A program made the position numbers and the translations under genes. Under the pieces are notes generated by a model. It searched no databases. It was not told the origin of the DNA and saw only the letters and a list, made by a program, of their open reading frames with translations. Source: Crocinitomicaceae bacterium (GTDB taxonomy: Bacteria > Bacteroidota > Bacteroidia > Flavobacteriales_D > Crocinitomicaceae). From it: a stretch of 64,000 nucleotides of DNA. Shown piece after piece: positions 1 to 64,000 of the stretch. The DNA is taken from NCBI GenBank assembly GCA_021325675.1, contig JAJTCM010000001.1, positions 372,001 to 436,000 of the forward strand, in the 5' to 3' direction. Every line of letters starts with the position of its first letter. The stretch's first letter is position 1.

Positions 1-612
1 AAAGCCCGCTTTAAACCAGGAATACACTGTCACCAGGTAGTCAATGTCCATAAAATCAGATAAATCCGAATAATCCTGGATGTAAGCTACGCGGAGTACG
101 TTATCGAAAGTACCTTCCGGTGTGATCAGTGTTCCGTAGCCATCTACTGTTCCGCTCATTGTCCCGACGCGCTGGAAAGCTACCCCGCTCGTAAATGTAG
201 CATCAAAATCATCCGTGTAGCCGGCATTCATCTCCATAGGCAAAAAATACATTTTCATTGGGTCCTGGTAACTGATAATTGTACCGTTGGCGTTTATAGC
301 ATGACAATACCAGCCGTTGTCGTTCATGTTGTAATAGGTTTGTGTCGTGCCGCTCGTCATGCTACTGTTTGTTCCGGGGTAATTTCCGTTGGCTGCCCCA
401 TAGGTGTTGGTCATCGTACCGCTGTTGGTCAGGGCACTGAGGTCCCAGGTGACATTGTTTCCGGCTGCGCCCGGGTCATGGTAATTTCCGGAATACAGCG
501 TAAAGGATTCGCCTGCGGAAGGACTGAAATCAGAGGCGTTGATGACCGGTTGTGCCCATAAACCGGCAGATAAGAGGAGTGCTGCCACTCCAAGTGTAAC
601 TTTTTCGTTCAT
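1..612 (-). CDS. Secreted protein of unknown function (3' end outside window)
   Basis: The reading frame is open from the ATG at 612 to the left edge, so only the N-terminal 204 residues are visible. It begins with a short basic start and a hydrophobic stretch ending near LWA|Q, a typical signal peptide, followed by a Ser/Thr/Gly/Asn-rich, aromatic-containing sequence typical of Bacteroidota cell-surface or T9SS-exported proteins. No catalytic motif was recognised. A TAnnTTTG-type -7 box lies 23 nt upstream. A C-terminal T9SS sorting domain would be expected beyond the left edge but cannot be checked here. The start is well supported by signal peptide and promoter; the function is unknown. 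Confidence 0.75.
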   Translation of the reverse strand, partial: MNEKVTLGVAALLLSAGLWAQPVINASDFSPSAGESFTLYSGNYHDPGAAGNNVTWDLSALTNSGTMTNTYGAANGNYPGTNSSMTSGTTQTYYNMNDNGWYCHAINANGTIISYQDPMKMYFLPMEMNAGYTDDFDATFTSGVAFQRVGTMSGTVDGYGTLITPEGTFDNVLRVAYIQDYSDLSDFMDIDYLVTVYSWFKAGF

Positions 613-634
613 AATGATTATTTTAAGATTTGAG

Positions 635-660
635 CAAATGTAACATTATTTGAAGATCAA
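635..660 (-). promoter_or_regulatory. Promoter of the secreted protein at the left edge
   Basis: On the minus strand a perfect TAnnTTTG box (TACATTTG, 635-642) is preceded by a TTG at 658-660. The 15 nt spacer is shorter than the usual 17-23. Confidence 0.45.
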
Positions 661-682
661 GCTTTAAAAACTTTTGGATAAA

Positions 683-714
683 TTGGATAAATTCATCGGG
701 ATTCATTAAATTTA
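683..714 (+). promoter_or_regulatory. Probable aconitase promoter
   Basis: TTG at 683-685 and TAAATTTA at 707-714 (one mismatch to TAnnTTTG), 21 nt apart, upstream of the aconitase ATG at 752. This predicts a leader of roughly 30 nt. Confidence 0.4.
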
Positions 715-751
715 CCGCGAAATTTTTCAGTATCAAATTAAACAGAAAACT

Positions 752-3016
752 ATGATCTTTGATTTAGACATGATTAAGAAAGTGTATGCCAAATTCCCGG
801 AGCGTATTGAAGCTGCGCGCCAGGTTGTAGGAAAACCGCTCACACTTTCTGAAAAAATCCTTTACGCACACTTATGGAACGGCAATGCTACCGAAGCTTA
901 CGGGCGCGGGAAATCATACGTTGATTTTGCACCGGACCGTGTAGCGATGCAGGACGCAACTGCCCAGATGGCTTTGCTGCAATTTATGCAGGCCGGAAAA
1001 AAGAGGGTTGCAGTTCCGTCTACAGTGCATGCGGATCACCTGATCCAGGCGAAAGTAGGCGCTACCAAGGATTTGCAGGAGTCTTTAAATCAAAATAACG
1101 AAGTATTCAACTTCCTTTCTTCTATTTCAAATAAATACGGCATTGGTTTCTGGAAACCGGGAGCAGGTATCATCCACCAGGTGGTACTTGAGAATTACGC
1201 TTTCCCGGGCGGAATGATGATCGGAACGGATTCCCACACGGTAAACGCCGGAGGATTGGGAATGATCGCGATCGGTGTTGGTGGCGCCGATGCGGTTGAC
1301 GTAATGGCGGGTATGGCCTGGGAGCTTAAATTTCCGAAGCTGATCGGTGTAAAGCTGACAGGCGAGCTTAACGGCTGGACTTCAGCGAAAGACGTAATCC
1401 TGAAAGTAGCGGATATCCTCACTGTAAAAGGAGGGACCGGCGCTATCGTGGAGTACTTCGGCGACGGAGCAATTTCTTTGTCTTGTACAGGAAAAGGGAC
1501 AATTTGCAACATGGGGGCTGAGATCGGTGCAACGACTTCAACTTTCGGTTACGATGATTCTATGCGCCGTTACCTTGCTGCTACAGGCCGCCAGGACGTT
1601 GTAGATGCTGCTGACCAGATTGCTGAGCATTTAACAGGGGATCCTGAGGTTTATGCAAGCCCGGAAAAATATTTTGACCAGCTGATTGAAATCAACTTAT
1701 CAGAGCTTGAGCCGCATATCAACGGGCCTTTTACGCCGGATCGCGGAACACCGGTTTCCCGCATGAGAGCTGAAGCCCTTGAAAACGGCTGGCCGCTGAA
1801 AGTGGAGTGGGGACTGATCGGTTCCTGCACCAACTCTTCTTACGAAGATATGGCCCGTGCCGCTTCCATCGTTGAACAGGCTGTAGCAAATGGTATTACA
1901 CCGAGAGCTGAATTCGGGATCAACCCGGGATCGGAGCAGGTACGCTACACCATTGACCGTGACGGTATTATCGCTACTTTCGAGAAAATGGGAACGAAAG
2001 TTTTCACCAACGCTTGCGGCCCTTGTATCGGCCAGTGGGACCGTGAAGGCGCTGATAAGCAGGAAAAAAATACGATTGTTCATTCCTTCAACAGGAACTT
2101 CTCCAAAAGGGCTGACGGAAACCCGAACACGCATGCTTTTGTAACTTCCCCGGAAATGGTGGCTGCTTTGGCAATTGCCGGTGACCTCGGGTTCAACCCG
2201 CTGACGGATACGCTGACGAATGATAAAGGCGAACAAATAAAGCTGAACCCGCCGAAAGGAGACGAGCTGCCAACTAAAGGTTTTGCGGTGGAAGACCCGG
2301 GCTACCAGGCGCCGGCTGAAGACGGAAGCAGCATTGTTGTTGCGGTTTCCCCGGATTCATCACGCTTGCAGTTACTGGAAAACTTCCCTGAGTGGGACGG
2401 AAAAAATATCATGGGCGCTAAATTGCTCATCAAAGCCAGGGGAAAATGTACAACAGACCACATTTCTATGGCCGGTCCGTGGCTGCGTTACCGCGGGCAT
2501 TTGGATAATATTTCCAACAACATGCTCATCGGCGCTGAAAATGCATTTACCGGTGAGGCAAACAAGGTGAAAAATCAGCTGACAGGCATTTTAGGTGAAG
2601 TTCCGGCGGTACAGCGCGCTTACAAAGCGGCCGGTGTTCCGTCCATTGTTGTGGGCGACCATAACTACGGTGAAGGTTCCTCCCGTGAGCATGCTGCCAT
2701 GGAGCCGCGTCATCTCGGTGTTCGTGCTGTGATCGTTAAATCTTTTGCCCGTATCCATGAAACCAACCTCAAAAAGCAGGGAATGCTCGGTTTGACTTTC
2801 GCGGATGAAGCTGATTACGATAAGATCCGTGAGGACGACACGTTCAACTTTACTGACCTGGAAGCGTTTGCACCGGGCAAGCCGTTGACACTGGAGATCG
2901 TTCACGCAGACGGAAGCAAGGAAGAAATCCAATTGAACCATACATATAACGATTCACAGATTGCCTGGTTCAAAGCAGGATCAGCACTCAACCTGATCAA
3001 AATGATGGAAAATTAA
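752..3016 (+). CDS. acnA: Aconitate hydratase (mitochondrial-type aconitase)
   Basis: TCA-cycle enzyme converting citrate to isocitrate via cis-aconitate, cytoplasmic. The 754 residues match the mature length of mitochondrial-type aconitase rather than the longer AcnA/IRP or AcnB forms. The three [4Fe-4S] ligands are visible as C359 (GSCTNSS) and C422/C425 (ACGPCIGQW). Other family signatures are the N-terminal [10 protein letters not shown] block and the C-terminal swivel-domain block [13 protein letters not shown]. The gene stands alone, with its own promoter-like sequence and a strong terminator at 3041. Assignment is secure; the symbol follows common Bacteroidota usage (also called acn). 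Confidence 0.96.
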
Positions 3017-3040
3017 AATTTCTGTTGAATATATTAAGGA

Positions 3041-3068
3041 AGAGCAGGCCAAAAGCCTGCTCTTTTTT
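3041..3068 (+). terminator. Rho-independent terminator after aconitase
   Basis: A perfect 9 bp stem (3041-3049 with 3055-3063) and a 5 nt loop are followed by a run of T, 25 nt after the stop codon. Confidence 0.9.
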
Positions 3069-3136
3069 GTTAAGCTTTGTAAGGTTAGATCAAATTTAAT
3101 CGTCATAATACATGATTTAATTACCTGATATTCAAT

Positions 3137-3162
3137 TTTGAATCATTTTCCTTTTACCTTTG
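3137..3162 (+). promoter_or_regulatory. Promoter of the first propeller kinase
   Basis: TTTG at 3137-3140 and a perfect -7 box TACCTTTG at 3155-3162, 14 nt apart (short spacing). Its position downstream of the TTG at 3138 rules that codon out as the translation start. Confidence 0.5.
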
Positions 3163-3182
3163 CTTCAAATCACTTACCACGA

Positions 3183-6100
3183 ATGCATTGCAAGCTGATA
3201 TATAATTTTCTGAGAGGGCTGTTTCAATGGAGCAGGAATAGCGGTGCAGTGATTTTAGCTTTTTTGCTGCTGGTTTCAAATGCCGGTGCACAGCAGTTAA
3301 TCCAAAACAAATTCAAGGCAAGCCTGGATGACCCTTTCAAAAAACCGGTACAAAATCCCATTTCCAGGAATTTCACCGTGGATGAAGGCCTGATCTCCAA
3401 TGAAACCCACCATGTTTTGTCGGATTCGAAAGGTTTTGTCTGGGTTGCAAGCGACGGGGGGATTTGCCGTTATGACGGAACCAAATTCGTGAATTTCTCA
3501 CTGGCGGACGGTTTGCCGGAACGTATGATTACCAAGCTGTTTGAAGACCGCAAAGGCAGGATCTGGTTCATTACTATTTCTTCGTATGTCGGTTATATTC
3601 TCAATGACAAAGTAGTAACGATCCGGCATCAGTTCAAAAAAGGTCCCGGAAGTACGGACGTGGATGATTATGCGTATTCACTTTATGTAGATGAGCACGA
3701 CAGTTTATGGGTAGGCACGATTTTTTCTGGCGCACTCTTCAAATCCGGCTATCCGTACACGAAAAAACCGGTCGAAAAGCAGTATAAGACGGATTTTGTG
3801 ATCGAGTTTAACCAAAAAGGGGACTACGTTTACGGAACCCGCAGGCAGCGGTGCGATAAACCGGGTTGTGCGCTTTCCATGAAACTGCATTATTATCAAA
3901 AATGGTCAGGGAAGAAAAAAGAGTTTAGCTCCTCATTTGTAGTTAAAAACGGCTATATGATGAATAAGCTGGTAAAAGCCGGCCCGGATGAATTTTATCT
4001 CGCCAGTAAAAACGGCTTGTTTTCCCTCAGGAACGGGAAGTTTAAAGCTGAGCTTGAGCTGAATATTGCCGCTTTTGATATTGCGAACGGGAAGCTGTGG
4101 GTAAGTACATCCAGCGAAGGGGTTTATATTTTCAATAACCGCCGCGACATGGGCACGTGGGAGCAATATTTCAGGGAAGAATATATTACTGATTTTACGA
4201 GCGATATAGAAGGTGGAAGCTGGATCACAACCTTATACAGCGGGGTGAAATATGTACCTGAGTTTAATTTCAGGAAAATCATGGAGGGCAATGATTTTGA
4301 CTGTATCGCAGCAGTAGGGGAACAGATTTTTGTCAATAAAAAGCTGGGGGATTTATTTGTTGTCAAAAATGGCAGGGAAGCGGCGCGTTATCACTCGCGG
4401 CTGCATTACATGGAAAGCTTGGGCGACGGGAAGCACCTTTTCGGTTTTGACGCCGACGAGTTCGGCAGGGCAATTGTTTTTGACATTGCCAGCGGCAGCC
4501 GGAAAAAAATCAGCATGGGACGGGAAGAAACCCCGCGCCATGTCAGGAAGATACTGCGTTACGGCGACGGCTATTACCTGGGTATTTCTTCCGGGATCCT
4601 GCAATATGATTTTAAGACGGGGGCAATCAAATCCTTGTTTTACACCAAATCGAGGGTCAATAATTTTGTGATTTCCAGGGACACCCTGTGGCTGGCTACC
4701 AATAACGGGCTGTTCAGCTACGACCTGGTGAAGAAACGCTGGATACCAAACATTTTTGCGGCTAAAAACCTCAATTTCAGGATAGATGATATCATTGCCG
4801 GCGATTCCGGGTTATGGCTTTCAACCTTCGGGAAAGGGATGATGTATTATGATAAAAAAGAAAAGCTGACGTTTTTTGATAAGAAGAAAGGCTTGCTGTC
4901 AAATTATATCCGTTATGTCTATGCAGATTCCTGCGGTAACCTCTGGATTGCTTCGAATGAAGGTTTGAGCCGTCTTAAACTGAACCACAAAAATAAAATC
5001 ATCAATTATGCTTACGTGGGCGGTTATGATTTGGGACAAATTAATAAAATACTGAGGTCGGGCAATAATCTTTACCTGACAACAACAAAAGGCCTTTATG
5101 AGTTCCCGGTCGAAAAGCTCTTCAAGCGAAACAGGCAGCTTCCCGTTTATATCATTGCGGCGAGGTCGAAAAATGGTACGCTGGTATTGGAAAACACGAA
5201 ACTGGATCCCGGTGACGACCAGATAAAGATCGATTTCCTGGCGGTGAATTATGCCAGCTCGGACAAATCAGTGTATTACTACATGATCCGTGGCTTTGAA
5301 GACAGCTGGCATAAAACCGTAAATACTTCACTCACGATCAACAAACTGCCGCCGGGGGATTACTGTTTTATTGTAAAAACAGATTCCAATTCCCACGCAA
5401 CGCTCCGTTTTTCAATCAGGTACCCGCTTTGGCAAAGATGGTGGTTTATCTGTTTTATGCTTTTAACACTGGTTTTCCTTGTGTACTTGTTTTTTCGCTA
5501 CCGGACGCGCAAAATCAAGCAGGAAGAGCAGGAAAAATATAATATCCAGGTACAGATCGCCGGTTTGCAGGCCAATGTTATCCGGGCGCAGATGAACCCG
5601 CACTTTATGTTTAATGCGCTCAACTCCATCCAGGGCTTCATCCTTGCCAATGAAAACAAGCAGGCCAGTTTTTATCTCGGGAAATTCTCTTCCCTGCTGC
5701 GAAAGATCATCCAGGCTTCGCGCCATGATTTTGTGACCGTTAAAGAAGAGCTCCGGCTGCTGCAGGATTACATAGAAATTGAGCAGATGCGCTGTGATTA
5801 CAGTTTTGAATGTGAAATCAAAATGGATGACAGGGATGTTCCCGGTACCCGGATTCCGGCGATGATCATCCAGCCTTTCGTGGAGAATGCGATCCTTCAC
5901 GGCCTGGGCCCGCTCGAAAACAGGAAGGGAAAGCTAAGCATCAGCTTCACCAAGAATGAAGAAAATATCATTTGTACGGTTACGGACAACGGGATCGGCC
6001 GCGGCCGGGCAAGGGAAATCAAGCAGAAAAAAATCCGCTATCACCAGTCGGCTTCCATCAAGCTGACGGAGAACAGGATTAATTTATATAACAAGCTTTA

Positions 6101-6209
6101 TAAAACTGAATCCCGGATTTCAATCATTGATTTGTATGACGAAAACAAGGCGCCTGCTGGAACACGGGTTGAAATATTTATTCCGTACAAAGAAGGAAAA
6201 ACGATTTAA
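3183..6209 (+). CDS. LytS-type sensor histidine kinase with two-component-regulator propeller (paralog 1)
   Basis: Membrane sensor kinase of 1008 residues that should phosphorylate the LytTR regulator encoded two genes downstream. Order: signal peptide (1-35, cleaved near AGA|Q), periplasmic seven-bladed-type propeller built from repeats such as GFVWVASDGGICRYDG (about 50-660), Y_Y_Y domain (about 678-745), one membrane helix (about 753-775), short coiled linker, then the His_kinase domain with phospho-acceptor H807 in QMNPHFMFN, N box QPFVENAILHG and G box DNGIGRGR. I chose the ATG at 3183 over a TTG at 3138, because the promoter lies between them and the ATG gives a clean signal peptide. 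The ligand sensed is unknown. The next gene is a close paralog, so the pair arose by tandem duplication. Confidence 0.9.
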   Translation: MHCKLIYNFLRGLFQWSRNSGAVILAFLLLVSNAGAQQLIQNKFKASLDDPFKKPVQNPISRNFTVDEGLISNETHHVLSDSKGFVWVASDGGICRYDGTKFVNFSLADGLPERMITKLFEDRKGRIWFITISSYVGYILNDKVVTIRHQFKKGPGSTDVDDYAYSLYVDEHDSLWVGTIFSGALFKSGYPYTKKPVEKQYKTDFVIEFNQKGDYVYGTRRQRCDKPGCALSMKLHYYQKWSGKKKEFSSSFVVKNGYMMNKLVKAGPDEFYLASKNGLFSLRNGKFKAELELNIAAFDIANGKLWVSTSSEGVYIFNNRRDMGTWEQYFREEYITDFTSDIEGGSWITTLYSGVKYVPEFNFRKIMEGNDFDCIAAVGEQIFVNKKLGDLFVVKNGREAARYHSRLHYMESLGDGKHLFGFDADEFGRAIVFDIASGSRKKISMGREETPRHVRKILRYGDGYYLGISSGILQYDFKTGAIKSLFYTKSRVNNFVISRDTLWLATNNGLFSYDLVKKRWIPNIFAAKNLNFRIDDIIAGDSGLWLSTFGKGMMYYDKKEKLTFFDKKKGLLSNYIRYVYADSCGNLWIASNEGLSRLKLNHKNKIINYAYVGGYDLGQINKILRSGNNLYLTTTKGLYEFPVEKLFKRNRQLPVYIIAARSKNGTLVLENTKLDPGDDQIKIDFLAVNYASSDKSVYYYMIRGFEDSWHKTVNTSLTINKLPPGDYCFIVKTDSNSHATLRFSIRYPLWQRWWFICFMLLTLVFLVYLFFRYRTRKIKQEEQEKYNIQVQIAGLQANVIRAQMNPHFMFNALNSIQGFILANENKQASFYLGKFSSLLRKIIQASRHDFVTVKEELRLLQDYIEIEQMRCDYSFECEIKMDDRDVPGTRIPAMIIQPFVENAILHGLGPLENRKGKLSISFTKNEENIICTVTDNGIGRGRAREIKQKKIRYHQSASIKLTENRINLYNKLYKTESRISIIDLYDENKAPAGTRVEIFIPYKEGKTI

Positions 6210-6246
6210 TTACCTGGTATTTCATTTTTTGAAAGCTTTTACTTTA

Positions 6247-6254
6247 TACATTTG
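6247..6254 (+). promoter_or_regulatory. -7 box before the second propeller kinase
   Basis: Perfect TACATTTG only 6 nt upstream of the ATG at 6261, with a TTG at 6229-6231 (15 nt spacer). This suggests the second kinase and the regulator can be transcribed separately with a very short leader. Confidence 0.45.
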
Positions 6255-6260
6255 TTGTTC

Positions 6261-9200
6261 ATGATCCCGCTTACAGGAAATAAATCTGTCTGGAAAAGAT
6301 GTTTGGGGCAATCCACGAAAATACTGGTGTTGCTGTTCTTCCTTTCCCTCTTTTTGCCTGCTTTCCCCCAAAAAACACAGATCAAAAAATTACATGAGAA
6401 TACGGAAAAGAACCTGAACGAGATTTTGCCGTTAAATCATTTAAAATCACAAAAAAAACAGCCGCAGGACCCGATTTCCAAAAACTTCAGGATCGAAGAC
6501 GGTCTTATTTCCAATGAAGCACATTTTGTTTTGTCGGATTCACGCGGTTTTATCTGGATTGCTACCGACGGGGGGATTTGCCGTTATGACGGGACCAAGT
6601 TTGTGCGCTTTTCTATTTCGGAAGGCCTTCCCGAACGCATGGTGACCAAGCTCTACGAAGACAAAAAAGGACGGATCTGGTTTATTACGATTTCTTCGCA
6701 TGTAGGCTATATCAAGGATGACCAGGTGACGCTGCTGAAATACAAATTCAAAAAAGGCCCCAATGTTTTTAAAATGGATGATTTTGCCCATTCCATGTAT
6801 GTGGATGAAGGGGATACTTTGTGGGTGGCGACCATGCTTTCCGGCATGTTGTATAAATCAGCTTATCCGTATACATCACCGCCGGTTTCCAAAGAAATGA
6901 AATCGGATTTTGTGATTGAGTTCAACAAGCAGGGGGATTACATTTACGGAACATCTTATGTGAGCTGTACACATCATAAAATTACAAACTGCACTGTTGA
7001 GGTATGTCTCGCCTACATAGAAAAGTGGAAAGGAAAAACACGCTATTTCAGGTCAAACTATGAAGCATACGCCGGTTACCGCAGCCACAAGATCATCCGG
7101 GTCAGCCCCGAAGAGTTTTTAATCACCACAAAAAGCGAGCTGCTCTGCTTTCGTAAAGGAAAATTAAAGGTGCTGCTGAAAACGAGTGTTGTCAACTCCT
7201 ACCTGGATAAAAAAGGACAATTATGGGTCTTTACAGCGAACGAAGGCCTGTATTTATTTCCCGATTATCACAAGCTGGATAAATGGAAACATTATTACCA
7301 GGATCAGTATTTTACTGCAATGACACAGGATATTGAAGGAGGGACCTGGCTGACTACATTGTATAACGGTGTAAAGTACATTCCCGATTTTGATTTTATG
7401 ACCTTGCTCAAGGAAGGGAAGCAGCTGGAGCATATCGTCGTGAATAACGGCAAGGTGATGGTGAATGAGAAATTAGGGGATTTGCTCATATTTGACAAAA
7501 ATGATTTCCTGAAGCGTTTGGATATGCAGCTTTTTTATTACTCACCGGAAATAGAAAAGGACTATATTTTATGCTATACAGCGAACCAGACCGGCATTAG
7601 CAGGATGCAGTATGTTTCTGAAAATAAAAGCGGGGTACTTAAAAAACAGGATTACAACAGTACGATGCATATCAAGAAAATCATGCGCTACAAAGGCAAT
7701 GACTACCTGATCAACATGTCCCGCATCCATATGTACGACAACAGCAGGAAAAAAAACGTCAGGCTCCTGATGACGGAATCCCGTATAAACAATGTTGTTA
7801 TCGTGAATGATACGATCTGGATGGCCACCAACAATGGTTTGTTTAGTTTTGACCTGAAGACCAGGAAGTGGGTCGATAATTCTTTTTTACGTAAAAACCT
7901 GAATTACAGGATTGATGATCTCGCAGAGTCAAAGGATGGCTTATGGCTTTGTTCTTTCGGAAAGGGGATCTGGTATTACAATAAAAAAGACAAGCTGACG
8001 CTTTATGATGAAAAGAAGGGCCTGGCGTCCAATTATGTGAGGAGCCTGTACCTTGGGCCGCAAAATAACCTGTGGGTCAGTACAAACGAAGGCCTGAGCC
8101 GTATTACAGGCGAATCGGACTGGAAGATAGTTAATTATCCTTACCTGGAGGGTTACGGGATAGGGCAGATCAACGATATCCTGCGGGTGAATAATGACTT
8201 ATACCTCGCTACAAGCAATGGCTTTTATAAGTTTCCTATCAGCAAGCTCGACAAGCAGAACAAAACGGCCCCGATTTACATCACAGCTGCCAGCTCGAGA
8301 CTGATCAAACGCCTTCAAAACAATGCCGAGCTGGAATACGGCGATGATAAAATCGTAATCAGCTTTCTCGCGCTGAATTATACAAACGCCCGGAAAGCCG
8401 AATACTATTATATGATCAAGGGCTATGACGATGTGTGGCACAAAAGTCCTTCTTCTTCTGTCAGGCTGACCAAGCTGCCGCCCGGGAAGTACAGCTTTAT
8501 TGTGAAAACAGATTCCAATTCGCATGCTACCTTTACTTTTTCAATCAAATACCCTTTCTGGCAAAAATGGTGGTTCATCAGCCTGACCGGTTTACTGCTC
8601 GTCATTTGCATCTACACGCTGGTGAATTACCGCACCCGGAAAATCAAGGCGGAAGAACGCGAGAAAAATTACATCCAGGTACAAATTGCCGGTTTGCAGG
8701 CCAATGTGATCCGCGCGCAGATGAACCCGCATTTCATGTTTAATGCCTTGAATTCGATCCAGAGCTTTATCCTGGCAAATGAAAACAAGCAGGCTAATTT
8801 TTACCTCGGGAAATTCTCTTCGCTGATGCGGAAAATTATCCAGATTTCACGCCACGATTTTGTGACCGTCAAAGAAGAGCTCCGCCTGCTCCAGGATTAC
8901 ATTGAAATTGAACGGATGCGCTGTGCCTACAGCTTTAATTACGAGATCAATATTGGCAACAAAGAAAGTCTCGGTGTGCGCATCCCGGCGATGATTATCC
9001 AGCCCTTTATTGAAAATGCCGTAAACCACGGTCTCACCCCGCTGGAAGGAAGGGAAGGCAAGCTGGAAATTAACTTTGATATATACGGGAAAAATATCAT
9101 CTGTACGATTACCGATAATGGGATCGGCCGTACAAAGGCCAACGAAATCAAGCAGAAAAAAATCCGTTACCACCAATCGGCTTCCATCAAGCTGACAGAA

Positions 9201-9326
9201 AACAGGATTGATCTGTACAATAAGCTCTATAAGGCCGAATCTAAAATCTCGATTGTGGATTTGTACGATGAAGATGGGGCAGCGACAGGAACAAAAGTTG
9301 AACTTATAATACCGATAATACAATGA
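6261..9326 (+). CDS. LytS-type sensor histidine kinase with two-component-regulator propeller (paralog 2)
   Basis: Second copy of the same kinase, 1021 residues, following paralog 1 by 51 nt. It has the same plan: signal peptide (hydrophobic LVLLFFLSLFLPAFPQ), propeller repeats, Y_Y_Y domain (about 692-760), one membrane helix (about 769-790) and a LytS-type kinase domain with H824 in QMNPHFMFN and N box QPFIENAVNHG. The kinase half is nearly identical to paralog 1, while the propeller and N terminus have drifted more, as expected if the two sense different ligands but share one partner. The stop codon overlaps the regulator start (ATGA), so the pair is translationally coupled. The ATG at 6261 is preferred to the TTG at 6252, which is inside the -7 box. 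Confidence 0.9.
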   Translation: MIPLTGNKSVWKRCLGQSTKILVLLFFLSLFLPAFPQKTQIKKLHENTEKNLNEILPLNHLKSQKKQPQDPISKNFRIEDGLISNEAHFVLSDSRGFIWIATDGGICRYDGTKFVRFSISEGLPERMVTKLYEDKKGRIWFITISSHVGYIKDDQVTLLKYKFKKGPNVFKMDDFAHSMYVDEGDTLWVATMLSGMLYKSAYPYTSPPVSKEMKSDFVIEFNKQGDYIYGTSYVSCTHHKITNCTVEVCLAYIEKWKGKTRYFRSNYEAYAGYRSHKIIRVSPEEFLITTKSELLCFRKGKLKVLLKTSVVNSYLDKKGQLWVFTANEGLYLFPDYHKLDKWKHYYQDQYFTAMTQDIEGGTWLTTLYNGVKYIPDFDFMTLLKEGKQLEHIVVNNGKVMVNEKLGDLLIFDKNDFLKRLDMQLFYYSPEIEKDYILCYTANQTGISRMQYVSENKSGVLKKQDYNSTMHIKKIMRYKGNDYLINMSRIHMYDNSRKKNVRLLMTESRINNVVIVNDTIWMATNNGLFSFDLKTRKWVDNSFLRKNLNYRIDDLAESKDGLWLCSFGKGIWYYNKKDKLTLYDEKKGLASNYVRSLYLGPQNNLWVSTNEGLSRITGESDWKIVNYPYLEGYGIGQINDILRVNNDLYLATSNGFYKFPISKLDKQNKTAPIYITAASSRLIKRLQNNAELEYGDDKIVISFLALNYTNARKAEYYYMIKGYDDVWHKSPSSSVRLTKLPPGKYSFIVKTDSNSHATFTFSIKYPFWQKWWFISLTGLLLVICIYTLVNYRTRKIKAEEREKNYIQVQIAGLQANVIRAQMNPHFMFNALNSIQSFILANENKQANFYLGKFSSLMRKIIQISRHDFVTVKEELRLLQDYIEIERMRCAYSFNYEINIGNKESLGVRIPAMIIQPFIENAVNHGLTPLEGREGKLEINFDIYGKNIICTITDNGIGRTKANEIKQKKIRYHQSASIKLTENRIDLYNKLYKAESKISIVDLYDEDGAATGTKVELIIPIIQ

Positions 9327-10054
9327 AAATAAAAGCGGTAATCGTGGATGATGAAGTGCTGGCAATCAAATCGCTCAGCATCATGATCGAAGAGCATTTT
9401 AAAAATGTTGAAATAGTAGGAACGGCCGGCAGCGTAAACCAGGGCATTGAGCTCGTCGAAGAGCACAAACCCGATCTCCTGTTCCTTGATATTGAAATGC
9501 CGTCGGGAAGCGGTTTTGAGGTGGTCGAAAAAACAGCCTACCTCAAGTATAAGCTCATTTTCACAACTGCTTACAATGATTACGCTATCAAAGCCTTTAA
9601 AGTAAACGCCATCGATTACCTGCTCAAGCCCATTGATGAAATCGAGCTCATCAAAGCAGTGCAAAAAGCGATCGATCAGCGGAGCGAAAATACCAGCCGC
9701 ATGGATTTCAGCAAATTGTTCAGCGGCATGGAACAAATGCGGATCAGCATCCCAACGAAGGAAGGCTATGACCTGATTGACTGCAACGACCTGATCCGCG
9801 TGGAAAGCGACTCCAATTATACCTGGTTTCATTTTCAGAATAAAAACAAGGTGCTCGTTTCCAAAACGCTTAAAGAAGTTGAAAAACAGCTCGAACGCTT
9901 CAATTTTATCCGCGTGCACAATTCACACCTCGTCAACCGCAAATACATCATCCGCTACATCAAATCCGATGGGGGACACCTGATCCTGTCCGACAATGCG
10001 ATGATCCCGGTCTCCAAGCAAAAAAGACAGGTACTGTTAGAAATATTCACGTAA
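9323..10054 (+). CDS. LytTR-family response regulator
   Basis: Response regulator of 243 residues: receiver domain (about 1-120) with acidic pair D9/D10, phospho-acceptor D56 in FLDIEMP and the switch lysine in LLKPID, followed by a LytTR DNA-binding domain (about 145-243; motifs VESDSNYTWF, FIRVHNSHLVN). It overlaps the second kinase by 4 nt (ATGA) and is the obvious output protein for both upstream kinases. LytTR regulators bind paired direct repeats upstream of target promoters; the barrel gene immediately downstream is a candidate target, but I did not find a convincing repeat there. Assignment of family is secure; the regulon is unknown. Confidence 0.95.
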   Translation: MKIKAVIVDDEVLAIKSLSIMIEEHFKNVEIVGTAGSVNQGIELVEEHKPDLLFLDIEMPSGSGFEVVEKTAYLKYKLIFTTAYNDYAIKAFKVNAIDYLLKPIDEIELIKAVQKAIDQRSENTSRMDFSKLFSGMEQMRISIPTKEGYDLIDCNDLIRVESDSNYTWFHFQNKNKVLVSKTLKEVEKQLERFNFIRVHNSHLVNRKYIIRYIKSDGGHLILSDNAMIPVSKQKRQVLLEIFT

Positions 10055-10071
10055 TTTTTTTATCATTTTTA

Positions 10072-10101
10072 TTGTCTGCTCAAAAAATGCTCCTATATTT
10101 G
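10072..10101 (+). promoter_or_regulatory. Promoter of the outer-membrane barrel gene
   Basis: TTG at 10072-10074, a 19 nt spacer and a perfect -7 box TATATTTG at 10094-10101. This is one of the best matches to the Bacteroidota consensus in the window. Confidence 0.75.
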
Positions 10102-10132
10102 AAACCAATTATTTACAAATTAATCATTAATC

Positions 10133-10768
10133 ATGAAAAAATTATTTATCCTGGGTTTGGTTGCTGTAGGTTCAGCATTAAGCTCAAATGTGAATGCACA
10201 GGCTGTTGAAGAAGGAAATGTTATCGTTGACGTTTATTATGGCTTTCCAAACCTGTACACAACTGTTCTGAAAGCAGCTTATACTAATTCAGGTTCTAAC
10301 GAAAATGTAAAAATCGGTGGTATCGGGCCTTTAGGCTTACGTGGTGAGTACATGGTCGCTGATAAAATCGGCGTTGGTATTGACATCGGTTTCAACAACT
10401 CTTCCATTTCTTACGATTACGAAGACACAGAGTACAACTCAGCTACTGATACATATGTAGTGACTACGCAAACTGACAAGATCAGCACGCAAAAACTGGG
10501 TGTATTGGCTACGTTCAACTACCACTTCATTGAAAATGACAAAGTGGATGCATACGCAGTTTTCGGTGCCGGTTACGGTAAAAGAAGCTTCAAGTATGAG
10601 TCTACTGACCCTGATTTCGAAGAAGCAAAAGTAAGCGGTTTGATCCCTGTTGCTTCCAAAATTGGTGTTGGTATGAGATATTTCTTTACTGACAACATCG
10701 GTGCAAACCTCGCACTTGGTTTTGGTCAGGGTGGTATCATCAACGTTGGTATTTCTGCGAAATTCTAA
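10133..10768 (+). CDS. Outer-membrane beta-barrel protein
   Basis: Protein of 211 residues with a signal peptide (1-22, cleaved near VNA|Q), alternating hydrophobic and polar strands, glycine-rich turns and a C terminus ending in NVGISAKF, the terminal aromatic typical of outer-membrane barrels. It resembles the generic outer-membrane beta-barrel (OmpA-barrel/OprF-like) family of Bacteroidota. It has its own promoter and terminator, so it is monocistronic, and it follows the LytTR regulator. Physiological role unknown; structural rather than enzymatic. Confidence 0.8.
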   Translation: MKKLFILGLVAVGSALSSNVNAQAVEEGNVIVDVYYGFPNLYTTVLKAAYTNSGSNENVKIGGIGPLGLRGEYMVADKIGVGIDIGFNNSSISYDYEDTEYNSATDTYVVTTQTDKISTQKLGVLATFNYHFIENDKVDAYAVFGAGYGKRSFKYESTDPDFEEAKVSGLIPVASKIGVGMRYFFTDNIGANLALGFGQGGIINVGISAKF

Positions 10769-10789
10769 TACAAAACAAAAATATTGAAG

Positions 10790-10817
10790 AGCCCGGTTTG
10801 AAAAAACCGGGCTTTTT
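10790..10817 (+). terminator. Rho-independent terminator
   Basis: A 10 bp perfect stem (10790-10799 with 10804-10813), GAAA loop and T run, 21 nt after the barrel gene. Confidence 0.92.
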
Positions 10818-10896
10818 CTTTTTAATTTAGTAATCCAATCTATCTCACCCCGAATAAATAGTATCATCTTTTTATCACAATACCACAAAAAGGGTA

Positions 10897-10927
10897 TTGC
10901 CGCTCCCGGATTATGCCCCTACTTTTG
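10897..10927 (+). promoter_or_regulatory. Promoter of the DUF4856/imelysin/TonB operon
   Basis: TTG at 10897-10899, 20 nt spacer, perfect -7 box TACTTTTG at 10920-10927. It lies 26 nt before the ATG at 10954 and shows that the upstream in-frame TTG is not the start codon. Confidence 0.7.
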
Positions 10928-10953
10928 CCTTGTTTAAAATTATTCTAAATAAG

Positions 10954-12096
10954 ATGAGAAAAGTAGTAGTATTAAGTTTGGCTTTTGCCTCCGTTTTAGC
11001 TTCTTGTAAAAAAGAGGGCTGTACAGACCCAGAAGCGCTGAATTACAATGAAAATGCGAAAAAGGATGATGGATCCTGCGTATTTAATGACATTCCGTTG
11101 TACACGGTTCCGGCTACGTATGCATTTACAGATGATGCAGGTAACTCAACAGTAAGCTACCCGGGTCAGACAGACCGCATCAACCAGGCGCTGGCAATGA
11201 TCACCAAGATCAGGACTGGTGTGGATGGACAAGTAAGTGCCCAGGTGCTGAAAGATATGTTCGCTAACACAGGCGGTAACGGAAACGGAGAATTCTCTTT
11301 CACTTCTACAAGACAATTGAAAGACAAGTGCTTTGCGCTCGACGTTGCAGCGATTGAAGCTTACTTTGACAGTCTCCAGGTGGTTTCCGCGTCTTACAAC
11401 ATGACGGCGGGCAGCGGCCAGGCAGGCGTTTTAACTTCAGGTACATCCAAATATTTGTTTGACCGTAACGGTAGAGAGTACAAAGAAATCATCGAAAAAG
11501 CATTCATGGCGTCTATTTTCATGTACCAGTCTTTGAACGTTTACTTCAGCGAGAGCAAAATGAATGTTGATAACACAACTGCGGTTAACCCTGCTAACGG
11601 TGAATACTATACGCAGATGGAGCACCACTGGGATGAAGCTTTCGGTTATTTTGCCGTTCCTACGGATTTCCCTGCAACTGCTGCCCTCGGTTTCTGGGGT
11701 AAATACTGTAACTCACAGGATGCAACAATTGGTTCCAACGCCGTGATGATGAACAACTTCAAAAAGGGCCGTGCCGCTATTGCTGCTAATGTAATTGCTG
11801 ACCGTGACGCTGCTATGGCAGAAGTGAAAATGATGTGGGAGAAAATCGCAGCTTACCAGGCAATGAAATACCTCGGTGACGCAGTGACGAACTTCGGTAC
11901 TGACCAGGGGAAAACGCTGCACGTATTAAACGAAGCTTACGGTATGATCAAAAGCTTGAAATACTGCCCGATGGATACACGTAAAATGACCAACGATGAG
12001 GTAGATGCGGTTTTGGCGAAATTCGGAACTAACTTCTGGAACCTGACGCTGGCTCAAATCAACGAAATCAAAGCAGATATTGATGCGAAATATTAA
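10954..12096 (+). CDS. DUF4856-type lipoprotein of an iron-uptake operon
   Basis: Lipoprotein of 380 residues. A lipobox LASC places the lipidated cysteine at C18. The start of the mature protein carries a CKKEGC...DDGSC cysteine motif (about residues 18-43) that recurs in the lipoprotein at 22612. The body, with a YPGQTDRINQ segment and many alpha-helical stretches, fits the DUF4856 family. The gene overlaps the imelysin gene by 14 nt and heads an operon ending in a TonB-dependent receptor, so a cell-surface or periplasmic role in metal (probably iron or haem) capture is inferred from context. The biochemical function is not established. The start is set by the lipobox and promoter. Confidence 0.8.
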   Translation: MRKVVVLSLAFASVLASCKKEGCTDPEALNYNENAKKDDGSCVFNDIPLYTVPATYAFTDDAGNSTVSYPGQTDRINQALAMITKIRTGVDGQVSAQVLKDMFANTGGNGNGEFSFTSTRQLKDKCFALDVAAIEAYFDSLQVVSASYNMTAGSGQAGVLTSGTSKYLFDRNGREYKEIIEKAFMASIFMYQSLNVYFSESKMNVDNTTAVNPANGEYYTQMEHHWDEAFGYFAVPTDFPATAALGFWGKYCNSQDATIGSNAVMMNNFKKGRAAIAANVIADRDAAMAEVKMMWEKIAAYQAMKYLGDAVTNFGTDQGKTLHVLNEAYGMIKSLKYCPMDTRKMTNDEVDAVLAKFGTNFWNLTLAQINEIKADIDAKY

Positions 12097-13153
12097 GACA
12101 ATCATCGGACTTGGGCTGGCTTTATCCCTTTTCTCTACTTCGTGTAAAGAGAAGGAGCCGGAACCGGAAGTGCCTTTTGAAAAAAAGGACATTACGGCTA
12201 ACCTGGCCGATAATTGGATTATCCCGGGCTACCAGCTGCTCGACAGTAAAATTGCTGCCATGAAAAGCAAATGGGAAGCTTTCGAAGCTACTCCCGGCAC
12301 GGCAGCGCTTACTGAAGTTCAGGAAGCCTGGAAAAGTGCTTACCTGGTTTTCCAGGAAGTAAAAATGTTTGATTTCGGACCCGCGATGAATGTTGGCCTG
12401 GCCGGCGCCCTGGGAAGCTTTCCTTCGGATACGGCAGCCATCGAAAACAACGTCAGCAGCGGGTCTTACGACCTGGCTACGGCGGCGAACATCACGGCAA
12501 TCGGTTTTCCGGCGCTCGACTACCTGTTTTTCAGTGAAGGCGCAGTGAACGACCTGCAAGCGGCCAACCGCAAAGCTTACGTAACGGACATCATAGCTAA
12601 GATGAAAAGCGAATCAGCCTCGGTTGTGAGCGGGTGGGCAACTTACCGTGCTGCTTTCGTGGACGGAACGGGAACAAGCTCAACCAGTCCGTTTTCCCTG
12701 ATGATAAATGCCTATTGCAGGGATTTTGAGTTGGCGAAGCATACCAAGGTTGGCATTCCGCTCGGTAAGCAAAGTCTCGGCATTCAGCGCCTGGAGTTCC
12801 TCGAAGCGCGTTATTCGAAATTCGGGAAAGAGCTGCTCGTCAGGAACCTCCGGGCTTTGCGTGAGGTTTTCCTGGGCAATAAATACGATGCTTCCGCAAC
12901 GGGAACCGGCTTTGATGATTACCTCATTGCCCTCGAAAAGCAGGAGCTGGCCCAAACGATCGAAACACGGTTTAATCACCTGGTTTCCGAACCGGCAAAC
13001 TGGAATACGGACATGCAAAACATGATCGTTAATCAAACTAGCACGATAGACAATTACTATACCTACATTCACGGTACGGTGGTTTACATCAAAACAGATA
13101 TGACATCCGCTTTCGGGATCCTGATCACATACCAGGACAACGACGGCGATTAA
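12083..13153 (+). CDS. Imelysin-family lipoprotein
   Basis: Lipoprotein of 356 residues with lipobox STSC (C21) followed by an acidic linker and an all-helical imelysin-like body. Imelysin proteins (EfeM/EfeO-related, formerly ICMP peptidases) bind metal with a GxHxxE motif. Here the equivalent site reads GFPALDYLF, so the histidine and glutamate are replaced by proline and aspartate. The gene overlaps DUF4856 upstream and is followed by the HTTM gene after 18 nt. Iron-related transport is inferred from family and operon. ATG 12083 is chosen; the codon before it is TTG and gives only one extra residue. Confidence 0.82.
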   Translation: MRNIKTIIGLGLALSLFSTSCKEKEPEPEVPFEKKDITANLADNWIIPGYQLLDSKIAAMKSKWEAFEATPGTAALTEVQEAWKSAYLVFQEVKMFDFGPAMNVGLAGALGSFPSDTAAIENNVSSGSYDLATAANITAIGFPALDYLFFSEGAVNDLQAANRKAYVTDIIAKMKSESASVVSGWATYRAAFVDGTGTSSTSPFSLMINAYCRDFELAKHTKVGIPLGKQSLGIQRLEFLEARYSKFGKELLVRNLRALREVFLGNKYDASATGTGFDDYLIALEKQELAQTIETRFNHLVSEPANWNTDMQNMIVNQTSTIDNYYTYIHGTVVYIKTDMTSAFGILITYQDNDGD

Positions 13154-13171
13154 CAACAAAAAGGAACAGGT

Positions 13172-14539
13172 GTGTTTTTGTTGAAAAATACCGGAAAATT
13201 TCTATTTAGACCTGTAAATAGTGCCCCGCTGGTTATCTTCCGGATAATCTTCGGGGCATTATTGTTATTTGGCGCCCTGCGCTTTATTTCCAAAGGCTGG
13301 GTGGCTGATTTATACATCGATCCGCAGTTTCACTTCACTTACCTGGGCTTTGACTGGGTGAAGCCGCTTCCGGGAAACTGGATGTATTTGCCCTTTGTCG
13401 GGATGGTTTTTGCCTCCGTTGGGATTATTCTCGGTGCTTTTTACCGCTTTTCGGCCGCTTTATTTTTTATTCTGTTCACTTACGTTGAGCTGCTCGACAA
13501 AACGTATTACCTCAACCACTACTATTTTGTGAGCCTCGTAGCTTTCCTGCTGATCTTTCTCCCGGCCCATTCGTCTTTATCCCTTGATGCACGCCGGAAC
13601 CCCGGAATTGCAAGCTTAACTGTTCCCAACTGGACGATCTGGATCCTGCGCTTTCAGCTGGGGGTAGTGTATGTTTACGCCGGCCTGGCTAAAATTAACC
13701 CAGACTGGCTCTTTGAAGCCCAGCCGCTCAGGACCTGGCTGCAGGCCTACCGGGATTTGCCGCTCGTCGGTTCCTGGTTTGCGTCTTCTTTCCTCGCTTT
13801 TGCTTTCAGCTGGTTCGGCTGTGTGTATGATCTTACAATCCCGTTTTTCCTTTCAAACAGCAAAACCCGCAGGTTCGCTTACGCAGCTGTGGTAGTTTTC
13901 CACGTGGTAACCTGGCTGCTGTTCCCGATCGGCGTATTTCCGTGGGTAATGATCTTCTCAACGCTGATCTTTTTCCCGGCGGGTTTCCACCAAAAATTGA
14001 TTCTCCGGATCAGGAATGTATTGAATATCAGGGAAAACCTCGTCAAACGGAGTTTTCAAAAACGGCGATCCCTGGTGAAAAGCCTGCTCATTGCTTACAT
14101 TGTCTTTCAATTGCTCGTTCCGCTGCGTTTTTTGCTTTATCCGGGCAGCATTTTCTGGTCGGAGGAAGGTTTTCGCTTTTCCTGGCGCGTGATGCTCATG
14201 CACAAGGAAGGCCTGGCGACTTTTTACGTCAAAGACCGGGAAACAGGCGGGGAAATTGAAATTGACAACCGGATGTTCCTCACCGAATCACAAACTGACC
14301 AAATGGCGACACAGCCGGATTTTTTGCTGCAATACGCGTCCTACCTCCACCAGAGGTACAAAGATACAGTGTTGGTTTTCAGTGGAAAAAAAGTCCATTT
14401 GCAAAATCCGGGCATCCATGCAGAATCGTATGTGAGCCTGAATGGCCGCCCAAGCCGAAAATTTCTCGATAAAAAACACGATTTAACACAAATACACTAT
14501 AATTTTGCAGCGCGAAAATGGTTAGAGCCTTATCAATAG
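13172..14539 (+). CDS. HTTM-domain membrane protein
   Basis: Polytopic inner-membrane protein of 455 residues. The first ~280 residues hold several hydrophobic helices and fit the HTTM domain (related to vitamin K-dependent gamma-carboxylase membrane domains), with the family-typical segment around LDKTYYLNHYYF. The C-terminal ~170 residues are soluble. Start is a GTG at 13172, preceded by the purine-rich AAGGAACAGG; no ATG occurs before the second membrane helix. It overlaps the TonB receptor by 22 nt. HTTM proteins commonly sit next to DUF4856 and imelysin genes in Bacteroidota; their role in this setting is not known. Confidence 0.8.
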   Translation: MFLLKNTGKFLFRPVNSAPLVIFRIIFGALLLFGALRFISKGWVADLYIDPQFHFTYLGFDWVKPLPGNWMYLPFVGMVFASVGIILGAFYRFSAALFFILFTYVELLDKTYYLNHYYFVSLVAFLLIFLPAHSSLSLDARRNPGIASLTVPNWTIWILRFQLGVVYVYAGLAKINPDWLFEAQPLRTWLQAYRDLPLVGSWFASSFLAFAFSWFGCVYDLTIPFFLSNSKTRRFAYAAVVVFHVVTWLLFPIGVFPWVMIFSTLIFFPAGFHQKLILRIRNVLNIRENLVKRSFQKRRSLVKSLLIAYIVFQLLVPLRFLLYPGSIFWSEEGFRFSWRVMLMHKEGLATFYVKDRETGGEIEIDNRMFLTESQTDQMATQPDFLLQYASYLHQRYKDTVLVFSGKKVHLQNPGIHAESYVSLNGRPSRKFLDKKHDLTQIHYNFAARKWLEPYQ

Positions 14540-16920
14540 TATTTTTTGTTTTTGTTTCAAATTCTTTCTTCTCCCAGGTGATCAAGGGAAGGGTTATGGA
14601 CGAAAACAGGGCGCCAATATACGGGGTTAAGGTCAGCTGCAGGCACCACAACGCCTTTACGGATTTTAACGGCGATTTCCATTTAAAACGCTGCGATGAG
14701 GATTCAGTTGTGTTTACACACATCGAATACGAGCGCCTGGCAGTGAAATCCGAAGCGGAAATTAACGTTCGCCTGAAAGCAAAAATTACAGAGCTGGACG
14801 AAACCAAAATCATTCAGAAAAAATTAAATAACTTCGAAATAGGCTACCTGCCGCCGGTAAGAGGAGTTCAGATCGCTACAGGGACAAACGCGATTATCCA
14901 GACGGAAAACCAGCAGGGTGCGAAGTCAACGGGCAACCCGCGGGAGCTTTTTGCCAAAATCCCGGGACTCAATATCTGGGAAAGCGACGGCGCCGGGATC
15001 CAGATGGGCGTAGGAGGAAGGGGACTTTCTCCCAACCGGGCAGCGAATTTCAACATGCGCCAGAACGGCTACGACATCAGCGCCGATGCACTCGGTTACC
15101 CGGAAAGCTATTATACGCCGCCGCTGGAAGCTTTGAGCTCGATCGAAATCATCCGTGGATCAGCATCTTTGCAGTACGGAACGCAGTTTGGCGGTTTAAT
15201 GAACTTTGTGATCAAAGAGCCGGTGAAAGATTCGCCTTTCGAGTTTACAACGCGCAACACGGTGGGCAGCTTCGGTTATTTTGGCGGATTTAACCGCATC
15301 AGCGGAAGGATCAAACGCCTGGAGTACCAGTTTTACCACCAGCTGAAGCAAGGCGACGGCTACCGGAGCAACAGCGCTTTCACACAGCACCAGTTTTTCG
15401 GGCAAATCGGCTATTACCTCAATGAAAAAAACCGGTTACGCCTGGAATATACGGGAATGCATTACGATGCACGGCAGGCGGGCGGTTTGACGGATGTCAT
15501 GTTTGAGCAGGATCCGCGCCAGAGTGTCCGCAACCGCAACTGGTTCCGTGTAAACTGGAACATTCTCGCCCTGCACTACGATTATGATATTTCTTCGCGC
15601 AGCACCTTTAATGTCCGCGCTTTCGGCATGCAATCCGCCCGTTATTCGCTTGGCTTCCTGGGGAAAATCAACCAGGCTGACATCGGCCTGAACCGTGAGC
15701 TGATTGCCGGGAATTTCGAAAATGCCGGTGCTGAAGCCCGTTTCCTGACGCGTTACACTGTCAGGCTGCGCAAAAAAACGGTTTCCGACCTGCGCGGCGC
15801 TTTTCTCACCGGTGTGCGCTATTACCAGGGAACTACACGTTCGGAACAAGGTTTGGCGTCCAACGATTCGCTGGCGGATTACCAGTTTTTGAACCCGAGA
15901 AACCTCGAATATTCGTCCTACGATTTCCCCTCCCGGAATTTCTCTTATTTCCTGGAAAACATCTGGTTTAAAGGCGAGCGCCTGACTTTCAACACCGGTT
16001 TTCGCTTCGAATACATTCACAGCTCTTCCCAGGGGTTTTACAAGCGCTACGCCATTCATCCGCTGAGCGCCGATACGCTGGGCGTTTACCAGGTTACCGA
16101 TACTACCAGCCTGGGCAGGATTGTGCCGCTCTTCGGTGCGGGCATTGCGTTTAAAACGAGTAAGCTGACCCAGCTCTACGGGAATTTCTGCCTGAACTAC
16201 CGCGCAGTGAATTTCAACGATATCCGCGTGAGTAACCCCAATATTGTAATTGACACGCTGATCCGTGATGAATATGGCTCTACAACGGAAATCGGCTACC
16301 GCGGACTGATCAAACCGTATTTATACACCGACCTGGCTGTTTTTCACCTGTTTTACGGCGATAAAATTGGCCTGGCGCCTGAGCCGAACGGAACGAATAA
16401 AATCCGGACAAACATCGGCGATGCCCGGAATGTCGGCGTTGAAGCCTTTGTAGAAATGGATTTCCTGAAAGCTTTCAACGATTCTTCCCGCTTTTCACTT
16501 TCTGCCTTTGTTAATTTTTCTTATATCCATGCGGTCTACATCCGCTCCAAAGAAGCTAATTTTATTGGGAAAGAGGTAGAATATGTCAGTCCGGTCATGC
16601 TGCGCAGCGGCTTGAAATTCAAAACAAAACGCTTTTCTACGCAGTTGCAGTTTTCGTATAATGAAGGACAGTTCAGTGATGCGTCCAATGCTCTTGAACC
16701 AAGCGGGGACGCGGTAATCGGCTATATTCCTTCGTATTACGTGATGGATTTCTCACTGCGCTACGAATTCCGAAAGTGGTTCCAGGCAGAAGCCGGGATC
16801 AATAACCTGCTGGATGCCAGCTATTACACGCGCCGCGCAACGGCCTACCCGGGCCCGGGGATTTTGCCTTCCGACGGGAGAAGTTTTTACCTTACTTTGC
16901 AATATAAATTCAAAAGATGA
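14518..16920 (+). CDS. TonB-dependent outer-membrane receptor (FecA-like)
   Basis: Receptor of 800 residues that should import a metal chelate across the outer membrane using TonB energy. Order: signal peptide (1-19), carboxypeptidase-regulatory-like domain (about 20-85, KGRVMDENRAPIYGVKV), plug (about 100-220, including ELFAKIPGLNIWE and IEIIRGSASLQYG), 22-strand-type barrel to the C terminus, ending in a terminal-strand motif LTLQYKF. The plug/barrel sequence looks like the iron(III)-dicitrate (FecA) group. Last gene of the DUF4856-imelysin-HTTM operon. The start overlaps the HTTM gene. Family assignment strong; substrate inferred. Confidence 0.9.
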   Translation: MVRALSIVFFVFVSNSFFSQVIKGRVMDENRAPIYGVKVSCRHHNAFTDFNGDFHLKRCDEDSVVFTHIEYERLAVKSEAEINVRLKAKITELDETKIIQKKLNNFEIGYLPPVRGVQIATGTNAIIQTENQQGAKSTGNPRELFAKIPGLNIWESDGAGIQMGVGGRGLSPNRAANFNMRQNGYDISADALGYPESYYTPPLEALSSIEIIRGSASLQYGTQFGGLMNFVIKEPVKDSPFEFTTRNTVGSFGYFGGFNRISGRIKRLEYQFYHQLKQGDGYRSNSAFTQHQFFGQIGYYLNEKNRLRLEYTGMHYDARQAGGLTDVMFEQDPRQSVRNRNWFRVNWNILALHYDYDISSRSTFNVRAFGMQSARYSLGFLGKINQADIGLNRELIAGNFENAGAEARFLTRYTVRLRKKTVSDLRGAFLTGVRYYQGTTRSEQGLASNDSLADYQFLNPRNLEYSSYDFPSRNFSYFLENIWFKGERLTFNTGFRFEYIHSSSQGFYKRYAIHPLSADTLGVYQVTDTTSLGRIVPLFGAGIAFKTSKLTQLYGNFCLNYRAVNFNDIRVSNPNIVIDTLIRDEYGSTTEIGYRGLIKPYLYTDLAVFHLFYGDKIGLAPEPNGTNKIRTNIGDARNVGVEAFVEMDFLKAFNDSSRFSLSAFVNFSYIHAVYIRSKEANFIGKEVEYVSPVMLRSGLKFKTKRFSTQLQFSYNEGQFSDASNALEPSGDAVIGYIPSYYVMDFSLRYEFRKWFQAEAGINNLLDASYYTRRATAYPGPGILPSDGRSFYLTLQYKFKR

Positions 16921-16932
16921 GTTTATAACGTG

Positions 16933-17062
16933 TGTTTTGGATCGCAAAGGCGGCAAAGTAGCACGCGAAGAACGCAAAGTTTAAAGGACATCCTCAACTT
17001 ACTTTAATTTTCCCTTTGCATCCTTCGCAAACTTCGCGACCCTTCGATCCGGTTTTAACTCA
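16933..17062. repeat. GCAAAG-word intergenic repeat, imperfect inverted arms
   Basis: The gap between the TonB receptor and clpX is filled by repeats of the word CGCAAAG in the left half and its complement CTTTGCG/CTTCGCG in the right half. The ends GGATCG (16939) and CGATCC (17045) mirror each other. A second copy of this family is at 57536. Confidence 0.6.
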
Positions 17063-17100
17063 TAAGCTGTTTCTGCCGTTCGTATAATTCTGCCGTGCGG

Positions 17101-17132
17101 TTGGGAAAAATTGAAAAAATAGTGTAATTTTG
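17101..17132 (+). promoter_or_regulatory. clpX promoter with almost no leader
   Basis: TTG at 17101-17103, 21 nt spacer, perfect -7 box TAATTTTG at 17125-17132. Only 4 nt separate the box from the clpX ATG. Confidence 0.7.
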
Positions 17133-17136
17133 CAGT

Positions 17137-18369
17137 ATGTCAAAAAAAGAAACATCATGCTCTTTTTGCGGGCGGACAAAAAACCAGGTAGGTATATTGA
17201 TTGCAGGGCTTTCAGGCCATATCTGTGAAAGTTGTATTACACAGGGATACTCCATCATCCAGGAAGAATTTAATACCGGCAAAAAAACAGGCCCGAAATC
17301 CGACCAGCCGTACAAGGTTTTCAAGCCGCAGGAAATCAAAACGAAGCTTGATGAGTACGTAATCGGGCAGGAAGATGCCAAAAAAGTACTTTCCGTAGCT
17401 GTATATAATCATTACAAGAGACTCAACCAGCAGGTTGGGGACGATGATATCGAAATTGAAAAATCCAACGTGATCCTCGTGGGGCGTACCGGTACAGGTA
17501 AAACTTTGCTGGCGAAAACCATTGCGAAAATGCTGAACGTTCCCTTTTGTATTGCCGACGCAACCGTTCTGACGGAAGCAGGCTACGTGGGCGAGGACGT
17601 GGAAAGCATTCTTTCGCGCTTGCTTCAGGCTTCAGACTACAACGTGGAAGCTGCCCAGCGGGGAATCGTGTTTATAGATGAAATTGATAAAATTGCGCGT
17701 AAAAGCGACAATCCTTCCATTACCCGTGATGTTTCCGGGGAAGGCGTTCAGCAGGCCTTGCTGAAATTGCTGGAGGGAACGGTGGTGAATGTTCCGCCGC
17801 AGGGTGGGCGCAAGCACCCCGAGCAAAAGCTGATCCAGATCGAAACCAAAAATATCCTCTTCATTTGCGGAGGCGCTTTTGACGGGATTGAGAAGATTAT
17901 CGCACGCCGGGTTAACACGCAAACAATTGGTTTTACAACCAAGGAAAATGTGAAGGTCGACGGAGATAACTTCCTGAAATACATCAACCCGACGGACATC
18001 AAATCTTATGGTTTGATCCCGGAGCTGATCGGTCGTTTCCCATCACTGACTTACCTTGAGCCTTTGAACGCGAAAAGCTTGAAACGCATCTTGTCCGAGC
18101 CAAAAAATGCGCTCGTGAAACAGTATATTAAGCTGTTTGAAATCGATGGGATCAAATTGAGTTTCGACGGTGAAGTGCTGGATTTCATTGTTGACAAAGC
18201 GATTGAGTTTAAGCTGGGGGCACGTGGGTTGCGTTCCATCTGCGAAGCAATCCTTACAGATGCGATGTTCGAGCTGCCATCCAATGATGAAAAAGAATTT
18301 AAGCTGACGCTGGATTATGCCCGCGAGCAATTCTCCAAATCCAAAGTGGCGCGCCTGAAAGTGGCTTAA
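17137..18369 (+). CDS. clpX: ClpX, ATP-binding subunit of the Clp protease
   Basis: AAA+ unfoldase of 410 residues that recognises tagged proteins and feeds them to ClpP. N-terminal zinc-binding domain with C8, C11, C30 and C33; Walker A G116-T123 (GRTGTGKT, K122); pore loop GYVGEDVE; Walker B VFIDEID; the ClpP-docking IGF loop (QTIGFTT) is present; C-terminal lid domain with GARGLRS. The Walker A proline/serine usual in ClpX (GPTGSGKT) is here arginine/threonine. clpP is not adjacent. It is expressed from its own promoter with a predicted leader of only a few nucleotides. Confidence 0.97.
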
Positions 18370-18616
18370 ATCAAAAAATAAGACATTCGTTAATGATACC
18401 GCCAGGTATCAGGGATCTGTTGCAAGAGTTTATGGCTTTTGAAGAGTTTTTGCGCGTGTTTGCGTAAGCTGGCGGACTGTGCCAGAATAAGCTGTGTGAC
18501 AGATGAAATTCTCTTTGTTTGCTTCCTATAACAAAGATGTATAATAATGTAAAATTGTTTGCTGAAAAATGTCTTAGTTTTAAATCAAATTCAGTTTAAA
18601 CCTAATTCTTCTCACC
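18370..18616. other. 247 nt gap without recognised gene
   Basis: Between clpX and the topoisomerase. It holds a short perfect hairpin (GATACC-GCCA-GGTATC, near 18396-18411) without a T run. No convincing ORF, promoter consensus or repeat family was seen. Confidence 0.5.
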
Positions 18617-19675
18617 ATGAGTGATACAGACCTTGTATTGGAAGAAACGGGATTGATCTACCTGAGCGACTCCGTACCGGGGATCAGCCGTCAATGGAAG
18701 CGAAACAAATTTGTTTTCCTCGACTCGCGCGGGCAGGAAATCCGGGACGAAAAAACCTTGCTGCGCATCCGTAAGCTTGTGATTCCCCCCGCCTGGACGA
18801 ACGTTTGGATCGCCCCTAAAAAAAATGCACACTTACAGGCTACCGGCATTGACCAGGCAGGCCGAAAACAATACCGCTACCACGAAGATTGGTGCAGGAC
18901 ACGCAATGAAACCAAGTATTTCCGCTTACTGGAGTTCGGGGGGAAATTACCTGAATTCCGCCGCAACATAGCGAAAGACCTGCGCCGTAAAAACCTGGAT
19001 GAACGCAAAGTGCTGGCAATTTCCGTGAACATGATGCAAAAAACGCTGATCCGGGTAGGAAATGAGTCTTATAAGCAATTGTACGGATCTTACGGACTGA
19101 CAACCTTGCGTGACAAGCACGTCCGGATCAGCGGCAGCAAGCTGAAGCTGAGTTTCCGCGGTAAAAAAGGAGTGGAGCAGGACATCACGCTGACCGACCG
19201 CAACCTGGCGCGTTTGGTGAAAAAGTGCCGCGAGATCCCGGGCCAGGAACTGTTCCAGTTTTATTTGCCGGACGGCGGTCGAAAATCGATCGATTCGGGC
19301 TTGATCAACCGCTATATCCGTGAAGTGACCTGCTGCGACTTCACCGCCAAGGATTTCCGTACCTGGTCGGGAACACTGGAAATGCTGCGGGAGCTTGCCC
19401 TGCGGGATTACCCGAAAACGGAAGGCGGCCGGAAGCGGATCCTGAACGAAGCTTTGGATGCCGTGGCGGCCAAATTAGGGAATACCCGCGCAGTTTGTAA
19501 AAAATCTTATGTTTTTCCAGCGTTGGTTGATGCCTATGAAAACGGTTTGCTGCTGCCTTACCTGAAAAAAATCAAAAAAGAAGGTTCCATCGTTGCTGAC
19601 AAAGGGCTCAGCCCGGACGAAAAAGTGCTGCTTAATTTCCTGAAAAGCGAAAGAAAACGTAAAACTTCGCATTGA
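18617..19675 (+). CDS. DNA topoisomerase IB (poxvirus/Deinococcus type)
   Basis: Type IB topoisomerase of 352 residues that relaxes supercoils by a transient 3'-phosphotyrosine. Visible catalytic residues by family position: Arg in GLTTLRDKH, Lys in the beta-hairpin FRGKKGVEQ, Arg in DFRTWSGT, N289 in the position taken by His in vaccinia (Asn also in the Deinococcus enzyme), and nucleophile Y298 in KKSYVFP. The N-terminal domain (about 1-85) has the RYHEDWCRTRNETKYF signature. The ~54-residue tail after the tyrosine is basic at the end. A minority of bacteria carry this enzyme; it probably supplements topoisomerase I and gyrase. No operon partner. Confidence 0.93.
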   Translation: MSDTDLVLEETGLIYLSDSVPGISRQWKRNKFVFLDSRGQEIRDEKTLLRIRKLVIPPAWTNVWIAPKKNAHLQATGIDQAGRKQYRYHEDWCRTRNETKYFRLLEFGGKLPEFRRNIAKDLRRKNLDERKVLAISVNMMQKTLIRVGNESYKQLYGSYGLTTLRDKHVRISGSKLKLSFRGKKGVEQDITLTDRNLARLVKKCREIPGQELFQFYLPDGGRKSIDSGLINRYIREVTCCDFTAKDFRTWSGTLEMLRELALRDYPKTEGGRKRILNEALDAVAAKLGNTRAVCKKSYVFPALVDAYENGLLLPYLKKIKKEGSIVADKGLSPDEKVLLNFLKSERKRKTSH

Positions 19676-19682
19676 CCTAACC

Positions 19683-19752
19683 CCGAATTACACGAATTGC
19701 ACGAATGCTGTGTGTGAAAATATGCGTGACATGGGTGTAATTCGTGGCAAGA
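19683..19752. repeat. CACGAAT-word intergenic repeat with inverted arms
   Basis: Three near-tandem copies of the word CGAATTACA/CACGAATTG lie on the left. CGAATTACAC at 19684-19693 is perfectly inverted at 19735-19744. It fills the gap between convergent genes. Relatives at 20405 and 24213. Confidence 0.6.
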
Positions 19753-19759
19753 CAACCAA

Positions 19760-20344
19760 TTAATCCGTTTCGAAAAAATTAGAATCCGGGTTTTCTTCCT
19801 GCCTGCGGAAAATGATCAGGTAAAATATGGAATTCAGTACGAGCAGGAAAAAAAGCAGCTTATCGAAAAAAGTGGTATCGTCGAGGTAATAATCCATTCC
19901 CATATAAAACAGCAAAGTCCCGAGGTAAATCACGAGCGGCCCGAAGAGGAAATACAGGAAATTTTTCTTTTTGCGCCACATGAGTACAATGCCAATAAAA
20001 ACAACTGCCCAGCAAAGGATCGAAATGGCATGAAAACGAATAAGGTGCCCGAGAAAAACACTTGGGTCAAAGCCCAATTCGTTACCGCGGTTGAGGATCA
20101 GGATCTCGACATTGACTTTCTTTTCCTCCAGGATTACATCCCGGTAAGAAATAGCGTAATAGCTCAGGATATGCCACATGAGAAAAATAAACCAGATCAG
20201 GATATTGATGTAGATCGGGATCCGCAGCATCATTTCCGGCTTTTCATCCCCGAAAATGAAAGACCTGAGTTTATTTAGAGCCGGAAGCGGGCTGCTGAAC
20301 GCAGTTTCCTGGTCCTTCAAAAGCGGTGCTTTTTCTTCTTCCAT
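19760..20344 (-). CDS. Integral membrane protein, unknown function
   Basis: Predicted protein of 194 residues starting at MEEEKAPLL, with about four hydrophobic helices (IYINILIWFIFLMWHILSYY, HAISILCWAVVFIGIVLMW, YFLFGPLVIYLGTLLFYMG, LLFFLLVLNSIFYLIIF) and a charged C terminus. A longer in-frame TTG start at 20440 is rejected, because a perfect -7 box (TATTTTTG) sits 4 nt before the ATG at 20344. I do not recognise a family. The next gene upstream on the same strand is also a small membrane protein. Confidence 0.65.
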   Translation of the reverse strand: MEEEKAPLLKDQETAFSSPLPALNKLRSFIFGDEKPEMMLRIPIYINILIWFIFLMWHILSYYAISYRDVILEEKKVNVEILILNRGNELGFDPSVFLGHLIRFHAISILCWAVVFIGIVLMWRKKKNFLYFLFGPLVIYLGTLLFYMGMDYYLDDTTFFDKLLFFLLVLNSIFYLIIFRRQEENPDSNFFETD

Positions 20345-20348
20345 AGAG

Positions 20349-20356
20349 CAAAAATA
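20349..20356 (-). promoter_or_regulatory. -7 box 4 nt before the membrane-protein ATG
   Basis: Perfect TATTTTTG on the minus strand. No TTG at the expected distance. It predicts a nearly leaderless message. Confidence 0.5.
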
Positions 20357-20404
20357 CGAATAAAGTATTTGGGGATAAAAAAATAACAGCCACCAATTCA
20401 AAAA

Positions 20405-20480
20405 AATTCGTGACCGCGGAGCAGAAACAATTCGTGGCAAAAATATATTAGCTAATCACTCGTTTTTAGAAAATTAGCTG
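20405..20480. repeat. Short intergenic repeats (AATTCGTGGC and TTAGCTAATC words)
   Basis: Two fragments sit side by side between the two membrane-protein genes. ATTCGTGAC...ATTCGTGGC (20405-20440) is a relative of the CACGAAT family. TTAGCTAATC...AATTAGCTGA (20450-20480) is a relative of the TGCTAAT family. Confidence 0.4.
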
Positions 20481-20484
20481 ATTT

Positions 20485-21216
20485 TTATTGAAGCGCTGCT
20501 TCGTAGACTGTTTGCAGCTGAGCGTGCGGACCGTGGGTGATTTCCCAGGTATATACAAAGATCATAATAATGAGGAATAATATAAGCAGCATGAACAAAA
20601 AGTAGGCGACCGCCAAACCGATGGAATCCGCCAGCTTTTTGCCGGTTTGGATCCGGATCACGAGAGCTGAGCGCCAGATGATCCAAAACGGGGGAATAGC
20701 AATTATAAAAGGTACCGATTCGTTCAGCCCGGGATAAGTGTTTACAAAATAGGCCAGGACCAGGCTGAGCAGGTGAGCGGGAATGAAGGCATAGCACAAA
20801 AGGTAAAACGTAGGTTTGAGCGCTGACCGGGTTAGGTCCATTTTGGCGGCCCAGTTCGTGAAAACAGCTATCGTCAGCGGGAAAAGCAGCAGGTAAATGC
20901 CGATGACGAGGATCTTCAGCTCAAAATTGGCATCAAACGCTTTTTTTATGTCTTCAAACGAATTGAAGAAAGCCTGCGCCGGGGAGAAAGATATACTGGC
21001 TAAGGGAATAATCGTGATGACTGTGAACAGCAGCATCGGGGAGAGGTAATTATTGAAGCGCTCTTCGGGTTTTTTGCCCAGTTCGTCCAAGGCATAATAA
21101 TACATCCTGGAGGGCGAAACGATGATTTTGTACAGTGTTTTCGGGATGAAGAACAAGCCCAGCAGGATTTCGTACAATAATTCCTCGATAGCCAGCAAGA
21201 ATTTGAAGATAGCCAT
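20485..21216 (-). CDS. Yip1-family membrane protein
   Basis: Membrane protein of 243 residues with five or six hydrophobic helices after an amphipathic N-terminal region (about 20-55). The order of helices and the segments MDLTRSALKPTFYLLCYAFIP (near 127) and PFWIIWRSALVIRI fit the Yip1 domain seen in many bacterial proteins of unknown role. Its own promoter lies in the 180 nt upstream. No enzymatic residue is evident. Function unknown; assignment to the family is moderate. Confidence 0.65.
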   Translation of the reverse strand: MAIFKFLLAIEELLYEILLGLFFIPKTLYKIIVSPSRMYYYALDELGKKPEERFNNYLSPMLLFTVITIIPLASISFSPAQAFFNSFEDIKKAFDANFELKILVIGIYLLLFPLTIAVFTNWAAKMDLTRSALKPTFYLLCYAFIPAHLLSLVLAYFVNTYPGLNESVPFIIAIPPFWIIWRSALVIRIQTGKKLADSIGLAVAYFLFMLLILFLIIMIFVYTWEITHGPHAQLQTVYEAALQ

Positions 21217-21245
21217 AAATAGTCGTTTTGTTTATTTGTTCTCAA

Positions 21246-21273
21246 CAAAAGTAGGTTTTCCGGGTGCTGCAAA
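21246..21273 (-). promoter_or_regulatory. Promoter of the Yip1-family gene
   Basis: Minus strand: perfect -7 box TACTTTTG (21246-21253) and TTTG (21270-21273), spacer 16 nt. Confidence 0.6.
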
Positions 21274-21335
21274 CTATACGTAAGATGGCTGATATTGGTG
21301 GGAGAAATTCAAAGATTTAATTCTTATGACCTTTA

Positions 21336-21367
21336 AAGCAAAAGCCCGCCGGTATAATCAGCGGGCT
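21336..21367 (-). terminator. Terminator after the first six-cysteine peptide gene
   Basis: A 7 bp GC-rich stem (21343-21349 with 21361-21367) is followed on the minus strand by a T-rich stretch. Confidence 0.75.
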
Positions 21368-21398
21368 GCTTGTGCACGGAAATGCAGGATTCTTTAAT

Positions 21399-21731
21399 TT
21401 ATTCTGTCGGGAAACCGCCGCAGCTCAGCAGGTATGGGTTACCGTCGCAGTCGAACTCAACGGTTGCTACCAGGATAGCCACTGCAGGACATGGAACATT
21501 CGGCTGGCAATCCGGCGTTGCGGTAAAAGTTACCTGGTGCAGGCTCCCGGAAACAATGCAGATCGCTGTTTCCTGAACGCTGGCTGTGATGCGGTAGCCC
21601 TGGTAATCATTGAGACAATCATGTGCAAAGCCGCGTGCTTTACCAATGTAGCTGTTTTCGGACTGTGCCGTTGCAGCGAAAGCCGTCAGCATGAAAGCAA
21701 AGGCTGTGAGCGTTTTTGTTAAATTTTTCAT
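21399..21731 (-). CDS. Small secreted six-cysteine protein A
   Basis: Predicted protein of 110 residues with a signal peptide (1-22, cleaved near ATA|Q) and a mature part of about 88 residues containing six cysteines, probably three disulfides. No known family recognised. It has its own promoter and terminator. Its 5' leader and cysteine count match the gene at 21970, so the two look like diverged paralogs. Possibilities include a surface-attached peptide, an inhibitor or a toxin-like protein; nothing in the sequence decides between them. Confidence 0.7.
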   Translation of the reverse strand: MKNLTKTLTAFAFMLTAFAATAQSENSYIGKARGFAHDCLNDYQGYRITASVQETAICIVSGSLHQVTFTATPDCQPNVPCPAVAILVATVEFDCDGNPYLLSCGGFPTE

Positions 21732-21756
21732 GTAGATATAATTTAGATATGAGCAG

Positions 21757-21786
21757 CAAATTTATGATTTGAAATGAGACCTGCAA
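21757..21786 (-). promoter_or_regulatory. Promoter of six-cysteine protein A
   Basis: Minus strand: TTG (21784-21786), 19 nt spacer, perfect -7 box TAAATTTG (21757-21764). The leader beginning TTTGCTGCTCAT is nearly the same as that of the next gene. Confidence 0.7.
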
Positions 21787-21917
21787 TACGTATAAATACC
21801 TGATTTTTAAATTGTTCACAGCTAAATCTTTTAGTAGTGCAACTATTTTTTAACCACTGTAAACACCACTAAATATTCTATGTGTTTTATGCGGTAAAAA
21901 TCAACCGTTTTAGGGCA

Positions 21918-21949
21918 CAAAAAAACGCCCTTCGTTAAAGAAGGACGTT
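21918..21949 (-). terminator. Terminator after the second six-cysteine peptide gene
   Basis: A 10 bp stem with one mismatch (21924-21933 with 21940-21949) followed on the minus strand by seven T. Confidence 0.85.
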
Positions 21950-21969
21950 TTCCCGGTGTAAATTTTAAT

Positions 21970-22299
21970 CTACAGGCATTCAACAGAAACAACTTCGTCG
22001 TTTCCGCACATAGTTACTTTCGCCAAAGGAGCCAGTTTTACGTATGGCCCGATGTGGTTGTTCGGATTTGGAAAAATGTATACTTCACTCAAAGTAGCAA
22101 GTCCGTCACAAGCTGGTCCGCAAGGGTAACGGCAAATCCCGATCTCAATAATTGAATAATCAAGGCTTCCGTTGTAATCTGCCAAACATCCTGCATCTTT
22201 AGCAGCTTTTTTAGCATTGGATTCGATGCTTTGTGCAAAAAAACCAGAAGTGAACAGTGTTCCCGCTACAAAGAGGGAAGATAAAAGTACTTTTTTCAT
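21970..22299 (-). CDS. Small secreted six-cysteine protein B
   Basis: Predicted protein of 109 residues with a signal peptide (1-22, cleaved near FFA|Q) and six cysteines in the mature part (GC, IC, PC, AC, MC, EC). It resembles protein A in length, in the segment around C-L-x-DY-x-G near the mature N terminus, in cysteine number and in the untranslated leader. Expressed alone, with a terminator 20 nt after the stop. Unknown function. Confidence 0.7.
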   Translation of the reverse strand: MKKVLLSSLFVAGTLFTSGFFAQSIESNAKKAAKDAGCLADYNGSLDYSIIEIGICRYPCGPACDGLATLSEVYIFPNPNNHIGPYVKLAPLAKVTMCGNDEVVSVECL

Positions 22300-22325
22300 A
22301 GGTATAATTTATTTTAGTATGGCAG

Positions 22326-22333
22326 CAAAGCTA
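22326..22333 (-). promoter_or_regulatory. -7 box of six-cysteine protein B
   Basis: Perfect TAGCTTTG on the minus strand, followed by the leader GCTGCCATACTAAA shared with protein A. No clear -33 element. Confidence 0.5.
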
Positions 22334-22400
22334 AATAAAAAATTGGAAATCAGGCGCGTATAATTACGTGTTTATCAACAAAATCGGTTTACCTGAGTTT

Positions 22401-22492
22401 TGATGAATAAGTTAATATGCTAATACGTTACGAAGCTAATTCTCCATTCTCCATTCTCCATTCTTCATTCCCCATTCCCATTCCCATTCCCG
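22401..22492. repeat. TGCTAAT word followed by CATTCTC word array
   Basis: In the 312 nt divergent gap before the lipoprotein gene. A stretch with TTAATATGCTAATACG (22411-22426) runs into about eight degenerate copies of a 6-7 nt word CATTCTC/CATTCCC (22440-22492). Confidence 0.6.
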
Positions 22493-22578
22493 CTATCCCA
22501 ATATAAATCAGTTGCCGGCGAATATAAATATGTAAGATTTTCCCGTTTAAACTCAAATTCCGCGACGATAATAATCTC

Positions 22579-22586
22579 TACATTTG
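22579..22586 (+). promoter_or_regulatory. -7 box of the DDGSC lipoprotein
   Basis: Perfect TACATTTG 25 nt upstream of the ATG; no TTG at a standard distance. Confidence 0.5.
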
Positions 22587-22611
22587 CTGGATAACTTCAA
22601 AACCAAACACA

Positions 22612-23070
22612 ATGAATTCCTTTTTAAAAGTAAGCTCACTGCTCTTTATCCTGGCTTTAAGCTTCAGCTCTTGTAAAAAAGAGGGCTGTATAGACAACCT
22701 TGCAGAAAACTTTGACAACGACGCTAAAGACGACGATGGCAGCTGCACCTACGCCCGCACTAAATTCATGGGAACCTACAGTGTTACCCAAAGCTGCGTT
22801 ATCGGCGGCAATGACGATTTTGCGATGACTGTAACTGACGGTCCGAACAAGAACGAGGTCATGATCAACAACTTTGGCGGCATGGATATCAATATCCGCG
22901 CCCAGGTAAGCGGTGGAAACATCAGCTTCAAGGAAGAGCAAACCGGTGTTGTCTACGAAGGAACCGGCTATATCACCGGCAACACGCTGACAATCAACTA
23001 CGAAACCTGCGACGCCTTTTTCTACCCGTGCTCCGATCCTGAGAGTTGCACGATGACCGCAGTTAAATAA
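22612..23070 (+). CDS. Lipoprotein with CKKEGC...DDGSC motif
   Basis: Lipoprotein of 152 residues with lipobox SFSSC (C21). The first part of the mature protein has the CKKEGC(x)nDDGSC motif, nearly the same as in the iron-operon lipoprotein at 10954. The rest (about 50-150) is beta-rich with four more cysteines and resembles lipocalin-like single-domain lipoproteins, an inference from strand pattern only. Monocistronic, with a promoter and terminator. Function unknown. Confidence 0.75.
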   Translation: MNSFLKVSSLLFILALSFSSCKKEGCIDNLAENFDNDAKDDDGSCTYARTKFMGTYSVTQSCVIGGNDDFAMTVTDGPNKNEVMINNFGGMDINIRAQVSGGNISFKEEQTGVVYEGTGYITGNTLTINYETCDAFFYPCSDPESCTMTAVK

Positions 23071-23106
23071 GCAACTTTAAAAAAATAGCAATATATTTCG
23101 CTATGG

Positions 23107-23134
23107 CGCCGGATGAGAGTCCGGCGTTTTTTTT
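23107..23134 (+). terminator. Terminator after the DDGSC lipoprotein
   Basis: Perfect 7 bp GC-rich stem (23107-23113 with 23120-23126), 6 nt loop, eight T. Confidence 0.92.
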
Positions 23135-23149
23135 GTATTCAGGAATTTC

Positions 23150-23172
23150 CCTATGTGCCTATGTGGTTCAAA
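23150..23172. repeat. CTATGTG-word repeat
   Basis: Two near-tandem copies of CTATGTG(C/G). A second copy lies at 43990. Confidence 0.4.
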
Positions 23173-23192
23173 AAAAGTACCTGCGAATAACC

Positions 23193-23714
23193 TTACTTCA
23201 CCGTTTTCGCGCCCATATCAACGCCCATTTTTTCATAAACGACATCATTTGGTTCCCACAATTCGATCCGGTTTCCTTCCAGGTCCGTGATGTGCACGAA
23301 TTTACCGTAATCGTAGCTTTCGAGCTTGTCGACGATGGTCACGCCTTCTTTTTCCAGCTGTTTCACCAGTGCTTCGAGGTCGTGCACGCGGTAATTGATC
23401 ATGAATTTTTGCTCCGCTGCGCCAAAATACTTCGTTGTTTCGATGAAAGGGCTCCATTGCGTAAAGCCTTTTTTCGTACTGTCGGCTCCCTGGTGCCATT
23501 CGAATACCGCGCCGTAGTCGTTCGTGCTCAGGCCAAGATGCGTTTCATACCAGGCCCGCAGTTTTTTGGGGTCCTTGCACTTGAAGAAAATCCCGCCAAT
23601 GCCGGTTACGCGTTTCAGCTCCGGTTTTTCGTCCTTGCTGATGATCGTTTTGAAGCCGAAGCCCAGCCCGAAAGAGGCGATAATGACGAGGGCGATTAAA
23701 GTTGTTTGTTTCAT
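23193..23714 (-). CDS. Membrane-anchored VOC-family protein
   Basis: Protein of 173 residues: an N-terminal hydrophobic segment (about 4-22, LIALVIIASFGLGFGF) that is a membrane anchor or uncleaved signal, then one vicinal-oxygen-chelate (glyoxalase/bleomycin-resistance) module of two beta-alpha-beta-beta-beta halves (about 34-165) with the signature GGIFFKCKDPKKLRAWYETHLG and an ending ELWEPND. VOC modules pair to bind a metal and a small substrate; the substrate here is unknown. It follows a paralog lacking the anchor, 70 nt upstream on the same strand. Confidence 0.85.
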   Translation of the reverse strand: MKQTTLIALVIIASFGLGFGFKTIISKDEKPELKRVTGIGGIFFKCKDPKKLRAWYETHLGLSTNDYGAVFEWHQGADSTKKGFTQWSPFIETTKYFGAAEQKFMINYRVHDLEALVKQLEKEGVTIVDKLESYDYGKFVHITDLEGNRIELWEPNDVVYEKMGVDMGAKTVK

Positions 23715-23721
23715 TATAGTG

Positions 23722-23758
23722 AGATATTAGACATTAGATAATAGACATAAGACATACG
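23722..23758. repeat. ATTAGACAT-word intergenic repeat
   Basis: Four degenerate copies of a ~9 nt word (ATTAGACATTAGATAATAGACAT and so on) between the tandem VOC genes. Confidence 0.45.
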
Positions 23759-23784
23759 AGGGTTCTTTTCAACATTCATCACTG

Positions 23785-24183
23785 TTACTTCGGTTCCCAA
23801 AGCTGAATTTTATTGCCTTCAGCGTCCATGATGTGTACAAACTTCCCAAAGTCGTAAGTAGCTACATCGTCAAGGATTGTTACGCCGTTTTCTTTAAACC
23901 GGGCCAGGAGCCCTTCGAGGTTCTGAACGCGGTAATTAATCATAAATTCCTTTTTGGACGGCGAAAAATGATCACTTTCCTTTTTGAAAGGTTTCCACTG
24001 GAGCGAGTCGATTTCGTCAGGATTGCCGAGGTTCCTGGACTCAAAGCTGGATGAACCCCAGTCGTTGATTTCAATACCCAGGTTTTTGGCGTACCATTCC
24101 TTCGTTTTCTCCAGTTCGTCCGAATAAAAGAAAATTCCCCCGATTCCGGTTACTTTTGGAGTAGTGTCATTTTTTTGTTCCAT
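23785..24183 (-). CDS. VOC-family protein (soluble paralog)
   Basis: Protein of 132 residues forming a single VOC module, cytoplasmic because it lacks any leader. Shared blocks with the downstream anchored gene include VTGIGGIFF, EFMINYRV/KFMINYRV, YDFGKFVHI/YDYGKFVHI and the terminal LWEP, so the two are tandem duplicates. One paralog has gained or lost the membrane segment. Substrate unknown. Confidence 0.88.
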   Translation of the reverse strand: MEQKNDTTPKVTGIGGIFFYSDELEKTKEWYAKNLGIEINDWGSSSFESRNLGNPDEIDSLQWKPFKKESDHFSPSKKEFMINYRVQNLEGLLARFKENGVTILDDVATYDFGKFVHIMDAEGNKIQLWEPK

Positions 24184-24212
24184 GTGTAATTTAAAATTTT
24201 AGCTTGTTAAAT

Positions 24213-24280
24213 GTCAGCCGCGAATGACACGAAAATACACGAATGAATGGGTGCTGGTTCGTGAAATTCGCGGCCAAAAA
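24213..24280. repeat. CACGAAT-word repeat forming a 17 bp imperfect hairpin
   Basis: Left arm 24217-24233 pairs with right arm 24258-24274 over 17 bp with two mismatches. Inside the left half, CACGAA recurs with ~10 nt spacing. Confidence 0.65.
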
Positions 24281-24283
24281 GTT

Positions 24284-24835
24284 CTACTGCACGCTGACTG
24301 CTCTGGGTGTTTTCCGTCTGAGGATCAACGCGCTGATCAGCGTAATCAAAATCCCCACAGGCAAAATTTCCATGTATGTGAACATCGCAAAGTAAAAAGG
24401 GTTCGTCTTATAATTGTGAATGGTCGTTTCCATTTCCCTGGAAGCCTGGTCGAGCGCCGCGCCTGACATTCCAGCGTCCTTCAGCTGCTGGATCTGGATC
24501 TCGGCGAACTTGTCAATAAAATCAGGCATGAAGAAATGGAATTCAATCCCCCAGGTGATTACATACAAGGTAGAAGCGATGAATGTAATCATCAAACCCA
24601 GTAAAAAGGCCTTGCCAAAGGTGATCGTTCCGCCGTTTTGCTTGTCGCGAAAGTTTTTAATACCTACGAATACAAAGGAAAATGCAACGGCCATCGCACT
24701 AAAGCCAATGATCATACTGTTGTTCATGCTGTCCGGGTTGCTGCTTCCGCACGACATGATTGCCATGGAAGTTCCCATAAATGCGCTGATGATCAGGCCT
24801 GAAATAATTCCGAATACTAAACTGTTTCTTTTCAT
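24284..24835 (-). CDS. DUF4199-family membrane protein
   Basis: Membrane protein of 183 residues with four hydrophobic helices. The segment GKAFLLGLMITFIASTLYV (about 74-92) and the following helix-loop with FFMPDF are typical of DUF4199, a Bacteroidota family of unknown function. The helical loop 110-145 is amphipathic. The gene lies downstream of a LuxR-type regulator gene on the same strand. A perfect -7 box (TACTTTTG, 24863-24870) gives it its own promoter. Confidence 0.82.
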   Translation of the reverse strand: MKRNSLVFGIISGLIISAFMGTSMAIMSCGSSNPDSMNNSMIIGFSAMAVAFSFVFVGIKNFRDKQNGGTITFGKAFLLGLMITFIASTLYVITWGIEFHFFMPDFIDKFAEIQIQQLKDAGMSGAALDQASREMETTIHNYKTNPFYFAMFTYMEILPVGILITLISALILRRKTPRAVSVQ

Positions 24836-24862
24836 GTTTTATTTTTTAATATTTATCTGCTG

Positions 24863-24870
24863 CAAAAGTA
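24863..24870 (-). promoter_or_regulatory. -7 box of the DUF4199 gene
   Basis: Perfect TACTTTTG on the minus strand, 27 nt before the ATG; -33 element not evident. Confidence 0.5.
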
Positions 24871-24952
24871 GCCCCGGTTTGCTGCTTATTTGTCACACTT
24901 TCGGGTGATTTTGATCGTATAAACCGGTATTCATCCGAAAGTACTAGTTTGT

Positions 24953-25420
24953 TTAATTGATGATATTCAATCGTTTAGCCTTTTCGACTGCCTGCGTTCG
25001 TCTTTTTACATCCAGTTTGAGAAAAATATTGGAGGAATGCGTTTTCACGGTATTCATGCTGATGTATAATTTCCCGGCAATTTCTTCATTGCTTAAACCG
25101 TCAGCCATTAAATTCAAAACATCCAGCTCGCGCTTGCTCATACCCAGCTTTTCGATCTCTTCCCGGTTGATTTCACGTGTTCCCGGATGATCAACATAAA
25201 CTTCCTTTTCGATGATGCGGGTTTCCACTTTCGGTTTAACGAGCTTCAAAGCCAGCCAGATGCCCAAAACGGTAAATACGATGGCAATAGCGCCAATAAA
25301 AAAATCGAGGCGGTAATTGTAAACGATGAAATTGGCCTCAAGCAATTTGAGCAGGAACAGTACGCCAGCCATGGAAGCGCCATAGAGGAGGAATTCTTTA
25401 TGCCTGGTGCGGAATTTCAT
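24953..25420 (-). CDS. Membrane-anchored LuxR-type transcription regulator
   Basis: Protein of 155 residues: two hydrophobic helices at the N terminus (about 9-29, FLLYGASMAGVLFLLKLL, and 39-58), a short linker, then a LuxR/GerE helix-turn-helix (about 92-150) with the signature LSNEEIAGKLYISMNTVKTHSSNIFLKL. There is no receiver domain. A DNA-binding domain tethered to the membrane suggests that an envelope signal directly controls it. The adjacent DUF4199 membrane protein is the likely partner or target. ATG 25420 is used rather than TTG 25432, because the TTG is part of a perfect -7 box. Confidence 0.85.
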   Translation of the reverse strand: MKFRTRHKEFLLYGASMAGVLFLLKLLEANFIVYNYRLDFFIGAIAIVFTVLGIWLALKLVKPKVETRIIEKEVYVDHPGTREINREEIEKLGMSKRELDVLNLMADGLSNEEIAGKLYISMNTVKTHSSNIFLKLDVKRRTQAVEKAKRLNIIN

Positions 25421-25429
25421 ATCGGAAAA

Positions 25430-25437
25430 CAAAGATA
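25430..25437 (-). promoter_or_regulatory. -7 box of the LuxR-type regulator
   Basis: Perfect TATCTTTG on the minus strand, 9 nt before the ATG. Confidence 0.5.
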
Positions 25438-25443
25438 GGATTT

Positions 25444-25490
25444 AATGCATGAAAAATGGAAATTAACAATGGAAAATGAAAATTTGTATA
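25444..25490. repeat. ATGGAAAAT-word repeat
   Basis: Degenerate copies of ATGAAAAATGGAAATTAACAATGGAAAATG-like words between divergent genes. It is the complement-type relative of the CATTTTCCAT family seen at 30468 and 46682. Confidence 0.4.
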
Positions 25491-25521
25491 TTCGTAAACA
25501 GGCCGGTAAAGAAAAAATCAC

Positions 25522-26079
25522 ATGAGAAAAATAATTGCAGCAATGAATATGACCCTGGATGGGTTTTGCGACCACACGGAAATGAACGCAGATGATGAGG
25601 TGCATGAGCATTACAATGATTTGTTAAGAAACACGGGCACGCTCATTTACGGACGAAAAACATACCAGCTGATGGAAAGCTACTGGCCGGACATCGTCAA
25701 AAACCCTACCGGGAACAAGCCAACGGATGAATTTGCCGTGCTGATTGACAACATTCCCAAAATCGTTTTTTCCCGTACGCTGGAAGCCGTTACCTGGAAA
25801 AATACAACCTTGAAAAACGAAATCATTCCGGAAGAAATACTGGAGCTCAGGCAGCAGGACGGTTTACCTGTTTTCGTTGGAAGCCCGGGTTTAATCGCCA
25901 GCTTCACACAACTGGATTTGATCGATGAATACCAGATTTCTGTGCACCCGTCAATCCTGGGGAAAGGGTTGCAGCTCTTCAAAAACATTGACCACAAAAT
26001 TGATCTGAAGCTCACGAAGACTAAGACCTTTGCGTGCGGCGCAGTTTGTTTGTATTATGAGCGGAGAAGGGGAGAGTAG
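25522..26079 (+). CDS. Dihydrofolate-reductase/RibD C-terminal family protein
   Basis: Protein of 185 residues in the RibD C-terminal/DHFR-like family (yjbH/YyaP-type), which uses NADPH. Visible features: MNMTLDGFCD near the N terminus, YGRKTYQLMESYWP (about 43-56), and a nucleotide-binding stretch VFVGSPGLIASF (about 113-124), ending with FACGAVCLYYE. Such stand-alone proteins are usually annotated as dihydrofolate reductase family; the substrate is not known. Transcribed alone, ending at a strong hairpin at 26139. Confidence 0.88.
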   Translation: MRKIIAAMNMTLDGFCDHTEMNADDEVHEHYNDLLRNTGTLIYGRKTYQLMESYWPDIVKNPTGNKPTDEFAVLIDNIPKIVFSRTLEAVTWKNTTLKNEIIPEEILELRQQDGLPVFVGSPGLIASFTQLDLIDEYQISVHPSILGKGLQLFKNIDHKIDLKLTKTKTFACGAVCLYYERRRGE

Positions 26080-26138
26080 CCGGAACCCCATTGCGTTGTT
26101 GATCGGGAGGATAAATTCTCGCCAACCGGGCATAAAAA

Positions 26139-26166
26139 AAGCCCCATCGAAAGATGGGGCTTTTCG
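26139..26166 (+). terminator. Terminator, usable in both directions
   Basis: A 10 bp perfect stem (26139-26148 with 26153-26162) and GAAA loop, with T after it and A before it. It may end the reductase gene on the plus strand. It could once have ended a tRNA on the minus strand, whose 3'-end remnant begins next to it. Confidence 0.88.
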
Positions 26167-26169
26167 TTG

Positions 26170-26193
26170 ACGACGCGCAACAGGATTCGAACC
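26170..26193 (-). pseudogene. Remnant of a tRNA 3' end
   Basis: On the minus strand the sequence GGTTCGAATCCTGTTGCGCG reads like a T-loop, the 3' side of a T-stem and an acceptor 3' strand, followed by a terminator hairpin. The 5' part of the T-stem and the rest of the tRNA are missing; instead the AT-rich island begins. The tRNA identity cannot be told. It may be a relic of integration. Confidence 0.4.
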
Positions 26194-26229
26194 AAAATTG
26201 ATACTTAATATATTAAATAGAACTGTATC

Positions 26230-27267
26230 TTAATAAAATTTATAATTATTATATATTATAGTTTGTGAAGAAAAATTTTCAGGCGATTCTACGTATTTTG
26301 TTCTTATTTCGGTTTTAAATTTCGGTTTTATTAATAATTCTAATTGTCCTGATTGGTTAAAGTTTCGGGCTAATACCTTCCAATTTATTTTTATTTTTGA
26401 ATTTTTAGATTCAGGTTTAAAACATAATAAATCAAGGTCAATACTATCGTTTTGGACTAAAATGCTATTTTCAGGTATGAATTGTGCTTCTAATTCGTTT
26501 TTTATAGTAGTATTATATTTTACAGAATCTCCCCACTGTATTCTCTTATCAACCCTTTCAATATTACTTGTTCCTTCAAATTGTAGGTATATTTTATAAT
26601 CTTCTATTACTTCAGAACTATTATTTAAAAGTTTTAGTTTAACAACACAAGTACTAAGATTCTCATATTTGTATATTCCACCAGTCATATTTAAATCAAA
26701 CTTGAATGGTTGAGGACTTTTTTCTTTTTCTAGTGTTTCTTTTTGAAGTCCTTCAAATAATTCTCCATTTAAAAAAAGGATATAATCATCAAAATTTTTA
26801 ATTTTATGTGATAATGAAAAAGGTAAATAAGTAGTGTCTAATTCTTGAATTTGCTTTTTATAATCAATATTTCTTAATGGTTCAATATCTGTATGTTTTG
26901 TAACTTCTTTTAAAAATATTGGATTCAAAGTTTTTGATATACTATCATTATCAAATGTTAAATTTAGTGCTAAGTTTGGACTTTTTATATCATTAACTTT
27001 AACATTTTTAAACCATGTGTTTTTATGCTTGATCAATTCATCTTTTGAAAATTTTGTTCCTCTTGGATGACTGTCGTTGTAATGTCCTGCATCTGTGTGA
27101 CAATCGAAACATAAAACTATTCCATTTTCAAATGTATTTAACCCTCCCTCATTTTGTGGCTTAATGTGATGTATTTCCAATTTGACTCCTTTATATCTAT
27201 GACATGCACAACAATGTCTTGCAGAAGCAACCATTAAATCCTCTTTTATTGTTTTTGAAAATCCCAT
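26230..27267 (-). CDS. HNH endonuclease-domain protein of an AT-rich island
   Basis: Protein of 345 residues. The N-terminal ~75 residues form an HNH nuclease: zinc cysteines C19/C22 and C53/C56, catalytic H33-H34, N48 and H57 in CACHRYKG...EIHHIKP...ENGIVLCFDCH. The remaining ~270 residues are beta-strand rich (for example CVVKLKLLNNSSEVIEDYKI) and not recognised; they could recognise a target or partner. Codon use is strongly AT-biased compared with the neighbours, pointing to horizontal transfer. It is 25 nt downstream of the DUF2806 gene and probably co-transcribed. HNH proteins with an unknown large domain are common in restriction or defence loci; that role is inference. Confidence 0.75.
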   Translation of the reverse strand: MGFSKTIKEDLMVASARHCCACHRYKGVKLEIHHIKPQNEGGLNTFENGIVLCFDCHTDAGHYNDSHPRGTKFSKDELIKHKNTWFKNVKVNDIKSPNLALNLTFDNDSISKTLNPIFLKEVTKHTDIEPLRNIDYKKQIQELDTTYLPFSLSHKIKNFDDYILFLNGELFEGLQKETLEKEKSPQPFKFDLNMTGGIYKYENLSTCVVKLKLLNNSSEVIEDYKIYLQFEGTSNIERVDKRIQWGDSVKYNTTIKNELEAQFIPENSILVQNDSIDLDLLCFKPESKNSKIKINWKVLARNFNQSGQLELLIKPKFKTEIRTKYVESPENFSSQTIIYNNYKFY

Positions 27268-27292
27268 TTTTATTTCAATTGGTAATAGTCAG

Positions 27293-28147
27293 TTAGTTTT
27301 CGACCTTTTCATAATTAGCTATTTTATAATTCATAGTTAACCAAATATAATAATCTTCAATATATTTACAGTTTAAATGTTCGACTATTTGTTTTCCTGT
27401 ATTTGATAATGAGTAATATGATGGAACAGAAAATTTAGGATTAGCTTCATTAATAGGCTTAAATTGAATTTTTTTGTTGTAATAAGTCAATGTAAAATTT
27501 TTCTTCTCTGTATTTTCCATATTGTTAGTCATTTCATTAGGTAAAAATAATCCTAAGGTTTGAAGTTCCTGCAATGTACCATAATGTACTCCTAAACGAT
27601 TCAAAATAGGCTTTATGCTTTCTGGCAGTGAAAATATATCCTTAGGAATTTGAAATCTATTTACGCACAATGAACAAATTATTTCAAGCAATTCTAACTC
27701 TTTTTTCCCAAGCATTTTAACAATTTGGAGCGTGCTCATAGTATAAGCACCTGGTTGATTATATTCTCCTGCAATAATTTTTGCTACTAACTCTTGCATT
27801 TCCTCATTTGAAATTGTTTTTGCATGCTCAATGGTATTCCAAAAGAAATCATTATCCATCTTAATTTCATTTGATTTATTTGGATCTATATATTTTGAGC
27901 TTTTAACAGCTGTATTTATAAGATTAGTAGTATGGCGAAGATTCTCGATATATTGAATTCCTATTATTCCATTTTCTTTTGCTTTTTCGTACTCATCATG
28001 GATTAATTTCTTTCTTATTTCTCCTTCTGCAGCCCATTGGCTAATTTTGAATCCTGTTATTTTATCAATAACTGTTGAAAATAAAGGTGTGCTTGCTACT
28101 TTACTTGCATTATCAATTGCAGTTGTTAGTGAAGAGGGATCTGTCAT
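27293..28147 (-). CDS. DUF2806-family protein of an AT-rich island
   Basis: Protein of 284 residues. The middle segment (about 115-160) with ISNEEMQELVAKIIAGEYNQPG followed by TLQIVKMLGKKELELLEII matches what I know of DUF2806, a family of unknown function found sporadically in bacteria. It is mostly helical, with no signal peptide; the N terminus could be amphipathic. AT-rich codon use like the HNH gene next to it. Preceded by a perfect -7 box. The two genes form a compact operon. Possible defence function is inferred from company and distribution, not from residues. Confidence 0.6.
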   Translation of the reverse strand: MTDPSSLTTAIDNASKVASTPLFSTVIDKITGFKISQWAAEGEIRKKLIHDEYEKAKENGIIGIQYIENLRHTTNLINTAVKSSKYIDPNKSNEIKMDNDFFWNTIEHAKTISNEEMQELVAKIIAGEYNQPGAYTMSTLQIVKMLGKKELELLEIICSLCVNRFQIPKDIFSLPESIKPILNRLGVHYGTLQELQTLGLFLPNEMTNNMENTEKKNFTLTYYNKKIQFKPINEANPKFSVPSYYSLSNTGKQIVEHLNCKYIEDYYIWLTMNYKIANYEKVEN

Positions 28148-28175
28148 ATTTTTTAGTTTTGATTAGATTAATCTA

Positions 28176-28183
28176 CAAAGATA
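28176..28183 (-). promoter_or_regulatory. -7 box of the island operon
   Basis: Perfect TATCTTTG on the minus strand, 28 nt before the DUF2806 ATG. It shows the island uses the host-type promoter. Confidence 0.5.
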
Positions 28184-28289
28184 TACAAATCAATTAATTA
28201 CATATTTTAACCATAGGAATTAATTTCTACAAAAAAATGAAAAGATAAATGCAATGTCGTCCCGAAAGTTTTCGGAGTGAGACTCGAGT

Positions 28290-28400
28290 AAAAAGGAAAA
28301 AGCTTGAAAGTAGAACTCCCAAGCTTTTTCTTTTTTGTTGACCCACTAGTGCTTACCGATGAATAGCTGACGCTCTCATCGGCACCTTGCGTTCTCACCC
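28290..28400 (-). other. Terminator-like hairpin plus degenerate tRNA-end-like segment
   Basis: Between the island and tRNA-Gln. A 10-11 bp stem (AAAAAGCTTG...CAAGCTTTTT, about 28297-28328) is followed by GTTGACCCACTAG (28337-28349), which resembles the 3' end of the intact tRNA-Gln (GTTGGCCCACTAG at 28448-28460). Then comes a hairpin with 7 bp arms, CCGATGA and TCATCGG. No complete tRNA can be folded. It looks like a decayed duplicate of the tRNA end. Confidence 0.4.
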
Positions 28401-28415
28401 AAGTTTAGCCAAACA

Positions 28416-28447
28416 AAAAAAGGAAGCACTTTCGTACTTCCTTTCTC
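28416..28447 (-). terminator. Terminator of tRNA-Gln
   Basis: On the minus strand AAAGGAAG...CTTCCTTT forms a hairpin directly after the tRNA, followed by seven T. Confidence 0.8.
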
Positions 28448-28449
28448 GT

Positions 28450-28521
28450 TGGCCCACTAGGGCTCGAACCTAGACTCTTCTGAACCAAAATCAGACGTGT
28501 TGCCAGTTACACCATGGGCCA
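28450..28521 (-). tRNA. tRNA-Gln (anticodon TTG)
   Basis: A 72 nt cloverleaf on the minus strand. The 7 bp acceptor stem TGGCCCA/TGGGCCA pairs perfectly. The D arm contains GGTGTAACTGGC. The anticodon stem TCTGA/TCAGA encloses loop TTTTGGT with anticodon TTG. T arm CTAGG-TTCGAGC-CCTAG. CCA is not encoded. A terminator follows. It is next to the AT-rich island and may have been its integration target. Confidence 0.93.
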
Positions 28522-28661
28522 GTTGCAAAGCATCCGGCGCAACAAATTTATTAATATTCCGCGCCAATTGCGAGGGCAAAGTTAGTACTTTTTTTGAAAT
28601 TGCTAAACTAAAATCAGAAAATTTCATCAAAAAAATGACTTTTTTCAAAAATAAATGACAA

Positions 28662-29765
28662 TCAATGGATTACAAAAGCCGTTTTCTCACGCTCATTTCC
28701 GTTGATCACCAGGCTAATGTAGTGTTCACCGGGATAGTAGGCGCGGGTGGTAATGAATTTAAAGCTGTGCTTTTTACGGATGTGGAGCGCTTCGCCCGCA
28801 CGGATATTTTTCTCTGAGATCTTAAATGTTTTGGAATTGTGGCTGCCGTTCTTGCGCAGAAAATACAGCCGGTATTCCAGGCGGAGGAACAAATCACCGG
28901 GGTCTTCCGAATCAACCTTCAGGCTGAATTCCAGCTCGTTGCCGAGCGCCACCTGCTGCGTTTCAAGTGCAAATTCCGCACGTACCTGCGGGATAGCGGT
29001 CTGGATCCCGAAAAGCGGCAGCACTTCCGGGTGGCCGTTTTTCAAAAGCGTGCGCATGCCGTGTTTCAAAGCCTGGTCTACCTGCGGTGAGTGGCCTTTC
29101 CATTTACGGGCAAAGGAAACGGCCAGTTCCGGGCGGTCCTTCGTCAGGTCGTTGAGTGAATTCGCAACGCTCCGGCGCACCCATTCGGATTCGTCGTTCA
29201 CAAGGCGGTCGAGGATTGGCAGGATCAGCTGCGGATCGTCAAAAAGCAGCGGCACTTTAATTGCCCAGGGCAGGCGCGTACGCATTCCTTCCGATGCCAG
29301 CCGGCGCACATAGCTATGCGGGTGTGAGGCCCAGTCTGACATCTGCCTGGTCATTTTTTCGGGATGGTGGAGCAAAAAGTGGCGCACCACGAATTCGCAG
29401 CTCGTAAATTGAGTGATTTCTTCCATAGCGGCCACGGAAGTTTCAAAATCCTCTAAACCGTAAAGCTGCACGAATTCCGGGAAGAACATGAACTCAAAAT
29501 TAAAGCCGTTCGGATGCTCCCGGCGGTGGCGCGAAATGATCCGGTTAATTTGTTTGACAGCTTCTCTATAATCCGGGCTGAGAATCCCGTTCAAAGTCCG
29601 GGCGATGTGCGTCATGCGTTCTTTCAGCTCATAATTCTCCCATTCCTTGCTGAAAACCTGCCCGAAAAACGCTTGCCGGTTAAAAGCACTGATTTCCGCC
29701 TCCAGGTGTCCCGCCAGCAAGTCCATAAAAGCCTGCGAATATTTGTGTTTGAGTAATTCTGCCAT
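28662..29765 (-). CDS. alkC: DNA alkylation-repair glycosylase, AlkC type
   Basis: Non-base-flipping glycosylase of 367 residues that removes N3-methylated bases. Residues about 1-255 are helical HEAT-like repeats (for example HPHSYVRRLASEGMRTRLPWA, SEWVRRSVANSLNDL) and the last ~105 residues (from about 258) form a beta-rich Ig-like domain, the arrangement that separates AlkC from the smaller AlkD. The ATG at 29765 is chosen: an in-frame TTG at 30323 would add 186 residues that are antisense to maf. A perfect -7 box stands 4 nt before this ATG. Divergent from maf. Confidence 0.85.
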   Translation of the reverse strand: MAELLKHKYSQAFMDLLAGHLEAEISAFNRQAFFGQVFSKEWENYELKERMTHIARTLNGILSPDYREAVKQINRIISRHRREHPNGFNFEFMFFPEFVQLYGLEDFETSVAAMEEITQFTSCEFVVRHFLLHHPEKMTRQMSDWASHPHSYVRRLASEGMRTRLPWAIKVPLLFDDPQLILPILDRLVNDESEWVRRSVANSLNDLTKDRPELAVSFARKWKGHSPQVDQALKHGMRTLLKNGHPEVLPLFGIQTAIPQVRAEFALETQQVALGNELEFSLKVDSEDPGDLFLRLEYRLYFLRKNGSHNSKTFKISEKNIRAGEALHIRKKHSFKFITTRAYYPGEHYISLVINGNEREKTAFVIH

Positions 29766-29769
29766 ACAG

Positions 29770-29777
29770 CAAAGGTA
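29770..29777 (-). promoter_or_regulatory. -7 box 4 nt before alkC
   Basis: Perfect TACCTTTG on the minus strand; no clear -33 element. It predicts a leader of only a few bases. Confidence 0.5.
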
Positions 29778-29862
29778 ATGATTCGTAGATTTGAAAATTC
29801 GTAGATTCGTAAATTGAGTTCGAATCTGCGAATCTACGAATGCGCATAGCGCAACGAATACA
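29778..29862. repeat. ATTCGTAG-word repeat forming a 19 bp hairpin
   Basis: Left arm 29797-29815 and right arm 29819-29841 mirror each other with two mismatches and a 3 nt loop. Each arm is two or more copies of ATTCGTAG(A). It lies between the divergent genes alkC and maf. Confidence 0.65.
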
Positions 29863-29873
29863 TAATTTTCAAC

Positions 29874-29881
29874 TAAATTTG
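29874..29881 (+). promoter_or_regulatory. -7 box 4 nt before maf
   Basis: Perfect TAAATTTG, 4 nt before the ATG at 29886; no TTG at standard spacing. Confidence 0.5.
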
Positions 29882-29885
29882 CCCC

Positions 29886-30461
29886 ATGTTTATCAAACCA
29901 GAAATAAAGCTCGTCCTCGGTTCCAAATCGCCGCGCCGGCAGGAATTGATCCGTCATATAACTTCCAACTTCGAAATCCGGCTCCAGGACGTGGATGAAG
30001 ATTTTGACCCGTCCATGCCTGTTGAAAACGTTCCGGGTTACCTGGCGCAGATCAAGGCCGAAGCGCTTGCAGATACGCTGGAACCGGACGAAATCATTGT
30101 TTCCGCGGACACAGTTGTTGTATTGCAAAACGAGATCCTGGGCAAACCGCAGGACGCACAGGACGCGAAAAATATGCTGGCTCGAATCAGCGGACAAAAA
30201 CATACTGTGATTACCGGCTGCTGCCTGCGTTCCCTGGAAAAAGAGCATGTCTTCAGCGTTCACACCGACGTTTATTTCAATACGGTCAGCCCTGAAAATA
30301 TTGCTTATTACGTCGAAAAACACCAGCCGATGGATAAAGCCGGTTCTTACGGCATCCAGGAATGGATCGGCGTTGTGGGAATTTCCCGTATTGATGGCTG
30401 CTTCTACAACGTGATGGGACTTCCCGTTTCGCGTTTGATCGCTGAATTACAAACGTTTTGA
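29886..30461 (+). CDS. maf: Maf-family nucleoside-triphosphate pyrophosphatase
   Basis: House-cleaning enzyme of 191 residues that hydrolyses non-canonical or dTTP/UTP-type nucleotides to monophosphate and pyrophosphate. Visible motifs: GSKSPRRQELI (about 13-23), SADTVV (about 72-77), DKAGSYGIQEW and YNVMGLP near the C terminus, all family hallmarks. Length is typical. Divergent from alkC, with a -7 box 4 nt before the ATG. Its sub-specificity (YhdE-like dTTP/UTP) is inferred from the SKSPRR variant. Confidence 0.95.
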   Translation: MFIKPEIKLVLGSKSPRRQELIRHITSNFEIRLQDVDEDFDPSMPVENVPGYLAQIKAEALADTLEPDEIIVSADTVVVLQNEILGKPQDAQDAKNMLARISGQKHTVITGCCLRSLEKEHVFSVHTDVYFNTVSPENIAYYVEKHQPMDKAGSYGIQEWIGVVGISRIDGCFYNVMGLPVSRLIAELQTF

Positions 30462-30467
30462 GATGTA

Positions 30468-30592
30468 CATAATCTAACAGTCCAATAATCTAAAGATCCA
30501 TTTCTCCACTCTCACCGCCTCAGGCACAGAGTAGCTAATTTTCCGTTCTTAATTCTCCGTTCTCAATTTCCATTCTCCGTTTTCAATTAAAG
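30468..30592. repeat. ATTCTCCGTT-word intergenic repeat
   Basis: The gap between maf and the DUF4286 gene has CATAATCTAACAGTCCAATAATCTAA-like words, then degenerate copies of TTCTCCGTTC / CATTCTCCGT. Relatives at 22438 and 46682. Confidence 0.55.
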
Positions 30593-30595
30593 AAT

Positions 30596-30603
30596 TACCT
30601 TTG
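30596..30603 (+). promoter_or_regulatory. -7 box 4 nt before the DUF4286 gene
   Basis: Perfect TACCTTTG followed by CATT and the ATG at 30608. Confidence 0.5.
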
Positions 30604-30607
30604 CATT

Positions 30608-30919
30608 ATGATTCTATACAACGTAACACTCAGCATCGACCCGGATATCCATGAAGATTGGCTCCGCTGGATGCGCGGCGAGCATATCCCCGAGGTTCTG
30701 GCAACGAATTGTTTCACCGAAGCACGCCTTTCGCGGGTGAACGGCGAAGAGGAGGGAGGAATGACCTTTTCCGTTATGTATTTCAGCCCTTCGGAAGAGA
30801 AGTATGAAGAATATAAAAGCAAATTTGCACCGGGGCTTCAGCGGAAGCATACCGAGAAATATGCGGGACACTTTGCGGCTTTCCGTACGGTTTTAACTGT
30901 TATCGAAGAATTTAAATAA
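30608..30919 (+). CDS. DUF4286-family protein
   Basis: Small cytoplasmic protein of 103 residues, fold probably ferredoxin-like (alternating beta/alpha, opening MILYNVTLSIDPDI and a Trp pair WLRWM). DUF4286 is frequent next to rsmA in Bacteroidota. Its stop overlaps the rsmA start by one base (TAATG), so the two are translationally coupled, hinting at a role near rRNA methylation or ribosome biogenesis, by context only. Confidence 0.85.
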   Translation: MILYNVTLSIDPDIHEDWLRWMRGEHIPEVLATNCFTEARLSRVNGEEEGGMTFSVMYFSPSEEKYEEYKSKFAPGLQRKHTEKYAGHFAAFRTVLTVIEEFK

Positions 30920-31707
30920 TGGACGTAAGAGCAAAAAAACACCTCGGTCAGCACTTTTTAGTGGATCAGAATGTCAGTAAAAAAATTGCCGCCCAGTTTG
31001 GTAATCATCAAGGCTGCAATACAGTGCTGGAAATCGGTCCGGGAACAGGGGCTTTGACTAAATTTTTGCTCGAAAAGCCAAATGACGATCTGTGGGTGAT
31101 CGAAGTGGACCGCGATTCCATTGCTTACCTGAAAGAAAATTATCCCCAGCTGAAAGACAAGATCCTCGAAGAAGATTTCCTGAAGCTCGATGTTGCGAAA
31201 TACTTTGGTGACAAGCCTTTTGCTGTCGTGGGTAACTTTCCGTACAATATTTCCTCGCAGATCCTTTTCAAGTGCCTGGACCACCGCAACCAGGTCCCGG
31301 AAATCATGGGCATGTTCCAGAAAGAAGTGGCCGAGCGCGTAGCCGAAAAGCCGGGCACCAAGACTTACGGGATAATCAGCGTGCTTTTACAGGCGTTTTA
31401 CGATATCCAGTATTGTTTCACCGTAGATGAAACGGTGTTTAACCCGCCGCCAAAAGTGAAGTCCGGTGTGATCCGCCTCACCCGAAATTCCCGCGGGGCG
31501 TTGCCTTGTAATGAAAAAATGTTTATCCGCGTTGTGAAAGCCTGCTTTAACCAGCGCCGTAAAATGATCCGGAATTCCGTTAAGCAATTCACCGCCGGCA
31601 AAGAATTCGAGCACCGTTTCCTGACCGAGCGCCCCGAGCGTTTAAGCGTCGATGATTTTATCGAATTGACATTAGCCCTGGAAAAACTGGCAGAATCTTC
31701 ACTTTGA
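30919..31707 (+). CDS. rsmA: 16S rRNA adenine dimethyltransferase RsmA/KsgA
   Basis: SAM-dependent enzyme of 262 residues that dimethylates A1518 and A1519 of 16S rRNA during late 30S assembly. Motifs: KKHLGQHFLVD at the N terminus, SAM motif I LEIGPGTGALT (about 36-46), the acidic loop EVDRDS, and catalytic NFPYN (about 105-109). The C-terminal helical domain includes FNQRRKMIRNS. Coupled to the DUF4286 gene. Loss of this activity gives kasugamycin resistance in other bacteria. Confidence 0.97.
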   Translation: MDVRAKKHLGQHFLVDQNVSKKIAAQFGNHQGCNTVLEIGPGTGALTKFLLEKPNDDLWVIEVDRDSIAYLKENYPQLKDKILEEDFLKLDVAKYFGDKPFAVVGNFPYNISSQILFKCLDHRNQVPEIMGMFQKEVAERVAEKPGTKTYGIISVLLQAFYDIQYCFTVDETVFNPPPKVKSGVIRLTRNSRGALPCNEKMFIRVVKACFNQRRKMIRNSVKQFTAGKEFEHRFLTERPERLSVDDFIELTLALEKLAESSL

Positions 31708-31715
31708 TTTATAAA

Positions 31716-31770
31716 TGCTGGTGCCGTAGGTATCAAATAGTTTAGCATGGGATAAAATCCCATGAGTAAA
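31716..31770. repeat. GCCGTAGGTATC dispersed repeat and CATGGGA hairpin
   Basis: ATTTATAAATGCTGGTGCCGTAGGTATC-type segment (31708-31735) recurs in shortened form at 59190-59220. Just after it, CATGGGA and TCCCATG form a perfect 7 bp hairpin (31746-31764) without a T run. Confidence 0.45.
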
Positions 31771-31828
31771 CGATATTATTTTTGGCGTGTGTTTGGATGA
31801 AAACCATGCCGAAAAATCCTGGTGCAAA

Positions 31829-31877
31829 ACAAAAAGGCCCCCGCCATCCCGATAACTGTCGGGAGACGGAAGCCTTT
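31829..31877 (-). terminator. Terminator of the T9SS subtilase gene
   Basis: A long imperfect stem with AAAGGC...GCCTTT ends and an inner TCCCGA/TCGGGA arm, followed by T on the minus strand, 20 nt after the stop. Confidence 0.8.
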
Positions 31878-31896
31878 CTCTTAAAAATGAATCATT

Positions 31897-34800
31897 TTAT
31901 TGTTTCACAGCACGGTAATGGTGGCTGTTGCTGTCTGTTTTTATCGTAAAGAAATAAATTCCGTTCGCTTCCTGTGTCAGGTCAACCGTATACGAAGCCT
32001 GGCTCACTTCTTTCACAAGAATGATTTCTCCAAGGCTGTTGCTAACCGTCACGGAAACCGGCGTCTCAGTCCCGGAATGTACAACCTGGAACAAGCCGCT
32101 GCCCGGGTTCGGGAAAAGACGGATTTCGTCCGTTAAAACTTCCGTCGTTTGAACGATGGATTTATTCTTTTTCGGTTTTTTATCACATTCGCCTACACAG
32201 TAACCGGCGTTGGCAATCATAGCTGCGGCGGCATTTAAAGGAACGCACACTTCATTTCCGTTTTTACACAGCATGACTTTTTTCGTTGAGCCGTTGCATC
32301 CAACCGGGCTGCTGGCATTCAGCTGCTGTGTACTGGTTTTTTCACAACCATAACGGATTACCGTCAGGGAAATATTCTGCGGTCCGCCCTGTGAAAAGAG
32401 AATATGGTCCGGGTTTTGGGCCGTGCTTGTTGCCGGTGTGGCATTCGGTCCGAAATTCCAAAGGAAAGCCGCGCCATCCGGTGTGTCACCCGTATATTCA
32501 AAGTCATAGCTGATCGCCAGGACATCACAGGAACGCTCAAACTCAAAGCCTGCATCCGGGAATGGTTTGTCACGCAGGGTATTCAGCGTAGTGTTCGTTA
32601 CAATGGCGCTGTTCAGGTCGAAAAAGATAAAAGCGGTGTTGTCCACTACTGTTCCTTCCGCAGCATCCGCCAAAGCATGAATGCTGAAGATCACATAACC
32701 CTGGCTTCCTGCTTCATCTGTCATTGCAGCCGGCAGCTGGATGTTTTCAAAGCTGATTTGTAGCCTGTTGTCCGGGAGCACATCAATTCCGCTTACGGTG
32801 TGGCTGGCTTCCAATAATTGGAAAGTTGACAGGTCAAGCTTTTCGTCCAGCTGGTCCTCGATGATAACATTTACAGCAGGCGCGTTCCCGGTATTCTGGA
32901 AACGGACGCGGTAAACCAGCGCTTCATCCTTGTCGATATTGTTTTCCGGTCCGCAGCTTTCCGGTGTTACGAGCAGTTTGTCGTTCGGGTCGTATGAACA
33001 GCTGATCATTTCCGTCCACGAAGCCTGTTCCTGGCAAGAGCCGTTAACCGATGCCGCAGCCGTTACAAATTCGTTCAGCGCACCGTCAATGATGAAGCTC
33101 ACACAAATCGTGCAGGCGTCCTGGGAACCGAAAGCTGTCGCCGGGTTGAGCGTTATGAGGTTGCTTCCTGCCGTAACTGTCGGTGTTCCGCAGCTGGAAG
33201 TTGCATTGACAATTGTAACATTTGGTCCGAGATCAAGCTCGAATTGCGGGTTTTGCACGGCATTTCCATTGTTTTCGATATACAGGCAAAGCTCCTGCTC
33301 AACTCCGGGGCAAGGCGCGCTTGCCGGGTAAGTATAAACCGGGTAAAGGCTCATGTCGATGTCACAAGATGTGCTTTGCAGGCAAAAATCAAGGTCAGCA
33401 GCATCCGGGCTGATCGAAACCGTATAATTTTCAACCGGGCCGTTTACCGGCAGGGGCGAGCAGTTATTTGAAATATCGTAGGCTGTTCCGTTCAGGTACG
33501 GCTGTACGAGGTAATCTCCGTCAGGAAGCAAAATGGAATAAGCGCCGTTCGGGCCGGTAGTTGTATAATATACTTCGCCCGGGACCGGATCGCCGTTTGC
33601 ATCCAGCTGCTGGAATTCTACCCAGATATCGTTCAGCGCTTCGTCGAGCACGGAATTGGCATCATCGTCGCAGTTGCAGTTCAGGTTGGCATCGAGACCG
33701 ATATTTCCTGAAACTTCATTTCCTGCGTTCACGTCCTGGCAGGCGCAGTCGTTGGTGTAAGTTCCTGTTCCTTCCGTGATTTTGTAGCATTGGTTTACAT
33801 CCAGCAGGAAAGTTTCGGTTAATCCTGAAGGCCATTCGATGCGAATACTCACCTGTGGGCCGAAATCCCCGAACCCAAAGTGCACATCATGCGGGCTGCC
33901 GTCATTTGTTTGTACATAACGGGTTTGCGTCAAGCTTACATTTCCAATGAAGCTGGTGTAAGAAGTCATCATGGCGGTTACCTCTGTTCCTTCAGCTGAG
34001 AGACTTGTTTTTCTGCTGTTTCCGAGGAAATCAGTATTTGCCCCGGTGAGCAGTAATTTGATCCAGTTGTTGGTATTTCCCTGGTTCACGTAATAATAGT
34101 TGTTCAGGTCGTCGTTGAAGAAATTGCTTGCGTACAAATCGAGGTCTCCATCTCCGTCACCGTCACCGAAAGCCGAGTTTCCTGTTTCATGATTGAATTC
34201 AGAAGCCTGGCTGGCTGCTTCATGCACGGCTTGAGAAAAAATAATACCGCGCTCGTTGTTGTAGAGGGTTTTGGTTTGCAGGCTCGGTACGTAAACGTCC
34301 TGGTCGCCGTCGTTGTCGTAATCGCCCCATGTAGCGTTGGAATTGGCAACTGTCGGATCGTTTGTGATCACAACGTTATCCACGTAGAAAAACTTCCCGT
34401 TGTTGAGGTTATTGAACAAGATGCCATGCGGATAGCAGTGATAAAACAAATCAAGGTCGGTGTCATTGTCATAATCGACCATATTGACACCATAGCCGAT
34501 CAAACCTACCTGGGCAGGATCAAGCACAGCTTTGGTAAAACCAAAGTTTCCGTCACCATAGTACAGGTTCTCAAAATCGGTGCCTGATGCGCCTGTCATG
34601 GCAATATCCTGGTTTCCGTCACCGTTGACATCACCGGCCGTAGCAGCATTAAAGCTCAGGTCATGGGCGAAGAGGTCGCTTCCATTGCTGGTAGCAGTAA
34701 AAGTCCCGTTGCCATTTCCCTGGTAAGCATATACATAGTTTGGCGAAGTGTGGGCATCCCGTGGGCCTACAATGAAATCAAGGTTTCCGTCAGCATTGAA

Positions 34801-36684
34801 ATCAGCTACGGCGCCTGCACGCATGAGGATCCCGTTAGCCATCGTCCCGATAACAGACTGTGTAAAAGAAGAGCTCCCGCTGTTTTGGTAAAAAATCAGC
34901 TCATTGGATGCGTTAAAGCCTACAAAATCCTTATCACCGTCGTTATCGAAATCACCCCAGCCAATTTTTGAAATCACGCTGTTGTTTGCTTCGAAACCTG
35001 CGAGATCAATTGCACCGAAAGCTTCGGGGCCGTTACACTGGTTTTCGAACATCAGGAATTCAGGGGTAGGGGATTGAGCGCTGGCAATATTGGTCCCGTT
35101 GAAAATATCAAGGTCATTGTCGTTATCGTAATCCACCCAGTTCAGAGAAAAAGAGCTTACCTGGTCATTCACATGATCGCCGGCATTCACGCGCTGGAGC
35201 TGTGAAGCTTGTGCCGCCTGGGTTACAAGCCACGCTTCGTAGCGGTTTTTAGCTTCAATTACAGCTGCTTCCACGTCAATTCTCCTGACTTCGTCCTTCA
35301 GTTTGTAGACATCCGAAGTGTTCCCGTTTTGGTAATAATCGGAATTGTTGTTACTTGGGCCATTCGGATTGCTTCCCGTAGAAGTAACATTGACACCTGT
35401 CTGGTTGAAAATATCAATGATCTCGTTTACGTCCAGGTTCGGGTTCACGGACAGCATCAGGCCGATTGCGCCCGTAATGACAGGAGCGGCAATGGAAGTC
35501 GTTCCGTGACCGTTCGGGGAAGGTGCGCTTGGAGGTGAAAGCACATCCACCTGGTTATTGAGTGTTACCGTACCGGCAATCGGTGTTTCAAGGGAACCGT
35601 TTCCGTCGCAGTCAAGGGCATTGTTGGCGTTGTAAGAGGAAAAATCACCGTAAAGGTTGTCTGTAGTGCTGATTGATGCAACAGAAAGGACATTGTTATA
35701 AGCGGCCGGGTAAATGAAGCCGTTTGAGTTGCCTGTATAATCCGGGTGGCAGACACTACCAGGCATTCCCGGCATGCAGTATTCAGTCACGCCGTTATTC
35801 ATAATGTGGACACCGTAACCAATCTGACCGTTACCGGACGCACACACAACAATAACCCTTTTCTCGGCAACCTTATCATAAAAAAGCTGTTCGATAGCAG
35901 ATCCGGAGCAAACCCCCGTTGCCATGCTGACATTGATGGCGCGCATCCCCCGGGCGATCTGGTCCTGGATAGCAAGTGTCAGCGGATAATAAACAGAGCT
36001 GACATAGAGCCGGGAATTATAGCCGATTCCTGCAGCAAGGCCTGTCCAATGGGTTAAGCCGTCATTCGGGGTGGCGGAAATGGTAGAAGCTACGCCGTCC
36101 GAATGATACGAATAGCCCATATATGCGTTGGTAGTGCCGTATTCAACGGATGCATCAAGATGAGGTGCCTGGTTTGTCAGCGGATCAGTAAAACGCTCGT
36201 CAAAAACACCTAGTTTTACTCCCGGTGTACTTTCGGTAATGTTCCATGCCTGCGGCACATTAATTCCGTCAAAAGAAGGCCAGCCGGTATAATCGGTAGG
36301 AACGCTGAGCGGCTCGCCGATCCCGATATTTTCTACCAGTGGAAAAGCGGATGTATTGCTCAGGTCGGCAAACAGGTCGCCGGGATTTGAATACGAGATA
36401 AAATAGATATTTTTCAGGCGCTCTTCCTCCTGGAACATCGGGAACTCTTTACCGAAACCGGTAACCGTGTAATTGCTGAGGAGCTGTGTCAGCTGCGGGT
36501 CAGAAAATGAGAGGCGATAGGTACCGTTTCCCTGGTCTGAAACCGTTGGAACATCAGCGGGGTTCGGGATTTCCATCCTGACATTGCCTTGCGCAGATCC
36601 CTGGAAAGAGAGAAAAGCCAGCGCGGCGACAGTCATAAATTGCTTAAAACGGTTCGCATGGAACCGAAGAAATTTAGTCTTCAT
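31897..36684 (-). CDS. T9SS-exported subtilisin-like protease with FG-GAP repeats
   Basis: Cell-surface or secreted protein of 1595 residues. Signal peptide (1-31), S8 peptidase domain (about 140-480) with apparent triad Asp in VFDERF (near 161), His in YHSDGVAST (near 193) and Ser in GTTSIAAP (near 395), plus oxyanion Asn in ASGNGQ. Then seven or more FG-GAP/VCBS calcium-type repeats (DFDNDGDKDF and relatives, about 515-880), an ASPIC/UnbV-like segment (about 908-965), an SdrD-B-like module (about 995-1070), a DUF7619-like block with SYDPNDK (about 1225-1365), a PKD-like module, and a C-terminal type A sorting domain beginning LFPNPGSG (about 1521-1595). Export through the type IX system and surface anchoring follow from the last domain. 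Monocistronic. The DTG and HGT motifs are degenerate, so activity is likely but not certain. Confidence 0.9.
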   Translation of the reverse strand: MKTKFLRFHANRFKQFMTVAALAFLSFQGSAQGNVRMEIPNPADVPTVSDQGNGTYRLSFSDPQLTQLLSNYTVTGFGKEFPMFQEEERLKNIYFISYSNPGDLFADLSNTSAFPLVENIGIGEPLSVPTDYTGWPSFDGINVPQAWNITESTPGVKLGVFDERFTDPLTNQAPHLDASVEYGTTNAYMGYSYHSDGVASTISATPNDGLTHWTGLAAGIGYNSRLYVSSVYYPLTLAIQDQIARGMRAINVSMATGVCSGSAIEQLFYDKVAEKRVIVVCASGNGQIGYGVHIMNNGVTEYCMPGMPGSVCHPDYTGNSNGFIYPAAYNNVLSVASISTTDNLYGDFSSYNANNALDCDGNGSLETPIAGTVTLNNQVDVLSPPSAPSPNGHGTTSIAAPVITGAIGLMLSVNPNLDVNEIIDIFNQTGVNVTSTGSNPNGPSNNNSDYYQNGNTSDVYKLKDEVRRIDVEAAVIEAKNRYEAWLVTQAAQASQLQRVNAGDHVNDQVSSFSLNWVDYDNDNDLDIFNGTNIASAQSPTPEFLMFENQCNGPEAFGAIDLAGFEANNSVISKIGWGDFDNDGDKDFVGFNASNELIFYQNSGSSSFTQSVIGTMANGILMRAGAVADFNADGNLDFIVGPRDAHTSPNYVYAYQGNGNGTFTATSNGSDLFAHDLSFNAATAGDVNGDGNQDIAMTGASGTDFENLYYGDGNFGFTKAVLDPAQVGLIGYGVNMVDYDNDTDLDLFYHCYPHGILFNNLNNGKFFYVDNVVITNDPTVANSNATWGDYDNDGDQDVYVPSLQTKTLYNNERGIIFSQAVHEAASQASEFNHETGNSAFGDGDGDGDLDLYASNFFNDDLNNYYYVNQGNTNNWIKLLLTGANTDFLGNSRKTSLSAEGTEVTAMMTSYTSFIGNVSLTQTRYVQTNDGSPHDVHFGFGDFGPQVSIRIEWPSGLTETFLLDVNQCYKITEGTGTYTNDCACQDVNAGNEVSGNIGLDANLNCNCDDDANSVLDEALNDIWVEFQQLDANGDPVPGEVYYTTTGPNGAYSILLPDGDYLVQPYLNGTAYDISNNCSPLPVNGPVENYTVSISPDAADLDFCLQSTSCDIDMSLYPVYTYPASAPCPGVEQELCLYIENNGNAVQNPQFELDLGPNVTIVNATSSCGTPTVTAGSNLITLNPATAFGSQDACTICVSFIIDGALNEFVTAAASVNGSCQEQASWTEMISCSYDPNDKLLVTPESCGPENNIDKDEALVYRVRFQNTGNAPAVNVIIEDQLDEKLDLSTFQLLEASHTVSGIDVLPDNRLQISFENIQLPAAMTDEAGSQGYVIFSIHALADAAEGTVVDNTAFIFFDLNSAIVTNTTLNTLRDKPFPDAGFEFERSCDVLAISYDFEYTGDTPDGAAFLWNFGPNATPATSTAQNPDHILFSQGGPQNISLTVIRYGCEKTSTQQLNASSPVGCNGSTKKVMLCKNGNEVCVPLNAAAAMIANAGYCVGECDKKPKKNKSIVQTTEVLTDEIRLFPNPGSGLFQVVHSGTETPVSVTVSNSLGEIILVKEVSQASYTVDLTQEANGIYFFTIKTDSNSHHYRAVKQ

Positions 36685-36913
36685 ACGTGTTAGTTAATTA
36701 GATTATTATTGCCGTAAATCTAAAAATAATTCTTGGGGTAAAACTATTTTGTAAAAAAAGTACAGTTGCAACTAAAATGATAATTCAATTAACTCCCTGT
36801 AATACAAGTGTTTAATATGTGTTAATTGTTGATAAAATTTTGCTGTTGAAATTCAGGATGATTTTAAGCAGCAAATTTTTCAGCTTGGATTTTCAGGCTT
36901 TTGAATGAGAAAA
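36685..36913. other. 229 nt AT-rich gap
   Basis: Upstream of the subtilase and downstream of murQ. No exact TAnnTTTG box, no terminator and no repeat family recognised. Confidence 0.4.
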
Positions 36914-37717
36914 TTATTTGAAATTCTCCACCGCTTCGCGCACACTGCCATATTTCAGCAGTAAGCTTTTCGCTTCTTCGTAGGAAATATGCAGCTCGGC
37001 CATCACCATTTTCGTACCGCGGTCAACGAGCTTATCGTTACTGAGCTGCATGTCTACCATGCGGTTGCCTTTTACGCGGCCAAGCTTGATCATCAGGCTG
37101 GTGGAAATCATGTTAAGCACCAGTTTCTGTGCTGTCCCGGATTTCATGCGCGTGCTTCCGGTAACGAACTCCGGGCCAACGATCGGTGCAATGGCATGTT
37201 TGGCTGTTTTGCTCAGCGGGCTTTCCGGGTTGCAGGAAATTCCGCAGGTCAGGATCCCGTTCGCGTTCGCTTCTTCAATTCCGCCCAATACATAAGGCGT
37301 ACTGCCGGAAGCGGCGATCCCAACCAGGACATCATTGGAGTCGATTTTATATTCGGAAAGGTCTTTCCAGGCTTGCTGACGGTCGTCTTCGGCAAATTCC
37401 ACGGCTTTACGGATAGCTTTGTCGCCGCCGGCAATAATCCCGATTACGAGATCAAAAGGAACACCAAAAGTAGGGGGACATTCGCTGGCGTCCACAATTC
37501 CCAATCTTCCGCTGGTTCCTGCACCAATGTAAAACAAGCGCCCGCCTTCTTTCAGGCGAAGATAAGCTGCGTCAACAAAGGCTTCGATACGTGGGATTTC
37601 CGCGTGAACGGCAGCATGGACTTTCGCGTCTTCGCGGTTTATATTCGTTAGCAGCTCGAGGGTCGACATCTGGTCCAGTCCCTGGTGATTACTTTCGGAT
37701 TCTGTGATTTTTTGCAT
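36914..37717 (-). CDS. murQ: N-acetylmuramic acid 6-phosphate etherase
   Basis: Peptidoglycan-recycling enzyme of 267 residues that cleaves the lactyl ether of MurNAc-6-P to give GlcNAc-6-P. SIS-domain motifs FYIGAGTSGRLGIVDASECPP (about 62-82; catalytic Glu), AGGDKA, GIAASGSTPYV and STRMKSGTAQK are all present. Length is typical for the short Bacteroidota form. It begins 1 nt after the stop of the phosphoribosyltransferase gene, so it belongs to a three-gene operon. Confidence 0.96.
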   Translation of the reverse strand: MQKITESESNHQGLDQMSTLELLTNINREDAKVHAAVHAEIPRIEAFVDAAYLRLKEGGRLFYIGAGTSGRLGIVDASECPPTFGVPFDLVIGIIAGGDKAIRKAVEFAEDDRQQAWKDLSEYKIDSNDVLVGIAASGSTPYVLGGIEEANANGILTCGISCNPESPLSKTAKHAIAPIVGPEFVTGSTRMKSGTAQKLVLNMISTSLMIKLGRVKGNRMVDMQLSNDKLVDRGTKMVMAELHISYEEAKSLLLKYGSVREAVENFK

Positions 37718-37718
37718 G

Positions 37719-38231
37719 TCAGATCAGGTAAGCGTAACTTTCATTCTGTGTCAGCTCGATTTCCACACGTTCCTGCAAAGTAGTGGAAAGCGTCAGCCCG
37801 ACGAAATCACATTTGATCGGGAAACGGCGGTGTGTGCGGTCAACGAGGGCAACGGTTTTAATCGTTTTGGTTTCCTGCTCCAGCAATTTCGTAAGGGCGT
37901 ATTGCATCGTTTTCCCTGAATTGACAACATCGTCAACCAGGATAACGTAAGCGTTCTTAAACCGTTCGGTTTCAATGGATGAGGTGATTGGCTGTGTAAG
38001 CGGGTTTTCCTTATCCAGCTTGATTTCAAACACAACGACCTCCGTTTCTGAATTTTGCCGGATAATTTCTCCGAGCTCACGGGCAATAATGGCGCCGTTA
38101 CCGCAAATCCCTGCCAGGAAAAGCTGTGTCGTTTCCGTCGTGTTTTCCAGGATTTCGTGTGCAATCCGGGTAATTTTCTGTTTAATTTGCTGGTGCTGCA
38201 GGATTTTGTTCATAAAGTTGGTTTTCAGCAT
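37719..38231 (-). CDS. Phosphoribosyltransferase-family protein (PyrR-like)
   Basis: Protein of 170 residues with a type I PRTase fold and the PRPP loop VILVDDVVNSGKTM (about 95-108). It resembles PyrR (uracil phosphoribosyltransferase/regulator) in size and in the VDRTHRRFP segment. There is no pyrimidine gene nearby, so a regulatory role is uncertain. The start overlaps the stop of the upstream membrane-protein gene by one base (TAATG), and murQ follows after 1 nt. A second ATG at 38213 is possible, but the coupled ATG is preferred. Confidence 0.8.
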   Translation of the reverse strand: MLKTNFMNKILQHQQIKQKITRIAHEILENTTETTQLFLAGICGNGAIIARELGEIIRQNSETEVVVFEIKLDKENPLTQPITSSIETERFKNAYVILVDDVVNSGKTMQYALTKLLEQETKTIKTVALVDRTHRRFPIKCDFVGLTLSTTLQERVEIELTQNESYAYLI

Positions 38232-38773
38232 TAAAACAATTCCTGCAATTCCTTTTTCAGGTAATCCGTCGCGATTTCCGTAGGCAAAGTACCGACTTCA
38301 GCGCAGATCTCGAAAATTTTGGCGCTCAGGTCCATGCCCATCGATGTAGCCTGCATCTGGTTACCGGCAATATTGATGATCTTAATCGTTTCTTCTTTTG
38401 AATTTTTTACCATTTCCCAGGCTTGCGGCGAAACAAACAATTGCTGGGCAACATTATGGTCATATTCTTCACGGATGGTTTTTAACAGGTCGGCTTGCAT
38501 TTTTTTAGCCGGAAGCCCAGGGTTGTGCAGGCGCATTACCAATGAATGCGGTCCGATGCGCTCCATCAGTAAAACACAGCGCTGGTAGGCTTCCACGCGG
38601 TTCGGCAGGAAATATTTCTGGCGCTCTTTTTTCAGGTCATGGGTCAGCTCCAGGTGTGCATTCCGGATTTCACGCTCGCTTTGACGTCTTAAAAAAAGAA
38701 CCGTTGTCATAAAAACTGCACCGGCCGGTAAAATAATGAGTGCCAGTTGAAGGGCGATATCTGCTGCGTTCAT
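38231..38773 (-). CDS. Conserved membrane-anchored protein (DUF7935-like)
   Basis: Protein of 180 residues: one N-terminal hydrophobic helix (about 7-27), then a charged, helical cytoplasmic part with NRVEAYQRCVLLMERIGP (about 58-75). Similar proteins are common in Bacteroidota and have no known function. First gene of the operon with the PRTase and murQ; the stop overlaps the next start. Confidence 0.7.
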   Translation of the reverse strand: MNAADIALQLALIILPAGAVFMTTVLFLRRQSEREIRNAHLELTHDLKKERQKYFLPNRVEAYQRCVLLMERIGPHSLVMRLHNPGLPAKKMQADLLKTIREEYDHNVAQQLFVSPQAWEMVKNSKEETIKIINIAGNQMQATSMGMDLSAKIFEICAEVGTLPTEIATDYLKKELQELF

Positions 38774-38805
38774 AGTTGAAAATTATTGAGTAACAAAAGT
38801 AATGA

Positions 38806-38936
38806 AATATTCGAAAAATTTGAAGATTCAAAATTTACTTCGTAGCTACTTTGTGGTCGAAGATTGAGTTTCTTTATTAATTTCAAATGCCACGAGTGGA
38901 GAAATCTTCAAATCTTCGAATCCTGCGCAGCAGGCA
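38806..38936. repeat. ATTCGAA/TTTGAAGATT-word repeat with inverted arms
   Basis: Left arm 38809-38828 and right arm 38903-38921 are complementary over 19-20 nt with one indel, separated by 74 nt. Words TTGAAGATT/AATCTTCAAA recur inside. Between divergent genes. Confidence 0.6.
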
Positions 38937-38998
38937 AATTAACACTAAATAACAAATCAATAACAGGTCAATGTGTTACAATTATTATCTTCGCAGGG

Positions 38999-39706
38999 AT
39001 GAAGCTTGTTATTTTTGGTCTATTGTTGCTATGCAGCAGCCGTTTATGCGCCCAGGTTCCTGAGAAACAAAAAGTGCTGCTGATTGGCAAAGTTGTCGAT
39101 ACGCTCCAGCCGCAGGGTTTTTATAACCTTATGATCGTCAACCGGACCAGCGGCAGGGGAGTGTTCGGCCAGCCTGACGGAAGCTTTTATGTCTATGTCA
39201 ACGAAAACGACTCCATTAATCTTTCTACCAAAGGCTACCCGATCTACGCTTTTCGTGTCAAAGCCGACAGCAACCACCAGATGCGGGTAACGGTAATTCT
39301 CGAGAACAAAGTCCAGAACACGCGGGAAGTCGTCGTTAAGCCTTTAAAAACATTACAGCAAATTAAAGAAGAACGCGCCAGTCTTTCACAGCGGGAAACA
39401 CGCCAGGTGACCGGGATTGAAGTTCTGCGCAGCCCGATAACAGCTCTGTACCAGCGTTTTTCCCAAAAAGAGCAAAACAAGGCCTGGATCGCCAAAATGG
39501 AGTTCAAAGACAACCAGGCCCGGGTTCTCAAAGAGCTGCTCCGCGTCTACGTGGCTTATGACATTGTTTCCCTGTCGGAAGAAGAGTTTGAGGATTTCAT
39601 CAATTTCCTCAATATGGACGAAAATTTCCTGAAAACCGCCAGCGACATTGAGCTGGTGACTTTCATCAAAGACAAGTACGAACATTATATGCGCCTCAAA
39701 GAATAA
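38999..39706 (+). CDS. Secreted protein with carboxypeptidase-regulatory-like domain
   Basis: Protein of 235 residues. Signal peptide (1-18, cleaved near LCA|Q), then a beta-sandwich-like segment (about 25-105: [19 protein letters not shown] and so on) of the CarboxypepD_reg-like type, and a helical C-terminal half (about 115-235). An in-frame TTG at 38864 would add 45 unlike residues and is rejected in favour of the ATG that gives a clean signal peptide. The stop overlaps the next gene (TAATG). Function unknown; probably periplasmic or outer membrane. Confidence 0.8.
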
Positions 39707-39930
39707 TGTCTGAGATCAACAACCCTTTACACGGGATCACGCTTGAACGCATGGTCACTGAGCTCCAGGAAAAATATGGCTGGGAGCACCTCGGTTATTT
39801 GCTTCCGATCAATTGTTTTAACCACGAGCCAAGCGTTAAATCCAGTCTCAAATTCCTCCGGAGAACTCCCTGGGCAAGAACAAAACTGGAAGAGATTTAT
39901 CTCGAACGCATTGTAAATAAAGGGAAATAG
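39706..39930 (+). CDS. VF530-family protein (DUF2132)
   Basis: Small protein of 74 residues matching the VF530 family, named after a Vibrio protein with a DNA-binding-like fold. Signature [21 protein letters not shown] and a downstream [16 protein letters not shown]. Translation coupled to the preceding secreted-protein gene by a one-base overlap. Biological role unknown. Confidence 0.9.
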
Positions 39931-39973
39931 AGCTTGGCATATATTTTGCTTATGCTTTTCTAAATTCAAGCTT

Positions 39974-41638
39974 ATGAAAAATATTACGCTTTCCATTTTT
40001 TCAATCTTATGTGTTACGTTGGGTTTTAGTCAAACTCAGTTTTCCAAAGATTATGAGTCTGTTCGCACCGAGTTGGTTACCTGGGACGCTGTCCGCGGTG
40101 AGTGGCTCGCGAATTCCTTTGAGGCGATGGTCAATAAACAATCCATCCCGGAACGCACTTTTCCCGAAGATCTTACCCCGGACGAATTGTACCGCATGGT
40201 TCCAAGGCAGAGCAAGGAAAAAATCCAGTCTATTGTTACCGACCGCGAAAATAATGTGACCGAAAGATCACAGCGTGATGCCTGGAGAAGAATTGCTATC
40301 CTGACCGGCAGCAATACCTGCAAGCCTGTTTCCGCCAGGTCTTATGGCGATCCGCACCTGATTTCATTTGACGGCGCAAGCTTTTCTTTCCAGACAGTAG
40401 GGGAGTTTGTGATGGCAAAATCTGCTTCAGGCCACATGGAAGTGCAGACACGCCAGCGCGCCCAGGGAGGTGATTTTTCACTCAATACCGCTGTTGCGAT
40501 GAATGTTTCCGGTGACCGTTTGTGCTTTTATGCCCACGAAAAACCGGATACCGACCGTGAAAGCCTCTTTCGCCTGAACGGAAACCCGATCCGCGTTGAA
40601 AATACTTATCATTTACCGCACGGCGGAACAATTGTAAAATCAGGCCGAAAAGATTATGTTGTTACCTGGCCTTCCGGCGAGCGTGTTGTTATGGACCTCA
40701 ACACTGTTGGCGCCATGGATTTCGTAAACGTGACAGTTGAAATCATCCCTTGCCTCGACGAGCAGTTTATGGGTGTTTTTGGAAATGCCAACCGCAATGT
40801 CAATGATGATTTCCGCACACGTACAGGAAGATCACCGAAAGAAGACTTTGTGAGCTTCGTATCGGCTGATCCGGCGGTAAACAGCATTGCGCAGGACATT
40901 GAGCGTGAGCACCTGGCGTACATTGCCCGTGATTTTGCTGACGAATGGCGTGTAACAGACGAAACTACCCTGTTCGATTATGGTTTCGGTGAAAACACAT
41001 CGTCTTACACCAACCGCTATTTTCCGCAGGTTCACCGAACTGTTCGTGACCTCACACCGGATCAGCAAGCTACCGCGCGCCGCTCTTGTGAAGAAGCCGG
41101 AATTTCAGGTTCAGACTTACAAGGATGTATTTATGACCGCGGTTTCCTGAATATTCCTGCAACTCCGCGCCCTGTTGTGCGTGACCGTACGGAAGGCGTT
41201 GTGTTGGCGAAAGTTGAAAGACCAAAGACCAGTAACCCTGATCCTGTAGTTGATCCAAAACCAACAGGCTCGGATAAAATTACGGAAAAAGGTGAGGAAG
41301 ATATTACACCTGACGGCGGTAAAAACAAGGAGACAGGAAAACCAACAAAGGTTCCTGACAGCAAGCCTGTAAAAGAAGATCCAAAACCGGTGAAAGAGCC
41401 GAAAAAAGACGTGAAGTTTGACGATATTTTCAAATCCGGAACGACAAAGCCATCTACTTCCGGCTCAACAAAAGGAACGACTTCCACACCAACGAAATCA
41501 ACATCTACGCCGGTAAAAACGTCTACGCCAACACCAACGAAGACTACACCGACAACAACCACACCTACAAAATCTTCAACAACGACACCAACCAAAAGCA
41601 CCGGAACAAGTGCAACGCCGGTGAAAAGAGGAGGATAG
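39974..41638 (+). CDS. Secreted protein with von Willebrand factor type D domain
   Basis: Protein of 554 residues. Signal peptide (1-19, ending FSQ), an N-terminal helical region, then a VWD domain (about 123-275) with signature GDPHLISFDGASFSFQTVGEF and FGNANRNVNDDF. The central region holds four or five cysteines, for example SCEEAG and GCIYD. The C-terminal ~130 residues are low-complexity, first Lys/Pro/Asp-rich and then Thr/Ser/Pro/Lys-rich (about 490-554), similar to a cell-wall linker or mucin-like tail. VWD domains in eukaryotes mediate adhesion and polymerisation. No T9SS domain visible. Adhesion or gliding role is inference. Confidence 0.82.
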   Translation: MKNITLSIFSILCVTLGFSQTQFSKDYESVRTELVTWDAVRGEWLANSFEAMVNKQSIPERTFPEDLTPDELYRMVPRQSKEKIQSIVTDRENNVTERSQRDAWRRIAILTGSNTCKPVSARSYGDPHLISFDGASFSFQTVGEFVMAKSASGHMEVQTRQRAQGGDFSLNTAVAMNVSGDRLCFYAHEKPDTDRESLFRLNGNPIRVENTYHLPHGGTIVKSGRKDYVVTWPSGERVVMDLNTVGAMDFVNVTVEIIPCLDEQFMGVFGNANRNVNDDFRTRTGRSPKEDFVSFVSADPAVNSIAQDIEREHLAYIARDFADEWRVTDETTLFDYGFGENTSSYTNRYFPQVHRTVRDLTPDQQATARRSCEEAGISGSDLQGCIYDRGFLNIPATPRPVVRDRTEGVVLAKVERPKTSNPDPVVDPKPTGSDKITEKGEEDITPDGGKNKETGKPTKVPDSKPVKEDPKPVKEPKKDVKFDDIFKSGTTKPSTSGSTKGTTSTPTKSTSTPVKTSTPTPTKTTPTTTTPTKSSTTTPTKSTGTSATPVKRGG

Positions 41639-41665
41639 AACCTGGTTATAGTATATATAAACGAA

Positions 41666-41698
41666 AAGGGGTGTTTACTTAGGTAAGCGCCCTTTTTT
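41666..41698 (+). terminator. Terminator after the VWD gene
   Basis: Imperfect stem AAGGGGTGTTTAC/GTAAGCGCCCTT with a TTAG loop followed by TTTTTT. Confidence 0.8.
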
Positions 41699-41734
41699 GT
41701 TGAAGATCAAACGGTATTGCAGGGAAATCAAAAA

Positions 41735-43816
41735 TTACCGGATCTCTCCTCCAGCGCCAAATCCTTTTTCCGGGAGCATAAAGCTTAATTTTCCTTCAGC
41801 ATCTTCCGCCATCAGGATCATTCCCTGGGATTCAACGCCGCGGATTTTACGCGGTTCAAGGTTCAGCAAAACGGCAACGGTTTTACCAATCACATCTTCC
41901 GGTGCGTAATGTTCGGCTATGCCGGAAACAATTGTGCGCTTGTCGATGCCGGTATCAACTGTCAGCTGGAGTAATTTATCGGCTTTGGGAACTTTAACGG
42001 CTTCGAGGATTGTTCCGAGACGGATATCGAGCTTGCTGAAATCATCAAAGGCGATGCTCGGCTTCTGTGGTTCAGGGGAGCTTGCAGCGGCGGCAACGCT
42101 CTGGCTTTTGCTTTGGTTCAGGATTTCTACTTCTTTTTCAACAAGCGTATCTTCGATTTTCTGGAACAAAATTTCCGGGCTGTTCGTTTGCTGTCCGGCA
42201 GCCAGGCGATAAGTTGCCAATTCGTCCCAGGTAACGGGGCTTTCACCCAGGAAATGACGAATTTTTGCAGCCGATGCCGGTAAAAAAGGTTCAAGCACCT
42301 GTCCGAGAAAAGCAGTAACCTGCAAAGCAATGTGCATAACGGTTTCCACGCGTTTCTCATCTGTTTTGACGAGCTTCCACGGTTCCATGTCTGCCAGGTA
42401 TTTGTTTCCAAGGCGCGCAATGTTCATGACTTCCGTTTGGGCGTCACGCAGTTTATAGGCGTAGATCAGCTTCGCGATCCGCTCAGGTGCGAGTGCCAGC
42501 TCGTTCAGTACCTGCCTGTCGGTTTCTGTTAATTCGCCTGCTGCGGGAACGATGCCGTTATAATATTTTTGAGTAAGGACAAGCGCCCGGTTTATAAAGT
42601 TCCCCAGCACATCGGCCAGCTCGTTGTTCACCCGCGCCTGGAATTCTTTCCATGTAAATTCGGCATCCTTGCTTTCCGGCGCGATCGATGTCAGCGTAAA
42701 CTTCAGCTCGTCGATCTTTTCCGGGTAGCGCTCCAGGTACTCGTGGAGCCACACCGCCCAGTTGCGGGAAGTAGAAAATTTATCGCCTTCCAGGTTCAGG
42801 AACTCGTAAGCGGGTACGTTATCAGGCAAAATGAAATCGCCGTGATCTTTCAGTATGATCGGGAAAATAATTGCGTGGAAAACAATATTGTCCTTGCCGA
42901 TGAAATGCACCAGCTTGGATTCCTCGCCGTTTTCTTTTTTCAGCCAGTAATCTTCCCAGTTTTTATTGTTGTCGAGCGCCCATTGTTTCGTGGCGGAAAT
43001 ATAACCGATCGGTGCGTCGAGCCAAACATACAGTACTTTCCCGTCAGAATCCGGCAAAGGAACTTTCACTCCCCAATCCAGATCGCGGGTCATGGCGCGC
43101 GGGTGCAGGCCACCGTCAATCCATGACATGCACTGGCCGATCACCTGGTTGCGCCAGCTTTTCGGGTCGTGCTGCTGTTTTCCGTCCAGCGTTCCCTGCT
43201 GGATCCAGTCGTGCAGCCAGCCTTCGTGGCGGTCCATCGGCAAATACCAGTGGGAAGTCGTTTTCAAAATGGGTTCTTTGCCGCTCAGCGTTGATTTCGG
43301 GTTAATCAGCTCTGTAGGACTAAGATCGGAGCCGCATTTTTCACACTGGTCCCCGTAAGCGCCCGGGTTATGGCATTTCGGGCATTCGCCTGTAATATAG
43401 CGGTCAGCCAGGAATTGCTGGAATTCCTCGTCGTAATATTGTTCGCTGGTGTCTTCTGTGAACTGGCCGTTATCGTGCAGCTTCAGGAAAAAATCCTGTG
43501 CCGTTTGGTGGTGCAGCTCACTCGAAGTACGGTGGTAGATATCAAAGGAAATATTGAATTCCCGGAATGAATCACCGATGATCTTATTGTATTTATCAAC
43601 GATTTCCTGTGGTGTAATGCCTTCTTTTTTAGCACGGAGCGTAATGGCTGCGCCGTGTTCATCGCTTCCGCAGATGAAAGCGACATCGTGGCCCTTCATG
43701 CGCAGGAAACGTACAAAAATATCTGCAGGCAGGTAAACGCCCGCGACGTGTCCGAGGTGTAAAGGCCCGTTGGCGTAAGGTAAGGCTGCTGTTACTGTAT
43801 AGCGTTGTTTCGTCAT
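41735..43816 (-). CDS. metG: Methionyl-tRNA synthetase
   Basis: Charges tRNA-Met; 693 residues. Rossmann catalytic domain with HLGH (HIGH variant) near residue 21, zinc knuckles CPKC...CEKC (about 144-161), and a KMSKS equivalent reading KFSTSR (about 344-349). A C-terminal EMAP-like tRNA-binding domain (about 589-693, [22 protein letters not shown]) is fused, as in many bacteria. A perfect -7 box (TATCTTTG, 43833-43840) lies upstream. Monocistronic. Confidence 0.97.
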
Positions 43817-43832
43817 TGTAAAGATTGTGTCA

Positions 43833-43840
43833 CAAAGATA
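43833..43840 (-). promoter_or_regulatory. -7 box of metG
   Basis: Perfect TATCTTTG on the minus strand, 16 nt before the ATG. Confidence 0.5.
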
Positions 43841-43907
43841 TTTAAATTTGAAAGAGTTCAGTTATACGCATCCGATTTAATTTTTATCTTCGAAAATACA
43901 GTTTTAT

Positions 43908-44012
43908 TTAAACCATATAAGGCATGTAAAAACCCTTGAGCAATATTCCCAAAAGTTCATATAAGAAAACCTTCAAAAAACTATGCTTTCTATGTGTCTG
44001 TGTGGTCAAATA
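43908..44012. repeat. AACCATATAA and CTATGTG-word repeats
   Basis: AACCATATAAGGCATGTAAA (43912-43931) resembles a copy at 61412. CTATGTGTCTGTGTGGTC (43990-44008) resembles 23150. Both are ~10 nt duplicated words in the gap between divergent genes. Confidence 0.45.
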
Positions 44013-44030
44013 ATTCTTATTTTTATAGGA

Positions 44031-44399
44031 ATGTTTACAGTAGACGATATTGAAACGGACGATCTAAATGAGTTGGATGACAACCTGACCGGGGAAGGTT
44101 TGCCGCAGGGGCTTCCGCATGCCACGCAGGTGCTTGTGCTCGGGATTTTGGCCGTGCTGCTGCCTTTTATCGGGTTTTTCTTTGGGATTGCAGCTTTGAT
44201 CTTACACCGTAGGAACAAGGACGTGTATGTATTCGACCGCGCGAAATATGGAAACGCATTCTGCAGGTCGCAGCTGGGCTCAGGGTTTGGGATTGCAGGG
44301 ATGGCGCTGGCTTTCATTTCCGTGATCGCCTATTACCTGTTTCGTGTTTGGCTGGGCGTGTGGATTATTCTCTGGCTTTTCGGGCTTTTTCAGAATTAA
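44031..44399 (+). CDS. Small membrane protein, unknown function
   Basis: Predicted 122-residue protein beginning MFTVDDIETDD: acidic N-terminal ~30 residues, then three hydrophobic helices (VLVLGILAVLLPFIGFFFGIAALIL, GIAGMALAFISVIAYYLF, WIILWLFGLF). An ATG at 43983 would add 16 residues, but the sequence there belongs to a dispersed repeat and a -7-like box (TATTTTTA) sits 5 nt before 44031. Resembles DUF4190-type or CCC-motif-free small bacterial membrane proteins; family not assigned. Confidence 0.65.
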   Translation: MFTVDDIETDDLNELDDNLTGEGLPQGLPHATQVLVLGILAVLLPFIGFFFGIAALILHRRNKDVYVFDRAKYGNAFCRSQLGSGFGIAGMALAFISVIAYYLFRVWLGVWIILWLFGLFQN

Positions 44400-44431
44400 T
44401 TATCACGGGGACATTTAAAGATTGAAAAATA

Positions 44432-44439
44432 TACTTTTG
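44432..44439 (+). promoter_or_regulatory. -7 box before the PhnB-like gene
   Basis: Perfect TACTTTTG, 19 nt before the ATG at 44459. Confidence 0.5.
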
Positions 44440-44458
44440 AACAATTAAATAACAAACA

Positions 44459-44869
44459 ATGGCACAATTAAATCCTTACCTTAATTTTTCAGGCAACTGC
44501 CGCCAGGCGATGACATTTTACCGCGACTGCCTTGGAGGAGAGCTTTTTATTCAAACGATAGACGAAATGCCGGAAATGGCCGTACAAATGCCGCCTGAAA
44601 TGAAAACCCAGATCCTGCATTCGATGCTGACAAACGGCGGAATTGTAATCATGGCTTCCGACCTGAACCGTTCACAGGCGATTGAAGGAAACACGATCCA
44701 GCTGTGTATCAACTGCGACAGCGAAGAACAGCTCAACGACTTTTTTGATAAGCTTGCCGCGGGAGGTAAAGTTGTTGAAAAACCGGCTCCGATGCCCTGG
44801 GGCGGAATTTATGGTGAGCTAGTTGACCGTTTCGGAAAACAATGGGTGTTTAATTATCAGCCTAAGTAA
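44459..44869 (+). CDS. PhnB/YjdN-type VOC protein
   Basis: Protein of 136 residues in the PhnB-like subgroup of the VOC superfamily. Opening LNPYLNFSGNCRQAMTFY, central GGIVIMASD and terminal WGGIYGELVDRFGKQWVFN are family hallmarks. PhnB-like proteins are probable dimers of unknown substrate, sometimes mis-annotated as methyltransferases. No operon partner. Confidence 0.9.
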   Translation: MAQLNPYLNFSGNCRQAMTFYRDCLGGELFIQTIDEMPEMAVQMPPEMKTQILHSMLTNGGIVIMASDLNRSQAIEGNTIQLCINCDSEEQLNDFFDKLAAGGKVVEKPAPMPWGGIYGELVDRFGKQWVFNYQPK

Positions 44870-44885
44870 TTGGTTAATGTGCTAA

Positions 44886-45803
44886 TTAAACCGTGATATG
44901 CCGTTCCTTTTTCTCCTGGTAAATATCGCCGATGGTGACTAAAATCCCTGTTTCCTCCACGCCGCCGAAATCCGGGTTGACAGCAGTTCCGAAAGTTTTC
45001 ATAGTGGGCGAGAGGTGCATGTAAATGTTTACCAGTGGCGGTACATTTTCCCCGTGTTCACGCACGTAGGAGTTCAGCACTTTGAAGCCGTCTTTGAAAT
45101 CCAATCCTTTCAGCTGGTTTTCAATGTAATCGCGGTCGTAATCCTGTACCAAAGGATGGTAAGGCTGCATGAGCCGGTCTTTGTCCGGGAAATAATGATG
45201 CATGAAATGAAGCAGGAAATCGCGGGCTTCCGTGTTGAAGCTCGGGTACATGGTCACTTTTCCAAAGAAGTATTTGATATGCGGGTTCTGGATCACGATT
45301 GCTCCCAGGCCGTCCCAGATATTGTCGAGGGCAAAGAGTCCCTTGCGCGGGTTAACGCTCGGCTGGAAATTCGGCTGTACCCAGCTGCGTCCTAGTTCAA
45401 TTGTATCCGGAAGGTATTCTGTCACAAAGCGCTCCGAAAAATCAAAATAGTGGCTCGTTGACAGGTGGATTTCACCCGTAGCTTTATCGATCGCCTTTTC
45501 ACAGAGAATATAGCGGTAGCCGCCAACAATTTCTTCATCCTCCGGTGACCAGACAATCAGCTGATCGTAGCAAATTTCATCCGTGTCAAATTCGTCGAGG
45601 TCGCAGTCAAGCCCCGTTCCACCGCCCGAAGCCCGGAAAGTTACTTCCCGCAAACGGCCGATTTCACGTAAGGTATGGGGTGCGTTGTGTGCATTGATGC
45701 TGTAGATTTCGTTATCGCCTTTACGTGTTTTTCGTAAAAAACGCTCCGAAGTCAATTCGCTCTTGATCAGTTCTTTGGATATAGGTTCAATGATGTTTTG
45801 CAT
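44886..45803 (-). CDS. glsB: GNAT-type N-acyltransferase, probable GlsB (glycine-lipid synthesis)
   Basis: Protein of 305 residues of the acyl-ACP N-acyltransferase/OlsB-like GNAT group, often annotated as hemolysin. Seen: LREVTFRASGGGTGLDCDLDE (about 51-71), DQLIVWSPEDEEIVGGYRY, ELGRSWVQPNFQP (Arg-rich catalytic region) and GKVTMYPSFN. In Bacteroides GlsB N-acylates glycine, and adjacent GlsA adds the second acyl chain to give glycine lipids. Here the O-acyltransferase gene is directly upstream (31 nt). The substrate could also be another amino acid (ornithine or serine-glycine, as in flavolipin). Confidence 0.72.
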   Translation of the reverse strand: MQNIIEPISKELIKSELTSERFLRKTRKGDNEIYSINAHNAPHTLREIGRLREVTFRASGGGTGLDCDLDEFDTDEICYDQLIVWSPEDEEIVGGYRYILCEKAIDKATGEIHLSTSHYFDFSERFVTEYLPDTIELGRSWVQPNFQPSVNPRKGLFALDNIWDGLGAIVIQNPHIKYFFGKVTMYPSFNTEARDFLLHFMHHYFPDKDRLMQPYHPLVQDYDRDYIENQLKGLDFKDGFKVLNSYVREHGENVPPLVNIYMHLSPTMKTFGTAVNPDFGGVEETGILVTIGDIYQEKKERHITV

Positions 45804-45834
45804 AAAAGAGTTTCAGGATGTGCTTCTAAAGATA

Positions 45835-46653
45835 CTATTTATTTTCAAGCTGGTACAGGCGGTTGCGGATTTCCATGGCCCATTCGCGGTGATTTTTTGA
45901 TTCGTCGATCTCTTCCGGCATAATCGGCTTGCCAATCACAAAACGGATCGTGCGGTTGCGCTGCTTGAACATTTCGTTGGAAAGATAGAGCATCTCAATA
46001 TTGGCCTTGATCCCCAGGAAAGTCCGGAAATTCGCCAGGCGGTAAAAGAAGTTCGAAAGCTTTCCGTCAATATAAATAGGAATAATCGGAATATCGGATT
46101 TTTTGGAAAGGGTGACAAAAGTTTTTTTCCATTCCAGGTCGCGCACCTGCCCGTTTATTTTACGGCTCACAAGCCCGGAGGGGAAGATGCAGACCAACTG
46201 TCCGGAAGCAAACAATTCGTCGATTTTCTGGTAAGTTCCTTCCGTGTTTTTACCGTGCTTGTTCACACCTTCAAAAAGCTCTTTCAGGGGTTCAATCTGC
46301 AGTAAGAGGTCGTTGACAATGTATTTGATGTCACGGCGATAATCCCGTAAAGCTGAAACGAGCGCCATGGCGTCCATTCCTCCGAGCGGGTGGTTCATCG
46401 CGAGTGTTGCGCCGCCGGTTTTCGGGATGTTTTCCAGGCCTGTAAGCTCGATTTTAATGTTGAAATAGTCGATCACCGCCGTGCAAAATTCCTGGTTCTT
46501 TTCGTTTGGATGGGCTTCCAGGAAAGCGTTGATTTCATCCTGGTGTAAAATCCGCTCCAGGTACCGCAAAATAAAGCCGGGGAGCCATTTCAGCAACCTT
46601 GGGTTTTTGCTGCCGATCAGCCGCCTGATGTCAATAAATTTTTTGTTTTCCAT
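45835..46653 (-). CDS. glsA: PlsC-like O-acyltransferase, probable GlsA
   Basis: Protein of 272 residues with the PlsC/LPLAT fold. The acyltransferase motif is NHPLGGMD (about 91-98), one residue longer than the canonical HX4D spacing; motif III region FPSGLVSRK is present. Start ATG 46653 is used, because the TTG at 46671 lies within the -7 box TAAATTTG. It is followed by the GNAT gene, the order seen for glsA/glsB-type pairs. Expected to acylate the hydroxyl of an N-(3-hydroxyacyl) amino acid; membrane-associated. Confidence 0.72.
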   Translation of the reverse strand: MENKKFIDIRRLIGSKNPRLLKWLPGFILRYLERILHQDEINAFLEAHPNEKNQEFCTAVIDYFNIKIELTGLENIPKTGGATLAMNHPLGGMDAMALVSALRDYRRDIKYIVNDLLLQIEPLKELFEGVNKHGKNTEGTYQKIDELFASGQLVCIFPSGLVSRKINGQVRDLEWKKTFVTLSKKSDIPIIPIYIDGKLSNFFYRLANFRTFLGIKANIEMLYLSNEMFKQRNRTIRFVIGKPIMPEEIDESKNHREWAMEIRNRLYQLENK

Positions 46654-46668
46654 ATACTGAAATCTGTG

Positions 46669-46676
46669 CAAATTTA
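46669..46676 (-). promoter_or_regulatory. -7 box of the glsA-glsB pair
   Basis: Perfect TAAATTTG on the minus strand, 15 nt before the ATG at 46653. Confidence 0.55.
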
Positions 46677-46681
46677 ATTAG

Positions 46682-46832
46682 AAAGGGAATAGAATGGAGA
46701 ATGAAGGATGAAAAATGGAGAATTTTCGTAATTCATAGATGGTTAATAATCTAACAATCCTCAAAAAAAAAACAGGAATCCAAGAATCCAGCATCTTCCA
46801 TCCCATTTTCAACTCTCAATTTTTATTTTTTC
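46682..46832. repeat. ATGGAGAAT-word repeat with mirrored half
   Basis: AATAGAATGGAGAATGAAGGATGAAAAATGGAGAATT on the left (46689-46725) and CCATCCCATTTTCAACTCTCAATT on the right (46798-46821) are approximate complements. In between is a TAATCTAACAATCC word also seen at 30471. Divergent gap. Confidence 0.5.
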
Positions 46833-46844
46833 ACTCTTTAATAG

Positions 46845-46852
46845 TACATTTG
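46845..46852 (+). promoter_or_regulatory. -7 box of the barrel protein gene
   Basis: Perfect TACATTTG, 17 nt before the ATG at 46870. Confidence 0.5.
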
Positions 46853-46869
46853 CACCAAACATCGCTAAA

Positions 46870-47709
46870 ATGAACCTAAAAATTGCAATTGTTCTGACAA
46901 ATTGCATGCTATTCACGCATATATATTCTCAGGAAAAAAATCCGGTTCCGGAAAACACCGCTAAGTCCCGCAAGGGCAGTTTTTACGTATGTTGGGGCTA
47001 CAACAGGAGCTGGTATACGCAATCTGATATTACGTTTACGGGAGATAAATACAACTTTTTATTGGAGGATGTCTCTGCCAAGGACCGCCAGTCGCCGTTT
47101 AGTTTCAAAACTTATTTCAAGCCCAACAACATTACGATTCCGCAGTATAATTTGCGGATAGGCTATTTCATCAACGACCGTTACAGCATTTCGATCGGTG
47201 CAGACCACATGAAATATGTCATGGTGAGCAACCAGGTAGTGAAAATGAGCGGTGAAATAGAGGGCTCGGGTACAGTTTACGATGGTACTTACCGCGGCGA
47301 TGATTTCCGGGTGAAGCCGGATTTCCTGCTCTTTGAGCATACCGACGGACTGAACTATGAAAACATTGAGCTGCGCCGCTACCTGGATTTTTTCAAACGG
47401 GAAAAGCTCACGTTTTCAGCCATTGGAGGAGTTGGGATTGGCGTTTTGGTTCCGCGGACGAATACTACGCTGCTGAACTACAAGCGTTACGATGAATTTC
47501 ACGTGGCCGGTTTCGGTCTTTCAGGCGTTGTCGGGCTGAATTTTGAGTTCTTTAACCATTTCTTCTTCACCAGCGAAGCTAAATTCGGGTTTATTGATAT
47601 GCCGGATATCCGCACAACAGAATTTAAAAACGACCGCGCCAAGCAGAGCTTTGATTTCCTGCAGGTGAATGGAGTTCTTGGCGCAAGGTTTGGGGGGAAA
47701 CGGAAATAA
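46870..47709 (+). CDS. Outer-membrane beta-barrel protein
   Basis: Protein of 279 residues with a signal peptide (1-20, ending IYSQ) and amphipathic strands throughout (NLRIGYFINDRYSISIGADHM, GLSGVVGLNFEFFNHFFFTSEAKFGF), a pattern typical of outer-membrane barrels. The C terminus ends with GVLGARFGGKRK, a basic extension after the last strand. Ligand unknown. Transcribed alone. Confidence 0.75.
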   Translation: MNLKIAIVLTNCMLFTHIYSQEKNPVPENTAKSRKGSFYVCWGYNRSWYTQSDITFTGDKYNFLLEDVSAKDRQSPFSFKTYFKPNNITIPQYNLRIGYFINDRYSISIGADHMKYVMVSNQVVKMSGEIEGSGTVYDGTYRGDDFRVKPDFLLFEHTDGLNYENIELRRYLDFFKREKLTFSAIGGVGIGVLVPRTNTTLLNYKRYDEFHVAGFGLSGVVGLNFEFFNHFFFTSEAKFGFIDMPDIRTTEFKNDRAKQSFDFLQVNGVLGARFGGKRK

Positions 47710-47828
47710 TGGTTTGATGTGCTGATACTTTAATATGCTAATGGGGGATAATCATTTTACCATAATTAACCACCGCAAAGCAGCCAGTCAGTGAATTAGC
47801 ATATTGGCACATTAACTAAATTAGCATT
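47708..47828. repeat. TTAATATGCTAAT-word repeat with inverted arms
   Basis: Left copy 47732-47742 and right copy 47795-47805 are perfect 11 bp inverted repeats. TGTGCTGATACTTTAATATGCTAAT on the left and ATTAGCATATTGGCACATTAAC on the right are members of the TGCTAAT family. Gap between two plus-strand genes. Confidence 0.6.
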
Positions 47829-47897
47829 ATAGAAAATTCATCATTCCCTGAAAATCGCCGTTTATCTAAATTTTAGCACAAATATCATTTCTCTTCT

Positions 47898-47905
47898 TAT
47901 TTTTG
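47898..47905 (+). promoter_or_regulatory. -7 box 4 nt before the DUF6702 gene
   Basis: Perfect TATTTTTG followed by CTCC and the ATG at 47910. Confidence 0.5.
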
Positions 47906-47909
47906 CTCC

Positions 47910-48416
47910 ATGTATAAAGTGATTATTTTACTTTTTACCCTTTTTTCGGGCACTTCTTCCTTTGCGCACCAGTATTATTTTGGTTTTGCAGAAGTAGAGT
48001 ATAACCGCATGGATGAGCAATTGCAGGGCACGATCATTCTTTCTGCCCACGATCTCGAAGACGCCTTATTGAAAAGAAAAGTCATTTCGTCGAAGTTCGA
48101 TAAGATGGGGCATGACATTGCCACAATTGAAGCGCTGGCGAATGAAATATTTCAAAATTTTAAGTGTTACCACAAAGGCCGGGAAATCGCTTTGCAGGGA
48201 CTCGATTTTTTCCTGACGCGCAACGGCTTAATCGAAATTTATTTCAAAAGTGAAGTTTTTGTGCTGGAAGATGCACTGGAATTTGAGTTCAGCTCCCTGA
48301 TGGAAGAATTTCCGGAACAGCAAAATAAAATTACCTTTATCCTCGAAGGCAACAAGCAAACTGCCGTCTTTTTGCAGGATAAACGGCGCAACAGCCTTGA
48401 AATCAAAAGCGAATAG
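47910..48416 (+). CDS. DUF6702-family secreted protein
   Basis: Protein of 168 residues with a signal peptide (1-19, ending SFA|H). The mature part begins HQYYFGFAEVEYNRMDEQLQGTI and has the beta-rich pattern of DUF6702, a Bacteroidota family often encoded beside M1 peptidases, as here (18 nt gap). Probable periplasmic or outer-membrane factor acting with the peptidase; mechanism unknown. Confidence 0.72.
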   Translation: MYKVIILLFTLFSGTSSFAHQYYFGFAEVEYNRMDEQLQGTIILSAHDLEDALLKRKVISSKFDKMGHDIATIEALANEIFQNFKCYHKGREIALQGLDFFLTRNGLIEIYFKSEVFVLEDALEFEFSSLMEEFPEQQNKITFILEGNKQTAVFLQDKRRNSLEIKSE

Positions 48417-48434
48417 GAAAACCCAAAAAAAACT

Positions 48435-50741
48435 ATGAAAACAAACTACATGAACACGATTTTAACTTTAACCCTTCTGCTGGCGGCAGGCATGGTCCAG
48501 GCGCAGAGCAAATTTGCACAGCTTGAATGGGAATTGCCGACACCGAATGAATACCGTAACGCTTCCGGCGGACCGGGGCATGCATATTACCAGCAAAAAG
48601 CGGATTACAAGATTGCAATTACGCTCGATGATGCCAAACAGCAAATCAAAGGGGAGGAAACGATTACCTATACCAACAATTCACCCGATAACCTTGAGTT
48701 TTTGTGGCTGCAGCTGGATCAGAACATTTATGCCGAAAATTCGGATTCCAAGCTGATTGAGGTGGAAAAAATGGAAGATTTCCGCAGTGTGGGTGACGTG
48801 AAACGCAAATTCTTCAATTTCGACGGCGGTTTTAAAATCGAATCCGTGAAGTCATCTAGCGACCAGAATTTGCAGTACTTCATCAACAAAACGATGATGC
48901 GCATCAACCTGGAGAAGCCGCTGGGCCCGAAACAAAGCATTTCGTTTAAGATCAAGTGGTGGTACAACATTAACGACCGCGCGAAAGTGGGCGGGCGTTC
49001 CGGTTTGGAATATTTCGAAGAAGACAAAAATTACCTCTATACAATTGCCCAGTTTTTCCCGAGAATGTGTGTTTACAACGATGTGGAAGGCTGGCAGAAC
49101 AAGCAGTTTCTCGGAGCGGGCGAATTTACGCTGCCTTTTGGTGACTATGATGTGAGCATTACCGTTCCGGACGATCATATTGTCGGGGCTACAGGAGAAT
49201 TGCAAAATGCAGGCGATGTGCTGACTTCCGAGCAGCGCAGCCGGTTCAAATCAGCGTATACGGCTACGGAGCCCGTTCAGATTGTGACACAAAAAGAAGC
49301 GGAAGAAAACGAAAAAGAAGGAAGCAGCAAAAACAAGACCTGGAGGTTCAAAGCGACTAACGTGCGTGATTTTGCCTTTGCTTCTTCCCGTAAATTCATG
49401 TGGGACGCAATGGGTGTGAAAATTGCCGGAAAAACCGTGCTCGCCATGTCTTACTTCCCGAAAGAAGGTAACCCGCTGTGGGACCGCTATTCAACGAAGC
49501 TTGTGGCGCACACGGTAAAAACGTATTCAAAATATACAGTTGATTATCCTTACCCGGTAGCGATTTCAGTGCACACGAACCGCATTGGAATGGAATACCC
49601 GATGATTTGCTTCAACGGCGGCCGCCCTGAAAAAGACGGTACCTATTCCGAAGAAACGAAATACGGCATGTGGGGCGTGATTATTCACGAAGTTGGCCAC
49701 AACTTTTTCCCGATGATCATCAATTCCGACGAACGTCAGTGGTCCTGGATGGACGAAGGCCTCAATACCTTTGTGCAGTACCTCACTGAACAGGAGTGGG
49801 AGCGCGGCTATCCTTCACGTCGCGGGCCGGCGCCTTATATTACGGATTACATGCGCGGCGATAAAAAATACATTTCACCGATCATGACCAATTCCGAGTC
49901 GATCTACCAGTTCGGGAACAATGCTTACGGAAAACCGGCAACGGCGCTCAACATCCTGCGCGAAACGATCATGGGGCGCGAATTATTCGATTATGCTTTC
50001 AAAATGTACTGTGAGCGCTGGAAATTCAAGCATCCGACACCGGCCGATCTGTTCCGCACGATGGAAGATGCTTCGGCAGTTGATTTGGATTGGTTCTGGA
50101 GAGGCTGGTTCTTCTCAACGGATTTCGTGGATATTTCCCTGGATGAAGTGAACCATTTTCAGCTGAATACGCAGGACCCAACTGTTGAAAAAGAGATCAA
50201 GCGTTTGGAAGAACAGGAAAGGTCACAGTTTATCGGCGATATCCGCAACAAGACAATGATCGCGCAAACGGTGAATGAAAAAGATCCGCTGATTGACGAT
50301 TTTTATGCGAAACGCGATAAATACAAAGCAGATACGCTTGACAAAATGCAGTACCAGGAAACCTGGAAAAAAATGTCGGCCGAAGAACAGGCGCTGATCA
50401 AAGCGAATAAGCATTTCTACGAGCTGAAGTTCACCAACAAAGGCGGTTTGGTTTCCCCGGTGATTATCCAGGCGAACTTCGCGGACGGAACTTCACAGGT
50501 GACTTACGTTCCCGCTGAAATCTGGCGCAAGGAGGAAGTGAATGTTTCCAAAGTGATGATTTACGAAAAAGAAGTGAAAAACTTCCAGATCGATCCTTTT
50601 CTCGAGACGGCTGACTGTGACGTGGACAACAATGCCTGGCCGCAAAAATCCCAGCCAACGCGTTACCAGCTCTTCCAGCAAAAAGGCAGCGGTGAAAACC
50701 CGATGCAGCGCGCGAAGCGGATTGAGGAAATGAAAAAGTAA
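48435..50741 (+). CDS. M1-family zinc metallopeptidase, secreted
   Basis: Aminopeptidase-like enzyme of 768 residues with a signal peptide (1-23, ending VQA|Q). Zinc site H418-E419-x-x-H422 (IIHEVGHNF) and E441 in WMDEGLNTF. The substrate-recognition GAMEN region reads RIGMEYPMI. The ~200-residue C-terminal part is helical and lysine-rich. The gene follows the DUF6702 gene and is probably co-transcribed. Periplasmic or outer-membrane peptide degradation is expected. Confidence 0.93.
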   Translation: MKTNYMNTILTLTLLLAAGMVQAQSKFAQLEWELPTPNEYRNASGGPGHAYYQQKADYKIAITLDDAKQQIKGEETITYTNNSPDNLEFLWLQLDQNIYAENSDSKLIEVEKMEDFRSVGDVKRKFFNFDGGFKIESVKSSSDQNLQYFINKTMMRINLEKPLGPKQSISFKIKWWYNINDRAKVGGRSGLEYFEEDKNYLYTIAQFFPRMCVYNDVEGWQNKQFLGAGEFTLPFGDYDVSITVPDDHIVGATGELQNAGDVLTSEQRSRFKSAYTATEPVQIVTQKEAEENEKEGSSKNKTWRFKATNVRDFAFASSRKFMWDAMGVKIAGKTVLAMSYFPKEGNPLWDRYSTKLVAHTVKTYSKYTVDYPYPVAISVHTNRIGMEYPMICFNGGRPEKDGTYSEETKYGMWGVIIHEVGHNFFPMIINSDERQWSWMDEGLNTFVQYLTEQEWERGYPSRRGPAPYITDYMRGDKKYISPIMTNSESIYQFGNNAYGKPATALNILRETIMGRELFDYAFKMYCERWKFKHPTPADLFRTMEDASAVDLDWFWRGWFFSTDFVDISLDEVNHFQLNTQDPTVEKEIKRLEEQERSQFIGDIRNKTMIAQTVNEKDPLIDDFYAKRDKYKADTLDKMQYQETWKKMSAEEQALIKANKHFYELKFTNKGGLVSPVIIQANFADGTSQVTYVPAEIWRKEEVNVSKVMIYEKEVKNFQIDPFLETADCDVDNNAWPQKSQPTRYQLFQQKGSGENPMQRAKRIEEMKK

Positions 50742-50744
50742 TTC

Positions 50745-50830
50745 TAAATTGCTAATAAAATAATACGCTAATGTGCTAATTGGGTTCAGATCTAATTAGC
50801 ACATTTGCGTATTATCACATTAATAAGTTT
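50745..50830. repeat. TGCTAAT-word repeat forming a 22 bp hairpin
   Basis: Arms 50760-50781 and 50794-50815 are complementary over 22 bp with one mismatch around a 12 nt loop. It can end the M1 operon. Other TGCTAAT-word copies at 47708 and 51472. Confidence 0.75.
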
Positions 50831-50862
50831 TCAACAATCCCCGCAAATACGCGTACTTTCAT

Positions 50863-50870
50863 TAATTTTG
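50863..50870 (+). promoter_or_regulatory. -7 box of the DUF4494 gene
   Basis: Perfect TAATTTTG, 19 nt before the ATG at 50890. Confidence 0.5.
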
Positions 50871-50889
50871 CAGGTCTAAAACGCATACA

Positions 50890-51477
50890 ATGAACTCTTG
50901 GTTTACAGTTAAAGTAAAATATACAAAACAGTTGGAGAACGGCACGTTCAAACGTGTTTCCGAGCCTTACCTGTTAGCAGCGATGACCTTCACGGACGCT
51001 GAAGCACGCATTTACGAAGAATTAGGTTCCGTGATCCGCGGCGAATTTGTCGTAACGAACATTGCCCGCACGGATTTCCATGATATTTTTTATTACGAAG
51101 ACAGCGACGTGTGGTACAAGTGTAAAATCACGTACGAATCACAGGATGCTGACAGTGAAAAACAAAAGAAGATTTCCCAGAATTTCCTCGTGAGCGCCCG
51201 TTCGGTAAAAGAAGCATTTGACCGTTTGCAGGAAAGCTTGTCGACCCTGATGGTTGATTTCCAGGTTCCTTCAATCATCGTTTCCCCGATTGTGGATATT
51301 TTCCCGTTCACAGAAAACATGGATAAGGAAATTTCCCGCCGCCCGATGGATGAAGCAACTGATGAAGGCCCTGTTTCCATCACCGGCAAACCGGTATTTT
51401 CAGCCCCGGGTTCCGATATCGACGATGAAGAAGAGGAGTTGGAAAGCGAAATCGAAGACGAATACTCTGAAAATTAA
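50890..51477 (+). CDS. DUF4494-family protein
   Basis: Protein of 195 residues with the DUF4494 pattern: MNSWFTVKVKYTKQ at the N terminus, LLAAMTFTDAEARIYEEL and WYKCKITYE. It is cytoplasmic, without a leader, and ends in an acidic low-complexity tail (about 175-195). The family is nearly restricted to Bacteroidota and has no established function. Monocistronic by the flanking repeats. Confidence 0.88.
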   Translation: MNSWFTVKVKYTKQLENGTFKRVSEPYLLAAMTFTDAEARIYEELGSVIRGEFVVTNIARTDFHDIFYYEDSDVWYKCKITYESQDADSEKQKKISQNFLVSARSVKEAFDRLQESLSTLMVDFQVPSIIVSPIVDIFPFTENMDKEISRRPMDEATDEGPVSITGKPVFSAPGSDIDDEEEELESEIEDEYSEN

Positions 51478-51560
51478 TATGTTAATACTTTAATGTGCTG
51501 ATATGCTAATTGTTTCATGTCAGTGGCACATTCATATATTTGTACATTAACACATTAAAT
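51472..51560. repeat. TGCTAAT-word repeat overlapping the pdxH promoter
   Basis: TTAATATGTTAATACTTTAATGTGCTGATATGCTAATT in the left half and GGCACATTCATATATTTGTACATTAACACATTAA in the right are approximate mirror images. The right half contains the pdxH -7 box, so the element is also regulatory. Confidence 0.6.
51510..51542 (+). promoter_or_regulatory. Promoter of pdxH and the M16 peptidase gene
   Basis: TTG at 51510-51512, 22 nt spacer, perfect -7 box TATATTTG at 51535-51542, inside a dispersed repeat. Confidence 0.65.
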
Positions 51561-52206
51561 GGAAGAATTCCTCGACCAGATCCGCAACGATCATCACAAT
51601 TTTGATAAAGGACAGATTTCGGATCATGTTCCCGGGGAACCTTTTGATTTTTTTCATGATTGGTACAAGCAAGCTTTTGAAAAAGGCGAGCGCGAAGCCA
51701 ACGCAATGGTTTTATCAACAGTTGACGGGGAAGGGAAACCGAGCTCACGCATTCTTTACCTGAAGGAGCTGAACACACAGGGCTTTGTGTTTTACACCAA
51801 TTACCTGAGCCGCAAGGGCAGGGAAATGAACGAAAACAAGCATGCTGCGCTTTTGTTTTTCTGGCCCGGACTGGAACGCCAGGTCCGCATTGAAGGCAAA
51901 ATCGAAAAAGTGCCGGCGGAAATGAGCGATGCTTATTTTGCGAGCCGTCCGAGGGGAAGCCAGCTCGGCGCCTGGGCTTCGTACCAGAGCCAGCAGCTGG
52001 AAAACCGTTCTGAGCTGGAAGAGCGCATTGAAAAGCTGGCAGCACAATTTCCCGCCGAAGTGCCGCGTCCCCCGCATTGGGGCGGTTACATCCTCGTCCC
52101 GGAATATTTTGAATTCTGGCAGGGAAGGCCATCGCGTTTACACGACCGCATTATTTATCAACAAGACAAAACGGGCAGGTGGGACATCCATCGCCTGAAC
52201 CCATAA
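51559..52206 (+). CDS. pdxH: Pyridoxamine 5'-phosphate oxidase
   Basis: FMN enzyme of 215 residues that oxidises PNP/PMP to pyridoxal phosphate. Seen: MVLSTVDGEGKPSSRILYLKEL (about 50-71), FYTNYLSRKGREM, FFWPGLERQVRIEG and the C-terminal PHWGGYILVPEYFEFWQGRPSRLHDR with the R...R substrate-binding residues. Monocistronic promoter; the M16 gene starts 1 nt after the stop, so they are co-transcribed. Confidence 0.97.
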   Translation: MEEFLDQIRNDHHNFDKGQISDHVPGEPFDFFHDWYKQAFEKGEREANAMVLSTVDGEGKPSSRILYLKELNTQGFVFYTNYLSRKGREMNENKHAALLFFWPGLERQVRIEGKIEKVPAEMSDAYFASRPRGSQLGAWASYQSQQLENRSELEERIEKLAAQFPAEVPRPPHWGGYILVPEYFEFWQGRPSRLHDRIIYQQDKTGRWDIHRLNP

Positions 52207-52207
52207 C

Positions 52208-53437
52208 ATGTACGAATTAGAACCTTCGATATTTACCCTTTCCAACGGGATCCGCCTCGTGTATATGCACGCCCCGGCGCAGGTATCCCATTTGGGGGTC
52301 ACGATCCTGGCGGGCTCGCGTTACGAAGGTGAAAACGAAGAAGGCCTGGCGCATTTCCTGGAACATTGTATTTTTAAGGGTACAAGCAAACGCCGCAGCC
52401 TGCATATTTTATCGCGTCTTGATTCGGTAGGAGGTGAGCTGAACGCTTACACAACCAAGGAGGAAATCTGCGTTTATGCTTCTTTTACGAAAGAATATAT
52501 CCAGCGCAGCTCCGAATTGCTGGCTGATATCATCCTGAATTCAAATTTTCCGCCCAAAGAAATCGAAAAGGAAAAAGAAATTATCCTGGACGAGATCAAT
52601 TCCTACCTGGATTCGCCGACCGAAAAGATTTTTGACGATTTTGAAGCGCATTTATTCAAAGGCCATCCGCTGGGAAACAATATTTTAGGTACAAAAGAAT
52701 CTGTCAGCTCTTTCACACAAGAGGATTTGCTGCGCTACATTGCCCGTTTTTTCTTCGCCGAAAACATGGTTATTTCCTTTGTCGGAGATGTACCGGTTTC
52801 CAAACTGATCCGCATCCTGGAGAAGGATTTCGGTCAGCTGAAACACAAATCACTGATCCAGCAGCCGAGCTTTTTTACCGGTTACCAAAACTTCAAAATC
52901 CGCTCGAAAGAAGCCAATGTCCAGGTACATGGCATCATGGGCGGAATTGCCCCAAGCTACAATGACGAGCAGCGCCGCGCAATGACTTTGCTCATCAATG
53001 TATTAGGCGGTCCGGCGTTAAATTCCCGCCTCATTCTTTCCGTCCGCGAAAAGTACGGCTATTCATACAATATCGAAGCGAATTATTCCCCTTTCGCCGA
53101 CACCGGCTACTGGTCGATTTATTTCGGGACAGATCAGAAATACCTTGAAAAAACGATCCGCCTGATTTATAAAGAATTGCGCCTGATGCGGGAGAAAGCG
53201 CTCAATGAAAACCAGCTTCGTAATGCGAAAACCCAATTAAAAGGTCACCTGGCGCTTTCACTAGACAGCAATTCCGGGATCATGCTGGGACTTGGCAAAA
53301 GCTTGCTTTTATTCAACCAGATCGATTCCATCCAGGAAATTTATGCCGGTATTGACCGCCTGACTGTAAAAGAGCTGCAGGAAACAGCCGAAAAATACTT
53401 TGACGAAAACACTGTTTCAGAGCTCATTTTCGAGTGA
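52208..53437 (+). CDS. M16-family zinc peptidase
   Basis: Pitrilysin-family peptidase of 409 residues, short one-module type. Inverted zinc motif H49-x-x-E52-H53 (AHFLEHCIF) and the distal ligand E129 in LDEINSYLDSP are present, so the enzyme should be active. The second half is the catalytically inactive partner-type domain. No signal peptide, so cytoplasmic (YmxG/PqqL-like). Directly downstream of pdxH with 1 nt gap; a link between vitamin B6 synthesis and the peptidase is not known. Confidence 0.93.
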   Translation: MYELEPSIFTLSNGIRLVYMHAPAQVSHLGVTILAGSRYEGENEEGLAHFLEHCIFKGTSKRRSLHILSRLDSVGGELNAYTTKEEICVYASFTKEYIQRSSELLADIILNSNFPPKEIEKEKEIILDEINSYLDSPTEKIFDDFEAHLFKGHPLGNNILGTKESVSSFTQEDLLRYIARFFFAENMVISFVGDVPVSKLIRILEKDFGQLKHKSLIQQPSFFTGYQNFKIRSKEANVQVHGIMGGIAPSYNDEQRRAMTLLINVLGGPALNSRLILSVREKYGYSYNIEANYSPFADTGYWSIYFGTDQKYLEKTIRLIYKELRLMREKALNENQLRNAKTQLKGHLALSLDSNSGIMLGLGKSLLLFNQIDSIQEIYAGIDRLTVKELQETAEKYFDENTVSELIFE

Positions 53438-53551
53438 GACCAATTTTGTGTGATAAATAAAACCGCATATTTCGGTAAATTTTCAATATAAGTTAAATTA
53501 CGTATGCCCAGTTTTTTTCTTTTGTGCAACTTTGTCAAAAAAACACGCACT

Positions 53552-54301
53552 ATGAAAAAACAAATCTTATTCCTGGCCGCACAAATCGTTTTCTGTACGA
53601 CACTCATGGCCCAAACGGCTAATCTCGGTTTCCGAAACGATATTAATGGTGGAATTTTCCTGGTTAATTACGAAAGGGCTTCTGAAAACAGGACTACCGG
53701 CCTTAAAGATATAAACGGTGATATCCGTTTTTACAATGTCAATTTCCGTTTTGGCGGCTCGCTGATCGGTTCCCTGATCTTTGACAGTGATTCCCGCATC
53801 TTCATTGGTGATTATATGCAGCTCGGCTTAGGAATGGGAATGGGTAAAAATAACGATGTCAACGATACATACGCAGGAACAACTTTCAACCTTTTGATGG
53901 GCTTAAACCTGGGCGGTGTAGTGGCTTATGCGATTAATGATGAGCTGTCCGTCGGGCTGAAAGTAATCGGGATCGGCGGTGATGTATACTTCGATTTTGA
54001 TGAAAACCCCTTGTATGTAAACGGCTTGACTTTCCATCCGACTGCACAGTATGGGCCATTCCTGCTTTCTGCCGGCTTTGGCGGAAGAGAGAAAGAAGGA
54101 AAGCCATATAAAACAATGGATCTCGAAGCGCGTTATAATTTTGGAAACGACCAGGAGGAAGGAATGTACCTGAGCCTGCGTTACATGTCGAATAAATATG
54201 CTTATGACGAAGTGAGCATGTATAACGAAACAGAAACACAAACGTACCGCTATTCACAAAAGATCAATACGTTTGGTCTGAGCTTTGGCGCTTATTTTTA
54301 A
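53552..54301 (+). CDS. Secreted beta-rich protein, probable outer-membrane barrel
   Basis: Protein of 249 residues with a signal peptide (1-20, ending LMAQ) and a strand-rich mature part ending in LSFGAYF, an aromatic C terminus typical of barrel insertion. Glycine-rich turns (GGSLIGSL, GMGMGKNN) repeat. The start is the ATG at 53552; an ATG at 53504 would add 16 residues before the signal peptide and is rejected. Convergent with the histidine-kinase gene, 2 nt gap. Function unknown. Confidence 0.75.
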   Translation: MKKQILFLAAQIVFCTTLMAQTANLGFRNDINGGIFLVNYERASENRTTGLKDINGDIRFYNVNFRFGGSLIGSLIFDSDSRIFIGDYMQLGLGMGMGKNNDVNDTYAGTTFNLLMGLNLGGVVAYAINDELSVGLKVIGIGGDVYFDFDENPLYVNGLTFHPTAQYGPFLLSAGFGGREKEGKPYKTMDLEARYNFGNDQEEGMYLSLRYMSNKYAYDEVSMYNETETQTYRYSQKINTFGLSFGAYF

Positions 54302-54303
54302 GT

Positions 54304-55500
54304 TTAGTCCAGATCGAGGTTCCGGAGCTTGAAGGTGTATTTACTTTCAGTTTTTTCCTGCGTACCTTCCATTTGTGAAGTCAGGAGATCAACCAGCTCC
54401 AGCCCGAAACCCCTGCTGGCATTAGTCTGCCATCTGCCGTTATCTTCATAATACACACAAATCTTTTCAGGCGAGCATTGATCAATATTAATTTGGATCT
54501 GCTTGCCTGTTTTGTTTTCCTTCTCCCGGAAAGCATGTTTGAAGGAATTCGTTAGCAGCTCATTGAGCAGTAAGCCCATCGGAACAAGTGTTTTCAGGCC
54601 GATATCCTTGATGTCGATCGTAATATCAATATCTACCTGCTCGTTCTTCTGGTTCATCGATTTAATTTCCCGGATCAGGTCGAGTATGTAGTCTTCGAAA
54701 TTAAAATTCTTGAGGTCTTCCCGCTGATAAAGCTTTTGATGAATAATTGAAATCGACATCATGCGGTTGATGGCTTCCGTAAAATGCTGCTGTACTTCTT
54801 CTGATTTAATTTCATCGCGCTGCATCCGGAGCAGGCTCACAATCAGCTGTAAATTATTTTTGATCCGGTGATGGATTTCCTTCATCAGCAGCGTAATCTC
54901 GTTATTTTTGCGGTTTAGCTCGTTGTTGGCTTCAAGCAGCTGCTTTTCGGTGTGCGACTGGAAATGTAAGTATTGGTTAATCAAGTAGGTGAGGGCAAAA
55001 AAGGCCGCAATCATTTCCACGAGTACGCTAACCTGGCTGGCAACTTCCAAAGGTTTCAGCTGGACCAGGTGCCGGTTAATTTCAAACGTAAAAAAACTGC
55101 ACATTGAAAGCATGTGGAACAGGAGGAAAATAAGTCCGTACTTTTTTCCCAGGCCGATGTAAGTGAAAATAATGGTACAAACCGCCCAGATAAAATCGGG
55201 ATAATGCAAAGTTGTAAGCAGCGTGTTAAGTGAGAGGGTAACCACGAGGCTGGCGCCAACAGCGAAAGTCCAGAAAACAGGACGTATTTTTTTTGTAATC
55301 CGAAGGTAAACAAAACAAAATGAGCTGATCCCGAGGGAAACAAGGTACAGCATTGAATTATAAAAGTCCGCACGAAAAGTAAGTATCGCAGAAATGATAA
55401 ATAAGATCGAAAGAATAAGGCTCAACCGGTAAAGGAGGACGTATTTTCCTTTCTCGTTGTAGTCAGTAGTGAAATCTGTATCCGGGTTTAGCAATTTCAT
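54304..55500 (-). CDS. HisKA_2-family membrane sensor histidine kinase
   Basis: Kinase of 398 residues. Six hydrophobic helices in the N-terminal half (about 20-190), a coiled-coil linker (about 195-215), then a HisKA_2/HATPase module with the phospho-histidine in MKEIHHRIKNNLQLIVSLLRMQ (about 220-241) and NELLTNSFKHAF (N box). The classical G box is short (YEDNGRWQ). The sensor part is membrane-embedded with no periplasmic domain. No regulator gene is next to it, so its partner is elsewhere. ATG 55500 is used; the TTG at 55506 lies in the -7 box. Downstream of the cupin gene. Confidence 0.9.
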   Translation of the reverse strand: MKLLNPDTDFTTDYNEKGKYVLLYRLSLILSILFIISAILTFRADFYNSMLYLVSLGISSFCFVYLRITKKIRPVFWTFAVGASLVVTLSLNTLLTTLHYPDFIWAVCTIIFTYIGLGKKYGLIFLLFHMLSMCSFFTFEINRHLVQLKPLEVASQVSVLVEMIAAFFALTYLINQYLHFQSHTEKQLLEANNELNRKNNEITLLMKEIHHRIKNNLQLIVSLLRMQRDEIKSEEVQQHFTEAINRMMSISIIHQKLYQREDLKNFNFEDYILDLIREIKSMNQKNEQVDIDITIDIKDIGLKTLVPMGLLLNELLTNSFKHAFREKENKTGKQIQINIDQCSPEKICVYYEDNGRWQTNASRGFGLELVDLLTSQMEGTQEKTESKYTFKLRNLDLD

Positions 55501-55503
55501 ACC

Positions 55504-55511
55504 CAAATATA
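55504..55511 (-). promoter_or_regulatory. -7 box 3 nt before the kinase gene
   Basis: Perfect TATATTTG on the minus strand, separated from the ATG by 3 nt. Predicts an essentially leaderless message. Confidence 0.5.
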
Positions 55512-55522
55512 AAACTATTATT

Positions 55523-56008
55523 TTAGGAAACCGAAAGCTTTTCTATGATTTCTTTGTGCATCGGGTAGGCTTCCAGGAGCTCGTCCCGCTTAAATAATTC
55601 AAAATCAGCAAAATCAAACCCGGGGGAGACCACACAGGAAACGATAGAATAGCTGTCATCTTCGAGAACAGTTGAACCGAAAATTGTGTTTTTAGGAACA
55701 AGAAATTGAGGGAAATAGCCTTTTTCAATGTCGTTGCCCACAATATGCTCGTGGTGGCCGAAAGCATCTAAAATATGCACTACAAGCGGGCTTCCGCCGT
55801 GGTAATACCAGATTTCGTCACTTTTTATGCGGTGTAAATGAGAAACATGACGGGAAGTCAGGAGGAAATAAATACTGGTCATCAGGTTACGTTTGCCTTT
55901 CAGTTCTTCCGAACGATAAGTTTCCCTGTAAAATCCTCCTTCCGGGTGGGGCACCAAATCCAGTGTATCTACAATCCTTTGGATTTCTTCTTCTGTAGAA
56001 AGTTTCAT
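55523..56008 (-). CDS. DUF985 cupin-family protein
   Basis: Protein of 161 residues with the cupin_5/DUF985 pattern: LVPHPEGGFYRETYRS (about 18-33), SHLHRIKSDEIWYYHGG (metal-binding His/Glu region, about 57-73) and VVSPGFDFADFEL near the C terminus. This family binds metal and small sugars or acids; substrate unknown. Located after the aldehyde dehydrogenase gene but with its own promoter at 56040-56070. Confidence 0.9.
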   Translation of the reverse strand: MKLSTEEEIQRIVDTLDLVPHPEGGFYRETYRSEELKGKRNLMTSIYFLLTSRHVSHLHRIKSDEIWYYHGGSPLVVHILDAFGHHEHIVGNDIEKGYFPQFLVPKNTIFGSTVLEDDSYSIVSCVVSPGFDFADFELFKRDELLEAYPMHKEIIEKLSVS

Positions 56009-56039
56009 AATAGTAACGGATTGATTGAATTAGTCAGGG

Positions 56040-56070
56040 CAAAATTAACCAATATTTTAATACTTGACAA
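56040..56070 (-). promoter_or_regulatory. Promoter of the cupin gene
   Basis: Minus strand: TTG (56068-56070), 20 nt spacer, perfect -7 box TAATTTTG (56040-56047). The -33 element lies inside the end of the aldehyde dehydrogenase gene. Confidence 0.65.
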
Positions 56071-57496
56071 AGATATTTTTGGCTTCGGTGAAAAAACGCA
56101 ATGCTTCCCATCCGCCTTCACGGCCAACGCCTGACGATTTCACACCTCCGAATGGAGTGCGCAGGTCACGGACCAGCCAGGCATTTATCCACACGATGCC
56201 CGCATGCACTTCATCTGCAACGCGGTGTGCACGTTTCAGGTCGTTCGTCCAGATCGTAGCGCTCAAGCCGTATTGCGTTGAATTTGCCATTTCCAGCACT
56301 TCTTCTTCCGTATCAAAAGGTGTGAGCGTTACCACCGGCCCGAAAATTTCTTCCTGGTTCGTGCGGCAATCGTATTTCAGCCCTTCAATTACGGTAGGCT
56401 GGAGGTAATAGCCGTTTTCATGCCCTTCCGGGAAAATGCGCCCGCCGCCGGTAAGTACAGTCCCGCCCTCTTCTTTCGCAAGCTCAATATAGCTCATGAC
56501 TTTTTCCAGGTGGGGCAGAGAGACCAAAGCTCCCATTTTCGCTTTCGGATCGGTAGGAAAAGAAACCGTTAGGTCTTTCACCCGCTCTACAAAAGCATCC
56601 TTGAATTTATCGTAAATCCCGCGCTGGATGAAAATCCGTGATCCGCAGAGACAAATTTGTCCCTGGTTGGCAAAAGAAGAGCGCATGGTGGTGCTCAGCA
56701 TCACATTGAAATCGCAGTCGTCGAAAATGATATTCGGGTTTTTGCCGCCAAGCTCCAGCGAAAGCTTTTTAAACATCGGGGCAGCGGTACGGGCAATATA
56801 TTCGCCGGTTTTTGTTCCGCCGGTAAAAGAAATAGCTTTGATTTTCGGGTGTTTTACAATTGCGTCTCCCACGGAAGCTCCCAGCCCGTGAATGATATTC
56901 AGGACACCGGCCGGCATTCCTGCTTCTTCGCATACTTTTCCGAGCAGATAAGCGGTATAAGGCGTAACTTCCGATGGTTTGGCAATCACACAGTTCCCGG
57001 CAGCGAGGGCAGGGGCGATTTTCCAGGAAAAAAGATACAAAGGCAGGTTCCACGGCGAAATGCAGCCCACAATCCCGATTGCTTTGCGGGTCGTATAATT
57101 AAAACCTTCGCCTTCCATTACGTGCGACTCGGAAGCAAAGTGTAAAATTGCCGTTGCAAAAAAGTGAAAATTCGAGACTGCCCGCGGAATGTCCACATGT
57201 GACGCCAGCGAAACCGGTTTGCCATTATCGCGTGATTCAGCTGCAACAAATTCATCCATCCGCTTCTGGATCCCTTCGGAAACGCGTACCAAAATCGCAC
57301 TGCGCTCCTCGATCGGCATTTTCGACCACACAGGAAACGCTTTTTCGGCAGCTTCCACCGCCAGCGCTACGTCTTTTTCATCCGAATCGGGGATCAGGCT
57401 GTAGATCTTTCCCGTTGCCGGTTCGTAATTATCCAGGTATTGCTGGTTCACCGGTTCACGGTAAGTCCCATCGATGAAATTAAGCAGTTTTTCCAT
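56057..57496 (-). CDS. NAD-dependent aldehyde dehydrogenase (ALDH8/AMSDH-like)
   Basis: ALDH of 479 residues. Catalytic Glu in LELGGKNPN (near 247), catalytic Cys in NQGQICLCG (near 281), NAD-binding GGTKTGEYIA and the C-terminal TPFGGVKSSGVGREGG. The block RSSFANQGQICLCGSRIF is very close to human ALDH8A1 and bacterial 2-aminomuconic/2-hydroxymuconic semialdehyde dehydrogenases, suggesting kynurenine or aromatic degradation. No other pathway gene is adjacent in this window, so the substrate is uncertain. The -7 box (TACCTTTG, 57513-57520) overlaps a dispersed repeat. Confidence 0.92.
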   Translation of the reverse strand: MEKLLNFIDGTYREPVNQQYLDNYEPATGKIYSLIPDSDEKDVALAVEAAEKAFPVWSKMPIEERSAILVRVSEGIQKRMDEFVAAESRDNGKPVSLASHVDIPRAVSNFHFFATAILHFASESHVMEGEGFNYTTRKAIGIVGCISPWNLPLYLFSWKIAPALAAGNCVIAKPSEVTPYTAYLLGKVCEEAGMPAGVLNIIHGLGASVGDAIVKHPKIKAISFTGGTKTGEYIARTAAPMFKKLSLELGGKNPNIIFDDCDFNVMLSTTMRSSFANQGQICLCGSRIFIQRGIYDKFKDAFVERVKDLTVSFPTDPKAKMGALVSLPHLEKVMSYIELAKEEGGTVLTGGGRIFPEGHENGYYLQPTVIEGLKYDCRTNQEEIFGPVVTLTPFDTEEEVLEMANSTQYGLSATIWTNDLKRAHRVADEVHAGIVWINAWLVRDLRTPFGGVKSSGVGREGGWEALRFFTEAKNIFVKY

Positions 57497-57512
57497 GTGA
57501 AAAATTTGAATG

Positions 57513-57546
57513 CAAAGGTAAGAAAAGCGTTGTAATGGTATCGCAA
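57513..57546 (-). promoter_or_regulatory. Promoter of the aldehyde dehydrogenase gene
   Basis: Minus strand: perfect TACCTTTG (57513-57520) with a TTG from the repeat word GCAAAG (57544-57546) at 23 nt. Confidence 0.5.
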
Positions 57547-57640
57547 AGCTTACAAAGTTTTCGCAAAGAGCACAAAGTATGTATATTGATTGAAAACTTT
57601 GCGAACTCCGCGTTCTCTTATGGATACTTTGCGTTCCAAA
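57536..57640. repeat. GCAAAG-word intergenic repeat, mirrored
   Basis: CGCAAAGCTTACAAAG...CGCAAAGAGCACAAAG in the left half (57542-57580), GAAAACTTTGCGAACTCCGCG...ACTTTGCG in the right half (57592-57632). Same family as 16933. Between divergent genes. Confidence 0.6.
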
Positions 57641-57658
57641 AAATAGTAACTTTAACGC

Positions 57659-58711
57659 ATGATCTCAAAACTGAAAGTAATCGACGCATCCACGGTGCTG
57701 GCAGGGCCTTCCGTGGCAACTTTTTTTGCGGAACTGGGCGCTAAGGTCACTAAAATTGAAAACCCGCTGATACCGGACGTGACCCGGACCTGGAAACTGG
57801 CTACCGAAGATGAGTTTTCAGAAGTTTCGGCTTATTTTTCGAGTGTTAACTACAAGAAAAGCTACCTGAAATTAAACCTCAGATCCCCGGAAGGGCAAAA
57901 GGAATTCCTGAAACAGGTCAAAACGGCCGATATTTTGGTGACGAACTTCAAAAAAGGAGATGCTGACAAATTCGGGATCGGCGATGACGTGTTACAGAAT
58001 CTCAATCCCAGGCTGATCCACGGAAAAATAAGCGGTTACGGCCCTGATTCCTCCCGTGTGGCCTACGACCTGATCTTGCAGGCGGAAACAGGTTTTATGT
58101 CTATGAACGGCGCTGCGAACGGGCTTCCCGTGAAAATGCCGGTAGCTCTGATTGATGTTTTGGCCGCCCATCAGCTGAAAGAAGGAATTTTACTGGCTTT
58201 ACTGGAACGGGAACAAACGCAGAAAGGAAAAACCGTTCAGGTTTCGTTGTACGATACTGCTGTTTGCAGCTTAGTGAACCAGGCCTCCAATTACCTGATG
58301 GAAGCCAAAATCCCGAAACGAATGGGAAGCCTGCACCCGAATATTGCCCCTTATGGCGAAATTTTCAAAACAGCAGATGACCAGCTGATTACCTTTGCGA
58401 TCGGCAGTGACGGGCATTTTATCAAGCTTTGTCATTACCTCGGAATTGAATACCTGCCGGATGATGCAAAATTCATGAACAATCAGAAACGGGTAGAAAA
58501 CAGGGCAGAGCTGGCACAAATCCTGCAGGATGAAATTGAAAAGATCGATGCGGACGAAATCCTTGAATGGGCGAACGAATATTTTGTGCCCTGCGGGAAA
58601 ATCCGGGACCTGCGCCAGGTGTTTGAAGATGAGCGCGCCCGTTCTTTCATCCGCGAAGAAGAAATTGACGGAAAGCTCACCCGTCGTGTATCCACCATTG
58701 CTTTCGAATAA
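57659..58711 (+). CDS. Family III (CaiB/BaiF) CoA-transferase
   Basis: Transferase of 350 residues moving CoA between carboxylic acids. Seen: the N-terminal ASTVLAGPSVATFFAELGAKVTKIE, conserved YDLILQAETGFMS, catalytic Asp in VALIDVLAAHQ (near 166) and the C-terminal region with the EWANEYFVPCGKI segment. Length is slightly short for the family. A weak -7-like box (TAACTTTA) sits 4 nt before the ATG. The stop overlaps the GNAT gene start by one base. Substrate unknown. Confidence 0.94.
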   Translation: MISKLKVIDASTVLAGPSVATFFAELGAKVTKIENPLIPDVTRTWKLATEDEFSEVSAYFSSVNYKKSYLKLNLRSPEGQKEFLKQVKTADILVTNFKKGDADKFGIGDDVLQNLNPRLIHGKISGYGPDSSRVAYDLILQAETGFMSMNGAANGLPVKMPVALIDVLAAHQLKEGILLALLEREQTQKGKTVQVSLYDTAVCSLVNQASNYLMEAKIPKRMGSLHPNIAPYGEIFKTADDQLITFAIGSDGHFIKLCHYLGIEYLPDDAKFMNNQKRVENRAELAQILQDEIEKIDADEILEWANEYFVPCGKIRDLRQVFEDERARSFIREEEIDGKLTRRVSTIAFE

Positions 58712-59178
58712 TGACAGCACAGCAGGAAACGCCGAAGGCAATAGAGATCCGGGCTCCAAAAACCGGGCACGAATGGGACGCATATTACGATTTACGTTAC
58801 CGTGTGCTGCGTGAGCCCCTGAATCAGCCAAAGGGGACCGAAAAAAATGAAGGAGATGAAACCGGGATTCATTTTGCATATTTTCAAAACGGGACAATCC
58901 TGGCAGTTGCGCGTCTTGATTTGCAGGAAAACCAACAGGCACAAGTTCGTTTTGTAGCAGTAGAATCTAATTTACAAGGCCTTGGGATCGGCAAAAAAAT
59001 CATGCAGGCAGTGGAAGGGCACAGCACGGAGCTCGGAATCCGGAAAATCATTCTTCATGCCCGGGATTATGCCGTGCCGTTTTACCTTGGACTGAATTAC
59101 ACGCTGATCGAACCTTCCTACAAATTGTTTGATGTCCTGCAGCATTTTTTGATGGAGAAGGAGTTACAGCTGAAGTAA
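58711..59178 (+). CDS. GNAT-family acetyltransferase
   Basis: Protein of 155 residues with the GNAT fold. Acetyl-CoA loop Q/RxxGxG/A appears as LQGLGIGKK (about 88-96), followed by IILHARDYAVPFYLGLNY. Resembles ElaA/YitH-type N-acetyltransferases of small substrates. Translationally coupled (TAATG) to the CoA-transferase gene, so a shared pathway is possible. Substrate unknown. Confidence 0.9.
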   Translation: MTAQQETPKAIEIRAPKTGHEWDAYYDLRYRVLREPLNQPKGTEKNEGDETGIHFAYFQNGTILAVARLDLQENQQAQVRFVAVESNLQGLGIGKKIMQAVEGHSTELGIRKIILHARDYAVPFYLGLNYTLIEPSYKLFDVLQHFLMEKELQLK

Positions 59179-59185
59179 TTGTCCG

Positions 59186-59226
59186 TTAATAAATTTTGGT
59201 TTCCTATGCCGTAGGTATCGGATTCG
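59186..59226. repeat. GCCGTAGGTATC dispersed repeat
   Basis: Contains ATAAATTTTGGTTTCCTATGCCGTAGGTATC. The core matches 31724-31735. Confidence 0.45.
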
Positions 59227-59244
59227 CGTAACAACCAGGTAGTC

Positions 59245-60636
59245 TTACCTTTTAAAATTCAGGTTCAGGAACGCCGTATACGCTTCAATCCCCTTTCTCA
59301 GGTCTTTTACCGGTAAGTACTCGTTCGTGCCGTGAACGCCCTCGAGGGAGCCGCGGGAAAGCACGCAGGGGATGATCCCGTAAGTAGGAACATTTGCTAA
59401 GCGGAAAAAATTATTGTCTGTCGAAGCGGGGAAAAGAAAAGGGGTGGCAAAGCTTTCCGGATAAACGGTTTGCAGGGCTTGCTGCATGCGCTCAAAATAC
59501 GGCGTGATTTCAGAAGGCGGGCTGTTGGGACTTTCGGAAATAATGCTGACATCCACTTTCAGGCCCACGGCAAACTGCACCCGGCGAATGAATTTTTTAA
59601 TATCTGTTCCCGGCAGCAAACGGCAGTCCAGAACGGCATAAGCGCCGCTGGCAATCTGGTTGCTCGCTTTGGCGTCGATTGTACCGATTTCAGTAATCAC
59701 AAAAGTGTTTTCCACCAGGACATTGAAAATTTCTCCCTCCCGGAAATATTTTTTCACAAATGGCCAGAAAATGCTCCAATTGATATGCTTAATCACAAAA
59801 CCTTTGGCGCCGCCTTCCAGCTTGCCCAGCTCACGGAACATTTTCCGGGACAGCTTCGAGAATTTCACTTCCTTTTTTTGGTCCATCAGGTTGATGAGTG
59901 ATTTCAGCAAACGCTTGTTGGCATATAAATCAGGGGGAACGGCGCCATGACCGTGTGTTTTTTTGGTAACATCGAGCCGCAGCCAGAGCGAGCTTTTTTC
60001 CGCAACGGAAATCCCGAAAACTTCTTTCTGAGGCTTGGACGGAACTAAATTCGTTAAACCGGAACCGCCTTCCCCGAAAACAACCACCGGGTTCAGGAGG
60101 GGCAAGTGCTGCTCGACAATGAATTTCGCTCCGTAGGAGCTGTTCACTTCTTCCCCCGAAACACCCAGGAAAGTTACGTTATAAGGCAGGCTGGTTTTTT
60201 TAGCTTCATCTACCAGGCCGATGATACTGTAAATCTGCATGACGGCCAAACCCAGGCAATCAATTGATCCCCGGCCAAATAGCGTATCATTCACAATTTT
60301 CCCGGCAAAAGGATCGTGCGTCCACAGCGAAGAATCGGCGGCCTGAACCACATCAAAATGACTCGTCAGGATGATATTCTCCTTCTTTTGCTCAAGCGGG
60401 TAAAGAGAAGCTGTAAAATTGTAGGAGCCGTCAACGGCAATGAATTCCCGGGTGAAAAGTCCTGCGTCATCACAAAACTTCCGGAGGTAAAGCCCCAGCT
60501 CTTTTTCTTCGCCTGAATAGGAACGGAAGCGGATCAGTTTCTGCAATAGCTTTTCGGGTTCCCGAATAGGGGCGTTCTGACTGAATACATTAGCCAGGAT
60601 GAAGAAGCTCGCTATGAACGTGATCGGTCTCAACAT
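59245..60636 (-). CDS. M20-family zinc peptidase, secreted
   Basis: Peptidase of 463 residues with a signal peptide (1-20, ending VFSQ). Metal-site motifs are TSHFDVV (His/Asp), GRGSIDCLGL (bridging Asp), GVSGEEVNS (catalytic Glu pair), GEGGSG and the C-terminal GVHGTNE. It resembles the CPS1/M20 carboxypeptidase group. ATG 60636 is preferred to TTG 60651, which lies upstream of the probable promoter. Located after the lolA terminator, so transcribed separately. Confidence 0.9.
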   Translation of the reverse strand: MLRPITFIASFFILANVFSQNAPIREPEKLLQKLIRFRSYSGEEKELGLYLRKFCDDAGLFTREFIAVDGSYNFTASLYPLEQKKENIILTSHFDVVQAADSSLWTHDPFAGKIVNDTLFGRGSIDCLGLAVMQIYSIIGLVDEAKKTSLPYNVTFLGVSGEEVNSSYGAKFIVEQHLPLLNPVVVFGEGGSGLTNLVPSKPQKEVFGISVAEKSSLWLRLDVTKKTHGHGAVPPDLYANKRLLKSLINLMDQKKEVKFSKLSRKMFRELGKLEGGAKGFVIKHINWSIFWPFVKKYFREGEIFNVLVENTFVITEIGTIDAKASNQIASGAYAVLDCRLLPGTDIKKFIRRVQFAVGLKVDVSIISESPNSPPSEITPYFERMQQALQTVYPESFATPFLFPASTDNNFFRLANVPTYGIIPCVLSRGSLEGVHGTNEYLPVKDLRKGIEAYTAFLNLNFKR

Positions 60637-60650
60637 GATAAAGTTACACA

Positions 60651-60680
60651 AAAAAAACCGTTCAGTTGAGGAACGGTTTT
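60651..60680 (-). terminator. Terminator of the ftsK-lolA operon
   Basis: A perfect 10 bp stem (60654-60663 with 60671-60680), 7 nt loop, and T run on the minus strand, 20 nt after lolA. Confidence 0.93.
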
Positions 60681-60699
60681 AATATGAATTTAAAGTTGT

Positions 60700-61335
60700 T
60701 TAGTCTTTAATTACGGTGTATCCCGGGTATTTTTTCGAATCGAATACAAATTTGCTGTCTTCAACCGAAGCATTTGGCGTAAATTTCGTCAGGGAGTAAG
60801 TCATCACCGTTCCGTCTTTGGCTTTCATAATCGCCTTCTTCAATTCGAGGTCGTCCTTGGAAACATAAAGGATAATCGTGTGATAATCCACTTTGGAAGG
60901 ATTTTTCGGGTAAAGGTAAATCATGTGAACTTTTTCGTTGTTCAGCGTTTCTTCCTTTTCGTACTTGTTTTTGAAGCCGGATTCCCAGATCGTCATCAGT
61001 TTTTTCGGGTTGATGGCGTCTTCGTCGTTTCCGTTTGCGTCCGTTTCGTAAACAGATTTTTCTTCTTTCACAACGGTCCATGTTTTTGTTCCGTTAGAAA
61101 TAATCGTATTGTCACCGTAAGAAGCGTAAAATTTATTTCCTTTCACCCAGCCTTTTCCAATTTCAGACTCATTCACACCGGAAGAGGAGTTTTTAACCGA
61201 AGCGCTGAATTCGATGTAGAAAGATTTGTAATCCTTCATCTTGGTAGAAACCTTGTCTAAAATCCCCTGAGACTTAGAGTCTTGTGCAAATGCTGTTAGC
61301 GTTATGAAGCTAAGTGCGAATAATATTAATTTCAT
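60700..61335 (-). CDS. lolA: LolA-type outer-membrane lipoprotein carrier
   Basis: Periplasmic protein of 211 residues. Signal peptide (1-18, ending AFA|Q), then a beta-sheet-rich LolA-like body: KDYKSFYIEFSASVKN, GKGWVKGNKFYASYG, KTWTVVKEEKSVYE, and terminal KYPGYTVIKD. Carries lipoproteins from LolCDE to the outer membrane. It lies downstream of ftsK, as is usual in Bacteroidota. ATG 61335 is preferred over TTG 61356. Confidence 0.88.
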   Translation of the reverse strand: MKLILFALSFITLTAFAQDSKSQGILDKVSTKMKDYKSFYIEFSASVKNSSSGVNESEIGKGWVKGNKFYASYGDNTIISNGTKTWTVVKEEKSVYETDANGNDEDAINPKKLMTIWESGFKNKYEKEETLNNEKVHMIYLYPKNPSKVDYHTIILYVSKDDLELKKAIMKAKDGTVMTYSLTKFTPNASVEDSKFVFDSKKYPGYTVIKD

Positions 61336-61407
61336 TGTCTTTGTTTTCGAATGCAAATATCTAAAATTATGCCAAACTATGAAAATTTATTTTTGCAGAG
61401 AGTTTTT

Positions 61408-61552
61408 TTGAACCATATAAAGCATATAAAAAATGCAATATTCAACTGTTTGGAGAGCATAAAAGATAAATCAGCTTCATCAGCTGAAAAATCTGCGCGA
61501 TCTGAGGGAAAGAAACTTCATGGATCTTTGAGTCTTCGTGCCTTGGTGGCAA
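61408..61552. repeat. Cluster of word repeats between lolA and ftsK
   Basis: AACCATATAAAGCATATAAA (61412-61431), then AAATCAGCTTCATCAGCTGAAAAATCTGCG (61468-61497) and TCTTCGTGCCTTGGTGGCAATCAAAAA (61533-61559). Each is a duplicated ~9-10 nt word. The last one runs into the ftsK stop codon. Confidence 0.55.
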
Positions 61553-64000
61553 TCAAAAAATCCCCTTCGATTTCAAAAACTCATCCAGGCCGACTTCATC
61601 CGAGTACAAAACCTCGCGGGCCTTGCTTCCCTGGAACGGTCCGATGATCCCAAAGCCTTCCAGCTGGTCAACGATACGTCCGGCGCGGTTGTAGCCCAGT
61701 TTAAGCTTCCGCTGGAGCAAGCTGGCCGATCCCTGCTGGTGGATCACAACAATGCGTGCTGCATCGGCAAACATGGGGTCAATTTCGTCCATATCGAAGT
61801 CCTTGTCATCGCCTGAGCTTTCACCCGTGTATTCCGGCAGGAGCAATGCATCCGGGTAGGCGCGCTGGTTTCCGATGAATTCGCAGATTGCTTCCACTTC
61901 AGGCGTGTCAACGAAACCGCACTGTAAGCGTTTCAGGTCGGAGCCGGTGGAAATCAACATATCCCCGCGGCCAATCAGCTGGTCGGCGCCCGAAGAATCA
62001 AGGATTGTACGTGAATCAATTTTGGACTGCACACGGAAAGCGATCCTGGCCGGGAAGTTCGCCTTGATCATACCGGTAATTACGTTTACGGACGGACGCT
62101 GCGTCGCTACAATCAGGTGAATTCCAATCGCACGCGCAAGCTGGGCAATCCGCGCAATCGGGTGTTCGACTTCTTTACCTGCGGTCATGATCAGGTCGGC
62201 AAACTCATCGATGAGTACCACGATATAAGGTAAATAACGATGGCCTTTTTCCGGGTTCAGGCGGCGGTTGATAAATTTGGCGTTGTATTCGATAATTGTG
62301 CGCACCTGGGCTTCCTTCAGCAATTCATAGCGCGAATCCATTTCAATACAGAGTGAATTCAGCGTGTTGACAACTTTGGAAGTATCCGTGATAATCGCTT
62401 CTTCTTCGCCCGGGAGCTTCGCCAGGAAGTGGCGCTCAATCTTGTTGTAAAGCGTTAATTCCACTTTTTTCGGGTCAACGAGCACAAATTTTACCTGGGC
62501 CGGGTGTTTTTTGTAGAGAATCGATACGAGGATCGCGTTCAAACCAACGGATTTACCTTGTCCCGTAGCACCGGCAACGAGCAAATGCGGCATTTTCGTC
62601 AGGTCGAAAGTGAAAATTTCGTTGGTAATCGTTTTTCCTACAACAACCGGCAGCTCAAAGTCTGAATTCTGGAATTTTTCAGAGGCGATCAGTGAGCGCA
62701 TGGAAACCATTTCCGGCTTGCTGTTCGGTACCTCGATCCCGATCGTTCCCTTGCCCGGGATCGGCGCAATGATCCGGATTCCGAGGGCAGACAAGCTCAG
62801 GGCAATATCGTCTTCGAGGTTTTTGATCTTGGAGATCCGGACGCCCGGAGCAGGGATTATTTCGTATAAAGTTACTGTTGGACCAACGGTCGCTTTGATC
62901 TTGGCAATATCAATTTTATAATGGGAAAGCGTTTCAACGATCTTATTTTTATTGGTTTCGAGCTCGCCTTTATCAATATTAACCGTGCTTGAGCCAAAAT
63001 CCTTCAATAGCTCAATGGAAGGCAAAATATACCCGGATAAATCCAGTGTAGGATCGTAATCCCCGTATTCCTGGCGCAATTTATCCGTTTGGTCTTCAGA
63101 AAGTACGGCTTCCGCTTTCGGGATTTGAACTTCCATGAGGTTTGCGCTCAGCGGTTCGGAGAATTCGTCCGAGCTTTCCGGGATTTCGATTTCAAAATCG
63201 TCGTCGTCAGCAACAGTTACAGGCTTTTCCGGCATTTTGGTGAGAACTACAAAATCGCTGTCGGCCAGGTCATCGTCCTCTTCAATTTCTTCCTCTTCCT
63301 CGTCATCCTCAAAATTGATGGCTTCGGAAATCTTTTCTTCGTGCAGGTCCTCATCGCGGATCGTATTCACAATGCGGATATCGCCCATGTTCGTGATCCG
63401 GTTTTCGTCCGTTTCTTCCTCTTCATCAAAAGTAGCTTTGGAAAATAATCTGTTCCAGATCGCTTTGTAATCCGGGTTAAAGAGAATAACGGAAAGCACG
63501 TAGCCGAGGATCAGGATAAAAATCAAAGCCCCGAATTTCCCTAAAGTATGTGTCAGCCAATCGTTGACGCGGTAACCGAATGATCCGCCGAGATAATTCA
63601 CGAGGTTTGCAAAATATCCGAGGAAAAGCGAGAACCAAACGATCGAAACCAAAGAAACGGCTATCGTTTTGCGGATCGGTAAAATGTTAATTTCCAGCAT
63701 CCATTTGAAGCCGATCACGAAAAAAGTAAAGGCAAATCCAAAGGAAGAAAGGCCAAACCAGCGGTAAATAAACAGGTGCGAAATCCAGGCGCCGAGCTTG
63801 CCAAACCAGTTCGAAACAGGTTCTTCGTTGGCTTCAAAAAGAAATTCGATCAATCCTTTCTCAAGGACGCGGTCCTGGTCTTGTTTCCAGGTAAAAATAT
63901 AAGATAAGCAGGCAAAAAAGCAGTAAAAGGAAAGCAGTACGAATGCCGCACCAATGACGGTTTTCGTTTTTTTCTTGTCAAAGCGTGACGAAATTCCGGC
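61553..64000 (-). CDS. ftsK: FtsK/SpoIIIE DNA translocase (5' end outside window)
   Basis: Chromosome-partitioning translocase at the septum. The frame is open to the right edge, so at least 815 residues are visible and the N terminus is missing. Several membrane helices are seen in the first ~200 residues (for example VIGAAFVLLSFYCFFACLSYIF, FGFAFTFFVIGF, FGALIFILILGYVLSVILF), then an acidic linker (EEEEIEEDDDLADSD), the motor with Walker A GATGQGKS and Walker B VVLIDEFADL, and a C-terminal winged-helix gamma domain (DPMFADAARIVVIHQQGSASLLQR...). It is followed by lolA in the same operon. Confidence 0.95.
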   Translation of the reverse strand, partial: AGISSRFDKKKTKTVIGAAFVLLSFYCFFACLSYIFTWKQDQDRVLEKGLIEFLFEANEEPVSNWFGKLGAWISHLFIYRWFGLSSFGFAFTFFVIGFKWMLEINILPIRKTIAVSLVSIVWFSLFLGYFANLVNYLGGSFGYRVNDWLTHTLGKFGALIFILILGYVLSVILFNPDYKAIWNRLFSKATFDEEEETDENRITNMGDIRIVNTIRDEDLHEEKISEAINFEDDEEEEEIEEDDDLADSDFVVLTKMPEKPVTVADDDDFEIEIPESSDEFSEPLSANLMEVQIPKAEAVLSEDQTDKLRQEYGDYDPTLDLSGYILPSIELLKDFGSSTVNIDKGELETNKNKIVETLSHYKIDIAKIKATVGPTVTLYEIIPAPGVRISKIKNLEDDIALSLSALGIRIIAPIPGKGTIGIEVPNSKPEMVSMRSLIASEKFQNSDFELPVVVGKTITNEIFTFDLTKMPHLLVAGATGQGKSVGLNAILVSILYKKHPAQVKFVLVDPKKVELTLYNKIERHFLAKLPGEEEAIITDTSKVVNTLNSLCIEMDSRYELLKEAQVRTIIEYNAKFINRRLNPEKGHRYLPYIVVLIDEFADLIMTAGKEVEHPIARIAQLARAIGIHLIVATQRPSVNVITGMIKANFPARIAFRVQSKIDSRTILDSSGADQLIGRGDMLISTGSDLKRLQCGFVDTPEVEAICEFIGNQRAYPDALLLPEYTGESSGDDKDFDMDEIDPMFADAARIVVIHQQGSASLLQRKLKLGYNRAGRIVDQLEGFGIIGPFQGSKAREVLYSDEVGLDEFLKSKGIF

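Follow-up and report, generated by a model that had tools for sequence, protein, structure and literature searches.

Abi-alpha, the product of an Enterococcus faecalis prophage gene, stops phage Idefix through abortive infection in which cells lyse prematurely, and its similarity to the Pfam family PF10987 (DUF2806) has been noted in one clause (PMC6356687). This protein of prophage 6 in strain V583 belongs to the Abi_alpha family (PF14337, formerly DUF4393). Modular modification-dependent endonucleases, in turn, consist of wH readers fused to HNH, PD-(D/E)XK, GIY-YIG, or PLD nucleases (PMC11037411). Abi-alpha and these modular endonucleases are, together with the Mrr-like type IV nucleases, among the described systems to which a two-gene island from a Crocinitomicaceae bacterium is compared here. 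"The window" is the whole 64-kb stretch of DNA analyzed. With moderate confidence, the island is read as horizontally acquired antiphage cargo at a tRNA hotspot that probably holds two defense modules acting independently, not a single conserved two-component system.

Composition and distribution of the island

The island lies at about positions 26194 to 28254 (~2.1 kb) of the window. Its two genes are both encoded on the minus strand, with 25 bp between them.

26230..27267, minus strand: HNH protein gene, 345 aa (PF01844, E 2.9e-8)
27293..28147, minus strand: DUF2806 protein gene, 284 aa (PF10987, E 2.6e-22)
28176..28183, minus strand: candidate promoter box TATCTTTG, ~28 bp upstream of the DUF2806 start, read from the sequence

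The sequence-only reading of this stretch had described an AT-rich, co-directional gene pair lacking an integrase, and the measurements agree with that description. The G+C content is 26.4% in the island versus 46.1% elsewhere in the window, and the GC3 values of the two genes are 14% and 20%, compared to 55 ± 5% (minimum, 38%) in 45 other ORFs. No recombinase is found in the island or in ten scanned flanking ORFs. The TATCTTTG box is presumably a Bacteroidota -7-like box; no clear -33 box could be read with it upstream of the DUF2806 gene. The flanking genes are housekeeping-like, encoding RibD_C, LuxR-type, and glyoxalase proteins on the left and DNA-alkylation-repair, Maf, and rRNA adenine dimethylase proteins on the right.

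A search of 58 genomes from the same genus, family, or order gave no relative of either island protein apart from one weak HNH-only match. Of 395 genomes in the phylum, 11 have PF10987 above its cutoff, counting the genome of the window itself. The six closest DUF2806 relatives (72, 72, 71, 61, 46, and 44% identity in tblastn) belong to Sphingobacteriaceae, other Bacteroidetes, Flavobacterium, Brocadiaceae, and Brennerbacteria, a scattered taxonomic spread typical of mobile genes. No empty site was found, because the relatives show no synteny at this locus; the flanks of tRNA-Gln differ even within the same genus. The absence from the 58 relatives and the alien composition support the foreign origin proposed earlier.

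tRNA genes, relics, and terminators

The island is bordered by the following elements.

28448..28521, minus strand: intact tRNA-Gln (TTG)
28337..28354, minus strand: second copy of the tRNA-Gln 3' end, an att-like relic (15 of 18 bases match)
28290..28336, minus strand: hairpin terminator behind this second 3' end
26171..26193, minus strand: tRNA 3'-end relic (T-loop and acceptor 3' strand), from the sequence
26137..26164, minus strand: intrinsic-terminator-type hairpin behind the left relic (12-bp perfect stem, T tract)

The tRNA-Gln gene and, on the other side, the tRNA 3'-end remnant with its terminator had already been noticed, and both are present. The left relic, with a perfect T-loop consensus and an acceptor-like end, carries the sole GGTTCGAATCC of the 64-kb window, and the hairpin behind it gives the same kind of ending as that of the tRNA-Gln gene; yet none of the 33 tRNAs of the genome and no tRNA of the 58 relatives shares its sequence, and no parent gene was found. 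The right relic, which is new here, is a degenerate repeat of the 3'-terminal 18 bases of tRNA-Gln and, besides tRNA-Gln itself, the only match with up to 4 mismatches in 64 kb. This repeat encloses only ~94 bp, the left relic has no matching partner, and an integrase is absent. With two tRNA 3'-end relics, each followed by a terminator, the site looks like an integration hotspot carrying traces of more than one integration.

The relics on both sides and the absence of a recombinase would also fit a decayed prophage or integrative element whose genes once served the element, through regulation or the exclusion of rival elements, and are now functionless in the host; several prophages do carry DUF2806. 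However, both ORFs are intact, no further phage gene remains, and the C-terminal domain of the HNH protein is not found in any of the viral contigs searched, which makes such a remnant unlikely. Defense cargo acquired at this hotspot remains the preferred reading, and each of its two genes is considered in turn.

HNH protein and its C-terminal domain

The HNH protein comprises an HNH domain (residues ~1 to 94) and a C-terminal domain (residues ~97 to 345). The former scores 34.2 bits against PF01844 (cutoff, 21.4) and contains both CxxC pairs of zinc ligands (C19/C22 and C53/C56) as well as the catalytic histidine motif E-I-H-H-I, the complete set of metal and catalytic residues that the sequence-only reading had claimed. 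Over its first 94 residues, the protein shares 49% identity with a Manganitrophus plasmid protein that has a different C terminus. The ~250 residues that follow show no significant match in Pfam, NCBIfam, PHROG, or PADLOC, and a single-sequence AlphaFold2 model of the protein yielded no fold (pLDDT 30).

Several origins were considered for this protein and discarded. It has no match in phages or viral contigs, which argues against a phage origin. The HNH domain resembles that of Septu PtuB in sequence (PADLOC, E 1.7e-4), but the island contains no PtuA ATPase gene, and the neighbor of the HNH gene is DUF2806. The likeness to IscB is confined to the HNH region (a partial NCBIfam match, E 2e-11, with 43 bits versus a cutoff of 175); the RuvC-like nuclease and the PLMP domain of IscB are not present.

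The C-terminal domain recurs in four other Bacteroidota proteins, one of them encoded on a Hymenobacter plasmid and the others in three genomes (loci L099, L100, and L203), and always stands behind an Mrr-like PD-(D/E)xK nuclease. The N termini are similar to Mrr_cat_2 (PF13156) in L052, L099, and L100, with Pfam scores near the cutoff, and by eye in L203. Homology of the C-terminal parts is indicated by E values of 1e-7 to 1e-13 and shuffle z-scores of 21, 14, and 13, whereas local alignments of the window's HNH domain with the Mrr-like N termini give scores of only 21 to 27, as for unrelated sequences. This combination is a domain swap, with HNH in the place of Mrr-like PD-(D/E)xK on a shared C-terminal domain. 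The domain is rare: several hundred genomes, that of the window among them, yielded 3 to 4 clear cases, and it was found in five proteins in all.

The genes for three of these four nucleases have defense-type neighbors. One lies beside Piwi and SIR2 genes of a short pAgo-SIR2 system (L052), another directly before McrB (with EVE) and McrC (L129), and a third has putAbiC-like (weak), Abi_alpha-like, and type IIG restriction-modification (RM) neighbors (L204); in L128, no defense-type neighbor was found beside the nuclease. These four Mrr-like proteins have the C-terminal domain in common with the window protein, and defense neighborhoods are a further point of likeness, but they differ from it in their PD-(D/E)xK N-terminal nuclease, which in the window protein is an HNH domain. 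The modular modification-dependent endonucleases follow a similar logic, in which different nuclease domains can be joined to one reader-like domain, although the C-terminal part of the window protein includes no recognized reader domain.

That the HNH protein is a homing or self-mobilizing nuclease, with DUF2806 as its passenger, is very improbable. The foreign origin of the island and the partial resemblance of the HNH domain to that of IscB are consistent with this idea, but the RuvC and PLMP parts are missing, and the C-terminal domain links the protein to Mrr-type nucleases beside restriction systems, not to homing enzymes. A restriction-type enzyme carried as defense cargo is the more likely assignment.

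The four genes at L204:464-7110 (G557:C59) form a defense-like cluster and encode a type IIG RM protein (DUF7149/Eco57I), an Abi_alpha-like protein of 223 aa, a putAbiC-like protein, and the Mrr-like nuclease.

DUF2806 and Abi-alpha

The second protein of the island had been described as DUF2806-type, and it scores 80.2 bits against PF10987 (cutoff, 24.5). It consists of N-terminal helices, a conserved helical core (residues 100 to 158) with the motif SNEEMQELxAKIIAGE...P, and a weakly winged-helix-like C-terminal part. In the AlphaFold2 model (pLDDT 83), the N-terminal half is helical. VIA-align comparisons of residues ~147 to 259 return many PadR/MarR-type winged-helix matches with Z of ~4.5; all are below 5 and are taken as a hint only. 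Foldseek searches with the model show no PDB match below an E value of 1 and a single viral hit, an unnamed protein, at E 1e-9. The Dps-like proteins retrieved from PDB sequences with the DUF2806 profile (E 3e-4) were regarded as chance matches, and no PADLOC model matches the protein.

The core motif, in the form S-N-E-E-M-Q-x-L-x-A-x-I-x-A-G-E...P, suggested Abi_alpha as a relative. In hhalign comparisons, a DUF2806 profile of 28 proteins aligns with an Abi_alpha profile of 4 proteins over 182 co-linear columns (probability 96.5%, E 8.7e-10), compared to a probability of 0.1% for an unrelated control profile. An HMM built from five Abi_alpha proteins ranks 37 of 39 DUF2806 ORFs above every unrelated ORF among 573. 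The Pfam Abi_alpha model itself reaches one member of the wider DUF2806 family below its cutoff (E 6e-4; 21 bits, cutoff 29). The window protein has no match to PF14337 at an E value of 1 or less, and its narrow subfamily alone scores just 18.9% against Abi_alpha in hhalign, so the link runs through the wider DUF2806 family. These comparisons support homology of DUF2806 to Abi-alpha at the family level, and from it we infer that the two may have the same function. Both proteins are products of single genes in prophage or mobile contexts and are similar in length (272 aa for Abi-alpha and 284 aa for the window protein). They differ in that the window protein belongs to PF10987 and has a Bacteroidota host, and a clear prophage location is seen for just one of the six relatives closest to it.

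Two Abi_alpha genes lie next to each other in one Bacteroidota genome (L162 and L167; G075:C11:256690-257807).

Genomic neighborhoods of DUF2806

DUF2806 genes are found in both phage and defense surroundings. In a viral contig (L069:5242-9063), a portal-type (DUF4055) gene and a terminase gene flank the DUF2806 gene, which runs on the strand opposite to theirs, in the manner of a moron. DUF2806 adjoins a portal-type gene in L079 and integrases in L075 and L083, the former being a phage integrase at tRNA-Met. In L078, it is located within an HsdM-HsdS-HsdR (type I RM) cluster. Other neighbors include ThsB (L088), OLD (L095), DndB (L056), and DNA methyltransferases (L077 and L087, with a C5-methyltransferase and a LexA-like protein in L077), and putAbiC is also found in the wider loci. 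Ordinary neighbors are seen in L076 (housekeeping genes), L085, L086, and L090. This tally describes the neighborhoods without a matched control and does not amount to a tested enrichment. Homologues of each island gene thus occur in prophages and defense-type neighborhoods, in line with the defense or mobile character suggested earlier. The island is real and foreign, and homology and context mark it as defense-like.

The sequence-only reading had also treated the HNH and DUF2806 genes as a pair, and here the data point the other way. When ~38 other DUF2806 loci, the six closest (43 to 72% identical) included, were searched with an HMM for the HNH domain, none had an HNH gene of the window's kind nearby, and none of the loci carrying the C-terminal domain has a DUF2806 gene. 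A conserved HNH-DUF2806 pair was accordingly rejected. A lack of co-occurrence elsewhere had been named beforehand as evidence against the proposal; it largely holds for the pair, because neither gene's homologue loci contain the other, but it does not apply to the genes taken singly. The missing HNH partner could be an effect of the few close relatives sampled.

These neighborhoods also bear on whether the two genes form one obligate two-component system, co-transcribed from one promoter, with the HNH protein as effector and DUF2806 as sensor or regulator. The common strand, the 25-bp gap, and the equally extreme AT bias of both genes would fit such a system. So would an AT-rich gene for a 268-aa protein (L072:1958-2761), 184 bp downstream of a 72%-identical DUF2806, which has a PD-(D/E)xK-like motif by eye and no Pfam or PADLOC match, and a gene annotated as a restriction endonuclease that adjoins DUF2806 in L054; from these two, DUF2806 may repeatedly be accompanied by a nuclease, though not always one of the same type. 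In L204, the C-terminal-domain nuclease is two genes away from the Abi-alpha-like gene. On the other hand, the closest DUF2806 relatives have other partners or none, namely, a GNAT-like protein (by eye, L073), KilA-N (L074), a phage integrase, or housekeeping genes, and the HNH gene is missing from all ~38 loci. An obligate two-component system is improbable on this evidence, and two independent modules on one piece of cargo is the arrangement followed below.

Proposed functions

As an Abi-alpha-like protein, DUF2806 would be present before infection, sense a late step of phage infection, and kill or lyse the cell before new phages have been completed, a last-resort abortive infection. The HNH protein is a predicted restriction-type, DNA-cutting nuclease. 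Its C-terminal domain may recognize either a state induced by phage or incoming DNA, perhaps in modified form, and thereby direct the swapped-in HNH domain to the target, by analogy with modification-dependent (type IV) restriction enzymes. A bolder version can be offered as a tentative possibility: the C-terminal domain might be a new phage-sensing or DNA-reading module in a family of antiphage nucleases whose catalytic domain is exchangeable (HNH in place of Mrr-like PD-(D/E)xK), here in a two-tier defense with an Abi-alpha superfamily protein, which would cut first and kill the cell if that fails.

DUF2806 is a widespread family without an assigned function, and its homology to Abi-alpha provides a direct, testable hypothesis of single-gene abortive infection, one that would cover the whole family, outside Firmicutes as well. 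A clean domain swap brings to light the C-terminal domain common to the HNH and Mrr-like nucleases, a candidate for a new recognition domain in restriction-type defense.

Flanking genes

The RibD_C/dihydrofolate-reductase-like gene at 25522-26079 adjoins the island, and a gene of this type, as judged by its sequence (L072:2887-3456), adjoins the DUF2806 gene pair in L072; this is probably a coincidence. On the other side, the 553-aa DNA-alkylation-repair ORF, listed at 28662-30323, has its start placed too early. About 150 residues at its N terminus are read antisense to the Maf gene (29886-30461), and this accounts for the many false partial matches of the ORF in the relatives.
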